From contig JAIVFI010000038.1 of the NCBI GenBank assembly GCA_025558095.1, positions 310,001 to 374,000 on the forward strand: 64,000 bases of DNA, in the 5' to 3' direction. Positions 1 to 64,000 of the stretch are shown here, in pieces. Within the stretch, counting starts at the first letter, position 1, and each line of letters opens with the position of its first letter. The position numbers were made by a program, and so were the translations under genes. The stretch is from Hyaloraphidium curvatum (lineage: Eukaryota; Monoblepharomycota; Hyaloraphidiomycetes; Hyaloraphidiales; Hyaloraphidiaceae). The notes under the pieces are model-generated. The model was not told where the DNA came from and did not search any database. It saw only the letters and a program-made list of their open reading frames with translations.

Positions 1-132
1 CAAATGGCACATGATGCTCTTACAGCTTACTCCGGGTCTGGACGGGGCACTCTGGGAGTGGAACGCAGGATGGAGTAGGCCAAATGAAGGACGAGATCTC
101 GCTGACGACTTTTTCTATGAATCGTGAACCGT

Positions 133-141
133 TATATATAT
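133..141 (+). promoter_or_regulatory. possible TATA-like element upstream of first gene
   Basis: An alternating TA tract lies about 160 bp before the chosen ATG at 299. It is A+T-rich in an otherwise GC-rich region, so it could be a core promoter element. This rests on base composition and position only. Confidence 0.25.
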
Positions 142-298
142 GGCGGCCACCTATTGCCGTTGCAGAGCTAGCAGGGAGTGGATGCGGCGCCGTGCTCGAA
201 ATGCTTCCCTTCATCAGCGGTCGAGAGCGTCGGGCAGGGTGCCGTGGCTGGGCCGTTTGAGACGATCGAGGTCTCAACACCCACCACCTCTTCGAAGG

Positions 299-1966
299 AT
301 GGCCGACGGCGCCGCTCAGCAGGCACCCGTTGCCGATGTCGCGATCGCGGGCGGCGCGGCGGACGGCGAGGCGGCCCTTGTGCCCGACCCCGCCGCGCCT
401 TTGCTGCTCCCCAACGAGCTGCTCGAGCGGATCATGGGCCTCCTGGCCTCGGAGGGCAGCTTCCGAGCTCTGCTAAATCTCGCGCTCGCCGAGCGCCGCA
501 TGTGGCTGCTCGCCCAGCCGGTGCTCTACGAGACGCTGGACTTCCCCGCTCTCGCCCGCCGCGGGCCGGCCGGCGCCCGCTTCCTCGAGTCGCTCGCGCT
601 CGCGTACGACGCCGAGGTGCGCCTGCAGCACGTGCGCCGCATCGTGCACGCGCCGGTGCCCGGCCTGCCCGACGTGGTCGGGTGGGCCGTCGTGCTCGGC
701 TGCCTGCGGCGCGGCTTCCGGCCGGGCATCCGCAGCCTCGAAGTCGAGGTCACGAACACGGGCGCGGCGCGGCAGCTTCATTCCGTCCTCTCCGATAGCC
801 CGAGAACCTGCCTCGAGCGGCTGGAGATAGCGACCGCGAGCGACATGCAGACCTGGGAACTGCGGCACCTCGCGCTGGGGATCCCGATCCCACCGTCCGT
901 GCGCCACGTGCGGTACATTACCTACGGGCTCATCAACGAGGAAATGATCCGTGCGATCGGCGAAGCCGCGGGGCTGGAGACGTGGGAGCTGGAGTTCAGG
1001 CCGCCGCGCTACCTCGACTACTACGGGGCCCTCCCTTCTTCCCTGGCGGACAAGCTCGCTGCTCTCGCGGGCCCAATGCACCTTGCTAGGCGCATCGCGG
1101 CGGTATCTCAGCCCCGGCTGCGCAGCCTGCGGATCGACGGCTTCGACAGGGCCGCGGACGGGGACGCCGGCATCGGCTTCCTGCTCGCGCTCCCAGCGCC
1201 GGGATCGCTGGCCTTCTGCCGATCCTCCCCATCGGACCTCGTCAAGGTCGCCGACCTCCTCCGCGAGGGTGACCTCGCCTCCTTCCCGCCGCAAGGCATC
1301 GAGATCGCCGAGCCGCGGCGGCCCCGCCTCGAGGAGGACGGGCTCAACGCCGTCGCCCTGGCTTTCGCCGGCGTCGACGTGCCCGTGACCGTCACCGGGT
1401 ACACCGCCTCCTTCCCGGACGGACAGGCGCCCTGGGCGCTCGCTGCATGGCGGGACGTGCCCTGCTTCGCCTTCGACCCGCCGCTCCCCCCCGCTGAGCC
1501 CTACGCCGGCGCGGAAGCCGAACTCCGCGCCGCGCTGGACGCCCCCGGCAACGCGCCCGCAAAGGATAGCGTCGTCTACCACGCATGCTGCGTCCCAAAT
1601 GGCGCGGAGCTGGCCCGGCGCGCCGAGGAACACGCGCTGCAGGCCGGCCGGTTCGTGCGGGACCTCGAGGCCGAGATCGCCGGCGTCGGCGGGGGTGCGG
1701 TGGTCCGGGAGGTGCTCGATCGGCGCTGGGGGGACCTGCTCCGCCGCGCGGGGGAGGACGCGGCCTCGTTCCGCCGGATCTGCGGCGGCCTGGCGCGGTG
1801 GCAGCCGGGCTCCGTGACGGCTCCTGAGAGGCACGCCGCGCGCGACCGCGTGGCCGCGTTGCTGCGGGAGATCGCGCTCGTCCGGCTCAAGCTGGTGGCG
1901 CTGGCGGGCCAGTACGAGCAGCGCGGGTTCGGATGGCGGGAGGTGCCGGACGTGGCGTCGCTCTGA
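299..1966 (+). CDS. F-box-like / leucine-rich protein
   Basis: Intronless frame of 555 aa. After an Ala/Asp-rich leader of about 35 residues comes an F-box-like start (LLPNELLERIMGLL...LLNLALAERRMW, about residues 37-70). A long region follows with spaced Leu-x-x-Leu segments (for example RSLEVEVTN, RLEIATAS, RSLRIDGF) that looks like irregular leucine-rich repeats. The tail (about 430-555) is predicted helical. The ATG at 299 is preferred over the in-frame upstream ATG at 140 because the intervening residues are Arg-rich and unlike a protein N-terminus. F-box proteins normally recruit substrates to SCF ubiquitin ligases; that role is inferred here. The gene is convergent with the F-box-like gene at 2055-3014, with only 88 bp between stops. 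Confidence 0.7.
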   Translation: MADGAAQQAPVADVAIAGGAADGEAALVPDPAAPLLLPNELLERIMGLLASEGSFRALLNLALAERRMWLLAQPVLYETLDFPALARRGPAGARFLESLALAYDAEVRLQHVRRIVHAPVPGLPDVVGWAVVLGCLRRGFRPGIRSLEVEVTNTGAARQLHSVLSDSPRTCLERLEIATASDMQTWELRHLALGIPIPPSVRHVRYITYGLINEEMIRAIGEAAGLETWELEFRPPRYLDYYGALPSSLADKLAALAGPMHLARRIAAVSQPRLRSLRIDGFDRAADGDAGIGFLLALPAPGSLAFCRSSPSDLVKVADLLREGDLASFPPQGIEIAEPRRPRLEEDGLNAVALAFAGVDVPVTVTGYTASFPDGQAPWALAAWRDVPCFAFDPPLPPAEPYAGAEAELRAALDAPGNAPAKDSVVYHACCVPNGAELARRAEEHALQAGRFVRDLEAEIAGVGGGAVVREVLDRRWGDLLRRAGEDAASFRRICGGLARWQPGSVTAPERHAARDRVAALLREIALVRLKLVALAGQYEQRGFGWREVPDVASL

Positions 1967-2054
1967 TGTGCAGACGAGTGGATGCGTCTGTATTGTCAAT
2001 CGTGCTTGGTGTGGATCTGTACGGAATGGAAGCAACCGTGTTCTTGACGCCGAA

Positions 2055-3014
2055 TCAGAGGAGCGTGCAGAAGCCTTTCCTGCGGTTCGTCGCCATCGAG
2101 CTTGCCTGCGGTCCGCGGCCTTGCTCCTCGAGAGCGCCCTGCTCAGGTTCGGGCGCCGGTCCGACCTCGATCTCGCCGTCGCTGAGCTGCGCAGGCGACG
2201 TTGTCTCCGCCCCGCTGAGGTTTCTGGGCCACTCGTATGCCGGTCCGGCGAGCGCAGCTCCTGCTGTCGATCCTTCCACGGGCAGCTCCTCCACTCCGGG
2301 GATCACCGCCGCGCTGCGCGCGTACGAGGCCCAGTACTTCGTCTGCTTTTCCAAGGTCCACCCGCCACGCGCGCTGCAGTCCAGGGGCCCGCGGATCTCG
2401 GCACTCCAGACCCCTGCCCTGGCCATGGGCGGCGGGTCCAGCATCGACTCCCTGTATGGCACCAGGCCGGCACCGGAACCCAATTGCGCGGGGTTCGCGG
2501 GGTAGAAGACGAGCAGGCCGTTGTGCCTCCAGCTCATGGACAACCGGAGGAGGAGCTGGATGTCTTCTCGCTGAGCCGACCGCACGACGACCTCCCTCGC
2601 GGAACCGGCCGACGCCGCGAATCCGAGCCAGTTGGCGACCACCGGGTCCTCCGAGTCCGCGACGTCGATCTCGAGGGTGCGAAGCGACCTGAGCTGGTTC
2701 ATCAGCATCCCCTGCAGCGCGTGCGCCTCCTCCCGCGACATGCCCGCCAGCCGCACCGAGACCTCGCGGACGAACCGCGCGTCGGCCGCCTTCGCGCCGC
2801 GCATCGTGCCCGGCGGGCGGCGGCCCTCGAAGCGCGCGGCGGCGGACGCGGCGGCGCCCGCGCCCACTTCGACGCGGCGGAGGAGCAGCGAGAGCCCGGC
2901 GGCGTAGTGCGCGCGGTCCGCGAGGAGGAGTTGCAGCAGCGTGCGTGCCCACCCCCGCGCGGCGAGGAGACGCATGATCAAGAGCGCAATTTCGGGAGGG
3001 AGCGGCGAGGCCAT
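2055..3014 (-). CDS. F-box-like protein (short)
   Basis: Intronless frame of 319 aa starting at the ATG at 3014 (MASPLPPEIALLIMRLL). The first 45 residues resemble a degenerate F-box helix pair (LPPEIALLIMRLLAARGWARTLLQLLLADR). The rest contains Leu-rich segments such as RSLRTLEIDV, as expected for an irregular LRR substrate-binding part. The C-terminal 40 residues are acidic and low complexity. Upstream in-frame ATGs exist (for example at 3185) but add non-conserved-looking sequence. Function as an SCF substrate adaptor is inferred only from the N-terminal motif. The gene is tail-to-tail with the F-box-like gene on the plus strand, so the two may be related local paralogues. Confidence 0.62.
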   Translation of the reverse strand: MASPLPPEIALLIMRLLAARGWARTLLQLLLADRAHYAAGLSLLLRRVEVGAGAAASAAARFEGRRPPGTMRGAKAADARFVREVSVRLAGMSREEAHALQGMLMNQLRSLRTLEIDVADSEDPVVANWLGFAASAGSAREVVVRSAQREDIQLLLRLSMSWRHNGLLVFYPANPAQLGSGAGLVPYRESMLDPPPMARAGVWSAEIRGPLDCSARGGWTLEKQTKYWASYARSAAVIPGVEELPVEGSTAGAALAGPAYEWPRNLSGAETTSPAQLSDGEIEVGPAPEPEQGALEEQGRGPQASSMATNRRKGFCTLL

Positions 3015-3304
3015 GGCGGAAGAGCGTTTGCAGTTGTATAGTTGTTCGGGTTCGCACGGCAGGGACGCCTGTCCCAGCGCTCTCTCGAGGAACGAGGAAC
3101 GACACGAGAGAAGCTGAACGCGTCGCATATCCATCAGGCCGACGATCATCTCGGATAACTCTTCACGAGGACGTTGAAGGTGCAACGATTAACGCCTCGC
3201 CAACACAACGACGACGCGCAAGAATACGTCGCGAGTCGCGCGGGTCATGTTCCCTCCGGCTCTATCGAACGTCTGTGCAAAGCGGCGCAACTCCTCAACC
3301 TTCA

Positions 3305-4464
3305 CTATCCCTTGGTTTTCCCCCGGCAGACTGCCTTGTGGTCTGGCCACGCCGCGCGCTGGCACTCCTTGCTGCAGTACCGCGCCGTCCGGCAGCCAGC
3401 GCACCTCTTGAGCTCGGCGGACCTCGTCGGCCGGTCGCACTTGTCGCAGCGGTCCCGTTCGTCGGGAACAAGGATGGTCTGCATGGGCCCCGGGGTCTCG
3501 GAGCGGGTTGATCGACCGAGCCGGGCGCCGTCTGAGTCTGTTCGTCTTCCGTGAGCAAGAGTATCCAAGTCGCCGAGTTCAACAAACTCGTCGAAAACTG
3601 GTATATGGATTCGGGCTGGGTGCGCTTGGCCTCAGGAATGGTGAGGTACAAGGCGTTGATCATGAAACCCGAGACGGCCCGAACGGCCCTGCGCGGACGC
3701 CAGCTTTCCGGCGGCCTTCGGTTGTATCCCCTGCTTCCGACGTAATGAGGACAACGGTGTTTACGGCGCCAAACACAAAAGAAAGGCAAGCATTGAGGTC
3801 GCTCGCGGTGCGCTGCCATTCATCATCCATGTTCGCGAGAAGCCACCCGTTCAACAGCGGATGATGCGATAGTGCTTCGACGAACTGGAAGTCATCCCGC
3901 AATTTCAGCAAAGAACTTCCAAGAGCCCCGTGGATTCGAAGGAACAACGCGATACGTCGCTTGCACAGAGAAGCAGTCCGCTTTGACGCGAGGTCTCGCG
4001 CTTCCGGAAAAGCTCCACTTCCGGTGCAGGGACTCGCTCGTCCACACGGCCCGCACAATCGAAAAGTGGTCCCTAAACACGTCCCGCATCACGTCACCGA
4101 AGAGCGCACGTGGTGCGTTTGCCCACTGCCCGGAAAGTGAACCGTCGGGGAGGTATCGCGCGAGAGTTTCGAGGTACTCTGGTTCAATCTCTTCTGCAGA
4201 CTCGTCGACAGCGTGGCGAACAGCGTGGCGAAGAGCGCAGCACGGTTCCACGGCTTCCCACAGCACGTTCGGCAACGATGTAAACCATGCGGTGACGCGC
4301 TCCTTGGTCCCGGCGTCCGTCGGACCGGATTCGAGAGCCGCGACGAGTTCGGAGAAGCCACCGCGTAACGCGGCCATCTTGGAGGCCACGTCCGCCAGGA
4401 ACAGGTCGCGGTCGAACGAAGGCCACGGGTTCGGCGCGCCGGTATCTTCCGATGAGGTTTCCAT
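3305..4464 (-). CDS. MYND zinc-finger protein (about 3 exons, splice sites unresolved)
   Basis: The C-terminal block (about 3620 down to the stop at 3305) carries a complete MYND finger: CDKC...CAGC...YCSKEC...HKAVC, the C-x2-C / C-x2-C / C-x3-C / H-x3-C zinc ligand pattern. Two upstream blocks in other frames are also coding-like. One runs from the ATG at 4464 to about 3990 (helical, METSSEDTG...). The other lies around 3985-3665 and includes FVEALSHHPLLNGWLL. I could not fix the two junctions; candidate donors include GTAAAC (minus strand, about 3764) and acceptor TTCCAG near 3890. MYND domains bind proline-containing peptides and usually mediate protein-protein contacts. The N-terminal part matches no family I recognise. 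Confidence 0.6.
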
Positions 4465-4634
4465 GATTGTCGGTGGGGAGGCCAACGCCACGTCGTCGAT
4501 GGTCGAAGTGATGGCGTGCGGCCCGGCTCCGCGACGGCGAGTACAGAAGACGCCTGGCTCCCACACGATGAGGCCGACAAGGGTACAATTCTCTACAATC
4601 AGCTCCCCAATACATCTGCTGTCCCAACTTTGCA

Positions 4635-5555
4635 TCAGAGCAGAGGCGCCCTGGAGTGGATGGACGCGGCGTCGTCGGCCCCGCCTTCCTCGCCGTCCTG
4701 CGAACTTCGCTTCTCCCCCGAAGACTCGCCCGCCTTCTTCGCGGCCTGCTCCTTCTTGTACGCCGCCATCGACGCCTCCACAACGGCGATCATCTTCGCC
4801 TCCTTCTGGTCCTGCAGCGGCATGGACCTGTCCGCGCCGAAGTCGTAGGCCGAATCAAAGATCTCGTGGCCCTCCTTCGGCCCGTCGCCTTTCGCGCCGG
4901 TAAAGTTGCTCCTGATGTACCGCCTGGCGGCGAGGCCCGCCTGGCTCCGCACCACGCCCCAGGCTCGCTGCGCCTTGGCCTTGCTCGAGTTGTCAAGCGC
5001 CTGCATGCCCACGCGCTCCCTCTTCTGCCGCGTCTCCTCCAGCAGCAGCGCCGGCGGCAGGTCCGCCACGCCGTCGGGCTTTATCGAGCGGGTGATCCGC
5101 GACCGCACCGACTCGGCGGCCTTGGAGAACACCGACGCCGAGTCCTTCTTCTCCTGCTCCGCCTCGGCCGCCCGGAGCTCCCGCTCGCTGGTCTTGAACA
5201 CCGCGTGCTCCATGTCGGGCCACTGCTCGGCGATGATGACCTTGGCCTCGGGGTGGTCCGCCACGAACTGCTCCTTGGACGGCGCCGCGACGCCGACCTC
5301 CTCGGCCTTCTTGACCACCATCTCCTCGAGCCGGCCGCCGCCGGGGATGTCGGCGTTGTACGACCCGCGCCCAGCCTTAACGGCGTGCGCGGCGTTGACC
5401 GCCACCGTCTCGTGGAACTGCGCGAGGAAGTCGTCGAGCGAGTCCTCCCGCTTCGCCCGCGGCAGCATGATGAGCGGGCCGCCCGACTGCGACTGCTTCC
5501 GCTGCCATATAGGCTTCTCCTTGGTGCCGACGTTGATGTACTCCTTGGCCGACAT
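4635..5555 (-). CDS. uncharacterised 306-aa charged protein
   Basis: Intronless frame beginning MSAKEYINVGTKEKPIW at the ATG at 5555; a longer frame reaches 5666 but its first 37 residues look like untranslated leader. The protein is highly charged and mostly helical. It has a Lys/Glu-rich middle (about residues 120-190), a possible short conserved block around RRYIRSNFTGAKGDG, and an acidic/Ser-rich tail. No membrane segment, signal peptide or catalytic motif is visible. I do not recognise the family. The reading frame is clean and codon use is like its neighbours, so I regard it as a real gene of unknown function. Confidence 0.6.
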   Translation of the reverse strand: MSAKEYINVGTKEKPIWQRKQSQSGGPLIMLPRAKREDSLDDFLAQFHETVAVNAAHAVKAGRGSYNADIPGGGRLEEMVVKKAEEVGVAAPSKEQFVADHPEAKVIIAEQWPDMEHAVFKTSERELRAAEAEQEKKDSASVFSKAAESVRSRITRSIKPDGVADLPPALLLEETRQKRERVGMQALDNSSKAKAQRAWGVVRSQAGLAARRYIRSNFTGAKGDGPKEGHEIFDSAYDFGADRSMPLQDQKEAKMIAVVEASMAAYKKEQAAKKAGESSGEKRSSQDGEEGGADDAASIHSRAPLL

Positions 5556-5897
5556 CGTGCGGGGAGGGGGAGGGAAGGTCCGAGCGCCGGCGGTCTGTGG
5601 CCTGTGGCGCGATCGGAGTGGGTGGCGAAGGGGGATTACCCGGTGCTCTCCGAGCCTGGGAGACAACGATCCGGGCCGCCGGCACGACCATAATTCGCTG
5701 CGATCCAGCTTGTAGGTGATGTTCCATTCGCTTTCTAGTGAGAACGGACGAGAGATTCGTGACCTCGTGATTGATGGTGTTGATGGTGTCCGGTGATCGC
5801 CGAAGCCTTCCGAGGCCCGAGGCGCACTTCAGAGAGGCTAGATCGTGTTCTTCTTCCCCGAGACTATGCGCTGTTCAGTACAACCATCCCGCCCGTC
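5556..5897. other. intergenic stretch, no gene seen
   Basis: About 340 bp between the start of the uncharacterised minus-strand gene and the stop of the arginase-family gene. Only short, unconvincing open frames are present. It should hold the promoter of the downstream gene at 4635-5555 and the 3' end of the arginase-family gene. Confidence 0.5.
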
Positions 5898-6734
5898 CTA
5901 GCCCCTCCCAAGCAGCGGCATCCCGGCGAGCATGTCGCGGAATGCGATGGCGTCCCACGGCATGTGCTCGGCAATCGTTAGGCCGACGACCTGCGTTGCA
6001 CTCGCGACGTCTGAAAGCAGCCTGGCGACCTGAGCCGGCTGCATCCTGCCCCGCGGAACGCCGTCGAGGTATGTCGCGTCTGCGCGACTAAAGATGAGCG
6101 GCCTGAACGAGGCCGGGTCCATCACGTCGAGATCGAGGTGGACGGCGAGGTGCCCGATCTTGTTTTCGGCGATCCAGTCGAGCACGGGCCGCGAGGAAGC
6201 GGCCAAGTCGGCGGATCCGGCGCGGTGCAGGCCCAGCCGCGCGATGATCTCGCCCTCGGCCGGCGACCACGCATCCAGGCCGGCGTACATGACCTTTGCG
6301 ACCGCGACCGGCTTATCCACGAGGCCGACAAACTCGGCGTCGCCTTCCCCGAGCAGTGCCCGGAGCGGGTAGGTATGGGCATGCTTCCAGTGCTGCGGAT
6401 CCAGGATGTCCGGGTGCGCATCGACCCACAGCACGCCGAAATCGTCACCGTACTTGCTGCTCAGGTAGGCGAAAGGCGCGATGGAGACGCCGCAGTCCCC
6501 GCCGAGGGTCGCGATCGCGTCGGGCGCGTGCCTCTCGACGGCGGCACGCGCTTCCCTCGCCTGCCGCACGACGGCCGACCGCGCGACCACGCCGTCTTCC
6601 AGCGGCAGCGGGGCTCCGTCCGGCTCGGGCACGGCGACGGTCTCGGTGGGCGAAGCGGCCACCGAGCTTCCGATTACCCGCGTCGAACATCAACATCTAT
6701 CTGCTGCGAGTGACGCGATCAAGCTCTGCATCAT
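5898..6734 (-). CDS. arginase/ureohydrolase-family protein
   Basis: Proposed exons, minus strand: 6734-6715 and 6666-5898 (262 aa), phase 2, intron 48 nt. Ureohydrolase metal-site motifs are present: GGDCGVS (family GGDHS), WVDAHPDI (DAHPD, three ligands) and HLDLDVMDP (S/DxDxDxxDP). These enzymes hydrolyse guanidino or amidino bonds with a binuclear manganese centre. The His of the first motif is Cys here, which occurs in a divergent arginase-family subgroup, so true arginase activity is uncertain. An in-frame TGA at 6692-6690 is removed by the proposed intron. The Gln-Trp-rich N-terminal strand usual in relatives is not found upstream, so the start is tentative; another exon or a shortened N-terminus are both possible. 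Confidence 0.68.
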
Positions 6735-7010
6735 TGAACGCCTTCGACTGCTCTTGAAAGTAGGTCCTGATTGCTGGAACCGAAAGAGAAGGTTCGACCA
6801 TTCCGCCCGCTCGCCTGGGAGGATCTTGGACTCGAACTGCCGGAGGCCGAAGACCTTCTACAGACCCAAAGATTCCGATTCTCGCGTGAAACATGCTAGT
6901 ACTTGCTCCCGACACATTCGATCGCCCCTGTTGGCCACCTGTTGACCCTTCTGTCCCTCGCGATTCTTCGACGCCTCTTCCGTATCGACTTGTCGTGTCC
7001 CGTCTCCAAC

Positions 7011-7244
7011 TCACGACTTCTTCCGAAGAAGCCCCCGCAGAGCCATGTCCGCAGCCAAGTGATGCACCGGCCTTCCGAAAACCCAGGAGTACCCGTCGGC
7101 GTGCACGAACAGCGGGGCCGCGGGATCGGGAAGGCACTCCATGATGAACACCCAGACCTCGTCGTCTACCATCGTGAAGCGACCGTTGGCGAGAGGGATC
7201 ACCGCGGAGCCGTTTTCGTCGCGCTGGATGTGCGGGGGCGCCAT
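7011..7244 (-). CDS. small hypothetical protein (77 aa)
   Basis: A clean frame starts at the ATG at 7244 (MAPPHIQRDENG) and ends at 7011. Residue composition is protein-like, with alternating hydrophobic positions (for example GRFTMVDDEVWVFIMECL). I recognise no family. It may instead be the last exon of a longer gene whose earlier exons lie in 7245-7600, where another minus-strand frame is open. Confidence is low because of its length. Confidence 0.35.
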   Translation of the reverse strand: MAPPHIQRDENGSAVIPLANGRFTMVDDEVWVFIMECLPDPAAPLFVHADGYSWVFGRPVHHLAADMALRGLLRKKS

Positions 7245-7662
7245 GGGAATGAGGAGGGGTCGTGGAAGACGTAGGACATGTGCCTGGCGGTGCGCGACAT
7301 CGCGACGAGAACTCGATAGAGCAGCTGCGGTCCTCTAGACGGAGAGCAGGTCCAGCGAAGGGGGTTGCTCGTCAGCAGACGCGCTCCGATGCGTGATTCA
7401 TCACGCGCAACAGATCCTGCTGCATTGCCGGACCCGATTCGACGAAGGATTGTTGACAGCATAACTGAGGCGACGAAGATGATTTCCCAGGAGCTTCGTG
7501 TTGATGTTGACTTCGCGCGGAATCTCGAAGACGCGCCTGCGCGCCGGCGCACAACGAGGACCACAAACAACGCCGCGCCTTAGGGCAGCCGCCAGGCCGC
7601 GGAGCTCGTCCTCGCTGTCGGCGGATCTCATTTTTGTCCAATTGGACAGTCACGACCGGACC
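7245..7662. other. intergenic / promoter region
   Basis: About 420 bp between the small minus-strand ORF and the first exon of the alpha/beta hydrolase. A minus-strand frame is open through 7199-7570 but reads as Arg/Ser-rich shadow sequence. I see no supported gene here. Confidence 0.4.
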
Positions 7663-8731
7663 ATGACGCGGACGTTCATCCTGGTCCATGGAGTGAGTCT
7701 GTTCCGTCCGGCGTCAGTTCGTTCCCCTCACAGCGCTCGCTGGGCTCCGTACCGTACCTGCGCGCTCGTCTCGAAAGGCCTGGCACGGGGGTTGGTGCTG
7801 GTCCCGTCTCGTCGGCTTTCTCGCGCTCCACGGGCGCGTCATCGCGCCGGACTTGCCTGGCTCCGGAGCTTCCTCGAAACCCGCGGGCGAGGTCACCCTG
7901 GCGGACTGCACCAAGGCCATCGTGGACATCATTGATACGGTGTCGGAGCGGGATAGGATTGTGCTCGTGGGACACTCCGCGGGTGGAGCAGGTGGGCTCT
8001 TCCGTTCCTCCCGCTCCGCCATATGGGTTCACAGATTGGGTGCCTCCAGTGATCACCGCTGCCGCCGAGCAGCGGCCGGAGCGCATCGAGCGGCTTGTCT
8101 ATGTCACCGCCTACGCTCTTCAAAACGGGGAGTCCCTTCTCAAAGCTTCTTCGACGGACAAGGAGTCCCAACTCAGCAAGCAGATGCAGATGTCGAAGGA
8201 CAAGAAGACGATCACTTTGAAATCGGCCGAGGTGCGTATTTGGCACTCGAGAGACCAAACGGAACCAGCTAACCTTTCGTTGCTCGCCGCAGGGTGCCCG
8301 CCCAGTGCTCTACAACGACCTGGAAGACAGGGACTTCCGATATTGCTTTTGGCGACTCACGCCTCAGTCGAGCGCCGTTTTCCGGGAACCGGTGGCGACG
8401 ACGCCCGAGAGATGGGGTCGGATTCCAAAAGTGGGCCGCATTACTCGTTGTCTCCGCCCGACTTTCATTGACGCCAACATGCCAGACCTACATCATCTGC
8501 ACAAAGGACAACGCGATCGGGCCGGCCGCCCAGCGCCAGATGGCCCTCCAGTTCTGTGGCTGCAAGCTGGTCCCGTACTCCGAGGCCGTCTCCCTCGTGA
8601 CGGCGCCGACGCCGGTCAATCTGGCGCTGGAGCTCAACACGGGACATTCCCCGATGGTAAACAAGCCGGATCAACTGGCGCGGTTGATAGTGGTGGGCCT
8701 GGAGGGGGGCAAGATGATGGCGTCATTGTAA
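7663..8731 (+). CDS. alpha/beta hydrolase (methylesterase/hydroxynitrile-lyase type)
   Basis: Five exons join in frame: 7663-7692, 7778-7991, 8050-8231, 8293-8430, 8486-8731 (269 aa). Introns are 85, 58, 61 and 55 nt, with GTGAGT/GTGGGC/GTGCGT donors. Across the first junction the protein reads TFILVHGAWHGGWCW, the classic oxyanion-loop start of this subfamily. The nucleophile elbow is VLVGHSAGG. The acid is probably the Asp in ICTKDNAIGP, and the catalytic His lies in LNTGHSPMVNKPDQLA. A cap region (about residues 110-170) is Lys/Gln-rich. Members hydrolyse esters or amides of small molecules; the substrate cannot be read from sequence. The fit of all splice phases gives high confidence in the model. 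Confidence 0.88.
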
Positions 8732-8799
8732 TTCCGAGTTCTACGAGACCTCCATGTAGTCGGCATCCTCTTCCTCCGAACTGTCCACAGTCTGATCGT

Positions 8800-10163
8800 T
8801 CATGTCGCAGCTTCCACGTCCAGAATCCAATCTGCGTCCTCATACCAGTGGCAGCAAACCCTGTCCAGCGAGGCGTCGAGTCGCCGCCAGAACTTGACTT
8901 CGTCCTGCAAGTCACGGGTAACAACAACCCCCGGATCGTAGAGCGTAGAGAAGCCAAGATCGAAATGGGCCCCGCTGCTGCGCAGCATCGTCTCTACAGC
9001 TCTGCGATCGTGGGATGGCAGTCCGTCGAGATGGAGGAACTGAACTTCCAGGTACTTCAGGCCGGAAGCAATCCGAGGCAGAGGCAATCGGAACTCGATT
9101 CAACGAGTTCGATCTCCTTGACGGAAGGCAAGAGGAGGATCTCCTCCCAGTCCTCCATGAAGCTGGAATCGCTATCCGTGGGCCAATCTCTCACGAATGT
9201 GACGGTCGAGGGAAGGAACGCACTAGGAAAGGCACGCCGCATCGGCCGGATACCCAAATGCGGACCGTACAGCCAAGTGGTGATCTTGGTGACGAGGCTC
9301 CCGGGCATCACCCCGCTGCAGTCCTCCGGAAGATCCCAGATCCCGAGATGTACGCTTTCGAGGTGCGGACATTCCGAGATCGCGGCAAAGAACGGAGTCC
9401 AAAGAACGCCGGTGTACTCGAGATGGCGGAGCTGAGGCAGGTCCAGCTCGACGTCTTCCGTGCGATCGAACGCGATGATCTTCGGTTGTCTGTCCTCGGC
9501 CGCCGGAAACTGGACCTGCATTTTGGTCACATTTGCCAGCGCCTGTCCCGAATGGTCGGTAGGTAATAGACGACAAACGAACTCGGAGTCCCGGGAAGCA
9601 ATCTCGAGTTCCTGAATTGACGTGCAGCGCTCAAGTACTTCACGACATTGCCAAGATGCCAGTGCATCTTCCGGGTCGGTGATCCGAAGCTTCTTCACCG
9701 AGGCAAACTTGCGCGGCACGCTAGGCACGCCCAAGAATTGATCCATGAAAGCGGCAGATCCGTAGAAGAACGAGTGCACGCGATTCGCCGCGTCCACGAC
9801 TTTCGACAGGTCGACTTCACGAAAGAAGTGCGGGGTCAGGAGACAGTAGAAGGCCTTGCATCCTTGCAATAATCGCAGCAGCGTCGGCGAGCCCGGCGGG
9901 AAGAAATCGGCGATGCGCAGAACAATTTCAGGCGACAGGGTCGGCAGTGCGGGCGACGGCGCGGAGGGCGCGACCCCCGACGCGGCGAGCTGGGCACGTA
10001 GGGAGGCATTGGCGATCCGTAGAGCCGCGTTCTCGTCCCGGAGCCGCGCGTTTTCGTTCTCCAGAGCTTGCGTCGAGGTCGAATCGAGTTCGCGGTGGGG
10101 ACCCTTATCCCGGTGCTCATACCAATTCCAACGGTCAAAGGACAAGGATTGAAATGATATCAT
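8800..10163 (-). CDS. F-box-like protein with N-terminal coiled coil and LRR-like region
   Basis: Best model: exons 10163-9105 and 9039-8800 (432 aa) with a 65-nt intron (GTTGAA...TTCAG), phase 0. Residues about 20-70 form a leucine/asparagine heptad segment (ENENARLRDENAALRIANASL), a likely coiled coil. An F-box-like helix pair follows (LSPEIVLRIADFF...LLRLLQGCKAFYCLL), then LRR-like strands (SVKKLRI, SIQELEIA, HLESVHLG, SVKEIEL). The two blocks sit in different frames and overlap, so without the intron the gene would look frameshifted. An acceptor 15 nt earlier would also keep the frame. Role as a ubiquitin-ligase adaptor is inferred. The start is the first ATG of the open frame. Confidence 0.6.
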
Positions 10164-10232
10164 ACAGATGCGACGAAGGTGATGATCTACTAGCAATTGT
10201 ATCTGACAAAGTCTATCAGCGCAACACCGGGC

Positions 10233-13200
10233 TCAACAGAATCGCCAACGAATGTCAAAGTCGCCACCGTCGCTGGGCCTGGCAACCAAGTTCATCAGCA
10301 CAAGGAGGCAACGAAAGCGAGCAAAGGACCACCCACCCCCTTCCGAAGACACTCAGCGCCCCGGCGGTAAAGTCAATGTTGCCCCACCCGCACCCGTAGC
10401 ATGCGTCTCCGACCGTGAAGGTGCCGTAGATCCCGCGCTGCACGTCGAAGATCATCACGCACTGGTTCCCGCACATGTCGGGGCGGTACATCTGGCGGTT
10501 GAGGGCGATGATGGGCGGGCCGGAGGGCTCGTCGGTGATGCGGTTGTCGCACGCGCCGAGGCTGGGGAAAGAACGCCGTCAGGAGTGGTCCTCGTGCGCG
10601 GTCTGGAAGAGCCTACCAGCTGTAGCCGTGATTCTGCGCGGGGTCGCAGGCGTGGTAGTAGGTGGCGTGGCCCGAGATCCAGCCGTCGAGACTTGGCAGC
10701 GCCTGCGGGGCCGACGAAGACGCGGCTGGGGGCGAGGGTGGGGAAGGCGGCGGAGGAGGCGGAGGGGGCTGAAAGAGAACAACGAGTCAATCTCACGGCG
10801 GCGTACAGGACAGCGAACCAGTGCTCACCGCAGGGGCCGGAGCAGGAGCTGCAGGCGGATGGCAGACCTCCCAAGCTGCGCACCTGTTGTCCCCCGCACA
10901 GCATCCGCTCGCGCATCCCGCCTCCCCGCACGGCTGCCCATTCTCGGCAGGCATCGGTGGCGGGGGCGGGGGCGGGGGTGGCGGCGGGAAGCAGACAGCG
11001 TTCTCGGCGCAGAATCCGCGGACGCAGCAGCCCGTCGTGCAGCCTTCGTTGAGCGAGCATCCCTGCCCCAGCTGCGCGGGGAAGCAGAGCTCCCGCTCGG
11101 CGCACGAGCCATATCGGCAGCATCCGCTCCTGCAGGCCTCCCAGGCGTAGCAGGCGGCGTTGAGCTCCGCCAAAGCCGGAGGAGGCGGCGGAGGCGGGGG
11201 GTTGCAGGCTTCGTTGGCCGCGCAGAGGTTGCTGAGACAGCAGCCCGAGGCGCAGCCACCCGAGTCCCCGCAGAACTGGCCGATGGCGGCGGGGGCTGGA
11301 GGGTGGCAGACGGCGTGCGGGGCGCAGGTGGCACTGGAGCAGCATCCGCTCCTGCAGCCGTCGCCAGAGGTGCAGGCGGCGTCCAGCTCCGCGGGTGATG
11401 GCGGCGATGGCGGTGGGGGAGGCGGAGGGGGCTTGCACACCTCGTTCGGCGCGCATGTGCCCGAGCTGCAGCAGCCCGAAGCGCAGGCTTCAGAAGCCGA
11501 GCACTGCTCGCCGTTCTGAGCAGGCGAAGGCGGCGAAGGGGGCGGTGGAGGTGCCTGCGGGCAGACCTAAGCGTCAGCTTCTTGCTCGAACACCGCATGA
11601 CGACGCCGTCCCATACCTGGCAAACCTGCACGTCCCTGCACACGCCTTCCCTGCAGCATCCGCTCCCACATCTCCCGTCCGACTCGCAACCCTCGCCCAA
11701 GCCCGCCGGCCGCGGCACGCACTTGGCCGCCTCGGCACAGACACCGTCCGTGCAGCAGCCGCTCTCGCATCCGTGCGTGCAAGCCTCGCCGAGCGCGGCG
11801 GGGCGGGGCGGGTTGCAGACCGACCATTCGGCGCACAGGCCGGCGTTGCAGCACGACGAGGCGCACGAGGAAGAGTCGGAGCAGGATTGGCCGAGCTGCA
11901 AGGGCGAGGGTGGAAGAGAGGTGGGCTCCGGCGCGGGGGTGGTCGCACCCGGCGCGGGGGTGGGCGCCGGAGGCGAGGGGGTCGGGATGTCCTGGGATGC
12001 GGGAGCGGCTTCCGTCGCCTGAGGCGGCGGGGCCGGAGCGACCTCCGTCGTGCTGGCGGCAGCCTGAGTGGTGCTGGGTAGCGGTTCCTGGGTGTTGCTT
12101 GCAGCTGCCACAACGATTGCGGCCGTCGTCGCCTCGACCGCCTGGCTTGAGGTCGCCGTGGTCGACGTGGCCGCATCCACAGCCTGAGCCATCGTGGTCT
12201 CCGAAACCACCGTCCCAACCTGTGCTCCGGCCATCGACGCCGAAGCCAATTCCCTGTTGTTCTTGCCCAGCAACGCCGCCGTCGTCCCGGCGGCAACCAG
12301 CACCGCCAGCACAAGCAGCAAGCAGCAGCACCACACCCAGCCCATCCGCCTCTTTCCCTTCTTCGGTTCCTCCAAGACGACGACCTCGACGGGGACCAGG
12401 CCAAACTCGTCGGCGCCCTTGTCCTCCTTGACCTCGGCCACCTCGGCCCAGTCCAGCCCGTCCAGGGGCATCGAGTCCCGCGTGCCGTGGTCGAGGAAGC
12501 GGCCCGCGCCGGGGACCGAGGCGCGGCTCATACGGTGCTCGGCCAGCAGCGACGCGCGGTTGCGAGCCTTGATGGCGTCGATGTCGTCCTCGGGAGTCTG
12601 CTGGAGGAGCATAGAGGCCCTGTTGCGGGCCTTGATGGCGTCGATGTCGTCCTCCTGTGCATGGGGGAGGAAAGCCGAGGCACGGTTACGCGCCTTGATA
12701 GCCGTGATGTCGTCGTCGTCGTAGGGAAGGGGAGGGTTGGATGCGGAGGAGGCGGTGGACCCGGTGCGCCAATGCAGGGCCTTGGAGGGGTCTGATGCTT
12801 CGTCGTCCGTGTCGGCGGCACCAAAGGCCTCGGGGTTCGAGGGGCCAGGGCCAAACAGGTCCTCAGGGTCCGGGTTGGAGGCGGCGACCATAGAGGGGGT
12901 GGCGACGAGGGTGGCGAACGAGTCGGTGCGGCGCAGGGAGCGGCCGTCGATCGGCAGCATCGGGGTGCCGGGGGAGGCGGTCGGGGAGGAGGAGGGGGTC
13001 TCGGCGAGCTCGAAATCCTCCGTCGCCGCGGGGGACTGCGACGGGGGCGGCACCGAGATGCCTAGGCTGCCGACGATGCGACGCAGGGAGGCGGCCATGC
13101 GTGGCACGCGCTGCGAGCGCATCGGACGGGGTGAGGGAGGCGGAGTTGAGGGCAGCGGTGCAGGAATGAAGGGCACGACCGGCACCGCCTGGATGACAGG

Positions 13201-13923
13201 TGCAACGGGTTCCGCGGTCGCGGGGACAGGCGGCGGCGTGCCCGGCGCTAGATCGGTGTACGGAGGTGCAAAGCCATCACGCAAGTCCGCCGGCAGGTAG
13301 GCCGTCGAGATCGGGCGCGCCTGCAGCCGCGGCACGGTGTGCTCGACGAGTCGCACCCGCGGCACCGTTGGGGGCGCGACGACCACCCGCGACGGCCGCC
13401 GCTCGGGCTCCGGGTGCGCGGAATGCGCCGAGTGCACCGATGCGCGGTGAGCTTGCGCATTGACTGCGGCGTTTGCGACGAGCGGGTCGAACGGGTTGAG
13501 GGAGACGCGGGAGAGCCGGGCCGACAGGCGGGCGGCATCGGCGTCGAACGGGTTGAGGGAAGCCCGGGAGTGCCTGGTAGTGTCCGCGACGAACGGGTTG
13601 GGGCCGTCGAACGGGTTTGCCGGGGCCTCGGCGGCGTCCTCGGGCAGCGCGGCGGCGGGGAGCGGGAGGTCGTCGACGGCGTCCCACCACTCGGCGCCCA
13701 CGCCGTCGTCGGCCGCGGTGCCGACGGAATCGGCGTCGTCGTCGCGGTCGCGCAGCCCGTCGAGCTCGCGCAGGATCTCGCCGAGGAGCCCCTCGCGGTC
13801 GCCGCGCGGGTCGAGCGTCGACCGCACCGAGCGCACGCTGGGCGCGACCGACGACCGCCACGCCGCCTGCTGCGCCGGATCGGTCCCGGCGGGATCCGCA
13901 GTCGGCCGCCGCGGGTCCGCCAT
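10233..13923 (-). CDS. single-pass membrane protein: NPF/RNRAS cytoplasmic repeats, nine Cys-rich repeats, DPBB domain
   Basis: Five exons fit perfectly in phase: 13923-11617, 11554-10829, 10768-10617, 10561-10337, 10278-10233 (1,151 aa); introns are 62, 60, 55 and 58 nt. Residues 1-520 are disordered, with four NPF motifs and three copies of a block ending AIKARNRAS. A Lys/Arg-rich flank and a hydrophobic span (about 526-549, CCCLLLVLAVLVAAG) give an inside-N, outside-C topology. A Thr/Pro-rich stalk leads to nine repeats of about 30-45 residues with a C...C..GCC...C pattern, separated by poly-Pro linkers (about 673-1011). The last 120 residues (GHATYY..., IIALN, CGNQC, GDACYGCG, IDFT) form an expansin/RlpA-like double-psi beta-barrel. 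A cell-surface, wall- or glycan-contacting role is inferred. Confidence 0.85.
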
Positions 13924-15429
13924 GGCTCGAGCGGCGCGATTCGGTGAGAGGGGGGTGGGGGGATGAGCGGTTCGAACGTCACGCAGGGGACGTCGTCCAC
14001 CAGCCTGGGCCCAACCTCCGTGCCCGATCACCCCTTGCCGCCGCACGCGGGCCGGAGCATTTTGAGGTTCCTCTCCGCCGACGAAGTAGAGTTTGGAGTC
14101 AAATGGAAGTGCCGGCGAGGGCCGCGGGCGCTCCGACGCCAACTGGCCGCGCGGCGAGCGAGAGAAGTGGCGATTTCATCGAGCTTTGAGCCGAGCCCAG
14201 GCTGGTGCAGATCCCCCACACGCCCACCTGCGTCCTCGTTGCCACAAGTGGCACAAGGGGCGGTCCCTTCGACCCTCGAGGTAGTATCCGCTTTGACGAA
14301 AGGCAAGGACGAGTCCGTCCCAAGGTCTCCTCCGATAGCACGAAAAGGCCGTCTTCTGCGACCCTGGGTCTCCGCTATCTAGTGCAGTCCTCGAGATCGA
14401 CGGCACGGCACGGAACTCCGTGCCGCGCACCCGAAGGGCACGGCGCGGGGGACAGGCCGAGGAGCGTCCCCGTCCGTACTCGTCGGCAGGGGTCCTCCTG
14501 AGTCTGGAAGCCGTCAAGAGTGTGTGACGCTGGCCGAAACCGTTTCCCCTCCGAAATCCTCCTTGGGGACGAGTTGTTTTGGGGACTCCGCCCGCGGGCG
14601 AGGGCAATCAGCGTCTCCCTAGAGGGAGAGGACGAAGGCACCTGATATTCTTCAGGTCCTTTCGCCCGTCCCCTCGGGAACGCCGCAGTCCTAGAGGAGC
14701 GAAGAGCCTCTCCAGCGTGCGGCGCTCGACGAGAAGGGGCAGCAGGGAGACCGACTCCAGTGACTCCGTCCCGATGCAAGCGCCCTTCCATCGACGTCTC
14801 TCGAGCGCGGAAAAGGCGCAAAACGAAGGAAACCCCGCGGGAAGGTCGGTCCGAGCTCTCCAAGTCCGCGAGGGAGATCGGTGACGCAACCCCCGCCGGC
14901 GCGGGGATACGGGCCGTGACGAGCCATGCTCCCCCGCAACAGACGAGCTAATGTTGCCAATGCTTCGCACCGGTGCAGACGTGCTCCTTAGGCCCGGCAT
15001 CGCAGCGGAAGCCGGTGGCGATTGGTAGTGCGGCGCGGTGGCGCGAAATCGACTCGTTTGTTTACACACCGGAGTGAGCCTCCAGCGCCAGATCTTCAGC
15101 TCATCAATATCATCGATAACAAGATGAAGCGGAGATAACTTCGGAACCATCTTTTGTCGAATGTGTGTGTAGTCCGTGACTCAACGTCGTTGCGGACGTC
15201 CTTCCAGCCTTGGAGCAGCTCGCTTGATCTTCCATCATCTGACGTAGGTAGGATCTTTTTATCGACCTGTATTGCGATCAGTGACCTGTGCCCATCCGTT
15301 GGGCAAGGTCTGCGCAGCGCAACGCGGCGGCAGTAGTCCGTCACGGAGCGCCTGAGCGTCTTGTCTCCCACATCCCCTGCCACTGCCGCCGGGCAAGCCC
15401 GCGGACTGCGCCCCGCCGCACTGCCTGCG
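13924..15429. other. 1.5-kb region without a supported gene
   Basis: This lies between the divergent starts of the DPBB membrane protein (minus) and the PhyH-type dioxygenase (plus). Open frames of 100-180 codons exist on both strands, but all are Arg/Ser/Pro-rich, overlap each other and contain no recognisable motif. It is the largest gene-free stretch in the window. It should contain both promoters, and could also hold a non-coding RNA that cannot be recognised by eye. Confidence 0.5.
14407..14424. repeat. short perfect inverted repeat
   Basis: Arms GGCACGG and CCGTGCC of 7 bp flank a 4-nt loop in the gene-free stretch. It could form a small hairpin or be a palindromic protein-binding site. 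No poly-T follows, so I do not call it a terminator. Confidence 0.4.
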
Positions 15430-16534
15430 ATGCTCCCCGCGCGCAACTCTCCCCGCGACGCCTCGGGCCTCCTGCACCGCCCCGATTTTGCCGGTCCCCA
15501 CTCGGTGCTCGCCGAGGCCGACCTAGCGGCGCTTCACAGGGACGGCTGCGTGATTATCCCGGACCTGATTCCGCCGGCACTGTGTGACGTGCTCAAGGCC
15601 ACGGTGCGGCGGATTGGAGCGGCCGAGTCGGAGGCCGGGGGTAGGGGCGAGTACGGCCGCGGAAGGTTCGAAGGCACGAAAACCAAGCGGGTCTACGGGC
15701 TCGCTTCCAAGACGGACGCATTCGACGACCTGCTGCTCAACGAGCGGATCCTGGCGATCCTGGACCGGGGGCTGTTCCCGGGCTACCTCCTCCATACGTG
15801 CCAGTCGACGGAAATCTTCCCGGGCGAACTTGCACAGGTGAGCTGGAATATCTTTGCGCTCTCCATGAACTGCTCGAACTGACACGGCACCCGCCACCGG
15901 CCGGGAAAAGCCGTACCACTACGACGACCCGTGGATCCGAACGCCGTCGAGGCCGCGGGAACCAACTTCCATCAACTGCATTTGGGCACTGGACGACTTC
16001 ACACCCGAGAACGGCGCGACGCGGTACCACCCGGGCAGCCATCTCTGGGGGGAGGGCAGGGTGCCCACGGACGCGGACGTGCCCAAAGTGGCCGAGATGA
16101 AGAAGGGGTCCGTGCTGGTGTTCCTCTCGACGCTATTCCACGGGGGCGGGGAGTTCCCCATCGTCGAGGGGAAGAAGCAGGACAGCAGGATGGGTCTGAT
16201 TTTCCTCTACTGCCAGCCGTGGCTCCGGATAGTCGAGAACTGTGGGTCGCTTGCATTTCGCGGCGAGACTTCGCTAATCTTTGCTCGCCGACCAGGGTTC
16301 CTCATGGTCAACCCGCTCGACCTCCCCCGGATCCCGCCCAAGCTAAGGGGGATGATGGGCTTCGATCTCCTCGGGCTGGTGGGAAACGCCAACGGGCTGC
16401 ACCCGATGAAGGCGATCGACACAGCGACTGGGACCGTGCTCTGGAACCGGAGGTCCCGGTCAGGGGTCGTGGGGGAGGCGGAGCGGGAACGACCAGACGA
16501 GCGGGAAGAGGCGCGGGCCGAGCCCAGGCTGTGA
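15430..16534 (+). CDS. phytanoyl-CoA dioxygenase (PhyH) family protein
   Basis: Three exons join in frame: 15430-15837, 15911-16241, 16296-16534 (325 aa), introns 73 and 54 nt. The Fe(II) site is visible: the HxD pair in YHYDDPW, the distal His in STLFHGGGEF, and the 2-oxoglutarate-binding Arg in QDSRMGLIF. The stretch INCIWALDDFTPENGATRYHPGSHLW is the diagnostic core of this dioxygenase family. Members hydroxylate lipids or small metabolites using oxygen and 2-oxoglutarate; which substrate is used here cannot be told. The C-terminal 45 residues are charged and probably disordered. The start is the first in-frame ATG; the frame upstream opens only with non-ATG codons. Confidence 0.88.
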
Positions 16535-16886
16535 GCTCGCGTGGATGGTGGTGTCGAGGACAAGTGGGACACTGAGGGATCTGGGTGGTGGAAGCCGGAT
16601 CGGGACCGACGAGCCGCAGGAACCACGGGACCGGAGCATGCATTGTTGCTGTAACGTTTCATTGTCGTTTGAAGTCGAACACGTTGTGTAGGCGCACGAT
16701 CGGGTGTCCTTTCGAGGAGGCTGATTTCGTCGCTGCCACGGCGGCAGGACCCCTCTTCCAAACACGATATCGTGGCCCCGGCATGGCCTCGCAGGGCCCG
16801 AGTGCGCCCTAGCAGCGCGTCCCGGGACGTGCATTTCCCGTATCCGGCGCTGCTAGGCGAGGCCCGGGGTCGCCTGGAACGCTGCG
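16535..16886. other. intergenic, no gene seen
   Basis: About 350 bp separate the dioxygenase stop from the MON2 start on the same strand. No convincing reading frame is present, so it is presumed to hold the 3' end of the former and the promoter of the latter. Confidence 0.45.
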
Positions 16887-19800
16887 ATGGCCAGTGCCGG
16901 GTCGACGTCGCCGGGGCGGGCGGCGGGCACGCTGAACTCGGCGCTGTCGTCGGCCCTCATATCGGAACTCACGGCGCTGGCGGCCGACGCGCGGCGGGCT
17001 CGGGGCGGCGACGCGGTGCGCGAGGTGGGCGCCGCGGACTCGTCCCACGTGCCGGAGCTGACTCGTCGGGACCGCCCACGGCGCGTCGCCGAAACCCCAA
17101 TTGGGCTAATTTATTCATCGAACTCCCTTATCATTTGGATTCAAGGGCGCCGAACGAGCCCTCGTGGTGCTGCGTACCGCGCTGGCGTCGTCGGCTCCGC
17201 CCGCCCCGCTGCCGCCTCCGGCAGACCCGCTGGCCCCGCTTTTGCTCCCGCTGACGCCGCAGCTCCTCGCGGCCCCGATTGCGGCGCTGCGCATGAAGCC
17301 GGCGAACCCCGCGCTGCTCAAGGCGGCCGTGGCGCCGGTGCAGAGGCTGGTCGGCTTCCGCTGCATCGACCCGCGGATCCTGGCGGACGTGCTGGACGCC
17401 GTGGGGGAATGTGTGGGGCTGGGAGCGCCCATGGAGGTGCAGCTGCGCGCCCTGCAGGTCGCGGGAGGCGTGTTGGCGTGCCTGCCGGAGCCAGAAGGCG
17501 CCTTTGCCAGGGCAAAGGAGGCCGAAAAGGCTCCTGCGGACGCCAAGGAGGAGCAGAAGCCGGTCGAGATTGACGAAGATACCATCGTCAAGGAGGTGGG
17601 CGCCTCGTGTTGGCCATTTTGAAAGCTTTTCTTAAGTCCGTCTCTCGCGATCAGGTCTTCAAGATCGCCATCTACCTCCACTTGCCGCCCCCGGGCACGA
17701 CGCTTGCCAGCTCCCATGGTGGTCCTGTTGTGGCACACACGGCGCACGCCACGGTCCGTCAGATCCTCTCCGCGGCCATGGAACGGGCGTCCAAGTGCCT
17801 CGCCGCGGTTCCAGCCGAGGAGCGGGAATCGTTGAACGGCTACCCCGCCTTTCCACCGCCTCTGGCGACCGCTTTCGCCCTCTTCCACGATTTGTGCCTT
17901 CTCACTGGCGATCCCGCCAACCCGCACCTCCTCGTCTTGCCCAATCTCCCGATACCCAAGGCTTTGGGCCTCGAGCTGCTCGCCTCCACCCTTCCCACCC
18001 ATTCACTCTCCTCCCCCGGCCCCGAAACCCCGTTCTCCCTCCCTCCTTTTGTCACCCTCCTCAAGACGCACCTCCTCCCGCTCCTAATCCGCACCTTTTC
18101 CGACGGGTCTCCGGACTTTCCGCTCCTGGCGCGCCTCCTGCGCTGCGTACTTGCCGCGGTCTCGGCGTTTGCCTCCAGCTCCGAATGCGCAGTCGAGATT
18201 GAGATCCTCCTCTCGGTCGTGGACCGCCTGGCCGCCGATGCCGCGGGGCACTCCGCCGGGGGCACCTCTGCGACCTCGCTCGCCTCGGCGTCGACGTCTT
18301 CGCTGCCCCAACCTGGTCCGGCGCACCCGGCGTGGGCGCACGCGTGCGCGCTGGAAATGTTCGCGGGACTTCTGGGCGGGCCGGCGCTCGTGGACGTTTG
18401 GGGACTGGATTCGGGGGCAGAGGTCGTTGGTGGGGTGCTGGCGACGGCGGGCAAGATCGCGGGGGCGGCGGCGGAGGAAGGGTGGAGAGGTGAGGGCGGG
18501 GTGAAGGTCTCTTGGTGAGTCGATTTGCTGGCCGAAAACTGTTTGCCAACTAACTTCTCGTTGACAGCCTCGAGCAGCTCGAGAAGCTGGATCCGCCGCA
18601 CGTTCCCGAGAGGTACACGGCGTACCTGTCGGCTCGGATGCTCGCTGCAACTGCGGCGTCTTTCGCGTCGATCGCGACGCACACGCCCTCGGACCACCTT
18701 GATCCGGCGGCGTTCCTCTCGGCCGGCTCGGCTTTGCTTCTACCGCAGCTCGCGCCTCTCCTTGCTGCCCTTGAAACCCCGCTGCAGCAATCCCTGCTCG
18801 ACGCTGCCACCTCCTTCGCCGTCGCCTGCGCGCGGACGGCTCTACCCGGCGAACGCGATGCCTGGCTCTCGGCCCTGGCGCGTGCCGCTGTCCCCGAGGA
18901 CAAACCTGCCGCTTCAGCGCCGCCGCCGCCGGTGGAAAAGGGCGGCACTCTGATGAGCACCCTCACCTCCCTCGCCTCTTTCGCCTCCGCCCCCGCTCGC
19001 CCGCTCCCCGTGGGCCCCGACCGGGGCGCAGCGTGCCTCGCCGCGCTCGTCTCCGCAGCGGGATCGCTCTCTGAGGAGACGGACATGGAGCCTGCAGCAT
19101 GGGAGCCGCTGCTTTCCGCCATCTGGAAGGCCGAGACCCGCGGCCGATCGCCCGGCTGGCCCGACGTGGCCAAATGGCCCACGGGCGGCGCGCGGCACCT
19201 GCTCCGTGGGATTGCGGGGTGGACCGACGCGCAGGCTTCCAAAAGCGCTTGGGATGCGGCGGCGTGGGGAGTGGCGAGGGCCAAGGACTGCATTCTAGCG
19301 CGGGCCGACGTGCTTCCTTCAGACGCCGAGGGCTGGGAGTCCGCCATGGCGCCGATCGTGAAGACAGCTTGGGCCGAAGGGGCGGGGCAGGCGCGCCAGG
19401 TGGCGTGCGCTGCGTTCGGGGAGTGCTTTGCGGCTGCGGTGGAGAAGGGGGACATGGCCGACCCTGCCGCCGAAGGGAGGGTGCTCAAGAGTCTCAAGGA
19501 CTTCGTGGGCGTGGGCGCGAACGGGCGTTCGGCGGCCTGGGCGGTCGATGTGACCAAGGCCGGTATGGACGCGCTGGACAAGGTGCTTCAGCGCTCGGGG
19601 GAACGGTTCTCGCGCGGCTGGGAGGCCGTGCTCGAGGTCGTCGGCGGGGTTGTCGGGTCGTCCGGGGCAGCGCGAAAGGCCCCGGGGAAGGTGGAAGTGG
19701 ATGCGCGATATCTGGCTGTCGCGGGGACAGAAGAGGCAGCAGGCTCCGCCCTTATGACCGGCGCTGGGGGGCCTGCGGCGTCGCGGGCTCAGGCCATGGT

Positions 19801-22425
19801 GCGCGCCGCGTTCCCAGTCGTCAGGCTTATCTGCAACGACTTTCTGCCGCTGCTGGATCCCGGTTGCTTGGGGGCGTGCGTGGACGCCCTTGCATGCTTT
19901 GGGGCGCAAGGCGACGATCTGAACGTCACCCTGTCCGCCGTGGGCCTCGCATGGACCGTATCCGACCACATTATGACACTGCGAACGGCGACGGCTGCCG
20001 AGGGCGCCACGGCGGATGCGGAGAAGCTCGACACGCTTTGGAACAACCTCCTCGAGCAGCTCGCGGATCTGTGCACGGATCCCAGGCCAGAAGTCAGACA
20101 CGCGGCCAACCAGACGCTGTTCCGTACCGTCACCCTGCAAGGCGGGAAGCTTACCGAGGAGGTGTGGGACAATGTCCTTTGGAACGTCCTCTTCCCGCTT
20201 CTCGAGCGCGTGCGGATTGTCGGCGACAAGGTTGCGCAGGCCGCGGACCGCGCAGCTGTGGACAAGGTCGGACAGGAGGGTGCGCCGCGGCTCGCGAGCT
20301 CCGGCTTCGTCTTGCACCATTCTCGCAACACCGTCGCCAAGCAGTGGGACGAAACTCGGGCGCTCACCCTCACAGGCGTTGGCAAGTGCTTCCGCGAGCA
20401 CATGGCCGCTTTCGTCTCCATTGGCGCGGGGAGGTTCGACAAGGCCTGGGCACTCTTTTTCGAGTACGTCAAGGACTGGTGCCTTGGCTACAGCCAGGAG
20501 GTATCTCTGGCGTCGATGAAGACGCTTGCAACGGTGCTTGGATATCCTCAGGACACCGACGTGCCCGAGGACGTGCGGGAGAAGCTGGAGCCCTACTGGA
20601 TGACGGCGTGGGGAGAATGGACGACTATCGGGGAGGGCATTGTTATTCGCGCGAACGGTGACTTGCCGGATCGACGGTCAACGGACCATGACGGACGCTC
20701 GGGATCGGAGGAGGTTTCCAAACCTGCCGAAGACGACGATGGCCCGGATGGAGCGGCGCGCGAGTCCTTTGATCACGTCTTTGAGAAGGCAGAGGACGGG
20801 CTCCCGCGCGAGATCTCGGGCGAGTTCACGCAGGAGACCATTGCAGCGTATGCTTCCGCCTTCCTGGACCTCTACCCGACCGTGCAACCGCAGTTCAAGG
20901 ACGGCGATTTCACCCGGCTTATGCGCCTGCTAAACCAGCTTCTCGTTTACGTGACCGCCGTGGAGCCGGGCAGCAAGTACGCCAAGGCGGTTTGGGACCT
21001 CGACGTTCTTTCGCCGCTGCAGGATGTGGTACTCAAGATCCTCAGCGCTCTGGAAACCACCCGACCGACCCTGTATCTGGCGATTCTCGGGGAGCTGGCG
21101 TCGCACGTCAAGCTCCCCATACGGCGCGGATTCGCCTCGCCGACCCGCGCACATGCTTCGGCTAAGGCGCAATCCAAGGGCGCGCCGCAAGGGCCGACAT
21201 TCGTGACCTTCTCCGCTCAGGCCATGGAGATGGCGTGGGATATCGTGGATCGCCACCGGACTTTGCCGGCGCTCTACGCCGATGACGTTCTTCCTGACCT
21301 TCTATTGGCCCATGGTGACCTGATGAAGTACAAGTATGACTGTCCCTCGGCGGGGAGCAAGCCAACGGACGTGCCTTTGTGGAAGGCCGCTGCCAGCGCT
21401 TTTCTGCGCCTCTTGCGCTGCCTACTTCCTTCCATGCGCTCTCTGGAGGGGCAGATCAGCCCCGCGACAGTGTCCGTTGTCTACGAGGCTGCGCTGGACA
21501 CTTTTGATGCTTTCCTTCTTTCGCCAAGCAATCCTGGACCCGATGCTACGGAGACGCAGCTCGCTGCCGACGAGGACTTTGACATTTCGGTGTTGCGCGA
21601 GATCGAGAACGATCTGGTGCCGTACCTCGGAATGCCCGGCATGCCCGAGTCGCTTGCACTCCAGCTTGTCGACACGCTGCGCAAGGGATCCAATCTCTAC
21701 CTAGGTGTGGATTCTGCACACGGCGCCGCTGTGCCTTCTTCCCCCGCAAGGGCCGTCAATGGCGTCCACGCCAAAGCGGCACAAGGGGGATCGAAGGCTG
21801 GCCCGAACGTCAACAAGGTCCGCGTGGTCAACATCCCGGTTCACCGGGAGCGCTTTGCCAACGAATGCCTGGATCTAATGTTTGGCCTTTGCTCGGACAA
21901 TCGCGAGGGTGAGCCACTTCGCATTTCTCCTTCGGCTCGGCCTCACATTTGCTGTTCAGACAACGTGGAAGAACGGCGTCGCGTGGCCGAAATTGTGGCT
22001 CCCGCATTGTTGGAGCGCTGTTCGACAGTCATTTCCAACTACGTCGTGGCAAAGGGGCAGGGGAAGCAGCAGCACCATCGAGCGCCCACGGGCCTGGGCC
22101 AGACCATTGCGCCGCAAGACGACTATCAGGAGCTGGTGCGAGTATTGGGCAAGCTTGTCGAACTGAAGCTGAGGCCGAAAGTGCTCAAGATCCCGGAGTC
22201 TTCGAGTGAGTGGTCCGCCGCTCGACGGGAACGGTCTCTGATTCGCCTGCAGATCCGGTAAAGAACCTCATCCTCTCGGGTCCGTCGGCCCATCTTTTCT
22301 TCCTCTACCTGCCGATTTGCGAGTGCCTATCAAGTGCGGATGGCCACGCTTCGGAGGACAGGGACGTCGAGGAGCTGGTGAAGCGGGCGCTCAAGCGCAT
22401 GGGCATGGAAATGGGTCTGGTGTGA
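16887..22425 (+). CDS. MON2: MON2 homologue (Arf-GEF-like trafficking scaffold)
   Basis: Six exons in phase: 16887-17024, 17146-17595, 17655-18514, 18568-21908, 21960-22205, 22253-22425 (1,735 aa). Introns are 121, 59, 53, 51 and 47 nt. Identity rests on several MON2 landmarks. There is an N-terminal helix (SELTALAADARR...REGAERALVVLRT), the TVRQIL segment, and the block around residue 1,150 reading FVLHHSRNTVAKQWDETRALTLTGVGK followed by WALFFEYVKDW. A C-terminal helix reads GPSAHLFFLYLPICECL. MON2 is an all-helical HEAT-repeat relative of the BIG/Sec7 exchange factors that lacks the Sec7 catalytic domain. It acts with Dop1 at the trans-Golgi and endosomes. The fourth intron is a multiple of 3 and stop-free, so naive ORF calls read through it. 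Confidence 0.88.
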
Positions 22426-23332
22426 AGGACCGTGATGGTCCAACTTGTTCATGGAAGGAAGCCCATTGGATTGCAATACGACATTGTTCTCTTGCCGTGT
22501 CGGCACCCGGATCGCAGCATCCCCTGACCTCCAGCAATCTATTGGGGAACGGAGAGGAGTGTCAGTTAATGGTCGACAAATCCCGGCAGCCGCCAGTCCA
22601 TCGCCGGGATCATTTTGAAGACTGAAGGTGTTCTTGTTTCTCCTCACTACCGAAGGTTCGGAGTGGTGCATAGAATATCTAATCCTCTCCCGAGCTCGCT
22701 CCTGCGTTCGCGACGCGGGTGCCTGACACTCACCGAGGAACATGCCGGACACGCAGACCAGACGGAGCGAGCAGCATCGACCGGAACCGCCGTTCCATGA
22801 AGCAAGCGAAGCAGCTGAAGTGCCGTCGGGAATCACTGGAAGTCAGGGAAACGAGGTCAGCGACGCGGTCTTTGTCACGTGTCCCGTTCCCGCAGTCCAG
22901 AGCCGGAACTCAATCTTAAAAAGCTCGGTTTGTGAATCAACACGGTGCTTTCAGACAGCAGTTGGAAAATTGACTTCATCCTCGTTCTCGAAATGTCCCA
23001 TCCCCGTCTGCAAAGGGTTCTCACCATTGGACGACGTTCGCGACTCCGGCCGGCCACCAATCGGCTCGGGGTCAGGGTGCATCATGGCAAGATGTACGGC
23101 AGCGTCGTCACGACGCGCCTTCGAGGAACATCACGGCATCGCGACGAGGAGCCGTTGTTGTCGTTTGTTTTCGCGGCCCGCACTCATCACTCCCTCGATA
23201 CCTCGCGATCGGCAGTCCTCTGTTGAGAACGAAATACAACTCATAATGCCATTCATCTGGGTATCCTTTGGACACTTCCCCATCTGATATCAAGAGTCCT
23301 CTTGAACAGAAAATTTTGAAAGATCGGTTTCT
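22426..23332. other. 0.9-kb convergent intergenic region
   Basis: This lies between the stops of MON2 (plus) and the UIM/zinc-finger gene (minus). It contains a plus-strand frame starting at an ATG at 22742 (181 codons) and minus-strand frames around 22875-23293, one of which includes a protein-like stretch (DEWHYELYFVLNRG). None has a recognisable motif or a convincing splice partner. A small gene here cannot be excluded. Confidence 0.4.
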
Positions 23333-25849
23333 TTATAGTACGATGTGCCAGTGTGCGAGCTGGATGCCATCGCCGACGCTCCGGACCTGCCGGATCTCGA
23401 GCCGGAGCCGATCGAAGCGCCTCCCCTTGGCTGCGGGCAGCGCAAACCACTTCCATTCGAACCGCGAGGCAAACTCCTCGGGCCGATCCCTGCCCGCCGA
23501 ATGAAGTACGACCCACCCGTCGCTGCCAACGGGTCGGCCCAGAAGGATCCAAGCCGCCGGGTCCCGCCCGGGGGAATCGTTTGCCGAGCAAAGACCATAG
23601 GCGGCGACTTCGGTCGGTGCCACGAGGTCGTACTGGATCCACGAGCGGTCGGCAGGGCCTGGATGAAGCCACTTACTCCAGTGTTCCCTGCTTTCCGGCC
23701 GAAGCAGGTTCTCGACGACCTCGCGGCCGGTGCCGCCGCCGCGGATGTCGCCGGCAGCAGTGATACGAGCGACGGCGCGAGCCGGTAAAGTGGCCAGGTT
23801 GGGGTCCGAGCCCAGGCCACTTAGCGTGCGGGAAGGTGCGGGCGCGTACTGGGCCGGCCGAGCAGATTCGCACATCTCACACGCAAGCGAACCGGCATGG
23901 TTGTGATACGTGCATGCGGGACAGGCCCAAATCGATCTGGGGCTGGCCTCTACGGGCGACGAGGGCCAACTGCGGCTGAACTCCACGGGGAGGGGATCCG
24001 CGCCGTACGGCTTGGCCGCACCAGCGTGCGCCAGCAGCATCTGTGCGGCAACGAGGTCCAACTTCGGGCCGCCGTGGTCGTCCCCATCATCCAAGTCCCA
24101 GAGCCAGAATCTGACGTCGTCAAAGTCCTGCAATCGAGCCAAAGTCACGTCTGCTGGCGACAAAGGGGCCCGCCCGCTTTGCTTCGGCTCCTCTCCTTCC
24201 CGCAAGCACGCCGAGCGAGCTTTGAGATCGTCAAAGACCAACTGGGCCGCGTCGAGGAGGCTCCCATCGTCGGCACCAATCGCCATGTTGACAAGCCGCG
24301 GAAGCAGCACGTCTGCGGCAAAGTATCGGCAGAACTGCGCCAGGTACACCGCAAGACGGTCCCGGTACCCGTTGTCCCGGGCAAAGTCGTCGCACGCGGC
24401 GGTGCCCAAGTCCGCGGCGGTCATGATCCTCCCCGGGCGTGCCCAGAGGAACTCGTTGGCGGGCAGCCGCTTGCGCACCTTGAGCTGCACGTCGGGGCTT
24501 CCCAGCCGCGCGTGAAAGATGCAGTCGTCCGATTCGACTAGCACGCTCTCGAACGCTTTCCCGGCGTTCGACGTGTCCCAGATCGCGGCCAGGGCGTCTA
24601 CAGGAGGCCCAACATATCGAGGTGCCGGTCGGGGCGGTGCTGATGAGGGACCTTTGGAGCCGGACCCTCCGAAAATGCGCTCCAAGAAACCTCGCGAGGG
24701 AGCAGCGCGGGCTCCGCTGCTCCGGCGCCCCGGCTGAGGCGCGGCCACGAGGCCGGCCGCGGCAAAATCGATTATCCCCTTGCACTCGTCCTCCAGGTAA
24801 GCCGGTCGACTGCAGCGGATGCCGAGCGTCGAGGTCAGCGCGGCGAGATAAGTATTGGCCCCGTGAATGTCCGTATCGCCCTCCATAATCACATCGGAAA
24901 CAGCACGGTAGTAGAACTTGGTCGGTTCCAGAAAGGTGGAAGAGAACGCGCGGTCCTTCAGCTCCTCGACGTGCTCCTCGCAAGCAAGGTACAGCTTCAG
25001 CTTGGCGAGAACGAGCCGCTCGTCCGCGGCCAGTTCCTCGCGGGAAGCTGACGCGGTCCGCTTGGGATGGAGCTGGACCCGCCGGACCAGCATGACCAGC
25101 ACCTGCTTTTTGCGCGCGGTGCACTCCCTGGCGGCACGCAGCATGAGTCCCAGGACCGTCCTCATGCCGCCCGGTTCCTCGGTCCGGAGGAGCTCCTTTA
25201 CCGCTGCGACGAGCACGCGACGGTCGAAGGAGTTGAAGGAAGTAAAGAACTCCCAGCACATCACGGTAGGATTGCCACCGACGTCCAGCTCAGGAATCTG
25301 CACATATCCGTCCACCGAGGGCCCGAAAGCGCGGCCGGTAACTCTTTCGACGAGCTGAGTCCACTCGTCCGGACGATAGTCCGGTCCCACCCGTGCCTGC
25401 AAGGCGGCAATCGCAGACGACAAGGGGCTGCCTGCCATCAGGGCCGGGCTGACGACGATCTCGGCTGCCGCGGCGCGATACGCTGGTAGGATTCCGCTGC
25501 CGTCCGGGAAGGAGGTCCAACCGAGCTGAACTTCGGCCTCGTTCGAGAACATGGTTGCGAGAGGAGGCACCGTGGTTGTCCCCTCCGTATTCTTCTTCGA
25601 GTCTCTGAAGGACTCCAGCACGGCGTCCTCGAGGTCCATGTCCAACGATCCTCCCCGAACGGCGGAAGGGGCCGGTATCCCCACGGCGAGCATTGCAGCC
25701 AGGGCCCGCGGATCGCACGCCGCTCGTGCGTCGCCATTCGCATCGCCCATTGCGGAAGAAAAGGCTTCCTCGGCGGCCCGTCGACCGCAGCGCGGGTTCG
25801 GCGGTTGAGGGGAGGCCTGAGACAGATCCGCGTGCCGATCCGACTGCAT
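23333..25849 (-). CDS. UIM / RanBP2-type zinc finger / F5-8C-like protein
   Basis: Intronless frame of 838 aa from the ATG at 25849; a second in-frame ATG at 25750 is also possible. Near the N-terminus DLEDAVLESFRDS fits the ubiquitin-interacting motif (hydrophobic-x-x-Ala-x-x-x-Ser in an acidic context). Around residue 650 there is a RanBP2/NZF-type finger, WACPACTYHNHAGSLACEMC, with the C-x2-C...C-x2-C pattern and a Thr-Tyr near the position used for ubiquitin contact. The C-terminal 150 residues (WIQYDLVAPTEVAAYGLCSAND...) resemble a discoidin/F5-8C jelly roll. The central 400 residues are helical and unrecognised. A ubiquitin-reader or ligase-accessory role is inferred. Its start is about 100 bp from the divergent pyrophosphatase start. 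Confidence 0.7.
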   Translation of the reverse strand: MQSDRHADLSQASPQPPNPRCGRRAAEEAFSSAMGDANGDARAACDPRALAAMLAVGIPAPSAVRGGSLDMDLEDAVLESFRDSKKNTEGTTTVPPLATMFSNEAEVQLGWTSFPDGSGILPAYRAAAAEIVVSPALMAGSPLSSAIAALQARVGPDYRPDEWTQLVERVTGRAFGPSVDGYVQIPELDVGGNPTVMCWEFFTSFNSFDRRVLVAAVKELLRTEEPGGMRTVLGLMLRAARECTARKKQVLVMLVRRVQLHPKRTASASREELAADERLVLAKLKLYLACEEHVEELKDRAFSSTFLEPTKFYYRAVSDVIMEGDTDIHGANTYLAALTSTLGIRCSRPAYLEDECKGIIDFAAAGLVAAPQPGRRSSGARAAPSRGFLERIFGGSGSKGPSSAPPRPAPRYVGPPVDALAAIWDTSNAGKAFESVLVESDDCIFHARLGSPDVQLKVRKRLPANEFLWARPGRIMTAADLGTAACDDFARDNGYRDRLAVYLAQFCRYFAADVLLPRLVNMAIGADDGSLLDAAQLVFDDLKARSACLREGEEPKQSGRAPLSPADVTLARLQDFDDVRFWLWDLDDGDDHGGPKLDLVAAQMLLAHAGAAKPYGADPLPVEFSRSWPSSPVEASPRSIWACPACTYHNHAGSLACEMCESARPAQYAPAPSRTLSGLGSDPNLATLPARAVARITAAGDIRGGGTGREVVENLLRPESREHWSKWLHPGPADRSWIQYDLVAPTEVAAYGLCSANDSPGRDPAAWILLGRPVGSDGWVVLHSAGRDRPEEFASRFEWKWFALPAAKGRRFDRLRLEIRQVRSVGDGIQLAHWHIVL

Positions 25850-25949
25850 TCAGGGTCCCCGCGCTTCCGCCGCTACGTCGGTCCTCGGACGTCCGGCGGT
25901 CGTTCTCCTTATCTCTTTGCTTCTCTTCCTCGCCGTTCCCGACCGCGCG
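25850..25949. promoter_or_regulatory. compact bidirectional promoter
   Basis: Only 100 bp separate the ATG of the UIM/zinc-finger gene (minus) and the ATG of the family II pyrophosphatase (plus). If the second ATG at 25750 is used, the gap is about 200 bp. The two genes must share or overlap core promoter elements. Confidence 0.5.
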
Positions 25950-27134
25950 ATGCCCGACGGCTCCGCTGCCCCGCCCGCGGCGACCCTCGCTTCCGGCGTC
26001 GAGGCCTACATTCCACAAGCCCTGAAGGGCGCCGTCTTCGTGGGCCACCTCGCGACCGACCTGGACTCTATTGCCGGTGCGATTGGCGCCGCGGAGCTGT
26101 ACGGCGGCGTCGCCGCGAGGGCTAGCGAGATCAATGGCGAGACCGCCTTCTCGCTGCAGAAGTGGGGCGTGGAACAGCCCCCGCCGATCGAGGACGTCCT
26201 CAAGGAGAACGCTTCCGGTGGGCAATGAGTCGGAAGTGAGAAGGAAAGAGCCTTCTTACCGTCCCACGCGCAGCCAACATCTGCCTGGTGGACTTCCAGC
26301 AGACCAGCCAGATGAACAAGGCTATCGATCCCGAAAAGGTCGTCGGCATCATCGACCACCACGCTCTGCAGTCCTCGACCATCGAGATTTCCCGCCCCAT
26401 CCACATCGACATCCGGCCCTGGGGCTCCATGAGCACCATCCTCGCGCACACCTTCCTTACCCTCGGTAGGACCCCGCAGCGCTCCACGGCGGGCCTGCTC
26501 CTCGGCGCCATCCTCTCCGACACCCTCGACCGCCGCGGGCCCACGACCACCGAGTGGGACCGCAAGATGGTCGACGTGCTGGCGGGCATCCTCGACATGT
26601 CCGAGGCCGAGGTCGCCGAGATGGCAAAGGGGCAGTTCAAGGCCAAGTCGGCGGAGCTGGCCGCGCTTCCCGCGCACCAGCTCGTCGGGATGGACCAGAA
26701 GAGCTTCGGGTTCGAGACCGAGGCGTTCAAGGGCAACGTCGGCTTCGCCGTGCGTAGCAGTCCTAGTGCGGACTCGGGCAGACGGTCTAATCCCCGTACC
26801 GATACCGTCACAGGTCATCGAGACGGTCGACGTGGGTCCGCACCTCGAGCGTGCCGCGGATCTCATCGAGGCCGTGCGCAAGGACAAGGCCGACAAGAAG
26901 CTGGACGCGCTGATGCTCGCCGTGGTCGACATCGTGGGCCTCAACGCGACGCTGCTGCTCTGCGACGACGCCGAGAGGAGCCTGGCCGCGGCGGCGTTCG
27001 GCAAGGGCAAGGTTGAGGCCTCGTCGCTCAAGGAGACGATGGACCTGCCCGGCCTGGTCTCCCGCAAGAAGGACTTTGTGCCCGCCGTCGACAAGGCGAT
27101 CAAGGGCGGATGGGCGCCGGCCGCGAAGGCCTGA
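25950..27134 (+). CDS. family II (DHH-type) inorganic pyrophosphatase
   Basis: Three exons in phase: 25950-26217, 26274-26749, 26814-27134 (354 aa), introns 56 and 64 nt. DHH-family metal ligands are visible: FVGHLATDLDS (H-x3-D-x-D), the Asp of LVDFQQTSQM, GIIDHHA, and AILSDTL. The C-terminal DHHA2 domain has the SRKK substrate-binding motif in LVSRKKDFVPA. Family II enzymes hydrolyse pyrophosphate with manganese or cobalt. They are common in bacteria but sparse in eukaryotes, where a related soluble form occurs. The usual His after the Asp of the second motif is Phe. The gene reads as an ordinary spliced nuclear gene, so it is not recent contamination. Confidence 0.88.
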
Positions 27135-27410
27135 AGCGAGGGAGATGCGGACGGATGAGCGAATTATCTTGCAGAAAAAGTCAGATTGTCAGGTTCTGTA
27201 TGTTTGAAGCAAGAGACACGACCGTGGCGAGCTTTTGACCCTTCGCTTGGGCGGAGTTTCGGTCACCCAACTTCCGAATTCCGAGCAGACAGAAGACCGC
27301 TCTCTACCCACTTTGCCTGGAGGAGCTCCGAACGCTCTTTGGAAGCACGAGCGAGCGGCCCGCCGTGGGACTTTTGGCTCTGAACGTCGTCCTTGGGGAG
27401 CCGCCGAAGG

Positions 27411-28446
27411 ATGCCGACCCCGTCCACGTTCGGTCGCGTCGTCGTCACCTCGCACCCGCAGTACTCGGATGCGGCGCACTCCCGGTTTAACCGCTTCCCG
27501 CGGCCGTCACCGCGGTTCGCGACGGAGTACTCGACGATGTTCAATGCCGCGGTCGTCGGCGCCAAGAAGAGGCCCGTCCTGAAGTCGGGCAAACTCCGCT
27601 GGGTCAAGGAGAAGGAGGGCCCGTCGGAGCGGCAGCAGGTTAAGGAGGACAGCGTTCCTTCGATGAAGAAGGACGAGGTCCCGGATGAGGCTCCGATCCG
27701 CGACATGACTTCGTTCGAGGTGCACCACGTCGTCGGCCGGTCGCCGCATGCCCTGGAGAGGGCGGAAACCCCGAGCGACATGGTGCCGGCGGGCATCGTC
27801 ACGCTTGGTGGTCTTGCATACCCCAAAGCAGGTCCGGAGGAAGACGTCGGTGAGCACGACACCTTCCGTTTGGGTTGTAACTCCGCCTCAATTCCGCCCA
27901 CTCTACGCCAGCCAAGCAGCCCCTCACGAAGGAGAACCGGCGCAAACGCCGGGATCCCGAACTGGACCAGTCTGTTCTGGCAACTGTTCCCGGGAAGGAC
28001 TACGAAGCTACCGGGCTTGTGTGGGGTGCAATGGTTGAGAAGAAGGACGGCCACGGGCCGGCCGGGGAAAGCGGGCAGGAGCCCCATGCGTCGGACGCCG
28101 ACTGGCAGAAGCTCATCCACGTGGATGGATCCTGCGGTCCCGTGGTTGCGCGGCTGAGGGAGATCGAAGAGAAGAAGTTCGATTTGATAACCGGTACGAA
28201 CCTCGGCGCCGTGTACGGTCACCACGCCCTGACGCGTTCCTCCAGGGGAACTCCTGACCCCGGAACAGCAGAAGCACAGGCTTCCGACCTTCGTTGCTCT
28301 CGGCAACCAGAGGGCTGTGATTCCGTCAACCATGAAGCTTGAGAAGGAGCTGAACGTGGGTTGCTTCGAAAGCTCTGACCCGGCTCGAGGCCAAAGTGCT
28401 TTCCCAGACTCGAGACAAGGGCTACAACATCCTCTCGTGGACGTAG
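27411..28446 (+). CDS. uncharacterised four-exon protein (289 aa)
   Basis: Exons 27411-27849, 27912-28193, 28246-28355 and 28408-28446 join in phase (introns 62, 52 and 52 nt; the last has GTGGGT, an internal CTGAC and TTTCCCAG). The last exon encodes only 12 residues. The protein is basic and hydrophilic with no signal peptide or membrane span. Conserved-looking segments include FNAAVVGAKKRPVL, FEVHHVVGRSPHAL and LPTFVALGNQRAVIPSTM. I recognise no family. Without the last intron the terminal coding segment would look like a one-base frameshift. Function unknown. Confidence 0.62.
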
Positions 28447-28590
28447 CGTATTCTTCTCGTCAAGTTGCATCGTCTTTGGTACCATCAGTAACTCATCATG
28501 TAGTTCTACCACCAACAAAAGCACTAAGAGTCTACCGCATTGCACCCCATGACTGCACGGCTCCGCCGTGCCTACCGCGACGAAAGACAA

Positions 28591-31500
28591 CTACGAATCG
28601 TCGTCCAATCCCAGGTTGTTCCCCTCGTCCTCGGCAACGTCTTCCGCGAGACCGTCGGCATCGAACACGTCCGCTCCACCCTCTCCGCTTTCGCCCTCCT
28701 CATCTTGAGGCTCTGCCACGGGATGTGCAGCAGAGGGAGCGCCCGTTGGAGGCACCGGTCTCCAACAGGTCATCAGTGCCGGATCCCGTCCGCCAGCGAG
28801 GACCAGCGAATTCCCGTCTTCGTTTGCGCGAACGTAAGAGTTCCGAATGCTCCTCGAGCGCAGGGAAAAGGTGAGGCCGGGGCAACCAGCGGCGTAGATC
28901 GGTCTCGAAGGTCCTGGTGTGGGAAGGAAGCATGCGTCGTCTTTCCTCCTCAGCTTGTCGGTCACGATGAGCTTCGAGCGGTTGTCGGGGTCGACGGCGA
29001 CGAAGAAACCGGGCTTGGCGACGCTCTCGAAGGTAAAGTGGTAGTTGGCGCCGCAGATCGGGGCCAGGACCTTGAACGCGGCCCGCTTGTCGTCTTGCTG
29101 CACCGTCAGGTTGCCGCGGAAGAGGCCAACAGACAAGCTGTCCAAGTCAACGGCAATGTACTCTCGGTCCACGAGTCCGGTGGAATGGAAGCTGATCAAG
29201 TCGCCCAAGTTGATCGACTCGGCATTGATCCGAGGCCGGAACGCCTGGCCCCGCATGACGGCCGCCGAAGCTTCGCCTTTGACGCCGCAGGTGGTCACGC
29301 GCAGCTTCCCTGCCTTGGTGGCCGTCATGCACTTGCCGTCGCTCGCCGCGGAAGCGATGGCGATGCTCTCCGCCGCGATGGGTGAGCCTCCGTCCGGCGC
29401 GGCGACGACACCGGCGTTCAGAGACGACAACTGCCCCGTGGCATTGTCGTAGCGCCAGACGCCGTTGGGCAGGTCCGAATAGCACGGTGTCAGCACAATG
29501 CTGGACCGCGAGTTGACCGCCAAGCAAAGTCCGGAACTTGTCCGGAAGCTCTGCCCCAGAGGTTCCGCCGTCGACTGTCAAGTCGCGGAATCAATACCAC
29601 TGAACTCTCCAGCTTCGACGGCAATCTCACCAGGAAGATGGTCGCGTCGACCTTCTTCCGCAGCCTGCAAGCCGGGCCTTCACGGGAAAAGGCTCCGACG
29701 GCGGTCCCACAGCTCACGTAGCGGTCGCCAAATCTGATCCGGAAGTCATTGTCCTCCCCGCCGGCAAGGCCGGGTGCAGGTCCCTGGGAAGCCAAACGTG
29801 AGAAGGCAGTCATGAAGGCGGCGGAAAAGACATCACCTCGTCGTATCCCTGCGTCAAGGCAGGCACAACAGGAAGTTGATATGCCGATATCCGTTCCCCG
29901 AAAACTTCCCTGTCGCTGAGCCCGTCGAAGAAGTCTTCCGGAAGGGCACCGCCGCGCATCTGAAGTCTGCGACGGATCTGCTCCCTATGGAGCTCGATGC
30001 CGTCATCCAGGGTCATGTCGCGGGAGTCGAAAAGGATAGTGTCCAGCCCGTCCAAGAGCTGCCGTTTCCGAAAACGGAAGTGGCCGGGTGCCACAAAATC
30101 GACGTCGGCGAGGTCCCGCTTCGAAAGCTGCAGCAGCGTGAGCGCCTTCTCCGCCGCGCCACGCACGTTGCGGTCGAAAAACTCGCGCGCTGCCTTGCCC
30201 ACATCGGAAGCGTCGAGCGTAAAGTCCACGTCCACCTTCTCCCCGAAGAAGACGCCCTTGATCCGGATGCCGACGGATCCCGCCATGAACTTCGAGTTGA
30301 AGTCGGCGTCGACCGAGCCGACGAACCCGGCCGCGCTGAAGCTGATCATGGAACGCACCCGATCGCCCAGGAAGTCAGCCATCTTGGCGGCAGCCTTCAC
30401 GCCCTCCGAGATTCCCGCGAGACCCTGCTCCGAGGCCTGCAAGGCAACGGTCGCAATGTCCAAACCCCCTTGCGCAACGGTGCAGGCGCTCTGGCAGGCA
30501 GTGTTGACCACCAAGCCCGAAACCATGTTCCATCCCCTGCAGGCTCCGTTGGATATCGCCTGGACCTTGGCAGCCAGCTCGTTGCGGATCCGTTCGGCTT
30601 CACGCCTCGCGGCTTCGGCTGCTTCGCGCGCGGCACGTTCGGCCAACTCCCTGGCCCTTGCTGCCTCAGCCACGAGGCGTTCCTGGGCCTCCCTTGCAGC
30701 CCTCTCCGCGGCGTCCCGGATCCTTTGCGCCTCGCGCTGCGCCGCCTGAGCTGCCTCGATCGCCCTCCGCCGAGCTTCCTCCTGGAATCGTGCAGCGGCC
30801 TCTGCCGCTTCCCTTGCGCGTCTCTCGGTCTCCCGCGCCGCGTTTTCGGCTGCGATCCTAGCGGCTTCTGCCATCTCGCGCGCGCGTCTCTCCGTTTCGT
30901 CTTTCACCCGTTGAGCCTCCGCTTGCGCGGCCGCCGCGGCCGCGGCCAAAGCATCTCTGACCCTCTGTGCCTATGTTGAAATGACAATGTGGTTTGAAAC
31001 GTGGAGAAGACTTTAAGCTCCCGATCTCACCTGCGCTGCAGCAGCAGCAGCCATGGCTTCCTGGGCCCGCCTCGCTTGCTCCTGGGCCGCCTGCTGTGCA
31101 GCAGCTGCGGCTTCCTGCACGCGCCTCGCTTGCTCCTGGGCAGCCTTTTGGGCCGCTGCCATGGCTTCTTGCGCGCGCCTCGCCTGCTCTGCCGCTTGCT
31201 GCTGCACTCTCTCGGCCTCGCGCTTCGCAGCTTCCGCCGCTTCGCGAGCTTGCTTTTCCGCCAGATCCTTCACGCGCTGCGCCTCTCTCTGTGCAGCCTC
31301 GGCGGCCTCACGAGCCCTTCGCTCCATTTCCTCGCGCGCAATGCGCGCAGCCTCCGCCGCGCGGGCCGCCTGCTCGCGAGCAACACGCTCCGCTTCCGCT
31401 CGTGCCCTCGCCACGGCCGCCGCAGCCTGTTCGGCAGCGCGTCGTGCGGCGTCCGAGACGGTGTTGACCGCGCCCGAAGCAGCATTTCCGACGCTCCGAA

Positions 31501-34500
31501 ACGCGTTTGTAAAGGCTGACCAGCGCTTTTCCAGAACGATCGCTTCGAGGCGCTCTGCATCAGTGAGGTCCGCAGGGTCTTGCGGGGGCACAAGTGCCTC
31601 CTCTTGAAGCGGCAGCTCCGAACGGCGCACCCGGCGACGTCCGCAAGAGACTTTTTCCGCTGCTTCCGTGCACTTGTCCTTCCAATCGCACACCGACTTC
31701 CGCGCGTCGTCCACGGCACGTCGCTTGCTCTCAACCTCCCGCCTCGCGGAGTCCAGCTGGGCTGCGCCCTGCTTGGCCCAGGAACCAAGTGCTTCGAGCA
31801 CGCCGTCGACGAATTGCTGGAAAGACCGCATGTCGAAGTCCCCGGTTACAGAGAACTTGGACCGCGAACCAATCGCAGCCTGGAAGCGGAAGCTGACATC
31901 GAACACAAAGAACTTTTGCGAGAAAGAAAGGATGTACTCGGTCGGCGTGATGGAGACGATCGTCTCTAGCTGGAACATGAAAACCTTGACGTACGCCGAC
32001 AGCGTGAGTCCGAGCTCGGTGGCGCGGTCATACTCCAAAGCAACGTTGAGGATCGGTCCGCGGTCCGTGTCCTGCTTGCTCCGGTAGATCTCGATGAGCC
32101 CTCCCGCGAGCTTCACCGGATCAAGTTCGACAAGTAGCTTGATACCCCTGCCCATGCTGACGGAGATCTGGACCCGGGCTGTGACGTCCAAGATGTTCAG
32201 AGTCCCGTTCAGGAAAAAGCCCTGCTGATACTGCCGTCCCGGCGCCGCGCAGTTGCCCCCGGGGCACAGCGAAATGGATGTGGGTCCCGAGAACCCGCTG
32301 TTGAGCAGCGGCGCCGGGATGATGGAGGGGTCCGGCGCCACGTCCGTGAAGGCCAGGATGATGCGCTTGACATCCAGCTGCGTCATGTCGCCGGCGAACC
32401 AGTTGTTCTGAGGGTTCACGGGGTCGAACGACACGTAGATCGATCCCCCGATGCACGGCGCGTCCGGAAGGAAGGAGAAATCAGGGCCGTAGCAACCGCG
32501 CCCGATGGCGACCTGGCCGCCGACGAGGATCGACGGCGCGCCCAGGGCTGCGGTTATCCCGACCTCCAAGACAATGTTCCCAATGCTTAAGCGATCCCAA
32601 CCGAAAGCACTCCGCCAGATTCCAGTCATGGAAGCACCCAACACAACGCTGGCCCCCTTGACCCCGATCCGGGCTTGAAGCTGCAGCGGATCCCGGTCGG
32701 CATCGACGGTCAACGCGATAGAGCCAGAAAGGAACAGGGCGGTTGAGGGGAAGGAAGCGCTGAAGCCGACGGCGGTCAAGGTGAGCCCCGAGCTGATCCT
32801 GAGGTTCGAGACGGCGGCTGACAGCGCGATGTCCGGGGGGCTGATTCCGGCCCCGATCTGTAGCCGCACGTCGCGGCCGAGCAGGGAGACCATTACGTCG
32901 CAGAAGCCAGAACCTCCGCAATCGGAAGGGAGGCCCATTTGGAGACCGATCGACAGGCCGCGCTTGATCGAGGGAAGAAAATCGAGGGGCGCGTCGAGCA
33001 CCATTGGTCCGTCCAGGGCTAGATCGCGAGACGACGCGACGAAGGCCAGCTGCAAGAGCCGTCACGAATCAGACACCATCGATGTAGGGGCAGGAATGCA
33101 CTAAACACTCACAGTGCTGCCGGACGCCACAAGGTTGAGGCCAGGAATGGCAAACCCTGGCATCATGAGCTCCAGGAGGTCGGTGAAGAAGCTGCCCGGA
33201 AGCGCCAGGGCGAGGGTCCCCTGGAACCGGCCTCCGCTCTGCTTTCCCGCGAGCAGTTGCACCCGAGCGTTCTCAAAGAGGTCGGCGGTGGCGGCCACGC
33301 GGAGCATCGCCTGGCCGCTGCCCAGCGTGATGGAGATGTCGAAGTCGTTGAGCGCGAAGGTACGGAGCTCCAACTTGTCGATCAAGGCTTCGACCGGGCC
33401 TTCACGAATGTCATCAGCTCCACCATCAAGCTGATGGGTGCCGAGGACTTACCGGAGGGGAATATGTCGGCCCCGATCCCCGAAAGCAGCTTGTCGAATG
33501 GGAGGACATCCGAGCTGGCAGAGATCGTCCATGACTTGGAGCTCGTGGGCCCCTTGCCGGGCTTGCGGCGCGGTGCGGTCTTGGCCTGCGCTGCTCGGGC
33601 GTGGAGGCGTCGGGGTTCGGCGAGGACAAACGTCCCGTTCAGGCCCTGCCGACGCAGGTGGTCGCGGTAGAGATGGTGGTTGAGGTGCACCAAGGGTACG
33701 TCATGGAGCGAGAGGTGGCCCATGTAGCCAATGTCGGGCAGCTGTACCACGTGGTCCAAAGACCGAACGGTGAGCACCTCGGGGAGCAGGTCCGCCGCGG
33801 CGTCAGTGCCATCTCCAAGCTCGACAGCGGAATCTCCGTCCCTCGGATCCTCCGACCAACTCTGCTGACGGCGGTGAAGACGGCGGCGGCGTGACGCCAC
33901 TTCAGTGTCCGACTCGGGCTCGGCAAAGTCGTCCAACACGTCGGCGAATCCCACGCCCGCTTGCCTGCCGATGAAGACTTTCAGCGGGTTCCCCGCGAAG
34001 CTCCAGTCACCGTCGATGCGGACGTCGACCTCGCGCTGGGACGAGAAGGGTTCGACGACGGTAAAGACGACCGTCGGGTTGTCGAGCGACAGCGGCACGA
34101 GGTCCGACTGGAGCAGGCCGGGCGGCAGGAGAGCCCGCAGGGAAAGCCGCGTCGTGCACGGGGAAGCGCCCGGCCTGCAGAAGGAGAAGGCGAGATCCTT
34201 GATCTGGATGCCGAGCAGGGCGTCGAGGCCCGAGGAGAGCACGGGGATCTGGGGCAGGTCCGCCAGGGCCGCGTCGGCGCCCATCGCCTTGAGCGCCGAG
34301 CCAATCGTGGTCACCTTGTCCTGCATGCCGACACGCAGGATCATGCTCGCGGCGTCCGACATGAGGGGCAGCTTGAACGGCAGGCCGTTCTTGAAGAAGG
34401 GGAGGACGACGCTGCCCGAGAGCTCAAACCTGATGCTCGAAGGAGCATCGAAGCTGAATGAGGCCGAGTTGTTGACCAAGCCGAAGCCTGCTGGCAGCTC

Positions 34501-36954
34501 GATGTCGCTGGCGCTCAGGAGGATGCGCGCGGTCTGCACCGCGGGCGGTGCGGCAAAGTCGAGTGCGACGTTGCTGAGGGAGAGGATGTCGGGAAGGTAT
34601 CCGAAAACCTCGGGCAGGGCGACGTCCAGCTTGCCCAGGAGCCGCGTCGTGAGCCCCATGGCCGACTTCCACGAAAGCTGCAGTCCAGGGACCCGCAGTG
34701 CGAGGCGCCGTTCCGCGAGGGAACCGCCGCCGGCGCATTCGAGAGACACACCCGACTCGGCGAGCTTTGCCTTGACCGCGTTGGTAGCGAATTCGCCGAC
34801 CGAGGCCTTGGCATCCTCCAAGGAAGCATCCAGGTCGCGAGAGCGCAGCCGGCGAGCACCCTGCTGTTGGTCGGCCGCGGATTCCGGAGGCGCTGACGCA
34901 GAGCCCGCTTCCGATCCCGGGGCCGAACCTGTCCCCGAGTCGGAACCCGACCCGGTGGTTTCCGCATTCTGCTGCCCTTCCGAGGGCTCCTCTGCTCCGC
35001 CGTCCGCAGCCGACAAGGCGAGGACGACCTTGACCTCGGGATCCAGCTGGAACCTGTATATCGGCTTCGTGATGCACTCGATCGCGGCCTTGAGGTCCGG
35101 CGGCAGCAGCGCGCTCGCCTTGCCGAACGCGTCCAGGTCCGAGACCACGAGCACCAGGCCGGGCAGGTCGCCGTCCCCGCGCACGCTGGCGCAGGCGCTC
35201 GTCGCGGCGACCTTCTGCTCGGGGGTGAGCGCGCCCAGCGCAGACGAGAGGTCGGCGAGGCACGGGGCGACGGCGGTGCGGCTGGCGTTGGCCTGCTGCC
35301 CGAAGGCCGAGGCGGCGTCGGGTTCCATGCCGAGGATGCGTGCGAGGGCCATTGCGGCCGCCTGGGCGGGGTTGAGTTCCTTCTCACCCTCGGCTGGCGG
35401 GCTCGGTCAGGGCGACCGTCAGAATACGCCGAATCAGAACCAACCTTGCCCTTCTCCTTCGCTCTCCCCTTCCTCGCTCTCGGCTTCCTCGCTCTCGCCT
35501 TCCTCGCCCTCGCCTTCCTCGCCCTCGCCTTCCTCGCCCTCGCCTTCCTCGCCCTCGCCTTCCTCGCCCTCGCCTTCCTCGCCCTCGCCTTCCTCGCTCT
35601 CGCCTTCCTCGCCCTCGCCTTCCTCGCCCTCGCCTTCCTCGCTCTCGGATTCCCCGCTCTCGCCTTCCCCGCTCTCGCCTTCCCCGCTCTCGGCTTCCCC
35701 GCTCTCGGCTTCCTCACCATCGGCTTCTTCAGCTTCCCCCTCGGCCTCGCTCTCGGCTTCCTCGCTCTCGGCCTCGCCGCTCTCGGCTTCCTCGCCATCG
35801 GCTTCCTCGCTCTCGGCTTCCTCGCCATCGGCTTCTTCAGCTTCCCCCTCAGCCTCGCCATCACCAGCCTCGCCTTCGCCGGCCTCGCCTTCGCCCGCCT
35901 CGCCTTCGCGGGCCTCGCCTTCGCTGGCCTCGCCTTCGCTGGCCTCGTCGTCGCCGGCCTCGTCGTCACTGGCCTCGCTTTCCTCGTCCTTGTCCTCCGA
36001 TTCCTGGTCCCCGGAAGCTGGGCGCGCAACGTCAGACTCGTGCCGGGCCGGTCCGGTCCGGCCATCCCGAACGAACCGTCGTCATCCGCCTCCTGGTCCC
36101 CAGATTCCCGTCCCTCGGATTCCTGCTCCTCGGATGCGTCCTGGCCCTCGGGTTCCTGCTCTTCGGATCCGTCCTGGCCGTCGGATTCCTGCTCTTCGGA
36201 TCCGTCCTGGCCGTCGGATTCCTGCTCCTCGGACTCTTGCTCGCCGGACCCTTGTTCCGCGGAAGCTGGCCGCATACTGCGTCAGCGTCGGCTCGCGGCG
36301 GCGGGGCCGCAACGTCGACAAACCTTCGGCCTCGCCATCCCCGTCCTCCTCACCCTCATCGCCTTCCCCGCCATCTTCATCCCCGCCCTCGCTCTCCCCG
36401 CCCTCCCCGTCGCCGCCGCCCGCGGCATCGTCCTTGATGTCCTCGAGCTGGGCGTGGATGGCGGCCAGCCGCGCGGCGATCTCGTCCGCGACCGCCTGCT
36501 CCTCCTCCACCGCATCCGAGGTGCTCTCGAGGGTGTGGTCGTCGGCGTCCAATTGCTCGTCCGAGTCGTCGTCGCCGCCGCCCGAGGTGTCCGGGTCGCC
36601 GGCCGGGTCGTCGCCGGAGCCCTCCCCGTCCTCTCCGTCCCCGGTGTCCCCATCCTCCTCGGAATCGTCCCCATCCTCCCCATCATCGTCATCGTCGTCC
36701 CCGTCCCGCCTCCTCAGACCCTGTCCTCCGCCAGGGGTTCCCACTAGGGGACCCGCCAGCCCGGGCGACGCAGGCGGCCGCAGCGCGTTCGGAGCCGGCA
36801 ATGCCCTCGCCTCGACGAGCCCAAGGGCGGGGCCATCGATCCCGTCCCGCCGCGGCGCCCACGCGAGGAGCAGCAGCAGGCACGCGAGGGCGCGGAGCGG
36901 CGTCCCCCACGCGGGCCGGGCGGCGGCGGGGCGGCGCCCGCAATGTCTTCCCAT
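28591..36954 (-). CDS. giant secreted acidic-repeat protein with coiled-coil and beta-trefoil-like parts
   Basis: Nine exons all fit in phase: 36954-36324, 36265-36077, 36017-35445, 35393-33453, 33399-33113, 33049-31031, 30970-29837, 29783-29631, 29574-28591 (2,636 aa); introns 51-63 nt. A signal peptide (about residues 1-38, [12 protein letters not shown]) is followed by RRRD, a likely Kex2-type site, then Asp/Glu/Ser-rich sequence to about residue 465. Next come about 1,200 residues of amphipathic beta-rich sequence with further dibasic sites ([15 protein letters not shown]). An Ala/Arg/Glu coiled coil spans the exon 6/7 border. A second beta-rich part follows, then a C-terminal segment with SGLCLAVN and [13 protein letters not shown] that resembles an AbfB/ricin-type trefoil. 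No family is recognised for the central repeats. An extracellular structural or adhesive role is inferred. Confidence 0.78.
35461..35960. repeat. degenerate 15-bp tandem repeat inside the giant secreted gene
   Basis: Tandem copies of a 15-bp unit (plus strand GCCTTCCTCGCCCTC) are nearly perfect from about 35485 to 35640 and decay towards 35960. On the coding (minus) strand each unit encodes Gly-Glu-Gly-Glu-Glu; variants give Glu-Ser-Gly or Gly-Glu-Ala steps. Copy number is likely variable between strains. The plus strand reads as an uninterrupted hydrophobic frame here, which is an artefact. Confidence 0.85.
36115..36235. repeat. 33-bp tandem repeat (about 3.5 copies)
   Basis: Copies of a 33-bp unit encode the undecapeptide [11 protein letters not shown] on the minus strand, within exon 2 of the giant secreted protein. 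The copies differ by only a few bases, indicating recent expansion or gene conversion. Confidence 0.8.
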
Positions 36955-37105
36955 GCGGCCGGAAGACGGAGGGCGCCGGCGGAGGCCTACGGCGCCCCCA
37001 TCGCTGCCCGCGCGAGTTCTGCTGCACCCATCGACGACCCGAGCCGCGACCTCCCTGGCTGACGCCAAGGGATTGGTCGTTTGGTCGCCATCGACTTCGG
37101 AGGCG
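36955..37105. promoter_or_regulatory. bidirectional promoter
   Basis: About 150 bp separate the divergent start codons of the giant secreted protein (minus) and the prenylcysteine-oxidase-like gene (plus). Open frames run through it on both strands but are not coding. Confidence 0.45.
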
Positions 37106-38964
37106 ATGGAGGCGAAGGTGCCGCCGCTGATGGGCGGCAAACGCGTTCCGGGCGATGGGAACGACGTGCCCCGCCGCGAGGGCGGCCGTTTTCCGTGGCG
37201 CGCCGGGGTCGCTGCCGTCGCCGCGTGTTTCCTGCTCGTCTTCCGCTGGCCGGCCCCGCACCCGCACGACGCGCCACGATTCGCCTACTCCAACGACGAT
37301 TTGACGCGTCTGCTCAAGCTGCGATCGCATTCGGACGTGTTCCCGCCCCGCCCAACGGGCGCCGGCGTCCCCCAGCCGGATGATCGCGGAGCCGCCGGCG
37401 GGCTGTACCCCGAACGCCGCCGCGTGGCCATCGTCGGCGCCGGCGCCTTCGGCTCCTCCCTCGCCTACTTCCTGCACCAGCTCATCCCGCCGACGGACCT
37501 CTCGATCACCGTGTTCGACAAGCTTCCCCGCGCCGGCGGCCGCGTGCGCGCGCTGGGCATGTACGACCCGTGCCGCGCCAAGCCCGTCGCGTTCGAGCTC
37601 GGCGCGGCCATCTTCGCGCAGGGCAACCAGTTCGTCGCCAACCTGACCCGCAAGTTCGGCCTCGACCTCAAGAACGAGTCGGACTTCGACCCCGACCCGC
37701 CCGGCACCCGGCTCGTCGGGCTGTGGGACGGCGAGTCGTTCCTGTACCAGTTCTCGGGCGGCTTCTGGAGCGGGCCTGCGGCCTTTTTGCGGTGGGGGCT
37801 GTCGATCGTCAACGGGCGCAACATGGCCGCCGAGGCCGAACGGGAGTGGGACCAGGTGTACGGGCTGCTCGCCGACGGCGAGACGTCGGGCAGCCCGGGT
37901 GCGATGCTGTCCAAGCTGGGCGGGCTGGACACGCTGGTGGCCGGAATGTCGGCGAGGGAGTACCTCGAGGGGCGGGGGCTGGGGGAGCGGTACCTGGACG
38001 AGTTTGTCGAGGTGCGTTGGCGGCGAGGATCGCAGGTTGATCTATCGGTCGGTCTGACGAGTTCCATCTCCGTTTTCACACAGCCCGCGGTTCTGGTCAA
38101 CTACTTTCGCCCCCTCTCGGCCATCAACCCCCTCGCCGCCCTCGTCAGCATGACGGCCGAGTACTCGGCCGCGTACCAGGTCCGCGACGGCAACTTCCAG
38201 GTGTTCGAGGAAGCCCTGCTCGCCTCCGGGGCCGGCTGGGTCAAGCAGGAGGAGATCGTGGCGATCAAGAGGGAGCCCGGGAGGGGGAAGGCAAAGTACA
38301 CGCTCGTCGGGGCGGACGGGAAGGACTGGATCGGATTCGATGACGTTGTTTTGGCGGGGCCGTTGGTGGGTCCCGCGTTTTCTGCCGCCCGCTCTGTTCA
38401 CAATCTGACCACTCGGCTTCGCAGCACACGCTCAACGTCTCCCTGCCCGACGACATCCCGCCGCCCTTCTACCCGCGCCCGTACGTCGAGATCCACGTGA
38501 CCATCGTCGTCGGCATCCTCTCGCCGGAATACTTTGGCCTCCCCCCGCTCGCCTCCCCCCCGCTCAACATCCTCACCCCGCAAAACACCGCCTCCCCCGT
38601 GCCCTTCCGCTCCATCTCGGTGCTGCACCGCTTCCCGTGCCTCAACCACGGCGCCAACATCACCGTCACCAAGATCTTCTCCGCCCTGCCCATGCAGACC
38701 GCCGACCTGCTCGCGATCTACGAGAAGGTGTACGACCTGGCGCGGTACGCGTGGCCGGCCGCTTACCCGGACCTGGCGCCGTATTCGAGCCCGGAGGAGA
38801 TGCCGGGCTTCGGGCCGTACGGGGACGGCGTGTACTTCGGGGGGGCGGGCGAGGCGCCGTTCAGCTGCATGGAGGGGCAGGTGGTGGCGGCGAGGAACGT
38901 GGCGGGGCTGATCGCGGAGCAGGTTGCGAGGGCGAAGAAGGAGGCGGCGGGGACGAGGGGATGA
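37106..38964 (+). CDS. prenylcysteine oxidase / FAD-dependent amine-oxidase-like protein
   Basis: Three exons in phase: 37106-38011, 38084-38365, 38425-38964 (575 aa), introns 72 and 59 nt. A hydrophobic N-terminal segment (about residues 30-48, AGVAAVAACFLLVF) suggests a signal anchor or signal peptide. The FAD-binding Rossmann motif is RVAIVGAGAFGSSLAYFL, followed by the VFDKLPRAGGRV segment. ELGAAIFAQGNQFVANLTRKFG and the GDGVYFGGAGEAPFSCMEGQVVAARNVA C-terminus are typical of the PCYOX/prenylcysteine-lyase branch. Such enzymes oxidise the thioether of prenylcysteine released from degraded prenylated proteins, in lysosome-like compartments. The exact substrate is inferred. The first exon is in frame with a very long antisense-derived frame starting at 33905, which should not be fused to it. 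Confidence 0.85.
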
Positions 38965-39003
38965 GTGTCGGGGGCAGGTAGGCGCGGTCCGCCTCGAACT
39001 TCA

Positions 39004-40364
39004 TCAGTAGTAGACGCGGTACATCTCGTCGTAGTCCTTCTCCAACTCCGGCAACCCGAACTTCCTCAGCGCCGCCTTCGCGTTGGCAATCTCGGCATCC
39101 GTATAGCAACGCACGAACAGCTCGGGATGGTCATCATATTCCGGGAACGGTTCATCCCCAGGGACGGGCGGGCCCTCGTAGAAGACGTCCTCGTGATCGT
39201 AGCACAGCTCATCGGCCCGGAACTTTCGCAGCCTTGGCGGCATCGTCCCGTGCGGAACAGCGACGTCTGGAAGTACCCGACGCGCAGCGACCTGAGCGAA
39301 CGCATGCGGCAGAGGGCGTGCCATCCGCGGATGAGATCCCGATCACCTTCGTCCTCAAAGCGCCACCGATCAAAGCGCACGTCGACGGAGCGCGGCTTGA
39401 AGTCCGGCACACGACTTGTGATCTTCGCTATGACGCTCCAGCTGTAGCAGTGGAATCTCCGCATCAGGGCTAGAATCGACCGGGGGATGATGTCCTCCGC
39501 TCCGCGACAAAGAAAAACGGAACAATCCTCAGTTTCCAGGAGAGGAGCACCGCGCGCTACGTCCTTCAACAGCTGCACTGCAAGCTCGCTGGCCCACGTC
39601 TCGTCGTCGTCTTGGTACGAATCGGCGACCACGATCGCCAGCGTCTTGAACCGCGGCAGGTCGAAATCGAATCCCCGGCGCTCGACTTTTGCCGGCATCC
39701 AAGCTTCCTTTTCGAACACCACGCGGAGATGCTCCAGGCAAGGCAGCTTGAGTTCGAGGAGGGCCACCGCGTCGTCCTGGCCGTATAACGAGATCTGAAG
39801 CAGCTTGAGGTTCGGCAGGACGCCAATAAAGGGTGGGAAATCAGAGTAGCAGGCGGCCAGTTCCACCGACTGAATGAGGCTTTGCGAGTCCTATGGTGGA
39901 CGCTGAGTCATCGCCGAGGAACTGCTTCAACATCCTCGAGCTACTGAACCGCATGTCGCGGAGCAGTGCCCGTCGGCACGCCCCGAGGGTGGCCTTGCAT
40001 GCAAGGGAGAGCGCCAAAATGTCCTTCTTTGATGCAATGAAGCCGGCAATCATCCCCACGAGCTCGGGCGTTGCAAAGAGCTGTCGCGCGCCGACCACCG
40101 CACGGGCCCGCGCTTCGACGCGTCCGCTTCCTCCTCGGCGGCTCGGAGCACGTCGATGATGTCCTGCATCTTCTTGCGCGCCGCGTCCAAGTCTCCGATG
40201 AGGTCGCCGAGGGCGGGGACGGAGCGGGCGGGCGCGGAGATGGCGGCGGCGATGCGGGCGAGCGACGCGTCCAGAGTCGCGCGGAAGCCGGCCTCGACGG
40301 TGTGAGCACCCTCGGTCATCTCGGAAAGCGCGTCTGACGGGCGAGCGGAGGCGGAGGCCGTCAT
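39004..40364 (-). CDS. F-box-like protein with LRR-like region (4 exons, tentative)
   Basis: Proposed exons: 40364-40152, 40080-39950, 39879-39282 and 39222-39004 (386 aa). All are in phase, with introns of 71, 70 and 59 nt; the last donor (GTCGGG) is weak, and a 44-nt alternative (GTACTT...CCAAG) also keeps phase. The N-terminus is a predicted coiled coil (ALGDLIGDLDAARKKMQDIID). An F-box-like pair follows (LFATPELVGMIAGFI...ILALSLACKATL), then LRR-like strands (LPNLKLLQISL, CLEHLRVVF, SLRSLRVG). The C-terminus is acidic and Tyr-rich. The architecture matches the F-box-like gene at 8800-10163. Without introns the three frame changes would suggest a pseudogene; I favour splicing. Confidence 0.55.
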
Positions 40365-40862
40365 AGTTGTGTTCGGACGATGAGAGAGCTGGCCGTGCGT
40401 CCCGCTTCCATATCCCGATCAAGATCCACTCGTGCCTGCTTTCCGCACTGAGATATTGATGCGCCGGAAGAGATGCCCGGATGGGTAAAACCCGACTCGT
40501 TATCGTGTGCTCGGTCATGTCATCCACCCGTTGGGCCGTAGACGCCGTTCGGCAGCATCCGTTTCGAGGAGCACGTACAGGAGCACCTACAGAGAAGTGG
40601 GTACGCTTGATTGAACGGTAGTACGCAATGTTTCAGGTCGAATGCTCCATGAATGATTGTCCATTGTTCCGGAGATGTTCCGCTGTAGATGTTCCGCAGA
40701 ACCTTGCACTGCCCATCCACAGACGCCTGCTCGCAAGTGTCGGCACCACCCCATCTGCACCATTTCATTTGTCTCCGCCCGAGACCGGTCGTCACGGCGG
40801 TCCCGTCGTTGTGTCGCCTCTCCGCCAGCAGATTGCCCGCATTCTCCTGTGCAAGACTCGAC
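40365..40862. promoter_or_regulatory. divergent intergenic region
   Basis: About 500 bp separate the F-box-like gene (minus) and the chlorite-dismutase-family gene (plus). An in-frame ATG at 40689 would extend the latter by 58 residues. Otherwise no gene is seen. Confidence 0.4.
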
Positions 40863-41420
40863 ATGCCACCCCCCCTCCCCGTCACGTTCGTCGCCGGCGA
40901 CGTCGGTCCCTGGCGGATCCTGCGCAACGCACCCTATAAAGGCGACGGTCTCCCGGTCGCCGAGCGGTTGCTGGTGCTCGAGGGGTCACAATCGCGGCCG
41001 CCGCCCGCGGCCGCATGGACCCTTTCGGGCACTACAAGCAACGGCCGCTACATCAATCACGGAGAGCAGGATGCGCTCCGAGCCCGCCAGGCGGGGTTGG
41101 GACGCCCCGAGGCCCGCCTTGCCGCCCTGATCCCCATCCGCAAGACCGACCGCTGGTGGGACATGCCTCAGGACGAGCGGCGCGCCGTGTTCGAGGAGCG
41201 CTCGCACCACATCGGCATCGGCATGGAGTACATCTCGGCGGTGGCCCGACGGCTGTATCATTGTCGGGACCTGGGCGGTCCCTTTGACTTCCTCACCTGG
41301 TTCGAGTACCCGCCCGAGGCGGCAGAGGCCTTTGAGGAGATGGTCGCCCGGCTGCGCGCCACCGAGGAGTGGGACTATGTCGACCTCGAGCTCGACATTC
41401 GCCTCATTCGCGAAACTTAG
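40863..41420 (+). CDS. chlorite-dismutase-family (heme-type) protein
   Basis: Intronless frame of 185 aa from the ATG at 40863. Diagnostic segments are NGRYINHGEQDAL, ALIPIRKTDRWWDM, FEERSHHIGIGMEYI, RRLYHCRDLGGPFDFLTWFEYPPE and FEEMVARLRATEEWDYV. This is the chlorite dismutase / heme-binding superfamily, and the wording is close to a bacterial (proteobacterial-type) subgroup as I recall it. Members bind heme b; physiological roles outside true chlorite dismutases are mostly unknown. An in-frame ATG at 40689 would add an Arg/Ser/Pro-rich leader lacking acidic residues near its start, resembling a mitochondrial presequence. Few eukaryotic members are known to me, so bacterial origin by transfer is a good hypothesis. 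Confidence 0.82.
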   Translation: MPPPLPVTFVAGDVGPWRILRNAPYKGDGLPVAERLLVLEGSQSRPPPAAAWTLSGTTSNGRYINHGEQDALRARQAGLGRPEARLAALIPIRKTDRWWDMPQDERRAVFEERSHHIGIGMEYISAVARRLYHCRDLGGPFDFLTWFEYPPEAAEAFEEMVARLRATEEWDYVDLELDIRLIRET

Positions 41421-41798
41421 GATCGCCTGTCGCCAGACAGCCTGCGGGCTTGACGACCAGGTGTCCGGCCGCGAGCGATGAATCAGAATTAGCGAAGAAA
41501 GATCCCATCCTGAAGCACCTGATTGTATATTTTCAGTCGGTTATGATGCATACGCAGTTGGGCCAATTCTTCTGCCGTCGCCAGGCAAGAAGTTCCTCCA
41601 CGGTTTCGTCCCTGCGGGCGCGACCGGACGAGAGCTACTATAAGATAGGATCGTCAGTGGTTGCTTGACTCGAAACGATGGCGAAAACGAATTTGAGGAG
41701 ACGTTATGATGCGCAGAACCTCCCGCTGGGACCCTGGCTGTGGCAAGTCCTGTTGGGAGACGAGTGCCAACACGGAAACCGCTCCCCACTCGTCCGCG
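41421..41798. promoter_or_regulatory. intergenic region upstream of P450
   Basis: About 380 bp before the P450 start. A TATA-like ACTATAAG lies at about 41637-41644, roughly 155 bp before the chosen ATG. In-frame ATGs at 41706 and 41709 precede it but give a non-membrane leader. No separate gene is seen. Confidence 0.35.
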
Positions 41799-43715
41799 AT
41801 GCTCGTGCTCGGCATGGAGCCCGCGACGCTGGTGCTCTGTGGCCTCCTTCTTGCCATCGTCGCGCTGGTCGTGCTCGCGGTGCTGTACCCGGACCGCGCC
41901 GCCTTCTCCAAGTCAATGCCTGGCACGGCTTCGGCGCCTGGCGCGATCCCCGTGTTCGGGCACACGTTCGTGCTCGCCAAATATCAGCCGATTCTTCACG
42001 ATCTCACCGAGGAATGGGACGAGCAGCTCGGCGAGGCCGTGCGGCTCAACGCTTGGCTCCCCGGCATAACGCAGCAGGAGTGAGCACTACCCGAGCTTCC
42101 CGGGGCTTTGGTTGACACTCAGCGCAGCATTGTGGTTCTGACGAATGTCAAGGACGTCGAGTTCATCCTGCGCGACCCCTACACGTTCCCCAAGGGCCCG
42201 GAAGCCGACGTCCTCCTCGGCGACTTCATGGGGCACGGGATCTTCGTCAGGTGGGCACACCGATGCGGGTGTGAGCCGCGCCGAGCTTACTTGCCGGCTG
42301 GCTAGCGACGGCGATGCGTGGAAGGTCCAGCGGAAGGTCACTTCGAACATATTCAACGTCAAGTCGTTCCGCGATGTGTTCTCCCCCATCTTCATGCACG
42401 ACTCGGAGATTGTCCGCGGCCACCTTGCCACGGTGGCCGCGAGGACCAAGGAGCACCCCGAGACGTTCATCGACATCCAGGATCTGCTGCTCAGGAGCAC
42501 GATGGACTCGTTCGTCAAGCTCTCGATGGCAAGTTGTCGTCGCATGGCGTAGCTTTCCCCACTCACCTCATTTCGATGCTTCCAGGGCTCGGATCCCGGC
42601 AACCTGGGCTCTCCCGGCCGCTTCGACCCGGACGGCGGCTACCGCTTCCCCGACATCCCCTTCACCATCGCCTTTGACGGCATGAACCGGATCGCCGTGG
42701 ACCGCTCCATAAACCCACTCTGGCGCATATCGCATCGGCTCAACGGCACCCACGACCGAAACCAGCGGTACCGCCGGGTGATCAGGGAATATGCGCAGAA
42801 GATCATCGACAAGAAGCGCGAGTCGAGGGCCAAGGGCGGTCCGAGCAAGGCTGAAGGCGAACGGAACGACCTCCTTGATTTCTTTATGGACGTCAAGAAC
42901 GACGACGGCAGCGATCTGAGCGACGAGCAGCTGCAGGACACCGTACTTGCCATGATCATAGCCGGTACGTAGAGCCTTTTGGCAAACAGGCGACTGATTC
43001 AGAACGATTTGACGACCTTCCCGTCATCCACTGAAGGCCGGGACACAACTGCTCAGACCATGAGCTGGGTGACGTACAACCTCTCGGCGAACCCCAAGAT
43101 CGCGGCCAAGATGCGCGCCGAGATGGACGCCGTGCTCGGGCCGGACAAGAACAAGCTCCCCGTCTACGCGGATCTCGCGAACCTCAAGTACACGCTGGCA
43201 GTTTTCCTCGAGACCCTCAGGTTGTGGAGCAACGTGCCGATGAACCTCAAGACGGCCTCCCACCCCGTCGTGCTTCCCGGCACCGGCACCACCGTTTACC
43301 CCGGCCAGCGCCTATCGTTCAGCACGTTTGCCATGGGCCGCTCCAAGCGCATCTGGGGCCCCGACGCGAAGGAGTTCAGACCGGAGCGGTGGATCGACGA
43401 GCAGGGGAAGCTCAAGCGGGAGGACTCGTTCAAGTACCCGGCTTTCAACGCCGGACCTCGCATCTGCCTTGGCATGGACAGTGGGTGGTGCGAGGTCCAT
43501 GCAGATCCATTTCCTGACGGCAAATCTCCACAGTGGCCAAGCAGGAGGCCATGGTCCTCATGTGCGCCCTCTTCCGCCGCTTCGACCTCCAGGTCGTGCG
43601 CGAGAACGATCCGGCAAAGTGGGGTGACATCGAAAGGAGGAAGGGACGGTACGATCTGCAGGCGAGCCTGGCGGTCAGGAAGGCTTTGGACGTCCGTGTC
43701 GTCGAAATTGCGTGA
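41799..43715 (+). CDS. cytochrome P450 (CYP52/CYP63-like)
   Basis: Six exons in phase: 41799-42079, 42128-42250, 42306-42528, 42586-42964, 43037-43480, 43534-43715 (543 aa). A membrane anchor (LVLCGLLLAIVALVVLAVL) starts the protein. The I-helix reads AGRDTTAQT across the fourth junction, the ExxR is FLETLRLW, the PERF-type motif is FRPERW, and the heme loop is FNAGPRICLGM. Length and motifs fit microsomal P450s related to fungal alkane/fatty-acid omega-hydroxylases (CYP52, CYP63). The substrate is not determinable. The third intron has a GC donor (GCAAGT) instead of GT; all others are GT-AG. A cytochrome P450 reductase partner is not in the window. Confidence 0.9.
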
Positions 43716-43785
43716 AGGGTTGGGCGCTTTGGTCACTTGTCAACATGAGTTGATTCATCGGCAACAAATCTCGCGAAGCGCAAGC

Positions 43786-46700
43786 CTAGTCCTCGATCCC
43801 CTCCTCCTCCGGGATCCCGATCCCCATCGCCAGCCCCTCGATCGCCTGCTGCGGGATCGGCGCCCCCGCCGCGGCCCACCTGTCGAACGCCCCCCCGCCC
43901 GCTGGCGCCCCGGGCTTCCTGTCCAGCCCGCGGCGGTACTTCCACGCCACCCGCAGGCCCGAGAGCTGGAACGGCGGCGACGGCGCCGCCGAGATGCCGA
44001 GGATCGGGCGGGGCGCGCGCGGCTCGCCGTCGGGCCCGCCAGGGGAGGGAACGCCCAGGGACGAATCGCCCGTCCCGGCGTGAGCCGGCCCCGGGCGCTC
44101 GTCCCGCGCTCCGTCCCGGGAGCGGGACCGCGGCCTGCGCGGCGCCTCGAGGCGGAACTCGCGGTCGCCGCCCTGCCCCCACTCGGGCCCCGAACGCCGG
44201 TCTGTGTGCACCTGCAGCCGCGCGACGAAGGGGCGGCCGAAGCCGACGGCGGTGGAGCCGGTGATCCGGACGATCTGCTCGCCGGGCTCGAGGATCATGA
44301 CGTCCGTTGGGGGGCGGAGGAGGTGCCGCTTGCCGAGCCGCCTGAAGGTGTGGTCCGAGAGGTAGATCCCGATACCTGCGCCGGAACCCATCAGCACATG
44401 CGTGCAGCACGAGCAACCGACGTACCCTCGACGCCCGCGACCGCCCCCGTCCACACCACGATCCTCCTCACCCCCCCACCCTTGTCCGCCAGCTCCTCCC
44501 ACGTGATCTCCTTCCCCGCCGAATCGTCCGCCCCCGGCCCCCCCGCCCCGCCGCTCCACACGAGCCCCACGTCCTCCTCCTCGTCCTCGTCAAACGTTTC
44601 CCGGTCCGGCGAGAAGAGCTGCGCCAGGTTGGGGCTCGCTGGCTCCTGTGGCGCCCCCGTGGCCCGGCGCACGCTGCGGTGCGAGGCCTGGTTGCGCCGG
44701 AGGATCTCGCGCGCGGCGTCCTGGACCATGCGCGCGGTCAGGTGGAGGATTTCAGAGTGCGGGTGCGAGGGGGGGACGGGGGGGTGGTTGAGCACGCGGC
44801 CGGCGTCGTCGAGCTCCCAGAAGTCGAGGATTGTGCCTGTGGGAAAGTCGGTCAGCCATTCGAACACAAGTCCTGGCAGCCGACCAAGGCACCCACCGCT
44901 GTCCTCGGGCACCGTGATGTCCACCGCCGAATCCAGCAGCAGCTGCAGCCGCACCACCTCGTCCTCGAACTCCACTCCCGTCTTGCCGACCATCCTGTCG
45001 GCCGCCTCCCTCGCCAGCCCGCAAAACACCCCCGCCCCGGGCGTGATCATGAAAGTCCCCCCGCCCGTCTGCGCATCCCGCTCCGCCTCCTCGGGCGTGC
45101 TCGTGCCGTCCTCGGCGCACCGGAACAAATAGGCGTACGCGGCGTCGGCGAACCGGAGCAGCCTTTCCACCTGCGCCGCGGGGAACCCCAGCCCGTCCTG
45201 CGCGCCCGCGTGCGCGCGGTGCGCCCGCATCAGCGCGCACACGGCGTCGACCGCCAGCCTCGCCCGCGCGGGCGTCCACCCGTCCACCTCGGGGAGCAGG
45301 AACGCGTCCAAGACGGTGCCCTCCCACCCCGGCCGCGCCTCGAACCGCGGCGCAAACACGCCAAACAGCACCCCCGGCCACTCGCCCTCGTCCCAGCTCC
45401 CCACCAGCACGCGGACAAACGCCCGCGAACGCACCTCGAACCCCTCCCTCTCCCTCCTCCTTGCCTCGTCCGCCCCGCCCGCGCGCAGCATGCCCGCCAG
45501 CATCGGGTTCCCGCGCGCCGCCTCCCTCGCCAGCGCCCTGCTCTTCGCGCCGCCGCCGAGCACCGGCAAGGTGAGCGTGTCCCATATCTCGCGGAGCCGC
45601 TCCGCCGCCCACCCCCGCAGCGCCTCCGGGCCCGGCACCCCGCCGAGCAGCATGCCCTCGGCCAGCAGCCGCAGCGGCGCCGCGTCCTCCGTGTCCCACA
45701 GCGCCACCACCGTCCCCCTGCTGAGCCCGAACCCGAGCCGCTCGGCCTCGGGGTTGGACAGCGCGGTGCGGAGCGCGGGCAGGGGGGCCAGCCGGAGGAG
45801 ATGCGCGATGAGCTGCGGGGCGGCCTGGGAGGGAGGCATCGCGGCGCGGCGGAGGAGGGAGGAGAGGAGGGGGGGGGAGTGCACAAGGAGGGAGGAGAGG
45901 AGGGAGAGGGCTGGTTGCGCGAGGGAGGGGGGGTGCGGCGGGCGGGGGCGGAAGATGGGCGGGCGGGGGGAGTACAGGTAGCTGTGGGGATTGAGAGCGG
46001 CAATCAGTATTCCAAACCTGTTCGAGCCGCCCGTCGATACCCACGCGAAGATGATCCGTCGCACCTCGGCGCGGTTGCGCACGTACGCCGCCCTCCTTGC
46101 GGCGAGCCACCTCCTCCCCCCTTCCTCGCCGTCCCAGTCGCCCCCGTCCCCGTCGTCCCCCAGCTCCAGCCGCAGCAGCCTCTCCAGCAGCAGCTCGTCC
46201 CGCCCCAGCAGCGCGATGTGCGCTGGGCCGTAGGCCGCCGAGGCGCAGGCGAGCACGTGCGTCAGGAGCACCTGGTCGTGCGGCTGCGGAGCCTGCGGGG
46301 GGCTGTGCCGCGGGGGGAGGGGGAGGAAGGCGAGTGAGGGGGGGAGTGGCACGGGGGCGGGTTGCGAGGGGGACGGGGCGGGGGTGGGGTCCGTGGAGGT
46401 GCTTGAAGCGCTGTCGTCGTCGGAGCCGGAAGCGCCGGAAGCCTCGTCCATGTCGGCGTCGTCCTCAGGCTCCGTCGTGGCGACCTCGTCATCGTGCTGC
46501 ACCCCATCCTCGCCGTCGGACAACATCGGGTCGATCGCCTCGAGCGCCGGCGGCCCCGCTGGCTCGCCGTCGGCGATGGCGCCCGGGGGCATGTTGGCGG
46601 CCAGCCAGTCCGCCGCGAGCGCGGGGGCGTCCGCCAGAATGAACTCCTGCACCCCGGGGAGCGCCCCCAGCGCGGCCAAGTTCTGCGCCGGGTTGTCGCC

Positions 46701-47297
46701 GTTCCACTCGACGGGCACCCAGCCCTGCTCGCCGTCGCCGGCCACGGTCTCTGCGTCCCACGCGCCGTCCAGCTCGCCGTCGAAGCCGGCGCCGTCCTCC
46801 CTGTCCCACGCGCGGAAGCCGTTGCGCAGGTTGGCGAACCAGCCGAAGAACTCCTGCACCAGGCAGCGCGGCGGCGGGAGCCCGAGGCACAGCAGCGCGT
46901 GGGCGACGGTGGGCGGGTCCGCCGACCCCGCGCTGCCCGCGGCCCCGATCTGGGAGACCGGAGACCACGCGACATCGGCGAACGCCGCGTCATCGTCGTC
47001 GTCGTCGGGCGGCGGCGGGGCCGGGGCGGGGTGGCTGCCGGCCATCATCCGGCGGTGCCTTCGCAGTCCCCCGTGCCACGCTCCGCTCTTTCCATACTGT
47101 TTCACCAGCCATTCTGCGCGAACACTCGGCAGCGACGAGACCGCGCGGAGGGTGCGGCAGGTGCGCGCGAGCCGCGCCACGTCCGCCGCCCTCGGAACCG
47201 CGAGCACAACGAGCGCGAGCAGCTCGGACGGCAGCGACAGCAGCGGCGGCGGCGCCACCACGAGGGCGGCCAGCCCGCGCTCCAAACCGCCCTCCAT
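43786..47297 (-). CDS. F-box-like protein with C-terminal jacalin-like domain
   Basis: Two exons, 47297-44426 and 44375-43786, in phase 1 (50-nt intron with GTACGT donor and GCTGATG branch-like site); 1,153 aa. The N-terminus has an F-box-like motif (LLSLPSELLALVVLAVPRAADVARLARTCRTL). A long acidic and Pro/Ser-rich linker (about residues 90-330) is followed by about 600 residues of helical sequence without a recognised fold. The C-terminus, formed across the junction, reads IVVWTGAVAGVEG + IGIYLSDHTFRRLG, then LEPGEQIVRITGSTAVGFGRPFVARLQVHTDRR. This has the strand pattern and the Gly-Glu-x-Ile-x-x-Ile segment of jacalin-like beta-prisms. An adaptor that reads a glycan or protein surface is inferred. 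Confidence 0.7.
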
Positions 47298-47409
47298 CGC
47301 GGACTGCGAGCGGCGGAGGTGCGAAGGATGTGGTTGTGGTCGAGTCGCGGCGCCGCAATCAGCAGGCCCGCCTCGTGGATCTTCCGCCCAACCGCCCATC
47401 CATCAGCCG

Positions 47410-48151
47410 CTAGCGCCCTGCAATCCGCCAGAAAAAACCCATCTGCAGCCCCAGCAGCTGCCGCAGCTCGATCGCCGCCGCAAACGGCCCCGAAAACGCG
47501 TCCGCCACGCACCCCCTCGCCGCCGCCACCTCGAGGAACCGCGGCAGCCCCGCCAGCTCCACCCTGTGCACGACAATGTCCTCGTCGTCGCCCAGCTGCT
47601 GCCCCCGCTCCCCGTCCGCGTTCGCCGGGTCGTCCAGGTCCACCTCGCACTCCACGAACCTCATCGTGTCCGACGTCAGATCCGGCGCGTTGCAGAGCAC
47701 CCCCGACACCCGCACGCTCGCAGGATCCGCGCGGAACCCGGTCTCTTCGCGCAGCTCGCGCAGCGCCGCTTCGGCGGGCGACTCGCCGGGGTCCACGAGG
47801 CCCGCGGGCAGCTCGAGCGTGCGGCACCCGACGGCGGGGCGGAACTGCTCGACCAGCAGCGTCGCGGGGGGGTGGCCGGTGCGGCGGAGGAGGGCAAACA
47901 CCGCGACGGCTGGCCGAAAGGGGTCAACGTGGTCGGACGGGGCCCGTCCGGTGGCCGTGCGGGGACCCACAGTCGCAGTCCCCGCCCTCGGGCCGCGTCG
48001 TCCGCTCCGCCGCCTCCCACACGCCCTCCTTCCCGTGCGCGTCGAGGAACCGTATCTTCCTGAGCGCAAGCCATTTGGATTCCTCGCCGTCCCGGAACGG
48101 TTCCTTGGAGACGATGCGGGGCAGCAAGTGGGGAGGGGAGGGCGCGGCCAT
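47410..48151 (-). CDS. Nudix hydrolase (ADP-ribose pyrophosphatase type)
   Basis: Two exons, 48151-47971 and 47909-47410 (226 aa), phase 1, 61-nt intron with a GTTGACC branch-like site. The Nudix box is perfect: GLVDPGESPAEAALRELREETGF (G-x5-E-x7-REU-x-EE-x-G-U). The preceding VEQFRPAVGCRTLELPAG is typical of the ADP-ribose/NUDT5-like group. These enzymes hydrolyse nucleoside diphosphates linked to another moiety, using magnesium. Substrate assignment is inferred from that segment. The start lies 173 bp from the divergent D-serine dehydratase start. Confidence 0.88.
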
Positions 48152-48324
48152 CGCAGGTCGGCGTGGAGCGATGCACGCAGTCGGAGCAACTGCAGGCTGC
48201 TGTTCTTGCTCCGGAAACCGGAAGACACGGTGCAGGACCCCGCAAGCGTGCAACCGCCGATCGCGCGCGTCGATCGCGTCCTCCATCCGAACCGCGTCTT
48301 CGCGATTGCCCTCCCTCCGCCACG
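48152..48324. promoter_or_regulatory. bidirectional promoter
   Basis: A 173-bp gap lies between the divergent ATGs of the Nudix hydrolase and the D-serine dehydratase. No obvious TATA element is seen. Confidence 0.4.
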
Positions 48325-49680
48325 ATGTCCGACGCGTCGGGCTCCTCCCCCATCGGCCACCCGCTCTCCGCCCTGCGCTCCCCCGCCTTCGTCGTGAACC
48401 TCCGCACCGCCGACGCAAACTGCCAGCGCGTCCTCCGCGCGTGCCGCGCCCGCGGCGTCCAATTACGCGCCGGCTTGAAGACGCACAAGACCGCCGGGGG
48501 GGCAAAGCTGATGTTCGGCTGCCTGCCTCCCGGGGAGGGGTGGGAAACGGAGGACAGGGTGGTGCAGAGCGACGGGTGGAGGGTCAACGTTTCCACCCTG
48601 GCCGAGGCGCGCTTCTTCCTCGATCGGAACGCGTCACCCGGGGCAGACGCCGGCGGGGATCGGCCGAGGATAGCGGACATGAACTACCACGTCGCGCCGA
48701 CGCCGGACAAGCTGGACGAGATACTCGCGCTGTCGCAGAGGGTGGCGAGGTTTTCTTTCTTGGTGGATTCGGAGGAGCTGGTGGAGGAGATCGACGCCTG
48801 GGCCGCGCGGCTGGCGGAGGGGGACGGGAAGATGCTGGGGGCAAAACCGCTCGAGGGGTTCGTCAAGGTCGACACGGGCGCGCAGTGGGTCCCTCTCCAC
48901 CCCGCGCAAAAGTGCACTCACTCCGAATCCCTCCCTTCCAGCCGCGCCGGCGCCGACGACCCCCTCCGCCTCGCCCAACGCATCCGCGCCAGCCCGCACC
49001 TCCGCCTCCGCGGGCTCTACTCCTTCTCGGGCCACTCGTACTCCTGCAGTTCCGAGCCGGATCTGCTCGCCGTCTCCCTCGCCGAACGGCGGCAGCTCCG
49101 CCAGCTCGCCTCCCAGCTCGCCGGACTGGGCATCGCCTGCGAGGATCTGAGCGCGGGATGCACCCCCGTCGCCCTCGTCCTGGACTCGGCCGGCGCGGAC
49201 GACGGCGAGTGGGAGGGGATCACCGAGGTGCACCCCGGCATGCACGTCTTCCGCGACCTGCAATCGCACCAACCCCCCGCGACCCCTCCGACCCCGGGAA
49301 CGATCGCGCCCTTCGTCCACGCGCGCATCGTCTCCGTCTCGAGGAAGCTGAAGCAGCTGAGGCTCGACGTCGGCGTGCTCGGCCTGTCGCGGGACGTCCT
49401 CCGCGACGGCACCTTCGGCCGCATCGTCGGGCACCCGGGATGGAAGATCGTCTCGCTGAGCCAGGAGCTCGCCATCGTCAAGGGCCTCTCGGACGCGGAC
49501 CTGGACGACCCCGCGCTGCGGCCGGGGAGGTGCGTCAAGGTGTGGATGCCGCACTGCTGCCTCACCGCGGCGTGCTACCGGAGCTACTGGATCGTGGACG
49601 AGGAGGCGGGGAGCGAGGAGGAGTTTGCGACGAGGGATGCGGTGGTGAGGGAGGTGTGGGAGCCGTGTTGGGGTTGGTAG
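48325..49680 (+). CDS. DSD1: D-serine dehydratase (fold-type III PLP, zinc-dependent)
   Basis: Two exons, 48325-48884 and 48942-49680 (432 aa), phase 2. The 57-nt intron is stop-free and a multiple of three, so it is easily missed; splicing restores VDTGAHRAG. The PLP-binding Lys lies in the LKTHKT motif. GHSYSCSS is the characteristic substrate/phosphate segment. The HCC in MPHCCLTAA provides the His and Cys zinc ligands near the C-terminus, as in yeast Dsd1p and vertebrate DSD. The enzyme converts D-serine to pyruvate and ammonia in the cytosol. Length matches the family. Confidence 0.87.
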   Translation: MSDASGSSPIGHPLSALRSPAFVVNLRTADANCQRVLRACRARGVQLRAGLKTHKTAGGAKLMFGCLPPGEGWETEDRVVQSDGWRVNVSTLAEARFFLDRNASPGADAGGDRPRIADMNYHVAPTPDKLDEILALSQRVARFSFLVDSEELVEEIDAWAARLAEGDGKMLGAKPLEGFVKVDTGAQWVPLHPAQKCTHSESLPSSRAGADDPLRLAQRIRASPHLRLRGLYSFSGHSYSCSSEPDLLAVSLAERRQLRQLASQLAGLGIACEDLSAGCTPVALVLDSAGADDGEWEGITEVHPGMHVFRDLQSHQPPATPPTPGTIAPFVHARIVSVSRKLKQLRLDVGVLGLSRDVLRDGTFGRIVGHPGWKIVSLSQELAIVKGLSDADLDDPALRPGRCVKVWMPHCCLTAACYRSYWIVDEEAGSEEEFATRDAVVREVWEPCWGW

Positions 49681-49862
49681 CCAGGAACCTCGGCCGCGCA
49701 CGCCGGACATGTTCGGGCGGCGGGAAGATCGGTGAATGATGAGAGCAGCGGAATGGAATCCCGATACACGATGCGCTATTCACGACTACCAAAAACTACA
49801 CATTCTCACATGAAACACTGGATGATCTTGAAGGTTGGTTGCAACGGTCTTTGAGAATGCCT

Positions 49863-51397
49863 TCAGCGGCCTTCGATGGCGTCGACGCAGTCCGCGACGG
49901 CCGCCATGAGCTTCGATCCGCGCTCGTCGCCCAGGAGGCCCGGGAGCAGCCAGTTGGGCACGAAGCCGAAGGCCACCTCGCGGTAGGGGGCGCATTGCAC
50001 GAGGCTGCCGCCGAATCCGCCCCAGCTGCGAGCATATCGTTTGCAGTCAGCTCAATTCCCATCCATGCGGACACGAATCCACCCACCCGATCCACTCCCA
50101 CCCCTCGCCCAGCTGCCAATCCTTGACCACCGGCTGCGGCGGCACCTTGCTCCAATCCATCAGCTGCTGCATCTCCCTGCGCTCGGGCAGGTTCCACGCC
50201 CAGCCGCCGACGGCCGTGGGCACCATCGCGCCGATCACGGCGTCGGGCAGGTTGGCGTTGCGGGGCTCCCTCTGGAGGCCTTGTTCCCAGATTTCGGGGG
50301 AGAGGAAGCGGTACCCGTCGACGGTGCCTTTGTTGGATGCCGTGAGGGCGTTGGCGAGGGTCGCAAGCTGGAGCAATCAGCGGGGGCGAGGATCAACCAG
50401 CCCTGCCGACGTACAGTCCTGGCGTTGGAAACGCAGCTCGCGCTAGGAGTCTCGCCCTTGAGGTACGTACGGCTGTGGCTGAACATCTGCCCCTTGGCCG
50501 GGTCCGCGTCCTTGATGTTCATCACCGCGACGTTCATCTTGGCCATGGGCAGGTCCGGGGGTAGCGAGGCCATCCCGGCGATCTGCGGGGCAAACTCGGG
50601 GGAGATGACGATGTCGCAAAAGTCGGGGCCCGAGAGGACCTCGTCGGGGACGCCGCAGTGGAGGGCGATGCCGAGCTTCGGGTTCCACTCCTTGCGGGCG
50701 AGCTCGCCGAGGGACATTTTACTATCGGGCCACCGCCGGCGGAGAAGCTCGTTCAAATACCACCCGCGGGTCTGCGCATGGTCTGCGGGGAGGCGGGTGC
50801 GTCAGAAGGCATCCGCATGCGGCGCCGGAAGGAACACCCACAAGCCTTGATGAGCTGCCCGCCCCAGTTGTGCGGCTGCTTCGCGATCCTCTGCGCGAGC
50901 TTGTCCAGGTCCAATCCCGCCTGCCACTCCTCCCACGTCGGCGCGTTCTCGGGGTCCACCCAACCGACGCCTCCCATGTGCTCGAGTAGGTCGCGAACCG
51001 TCACGGCTTCCTTGCCCCCGGCGGCGAACTCGGGCCAAATATCGGCGATGCGATCGTCGAGCGAAAAGAGGCCCTGCGAGACGGCCTGGAGGGTGGCCAG
51101 CCCCATGGCGAACTTGCCCGAGGAATGCACCACCTGCGCCGGGCGCCCCCTGCGTCAGCAAATCTGGTGGCCGCTCGCCGGGGCGACACCCGCATTGACG
51201 GTATCGGTCGTGTACTGCTTCGTCTTGGCCGTGTCGGTGAAGCCGCCGGCGAGGTCAACGACCTTCCTGTTCTTGTAAAAGACGCAGAGCGACGCGCCCA
51301 GGTTGGTGCCCTCCTCGAAGCTCGCTTCAAAGGCCGCCCGGACGCGCTCGAACGCGGGGTCGCAGTGCCCGGAAAGGGCGACTTTCTGGTGCGCCAT
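49863..51397 (-). CDS. beta-lactamase-related serine hydrolase (class C / esterase type)
   Basis: Five exons in phase: 51397-51200, 51133-50842, 50782-50415, 50367-50075, 50025-49863 (437 aa); introns 66, 59, 47 and 49 nt. The first junction gives TTDTVVHSSGKFAMG, where the Ser and Lys of S-x-x-K are the catalytic pair. The second gives QLIKAYHAQTRGWYLNELL, the fourth VDSWGGFGGSLVQC. VRDLLEHMGGVGWVD is the typical loop of this family. Members in fungi hydrolyse esters or amides of small metabolites; the precise substrate is unknown. No signal peptide is seen, so it is probably cytosolic. The first donor (GTCAAT) is weak, but the CTGAC branch site and protein alignment support it. Confidence 0.84.
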
Positions 51398-51775
51398 GGT
51401 TGCCTGTCTCCCACGTAAGGACCTGTCAGCCATGCGACCAAGGCTGGAAGCCTGCGCGCGGAAACTCGCTTGCCGGCGGTAGGGCACAATCTAGTCGGCG
51501 TCAGCTGCTCGCCAGTCCCGGAAGGAGGCACGGATGGCATCCCGGGCGGTGCGGGCCATTCTTTGGCCGATCTGTTGCGCGTTGCGGGGTGAATCAACCA
51601 AGCGTATGGCTTCACTGTCGCTTCCATCCGTGCCGCAGCTCATGTTATTTGGCTTAGCTTTCAAGCTGGTTTTGGCACAGTCCGACCAGCTTGGTTGAGA
51701 GTCGAGCTGACGAAGTTCGAGTTCCGAGTCAGTCACGGACCCCGGCAGATAGCATCACTTTCTTTTTGACCGACC
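51398..51775. promoter_or_regulatory. divergent intergenic region
   Basis: About 380 bp lie between the start of the serine hydrolase (minus) and the Sel1-type gene (plus). No supported gene is present; it is presumed to contain both promoters. Confidence 0.4.
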
Positions 51776-53057
51776 ATGGCACCTACCATGAGCTGGACCT
51801 CGGCCCCCGTGCTGCCTTCGGGCCCGCCGACGTGCGGCCGGTGCGACCCCGATTCGGTGTGCGGCCCGTGCTACTTGCGGCTGCAGCGCCTCCCTGTGAA
51901 GTGGGACCCGCGCGTCGTGCTCCCCGGGGCGTGCCGGGAACTCGAGCTCGTTGTGCGCTCGATAGACCTTCCCGAGAACACAGAGGCGGCCAGAGACTGG
52001 GAGTAGGCGGGTACGGCGACTACGGGCATCGTTGACTTGTCGACGCCTGCGGCCAAAGCTCTGGCCCGCGAGGCGCTCCGCACGCTCTGCTGCGCCGGGT
52101 TCGCAGGGCGCTGCTCACGGTCAGCTTCTGCATCAGCTTCGGGTCGCTGGGGTGGCACAAGAAGGTCACGGCGGCGGTCGACTGGGCGGAGGCTTCCGTG
52201 TCGGTGCTCCTCGACCGCATCAAGGACCTGGGCCGCTTCCCGGACCTGCAGGAGTACCAAGACTGCGAATATGCCGCCCACATATGTGCCCACTTTTCCA
52301 ACGAAAACGAAGGGCTTCGCAGCGACCAAAAGCGCGTCGCAAGGTGGATCTGGCAGCATGAGACTCTCCTCGGCCTTGTCAGTAAACGGCTGGCAACAGT
52401 CGAGAAGCTCGGATCGCTTGTGCGAAGGCGTGGTTGAACAGTAGTCACTCCTCTAGAGTAGCGGATGAGGCCAAGCAGGTCCTGCGGAACCTGGTGGTGA
52501 ACGCAGCGCACACCTTGAGCAAGATCTACCAGATGCCGGGATCCGGCATGGCCAAGGCTACGGCCTCGCTCAAGAGGAATGCGGCGCTGCGGCTCATCGT
52601 CGACGCCGGATCGACGGATCCGAAAGATCTCGTCCTCATCGCCGCGGCCGAGTACGATCTCGGTTGCCAGGCCATGAACGGCTCGCACGGTGGTCCGCCC
52701 GACGCCCGCGTGGCCAATCTCCACTGGTTTCGCGCCGCGGAGCTCGGCTACCCGGGAGCCATGAGGAACCTCTCCGTCAGCTTCATCAAGGGGAACGGCG
52801 TGCCTACGGACGCGGCCCAGGCCGAGTACTGGATGGACCGCCATGACAAGGCGATCTCGGACCCAGCGAACAAGGCCAGGTTCGCCAACGTCTCGACCGC
52901 CCTGGCCGCCCTGGCCGCCCTGGTCGTCCGGGTCATCGGAATCCGACGGGGCAAACGCCGGGTTCCTCTTCGGCGCTGTGGGAGCCTCGCCGTGAACCGA
53001 GCCATCCTTCTTACTCCCCAACATGTGCGCACTAACCTTTGGCGACGGGAAGCCTGA
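51776..53057 (+). CDS. Sel1-repeat-type protein
   Basis: Proposed exons 51776-52002, 52059-52381 and 52459-53057 (382 aa), in phase; introns 56 and 77 nt. The last acceptor is ambiguous by 3 nt. The N-terminus has a Cys pattern CGRCDPDSVCGPC that could bind a metal or pair as disulphides. The C-terminal third has a Sel1/TPR-like unit: AEYDLGCQAMNG, then WFRAAELGYPGAMRNLSVSFIKGNGVPTDAAQAEYW. Sel1 repeats scaffold protein complexes. The middle includes DLQEYQDCEYAAHICAHF and resembles no family I know. Its last codons overlap the end of the ankyrin gene on the other strand by 26 bp. Confidence 0.6.
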
Positions 53058-53841
53058 AGGCGATCCTGTTGTAAGGCTCGGTCGGCACAGTCGCCTCGTC
53101 CGCCTTGCGCTTCGTGCCCGCAGTGGGCGGCACGTTCTCCGTGTCCCCAGGCACCGACGTGCCCCATCCCTGTCCCTGTCCGCCCCGGACAGCGTCCTGT
53201 CCGACTTGCTCAGGCGCCGAAGGGGTTGCCGGCCGGTCGGGCGGCGCAACACCGCGCGGCACCCCCGCGGTCCGCAGCATGCGATTGCAGACGTCCTCCC
53301 CCAACCGCTCCCGCAGCACCATGCGCACCGACGTCGTGGCAACCAGGTACCCGGACTCCCCTTTCGCGTCGCGGCAGAAGATGTCGACGTGGTGCGAAAA
53401 GTCGAGCATGATGTGGACGACTTCGGGGAGGTTCCGAACGCACGCGTCCAGGAAGGGGGTGTTTCCGTGCGGCTGCTCGGGGATGTTGGGGTCCGGCCTG
53501 CCGTCGGCGAGCAGCGCCTTGAGCGCCTCGCGAGATTTTGAGCGCACCGCAACGGCGACGGCGGAGACCCCATGCGGCCCCGGGGGGTCGACGGCAGTCC
53601 GGGGGTCCCGCAGCAGCCGGCGCACGCAGCCCGCTCTGTCCATCTCGGCGGCGAGCTGTGTGTGGCCGCCCCGCCGGGCGTTCGGGTCGGCGCCCGCGGT
53701 CAGAAGAATCCCAACTTTGCCCGCGTCCTGCGCGCGCACCGCCGCAAAGAGCAGCGCCCCGGCGTCGGCAGACGGGTCGACGCGGACGCCGGTGCGCGTG
53801 ACCACGAGGCCCGTCGACAGCGGCGGCTCCTTCACCGGCAT
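53032..53841 (-). CDS. ankyrin-repeat protein
   Basis: Intronless frame of 269 aa from the ATG at 53841. At least four degenerate ankyrin repeats are visible: ALLFAAVRAQDAGKVGILLTAGADPNAR, then HTQLAAEMDRAGCVRRLL, HGVSAVAVAV...ALKALLADGRPDPN, and NTPFLDACVRNLPEVVHIML. The C-terminal 70 residues are Gly/Pro-rich and include TKRKAD, a possible nuclear signal. The repeats provide a protein-binding surface; the partner is unknown. It is tail-to-tail with, and slightly overlapping, the Sel1-type gene. Confidence 0.75.
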   Translation of the reverse strand: MPVKEPPLSTGLVVTRTGVRVDPSADAGALLFAAVRAQDAGKVGILLTAGADPNARRGGHTQLAAEMDRAGCVRRLLRDPRTAVDPPGPHGVSAVAVAVRSKSREALKALLADGRPDPNIPEQPHGNTPFLDACVRNLPEVVHIMLDFSHHVDIFCRDAKGESGYLVATTSVRMVLRERLGEDVCNRMLRTAGVPRGVAPPDRPATPSAPEQVGQDAVRGGQGQGWGTSVPGDTENVPPTAGTKRKADEATVPTEPYNRIAFRLPVAKG

Positions 53842-54095
53842 TGTTTGAGCCTTTATTGTGTCGGAAGGGAGTGGGGGACGGTGGTCCCGCTTGCTCTCGC
53901 CCCCCTGCTGAATCCCGGATTAACCCCCGGTCGAAACTGCCCACGGCTACCGACAGAGCAGTGCAGAATCCTCGGAGTGCACCCTCAAGACTGGGGACCC
54001 ACTTGAGATGGTGGAAGACGCATCTCGTTCTCCTGTTTCGCGCATCGAAGTCAATTCCAGCCCGCAAGATATACATCCGCTCTCCTCTCTGTCGC

Positions 54096-55064
54096 TCACG
54101 GGCCCCTTGGCTGCCGCCGGTTGACATTTTGCCAATATGCTTTGAGGTCCACGTCCGGTGCGGGCCCTCGGTGGTGGTGGTGGTGCGCCGGGCCCGGGAG
54201 CGGGTCCGATTCCCCGCGACTCACGCTCTGCAACCCCATGCGCCCAAAGTCCATCCATGGCCTGTGCGGAGGCGATGACTGGAGCGGATGTCCAGTCCGC
54301 GTCGCGGATGCTGGCGGCGCGGAGGACGCTTCGCCCGCGAGGGGCCGCGTGTACCTCGCCGGGCTTCCTTCTTCGTCGTGCCAGAGCACCGTCTCCGAAA
54401 ACCGCACCCGCTTCTTGACCTGGCCGTCCCCAGACAGCGAGATCGAGAGCGCCCGCCTGGCAGCGTACTGGGCCCGCCACGATTCGATGACCGGGCCATC
54501 CGACTGCGCATAGGGCGCCGTCCTGCAGCTGCCCGTCCTAACGGCCGGCGGCTCCGTCCCGGCTTCAGTGTTCATCACCGTAAGGGGATCCGCATCCGAA
54601 TGCTCGGAATCCGAATCCGTGTCGGTGACCGAGCCGCGGTCGTCCTGGCACTCGGTACGAGCGTCCGCCTCGGATCCGCTGCTCCCCACCGCCGCGTAAA
54701 ACCCGTCTCGCACCGTCTTCCAAGCAACCTCGCCATTACCCGCAGGCACGGGCACCGGCCTCGCCGAGAAGAGCGCGGGGGCCTTTCTCCCCTGTGCCAA
54801 GGCCGCCGTCCCCTCGGAATAATTGTCCGCGGTCCGCCCGCGTTCCTCCCGGTCGGCTTCCACGAGCGTCGCATCGCTGGACTTCCTCAGCACGTCCTCC
54901 CACTCGGGCTGCTCCCCGATGCCCACCACCTCGTCCCCGTCGGGGTCGGCGTCCCCTTCGCCGCCGGCGCGCTCCCAGAGCCGAGGCACCAGCGCCTTCA
55001 CGTACGTCGTGTCCTTGACCAGCTGCCCCACATCGTCGCCCAAGCACGGCGGTGAGAGAGACAT
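54096..55064 (-). CDS. uncharacterised protein with a PP1-docking (RVxF) motif
   Basis: Intronless frame of 322 aa from the ATG at 55064 (MSLSPPCLGDDVG); the frame is open further upstream but becomes low complexity. The protein is acidic and Ser/Asp-rich, mostly disordered, with an N-terminal helix (DTTYVKALVPRLWERA). Around residue 220, KKRVRFSETV matches the protein-phosphatase-1 docking consensus (basic, then V-x-F). The context GDGQVKKRVRFSE is very typical of PP1 regulators. The C-terminus has a His run and ends QPRGP. A PP1 regulatory subunit is the best guess from motif alone. Confidence 0.6.
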   Translation of the reverse strand: MSLSPPCLGDDVGQLVKDTTYVKALVPRLWERAGGEGDADPDGDEVVGIGEQPEWEDVLRKSSDATLVEADREERGRTADNYSEGTAALAQGRKAPALFSARPVPVPAGNGEVAWKTVRDGFYAAVGSSGSEADARTECQDDRGSVTDTDSDSEHSDADPLTVMNTEAGTEPPAVRTGSCRTAPYAQSDGPVIESWRAQYAARRALSISLSGDGQVKKRVRFSETVLWHDEEGSPARYTRPLAGEASSAPPASATRTGHPLQSSPPHRPWMDFGRMGLQSVSRGESDPLPGPAHHHHHRGPAPDVDLKAYWQNVNRRQPRGP

Positions 55065-55606
55065 TATCAACGCGCTTTCGTCGGTTTGGATTGCGGCAGC
55101 GGTGGCGTATCGGTCGGTATCCCTGGGCGGCGTCCCCGGCACAGCAGAACCTTGTCCCCCGGGCTTGCCGGACCTCAGAGCGGGGAAACAGTAAGCGGGC
55201 GTCACCAGGGAGTGGGGAGGGGCTGTCGAGGGGGCTGCGCCGGTTTCGTCGCAGGCGGCGGCGGGGCGGCCGGCGCTGATCCTCCTCCCGACCGGGCCCC
55301 AAGGCTTCTCTACACCGACCGTAGATGCACGCAGCGCGGCCTTGTGCACCCGAAAGAATCGTGAGACAACACTGTGATGAATGGTGGCGCGATTTGTCCG
55401 CCGGACGCGCCGGGCGTTGGGAAAGTGCGTGGCCTGGTCAGCGTAAGCCCCGCCGGCGGGCGGGAATGGGCTTCTGCCCGAGCCCGCCGTCCCCACACGA
55501 GATGGGATGGATCGGGAAATCGGATCGGCCCCACGGCAGAACTCTGTCTTGGATCCCTCCCGCGTCTTCTAGACAAAGCCACGAAACCATATCATAAGAA
55601 CTAGCT
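55065..55606. other. intergenic, no gene seen
   Basis: About 540 bp upstream of the PP1-motif gene and downstream of the tricalbin stop. Open frames on both strands are low complexity. It is presumed to be promoter and 3' UTR sequence. Confidence 0.4.
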
Positions 55607-58600
55607 TCAATCCCTCGCCAGGGGGAAGAAGGACGCAGACAGCCGTATCGACCCGTGCCAAGCAAACTGGAACCACGACGCCGCCTCGCGCTCCTTTGAC
55701 GGCAGGTCAGCAGGCCGTCGAGCGGAGCCGTTCGCACTCCACCCACCAGCAGCACCGACAAAGGCACATCCAGAACCGCAAGGGTGGTCGTGCGCTCGTA
55801 CGAAGTGTTCGACAGCGCCCGGCGGACGAGCACGGCGACGTTGGTGTCGAGCCGGACGTCGCGGACGACGGCGTCGAACGCTTCGGCGGCAAGTCAGTAC
55901 CGTGGGGCGGCGACGGCGCTCAGGGGAAGACACCCACTCTCGTTCCACAGTGCGTCCCGCGCGTTGATCCGCATCGTCGTCCGCCCAATAACCCGCGGTC
56001 TGTTTGCCGGATGGGCGATCTGTCCGGTCGTGACCCCCTCTGCGAGCTCGACAAACATGCTGCACCGCTCCGCCACGACGCCCTGGATCTGGTGCACCAC
56101 GATGCGGAGAATGCCCACCGCTCCGGGCTCGGGCAAGGCCTGCGGCGGGAGGGCGGGCAGCGCGGCCGTAAACCGGCCAGAAACATGAAGCTTATGCTTG
56201 GCGGTCTTGAAGGTGCCCGACCCGCGCACCGCCTCTTCCACCAGCGGCAGCCAAAGTTCCCACCATCCTTTTCCCCGGGCTTGGTCAGGTTCGCACGAGA
56301 GCGATGTCCGGAAGAAGGCGCCCGCGGAGCTGCCCGACTCCGGCGCCGTCTCAGGCACCTCGATGTCCTTGATCCCCAGCAACTGGTCGGGACGCAGGCG
56401 ATTCCAGTTCCACATCGCGAGGCGAGAGCGGTGGTGGCCCGTCAATGCAACAGCCCACGGCTCGGTGCCGGGTGTCCACACGGGGTCCGAGGTCTTGGGC
56501 GACGCAGATGTCCGGCGGACCTCGAACTCGTTGCCCTCCGAGAAGAACTTGACGAGGCGACAGTACGGGTCGATGAAGGCCGTACTTCCCCCCGAGGGAA
56601 CGAGCTGCCTTGCGCCGTGGACGAACACCTCCAATACCCCGAGCGGCGGACGATCCGACACCTCTGCAAGACTGTGCTGCAGGAGCATCTCCGGCTTACC
56701 GGCGGAGAAGGAGGGCAGCTGCGATAGCTCCCTCATGCCGCGGAGGTCTTGCTTGAGCTTGGCGTCCTGTAGCGCCCGGAACGACAGCTTGAGCGGAATG
56801 CCGACGCGCGTCTCGCCCTCGGATTTGAGATCGCGGGAAGAGACGCCGGCGAGAGGGAACCAGTTGCCCGCGGGGGTGTCGAGGAGGACGTCTGCGAGCT
56901 TGAAAACGATTTCGCCAACAATCGTGCCGTCCTCGGACGAAGTTTGGGCGCCCGGCTTCGCCTGCTTTTCGCGGAGATTGGCCCGAGACACGCCACGATG
57001 CACGCGCAGGGCAAAGATGGCTGTCGAGATCTCGTGTACGTAGACTGGAGCACGGTTCAGACGGGTCCTTTGTCGATACTCGAGACGAACGGCCCACCTT
57101 CCAGCTCCTCGACGAGAAGATCCCTGCTCCAGACCTGCCGCGAAACACCTCGCCAGACCTCGCGGTCATACAAGGAAGCCCGCAAGTGTCCCTGCCAGAA
57201 CTTGGCCCCTGGAAAATCGATGCCGAGGATCGTAACGCGGAGCACGCCCGATCCGTCTCCGAGGGACGCCTCCGCCTTGGGAACGGAAGAGCCTGCCACC
57301 ACACTGCCCAAAGCTGCGAACCGGTACCCGATCCGCAACTTGCCCCGGTTCTGCCCGGGCTTCTGCCCTTTGAGCGACACGTTGGTCTCGACGGGCCGGT
57401 CCGGCGCCGATCCTTGCCGCTCCTCCAGATAATTGCGGCACAGATCGCTCGCGCTGAGCTCCGTCCAGCCCATGGAGATGGGCTTCGTGACGTCCGTTTG
57501 GTCGTATACGTGGAGCGTGATGGTATCCGCAGTGCTCTCGTCCTCGGTCTTTGGCCCCGTGCCCAAGACGGACTCCGGCACCAAAAGGGGGGTGAGGTGA
57601 TTGAAGACGGGGTTCAACGAGTTGATGACGTGCTTTGTCGAATCCACCACGTTGTCACCGAGGCTGATGCGGACAAACGGGTCGCTCGTGCCGCCCAAAA
57701 GCCGCAGTCGATCCGCGTTCTTGAGCCCTTTGGCCTCGTAGGTCCAGAGGTAGAGGACGCCGGCCGCGGGGGCAAAAGGCTTCCGCTCGAGGCCCAGGGC
57801 GACCTGCACGTCGCCGTCGGCGTCAAAGTCAATGCGGACGCCGCCGTTGTCGCAGAGAAGCGACCCGAGACCGGCATCGATTCCCTCGCGGAGCCAGCTG
57901 CGCAGGTAGGGGACCGCGAAGACGTCCAGAGAGCCGCCCAAAGGATTCAGAACGAGATTGGTTGTCGGCGGCTCCAGCGAAAGAAGTTGGAGCCGCGAAA
58001 CCCAGGGAGGTCCGAACGGCGAAGCCGGGTAGATCCGGAGGAACACTGTGGCATCGACCGTAAACTTGGAAGCCGAGACGGATATGCTGACGGGGATCGG
58101 GCCCGCGGCGGTCGCGGTGAGTCGGATAATGGAGTGCGAGCCGAGGCTGGCGCCACGGTCCTGCGTCTTGCTCGAGCCCGGAACTTGGCGATTTTCCGTC
58201 GAAGGAGCACGTCCAGCGTCGGAAGCAGCGTCGCTCGCGTACCCATCTCCGACCTTTATGTCCGATGGTCCATCTGCCAACGATCCATCAACAGTCGACT
58301 CATCAGGGAGCCGCGGGAAGAGAAACTCGATCGGATCGTCCGGAGCCCATCTCAACCGAACGGCGACCTGCATGACCTGCCGTTGCATGTCGTTGCAATA
58401 GACGAGTTCCGGGTAGGAATGAATCGCGATGATCCGAGGAGGGGTGGCGCCGAGTGAGAATTTGTCCAGCGTAATCGCCTTCAGAAAAGGAGGCACGGTG
58501 TTGGACAGGGCTTGCTCAATGCCGTGCTTCGCCAACCGGGAGACGAACGGCTGCGCAACAGCCCAGGATCGCGCAATGAAGATATTGAGCCTGGCAAAGA

Positions 58601-59218
58601 TGCTCAGGGATGTGAGCCGACGGAGGCAGAACGGGAATCTCACCATTGAACAGACTCGGAGATGACAAGCTGCGTCGTTCCGTCCTCTAGTCGGACGGTC
58701 TTGATGGTGTTTGTCCCCACGTGGTAGGTCGAAGCCTTCGTGGAGTCGTCCCCGTCTGCGACGTAGCTCCCTGCCCTTTCCAGCTTCTTTCGCTCCTTCT
58801 CCCAGCGCAGTTCCAGCTCATGAAGCTCCGACGCGAAGTTGTCCCAGATCCAGGCGAGTGCGATGAACATGCCGACCAGCGTTCCGAACCCTAGGTCGAA
58901 CTTGCCGATGAAGAAGGCGAAGACAATGGCGGCGACGATCAAGGCGGTCCGTTTCAGGCGGAAAGTCAGGCTGGCGAGGTCCCGAACCCGGATCCTCTTC
59001 GGCGGCGCCGGCTCGGTCGGAGTGTTTCCAGATGTCGGAGAGTCTTCGGACCCGAAGTCGGGGGCCGGGGAATTCTCGAACGGGTCTCCCGCCGCAGTCG
59101 AATCGAAAACATGGGTGGCCGAAGCTTCTCGAGGTGCAGGTGCACGGTCGGCCGGGGGAGCGTCTGAAACCCCGACAGCGGGGCCGGCGTCCGACGCGGG
59201 CTCGCCGACCCCTTCCAT
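55607..59218 (-). CDS. tricalbin / extended-synaptotagmin (TM hairpin, SMP, C2 domains)
   Basis: Five exons in phase: 59218-58644, 58590-57080, 57020-55938, 55880-55747, 55693-55607 (1,129 aa); introns 53-59 nt. Residues about 91-128 form two adjacent hydrophobic spans (TALIVAAIVFAFFIG, FGTLVGMFIALAWIW), the ER hairpin. The first junction gives ESVQWLNIFIARSW, the hallmark start of the SMP lipid-transfer domain (about 190-460). At least three C2-like modules follow, including VLYLWTYEAKGLKN...SDPFVRISLG, VLEVFVHGARQLV and ILRIVVHQIQGVV...WNETFDAVVRDVRLD. Tricalbins tether ER to plasma membrane and move lipids, often under calcium control. The SMP domain has a Ser/Asp-rich insertion of about 60 residues. 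Confidence 0.88.
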
Positions 59219-59401
59219 GTTCCTCGATAGTGCGGGTCTCCAAGTAGCTTAGGGCAGGCAGATAGGCGGCCCGGTCATTGGAGCCGCTGTGGACGGGCAA
59301 CCTTGAAAGAACGTCACTGCGGCCCACAGTGGCGCGAGGGATCCAAGGGTCGAGTCGTCGATGGATCTCCACTGCCATCCATCCTTTCCATCGGGCTACA
59401 A

Positions 59402-61892
59402 TCAGGATGCTGTCTTCCGTCTTTGCGAGCTGCCATTGGAAGCCTCCGACTCCACGCCATCAGGTGGCCCCCGTTTCCGGTAGCCGAACTTCGAGTCCTT
59501 ATACTCCCGCATGCTCGTCAACCTCCACGAGCCTCCCAGCAGCGGCAAGGAATCGACATCCATGCCGGAACCCGCCTCTGCGCTCGGTGCCTTTGGCAGA
59601 TACTTTGCGGCAATTGCGGATGCCACGTCCGGTTGGTTGACTGTAAGAATCCAGCTGTAGTCGTCAAACGGAACGCGCTTTAGGTAGAACGCCTTGTCGG
59701 CCTCCGGGAACTCCTTGATGATGACGGCGGCGACCTCGGAAAAGATCGGAGGCGGGACTGGGGCAGGTGTCGTGGTAAGGGAAATGTGGAAGATGTGGGA
59801 GAGGTCGGCAAGGGCTGTCGGAAGAAGAGGGGATAAGCAGGTGCGAATGCAGAAGGAAAGAATACGCACTATCTTCTCCAGCAAGATTGACGGCTGAGGT
59901 GAGGCTCCGCATCATGTGGATGATGTTGCGGAAGGGTGCCACGATCGGGCCGTCAACGGTCGGCGGGTCCGCGACCGAGTCTGGCTTCGGCGGCTCCGGT
60001 TCCACCATGAACAAGTCCCGCTGCGGCTTCGAATCACCTGAGTGCCGTCGTGTCAGCTTTTCGAAATCCAGTTTCCGAGCTCCCTACCGTTCTCAAGCTT
60101 GCCCGCGTACTTCTCCACGAAGCTCGCCATCCGCGCAAAGGCAACCCCGGTGCAGTAAGCGTCGAATGCCGCGTCGTGGAACGAATATGCCCCAAGACTG
60201 CCGAAGCCTATAGACAAGTCGATTGCCGGCGCGAACTTTAGTGCGGGGGCGTTGAAGGCTTCGTAGACCTCCGAAAGACCGGTTCCGTAGTCGAACGAAA
60301 GCAGATACTCGGCAATCTCTGGCACGCTGCTCGCCATGTGCTTCGTGTCAAAGACACTGTCGAGGTCGGCAAGATCAGGCGACATCGAAGTCGAAGTTAG
60401 CCAAACTCGCCTGCCAAACAAGCTGCGGATCGCGCCCTTCCACTCCTCGAGGGTGCCGACCGGTCCCCCGTAGAACTTGTTGACGGTGTGCACGAGATCC
60501 AGCATGGCGTTGTGCGCGATGACGGTCTTCCCCTGCAACGCGTCGATGACCTTGCGGAAGCCCACCCATTTCTGGAGCTGTTCAAGGCCCTCGGCCTGCG
60601 AGGCCGCCAAGAGGGCCGAACGCTCCTCGGGGTCCACCATCCGGGTCACGAGCATCGACTTGAGCTTTGTCGGGGTCGGCGGCGGAGGCACCGGGTCCGT
60701 GGACGTCAGGTTGATGGCGTCGCCGTACCTGCCCAACCCGTCAGCAAACATCTAGGCGCAGTGCTCGGTGTCCCACTTCTTCTGCAGCTCCTGGTAAAGA
60801 ACTCGCCGGAAAAAGCCGTTGCAGGGAGGAAGTGTGAGGGTTCGTTCGTGAGAGTTCTTGAGCCAGTCATCGATGAGCGCGCTGGCAAAGGCCAGAGTGA
60901 GGCCGAGATGACAACCTATAACGCGGAACCCACGTGCTCTTCTCGACGAGCTCCCGGGCCGGAGCGTCCAACACCACTTCGGCCACAGCCGGAACGTCAG
61001 CCGCAGCGGCCGCGCCTCCGTTTGCCGAGGCGTCCAGCGCGCGGAGGGACGGTATCCTTGCCCGGACCGACTTTTCCTCCTCTCTCGAGAGGTATTGGAT
61101 GCCTGAAAAGCAGTAATCAGCCCCATCTCCGACAGTTTCTGTGTCTGAACCACCTTTGTGAAAGGCTTTGTTGAAGTCAAAGTGGTACTCCGAGAGGAAC
61201 TCGATCGACGACGCCTGGACCAGGAATCTCCTTTCGATGCCCGTGTCCTTGGGCGTCGACGCCGAGAGGTAGAAGTTGAAAGGCTTCACCAGGTACCTGG
61301 CGCAACGCGGTCGATCAAGTTGTCCCCAACTGCTTCCCGCCCAAAGCCCACTTCTTTTGGTCCTCGTCCCAACGGAAACACGCGATACCGAACTGAATGA
61401 CGGCAAACTCGGTGGCATACCGCCTCAGCTTCGCGTACCGCTCCCGCGGCTCGTCAATCAGGTCCTCAAGGTTGTTGATGGCGCTCAGGCCTTTGGACAC
61501 GGGGTCAGGTCACAAAGCATCGAGAGTGGGGAGAGAAGGCCGGCACCGGTGAGCTCCGTGTCGAAGGCGACGAACTTGGCCTCGTTTATGGCGTCCACGA
61601 CCGCGGGAAAGACCGTCTCGAAGTTCTCGCGCACGACATCGAGCCCGAAACGCGTGGTGGCCGACATTGCGGCGCCGGCAGGTTCCGTAGAGACTGCTCC
61701 GAGCCCGATGCGACGTGTTGCGACGCGTAAAGAGGCGTTGCGAAAGCCGGGTCCGATGGATGCCCGGGCCTGGCTCGACGCCCGGCGGAGGCCTGCAAAG
61801 GCGCGTTTGGCGGCCGCGGTCCCGGTCTCCGGCTTGGGGAGCCTATTTGCAGAGAGGACAACGCGACCTAGAAAGCGAAACGCTGCTGGCAT
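59402..61892 (-). CDS. PARN: PARN-type poly(A)-specific ribonuclease (CAF1/DEDD family)
   Basis: Nine exons in phase: 61892-61547, 61490-61352, 61296-61154, 61102-60934, 60881-60777, 60728-60420, 60356-60088, 60037-59870, 59814-59402 (686 aa); introns 48-63 nt. The DEDD exonuclease site is visible: FVAFDTELTGL (D, E), VIAHNAMLDLVH (D) and HDAAFDAYCTG (H, D). YATEFAVIQFGIACFRWDED, KPFNFYLS, RRFLVQASSIEFLSEYHFDFNKAF and LTLPPCNGFFRRVLYQEL are PARN hallmarks. PARN trims poly(A) tails of mRNAs and small RNAs. An in-frame TAG at 60754-60752 falls inside the fifth intron. The ATG at 61892 gives an 84-residue Arg/Ala leader before the catalytic fold; the Met at about residue 76 is an alternative start. 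Confidence 0.88.
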
Positions 61893-62043
61893 AAGCCAGA
61901 GAGAACGGTATGTCACCGACGCGCTGTTGGCTTGCTCGCGGCGCTACGCAGAGAGGCGCTCTCAAAGACAGAACGGACTGGAGCGCTCCCGGACCCAGCG
62001 TAGGCATGCAACCAATGAATCAATCATCAAATAAAAGCAAACA

Positions 62044-64000
62044 TCAGTGAAGTTGCGACAAAGACGCCCCCGCGAGCGCCAGGCTCCACCTGACCACGGG
62101 GTCCCTCCCCGTATCCCCGCCCGCGCCCACGCAGCCCGCGCAGAGCTGCTCCGCCCGATCGGGATGGAACGACTCGTTGGCCACGAACGTCCCGCTCGCG
62201 GCGAGGCACGAGTCGCAGTACCCGTCGTGCGAGCGGAGCACCCAGCGGTCCGAGCCCGTGTGGTTGTGCTCGAGCCAGGTGGCCAGCGTGGGGTTCACGC
62301 CCAGGCGGTGCTTGGCGCGGGTCATGGCCACGTAGACGAGGTTCAGCGCCTCGGAGTTGGGGATCTTGTCCGGGGTCCGCTCCGCGATGATGCTGTCGGC
62401 GGCGGCGGTGAGGTCGATAAAGTCGTTGGTCAGCTCCACGTGGTCGAATTCGAGGCCCTTGGACTTGTGCAGCGAGGTGAAGATCTGCGGACGTGCGGTC
62501 AGCAGCCATCCGGGAACTCCCAGGGAGCGACGCACCATGTCAGCGGACATGTGGTCGTCCACCATCCGGTTCTCGACCGCGCGGAGCAGCGCCGGCGCGT
62601 CCTCCCCCTGCAGATCCTCGACCACCTCCCGGATAGTGTGCAGCTCCGCGTCCGCGCTCTCCTCCAGGTCCTTCTCGAAGTCCGCCCACGTGTTGTACCA
62701 CTGCCTCATCGGCCCGCGCATGAGGTGCTTGCGCCCCTTCTTGAGGTAGTAAGCGTCCGTCAGCTGCCCGATGATCCGCCGCAGGTTGGCCTTGGAGATG
62801 GTGCACCCCAGCGTGGAGGTCCGGTCGCGGGCGGCCACCCGCACGGCGCGGAGGAGCACGTGGTGGTTGGTCCGGCAGATGTGGGTGGTCTTTTGCGGGG
62901 GGAGGAGGTCGGAGGGGGCCGCGAGCTGGGAGGAGGCCGGAGCGGCGAAAAAGGCCGACTGGGAGCCCTCAAAGTCCATGGGGTCCGAGGGCGCGGCGGC
63001 GGAGGTGTCCGGCGCGGGTTCGCCGCCGGCCGCGGCGCCGGCGGGGTCGGCCTCGGCTGGCGGCTGCTGCGCGTCGGTCGAATGGTACACGACCGTCGAC
63101 CCGCCGGGCTTCCTGGTTCCCCACAGCGGCGCCGACTCGTTCTTGAGGTTGGTCAGGACGATGCTGGCCAGGTTGGCGATGCCGATGTCGAACCGGAACG
63201 AGACCGTTAGCCGGAGCACCTTGGTCGGCTGCAGGATCCGCTCGAGGTCGCGCACGGCCCCGCGCCACCCGTAGATACGCTGGTGCTCGTCCCCGACGAG
63301 GATCTTGCGCGGGGCGTCGGGCGCGTCCCGGCGCTGGTTCCGGACCGCCTCGATCATCACCGCCGTGGCGTCCTGCGCCTCGTCGAAGAAGATGTAGTCG
63401 TAGCTCGAGCCCATCTGGAAGTTCTGCTGGAACGCCACCTTGAGGTAGCCCTCGGGCGGCAGCTTGACGTCCATGTCCGCGGGGTCGATCATCCTCTTCC
63501 AGAGCTGGAACGGCCAGAGTCGGTGTGCCACCCAAACCTCCACGGCGCAGATGAAACCCACCTGGGACGCGAACCTGACGTACTCTGCCGTCGTCGCGTA
63601 CTGCACCCTCTCCTCCCAATCGTCCCCCGGCCTCCTCCTCCTCGCGGGCGCCCGCGGCGACATGCTCGCCCCCTCCTCCCCCCTGCGCTTCTTGTAGTGG
63701 TCCGCCGCCCTCGCCGGCACGTTGCCCTCGTGCACCGCCGCCCCCGTGCCGTAGCAGAATCTCTGCACCGTCCCGATGACGAAGGCCGCCACCGTCCGCG
63801 TGCACTGGAACATCCTGCACACGGGCTCGACCGCCACCGCGCCGTGCTCGATCTTGCCGCCGTACTGCGCCCTCACGTGCTCCAGCGCGAGCGAGTGCAT
63901 GGTCCGGCAGGCGACGTTGCGCGGGAAGCGCAGCGCGGAATCGTGCGCGATGTCGCGGTTGAAGGCCACGTAGAGGAAGCTCGCGCGGGGGCGGGCGCGC
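62044..64000 (-). CDS. FBH1: FBH1-type UvrD/Rep-like DNA helicase (5' end beyond window)
   Basis: The coding sequence enters from the right edge (frame open to 64000) and ends at 62044; the N-terminus and Walker A are outside. Superfamily 1A motifs are present in order: Ia-like YVAFNRDIAHDSALRFP and CRTMHSLAL, II YDYIFFDEAQDA, III ILVGDEHQRIYGWRGA, IV VSFRF, V TSLHKSKGLEFDHVEL, VI NLVYVAMTRAKHRL. The initial block matches F-box DNA helicase 1 (FBXO18/Fbh1), which removes Rad51 and restrains recombination. An Ala/Pro-rich insertion follows motif IV, and the C-terminus has CDSC...CAGC, a possible zinc-binding cluster. The F-box itself would be outside the window. Confidence 0.88.
   Translation of the reverse strand, partial: RARPRASFLYVAFNRDIAHDSALRFPRNVACRTMHSLALEHVRAQYGGKIEHGAVAVEPVCRMFQCTRTVAAFVIGTVQRFCYGTGAAVHEGNVPARAADHYKKRRGEEGASMSPRAPARRRRPGDDWEERVQYATTAEYVRFASQVGFICAVEVWVAHRLWPFQLWKRMIDPADMDVKLPPEGYLKVAFQQNFQMGSSYDYIFFDEAQDATAVMIEAVRNQRRDAPDAPRKILVGDEHQRIYGWRGAVRDLERILQPTKVLRLTVSFRFDIGIANLASIVLTNLKNESAPLWGTRKPGGSTVVYHSTDAQQPPAEADPAGAAAGGEPAPDTSAAAPSDPMDFEGSQSAFFAAPASSQLAAPSDLLPPQKTTHICRTNHHVLLRAVRVAARDRTSTLGCTISKANLRRIIGQLTDAYYLKKGRKHLMRGPMRQWYNTWADFEKDLEESADAELHTIREVVEDLQGEDAPALLRAVENRMVDDHMSADMVRRSLGVPGWLLTARPQIFTSLHKSKGLEFDHVELTNDFIDLTAAADSIIAERTPDKIPNSEALNLVYVAMTRAKHRLGVNPTLATWLEHNHTGSDRWVLRSHDGYCDSCLAASGTFVANESFHPDRAEQLCAGCVGAGGDTGRDPVVRWSLALAGASLSQLH

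What the first reader, a model, noticed from the sequence alone, without database searches (positions are those of the whole stretch)
28591..36954. A 2,636-aa secreted protein of unrecognised architecture
Nine exons join with consistent phases into a single protein. It has a signal peptide, a probable Kex2 site, about 430 residues of Asp/Glu/Ser repeats, and more than 1,000 residues of amphipathic beta-rich sequence with dibasic sites. A long Ala/Arg/Glu coiled coil and a C-terminal trefoil-like part complete it. I cannot assign the central domains. The dibasic sites suggest processing into several mature chains. It is the largest coding investment in the window and a good candidate for an undescribed extracellular matrix, adhesion or mineral-binding system.
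Basis: partly seen in the sequence, partly recalled or inferred. Interest (0 to 1): 0.65.

Follow-up and report, generated by a model that had tools for sequence, protein, structure and literature searches.

The report
Giant secreted fungal protein family member
This is one member of a family of at least 13 very large, probably secreted fungal proteins that pair an unclassified disulfide-containing, strand-rich core with a lectin-like tail, most likely cell-surface or matrix proteins, although nothing about their function has been tested.

Summary
Four of its eight introns sit at the same position and phase in paralogues, on both sides of the core-to-tail junction, so this is one gene. The genome is fungal. 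The protein is not alone: at least nine full-length co-linear members (39-48% identical) plus four distant members that keep the core but lack the tail. Twenty-five cysteines are conserved, and recent copies are under purifying selection (dN/dS 0.19-0.26). The C-terminus is probably two beta-trefoils, the first ricin-B-like but with degenerate QxW motifs. The core matches nothing in Pfam, NCBIfam, the PDB, or the bacterial, viral and plasmid sequences searched. A ~280-residue Ala/Arg/Glu helical rod is expanded in this member. Best reading: a secreted, kexin-trimmed surface or matrix protein that binds glycans or another ligand through its C-terminus. The core fold is unsolved; single-sequence AlphaFold failed. 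No transcripts or eukaryote protein database were available.

The parts
28591..36954 (-). Whole gene: nine exons, 2,636-aa protein
   Evidence: shared introns; paralogues
36805..36954 (-). N-terminal leader with hydrophobic core [11 protein letters not shown] (signal peptide by eye)
   Evidence: Sequence; comparable leaders in C22 and C8 members
35445..36717 (-). Acidic Glu/Gly/Asp/Ala/Ser repeat block, aa ~80-465, interrupted by two introns
   Evidence: net -178; tandem repeats; acidic blocks also in C22 and C1 members
33891..34737 (-). Strand-rich core, N-terminal half, aa ~684-966
   Evidence: Conserved in paralogues; no Pfam match
33534..33890 (-). Linker rich in dibasic sites between core halves, aa ~967-1085
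   Evidence: Dibasic cluster at 967 kept in 6 of 9 members
31633..33533 (-). Strand-rich core, C-terminal half, aa ~1086-1680, with the G-x-W-x-x-AFG-x-x-R-x-x-[VI]GN motif shared by both subfamilies
   Evidence: no Pfam, NCBIfam or PDB match
30557..31462 (-). Ala/Arg/Glu/Gln helical rod, aa ~1737-2018; expanded in this member only
   Evidence: 3.64-residue periodicity, repeats of 18 and 22 aa; a short linker in paralogues
29936..30556 (-). Cys-containing helical plus strand segment, aa ~2018-2225, with conserved KR site at ~2182 (30062-30067)
   Evidence: Conserved Cys 2024, 2039, 2043 and dibasic sites
29233..29756 (-). First beta-trefoil, ricin-B-like, aa ~2268-2423, interrupted by intron 29630-29575
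   Evidence: Ricin_B_lectin in 7 of 7 members, best E 2.8e-5, window member under the curated cut-off
28732..29232 (-). Second probable beta-trefoil, aa ~2424-2590
   Evidence: AbfB (trefoil fold) in 5 of 7 members, best E 0.022; only PDB hit is the trefoil IL-36, E 0.81; all weak
28594..28704 (-). Short acidic C-terminal tail; no hydrophobic GPI-type end
   Evidence: Sequence and hydropathy

Best explanation
A very large secreted fungal cell-surface or extracellular-matrix protein of a paralogous family. Proposed working: the leader sends it to the secretory pathway (inferred); the disulfide-bonded strand-rich core folds as the structural body (inferred from conserved Cys); kexin trims it at conserved dibasic sites between core, helical segment and tail, and the pieces may stay associated (inferred); the tandem-trefoil tail binds glycans or another surface ligand (inferred from fold-level similarity); the acidic block and, in this member, a helical rod of about 40 nm act as charged spacer and stalk that present the binding tail (inferred). 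Shown here: gene model, family, conservation, purifying selection among recent copies, trefoil-type signal, presence of P-domain (kexin-type) genes in the genome.
For: Single gene with introns shared by paralogues; family of nine or more co-linear members with tandem and inverted copies on contigs C1 and C3; 25 conserved Cys; dN/dS 0.19-0.26 among C1 copies; ricin-B/AbfB trefoil signals; C8 and C10 relatives carry a Thr-rich stalk, and C8 a leader; P-domain genes in the genome; no transmembrane-type hydrophobic stretch over KD 1.6 except one borderline window at 1365. Known fungal adhesins commonly have a signal, repeats, Cys-rich regions and dibasic sites, and some fission-yeast adhesins lack GPI and end in lectin-like domains (PMC6023273).
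Against: No GPI signal and no Ser/Thr-rich glycosylated stalk in this member; only 7 N-glycosylation sequons in 2,636 residues, three conserved. The QxW motifs are degenerate (QxF / NGxW / QxF), so sugar binding is uncertain. No structure, localisation or expression data. The core could have an unrelated activity.
Confidence: 0.42

Rival explanations
1. A secreted chimerolectin-type defence or effector protein: the trefoil tail binds glycans on another organism and delivers an active core, with kexin cleavage as activation.
For: The fungal toxin CCTX2 combines several beta-trefoils with a domain of unknown function and a KR site cleaved by Kex2p (PMC13324453). Here too trefoils sit beside an unclassified domain with conserved dibasic sites, in a duplicating family.
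Against: Size and domain order differ (787 aa with N-terminal trefoils in CCTX2); defence lectins are described as cytoplasmic (PMC13324453) whereas this has a leader; no toxin domain was found; no QxW triad.
Confidence: 0.15
2. A secreted or surface lipid- or hydrophobe-binding protein in which the amphipathic strand-rich core forms a groove, with the tail as a docking module.
For: About 1,000 residues rich in alternating hydrophobic stretches.
Against: No profile link to any lipid-transfer family; the structure models are unusable.
Confidence: 0.13
3. A polyanionic precursor from which kexin releases several independently acting mature chains, such as a mineral- or cation-binding acidic chain.
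For: Net charge -178 over 386 residues and conserved dibasic sites; P-domain genes.
Against: The acidic block varies strongly among paralogues while core and tail are conserved; no repeated peptides bracketed by Kex2 sites were seen, which KEPs require (PMC6339444).
Confidence: 0.12

Closest known systems
Fungal cell-surface adhesins, especially the non-GPI fission-yeast family with C-terminal lectin-like or DIPSY domains (PMC6023273)
   Same: Large secreted modular protein, internal repeats, conserved Cys, dibasic sites, ligand-type C-terminus, multigene family
   Different: Acidic block and helical rod in place of a Ser/Thr stalk, unclassified ~1,000-aa core, no GPI, no shown adhesion; sequence homology to them was not tested directly
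Ricin-B (R-type) beta-trefoil lectin domain, Pfam PF00652
   Same: First C-terminal unit matches in 7 of 7 members, best E 2.8e-5
   Different: Window member below the curated cut-off (23 against 29 bits), QxW triad degenerate
CCTX2 chimerolectins of Coprinopsis cinerea (PMC13324453)
   Same: Multiple trefoils next to a domain of unknown function, kexin site
   Different: Four N-terminal trefoils, 787 aa, described as a cytoplasmic-type defence toxin; no tested sequence relation
Kex2-processed repeat proteins (KEPs, PMC6339444)
   Same: Leader and several dibasic sites
   Different: No repeats separated by Kex2 sites were seen; long conserved domains instead

Membership tests
Ricin-B lectin (PF00652) | Score above Pfam's gathering cut-off | tested here: not met
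   23 bits against a cut-off of 29 in the window member
Ricin-B lectin (PF00652) | Three QxW repeats | tested here: not met
   QxF, NGxW and QxF in the alignment
Ricin-B lectin (PF00652) | Beta-trefoil fold | tested here: inconclusive
   Sub-threshold Ricin_B and AbfB matches; AlphaFold model unusable, pLDDT 35
Fungal adhesin | Secretion leader | tested here: met
   Read directly from the sequence, with similar leaders in C22 and C8 relatives; no SignalP available
Fungal adhesin | GPI addition signal (common, not universal; PMC6023273) | tested here: not met
   C-terminus ends in NNLGLDDDS; no hydrophobic window there
Fungal adhesin | Internal repeats, conserved Cys, dibasic sites | tested here: met
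Fungal adhesin | Adhesion activity | not testable with these tools
   Needs experiment
KEP (Kex2-processed repeat protein) | Three or more repeats separated by KR/RR sites | tested here: not met
   The repeats (acidic block, rod) are not units bracketed by conserved dibasic sites, which lie mostly at domain borders; the published pipeline itself was not run
CCTX chimerolectin | Homology of the non-lectin domain to the CCTX2 C-terminal domain | not tested
   The PDB profile search of the core gave no such hit, but whether the CCTX2 structure is in that copy was not checked
The family defined here | Core motif, conserved Cys and (subfamily A) twin-trefoil tail | tested here: met

The most novel reading that the evidence does not exclude
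The ~1,000-residue core is a previously unclassified extracellular domain superfamily, restricted to a group of fungi, used in at least two architectures (with an acidic N-terminus and twin-trefoil tail; with a Thr-rich stalk and a different C-terminus), and forms a major component of this fungus's surface.
Probability: 0.35. Interest if true: 0.55.

Novelty: new variant of a known kind. Interest (0 to 1): 0.42.

Why it matters
Adhesins outside Ascomycota are sparsely described (PMC6023273). A family of giant proteins with an unclassified core and two architectures gives a concrete, testable set of candidates for how this fungus builds or decorates its surface, and a possible new Pfam family. 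It matters less if the core proves to be a diverged known fold, or if homologues are already described elsewhere; neither could be checked here because no eukaryote protein collection was available.

Tried and rejected
Several genes instead of one: rejected, introns and domain order are shared with paralogues. Coding on the plus strand (a 1,540-aa antisense frame): rejected, since the minus-strand frames are the ones conserved; the true plus-strand gene there is the divergent prenylcysteine lyase. Viral, bacterial or plasmid origin: no relatives. Internal repeats in the core: hhalign self-comparison gave probabilities of at most 0.7%. LamG-like N-terminus in C8: by eye only, Pfam found nothing. 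Organism by 18S or mitochondrial contig: the 18S search failed twice, no cox1 match in the assembly; a guess at Hyaloraphidium could not be tested. KEP membership: not met.

Full report
Observation. I rebuilt the gene from the minus strand. Enumerating GT-AG introns that keep the frame open gives the nine-exon model. Paralogues settle the ambiguous fourth intron (FPS|GPVEAIIDK).

One gene. The same query hits eight other loci in the same 31.9-Mb, 55-contig genome with E-values from 1e-159 to 1e-56, and weaker ones at C10, C8 (two) and C34. Window introns after aa 1111 (phase 1), 1207 (phase 0), 2258 (phase 0) and 2309 (phase 0) recur at the same place and phase in these genes. The core-to-tail order is therefore an old family property. 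The introns in the acidic block and rod are specific to this member and rest on open frame and splice consensus alone.

Host. More than 70 Fungal_trans matches and several chitin synthase loci make it a fungus. No radial-spoke match was found, but that search had no positive control. The species was not determined.

Anatomy. Leader; acidic Glu/Gly/Asp block (net -178); conserved unit at ~480-590; strand-rich core ~680-1680 with a dibasic linker; Ala/Arg/Glu rod ~1737-2018 with helical period 3.64; Cys-containing helical/strand segment ~2018-2225; two trefoil-type units ~2268-2590; acidic tail. Domain limits are approximate and read from alignments. Twenty-five Cys are conserved in at least eight of nine rows, many as close pairs, which suggests disulfides and an extracellular site.

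Family. A tree of the core separates nine subfamily-A rows from C10, C8 and C34 (subfamily B) with full support; branching within A is mostly unresolved. Subfamily B keeps the core motif and the Cys-containing segment but not the trefoils, and carries a Thr-rich stalk; the C8 member has a clear leader. C1 members carry extra Cys-rich modules (CPxGxxxFGDxxGGFCC...) between acidic block and core. C21 holds a trefoil tail without a detectable core. C1 copies show dN/dS 0.19-0.26, so they are maintained.

Known families. The core gives no Pfam, NCBIfam or PDB match worth the name, and no relative among the bacterial, archaeal, viral or plasmid sequences searched. The tail matches Ricin_B_lectin in all seven members scanned and AbfB in five; the window member scores under the curated cut-off. 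Both are trefoil folds. The QxW triad that marks sugar-binding R-type lectins (PMC13324453) is degenerate. The fold is thus likely and sugar binding is open. Single-sequence AlphaFold models were unusable.

Mechanism. I favour a secreted, kexin-trimmed surface or matrix protein whose tail binds a ligand and whose acidic block and rod act as spacer. Conserved dibasic sites near 1678, 2182 and 2218 and P-domain genes in the genome fit processing; neither cleavage nor binding is shown. Some conserved dibasic sites lie inside domains (693, 1236, 2518), so conservation alone does not prove cleavage. Adhesins of fungi often have a leader, repeats, Cys-rich regions and dibasic motifs, none universal (PMC6023273). 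Defence chimerolectins such as CCTX2 (PMC13324453), lipid binding, and release of an acidic chain remain as rivals.

Limits. No transcript, proteome or eukaryote protein database was available, so lineage restriction and novelty of the core are provisional. The paralogue gene models come from one scoring scheme of mine, and their N-terminal parts are unreliable. Counts of family members are lower bounds (note).

Noticed in passing
window 40689-41417 (+): Chlorite-dismutase-like frame (PF06778, E 1e-8); this looked unusual to me for a fungus.
   Followed up: no
window ~37107-38961 (+): Prenylcysteine lyase gene (PF07156) head-to-head with the large gene, start codons about 150 bp apart by eye.
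   Followed up: partly
L017-L020 (contig C1, 122.5-139.5 kb and 153-169 kb): Two tandem pairs of paralogues in opposite orientation, with repeated Cys-rich modules CPxGxxxFGDxxGGFCC.
   Followed up: partly
L021 and L029 (contig C3, 218.5-225.5 kb and 225.5-234.5 kb): Near-identical inverted pair of paralogues (dS 0.037), a recent duplication.
   Followed up: partly
L024 (contig C8, 262-269.5 kb): Subfamily-B member with leader, a LamG-like stretch by eye (not confirmed by Pfam) and a Thr-rich stalk.
   Followed up: partly
L028 (contig C21, ~204.1-205.0 kb): Twin-trefoil tail without a detectable core: a fragment or a separate gene.
   Followed up: partly
window 36324-36240 and 36077-35990: The first two intron acceptors and following exon starts look alike (GCCAGCTTCCG / CCCAGCTTCCG), suggesting an exon duplicated with its intron end; read by eye.
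   Followed up: no
window 22905-22987 (-): SNORD36-type snoRNA just above Rfam's cut-off (30.7 against 30 bits, E 0.69).
   Followed up: no
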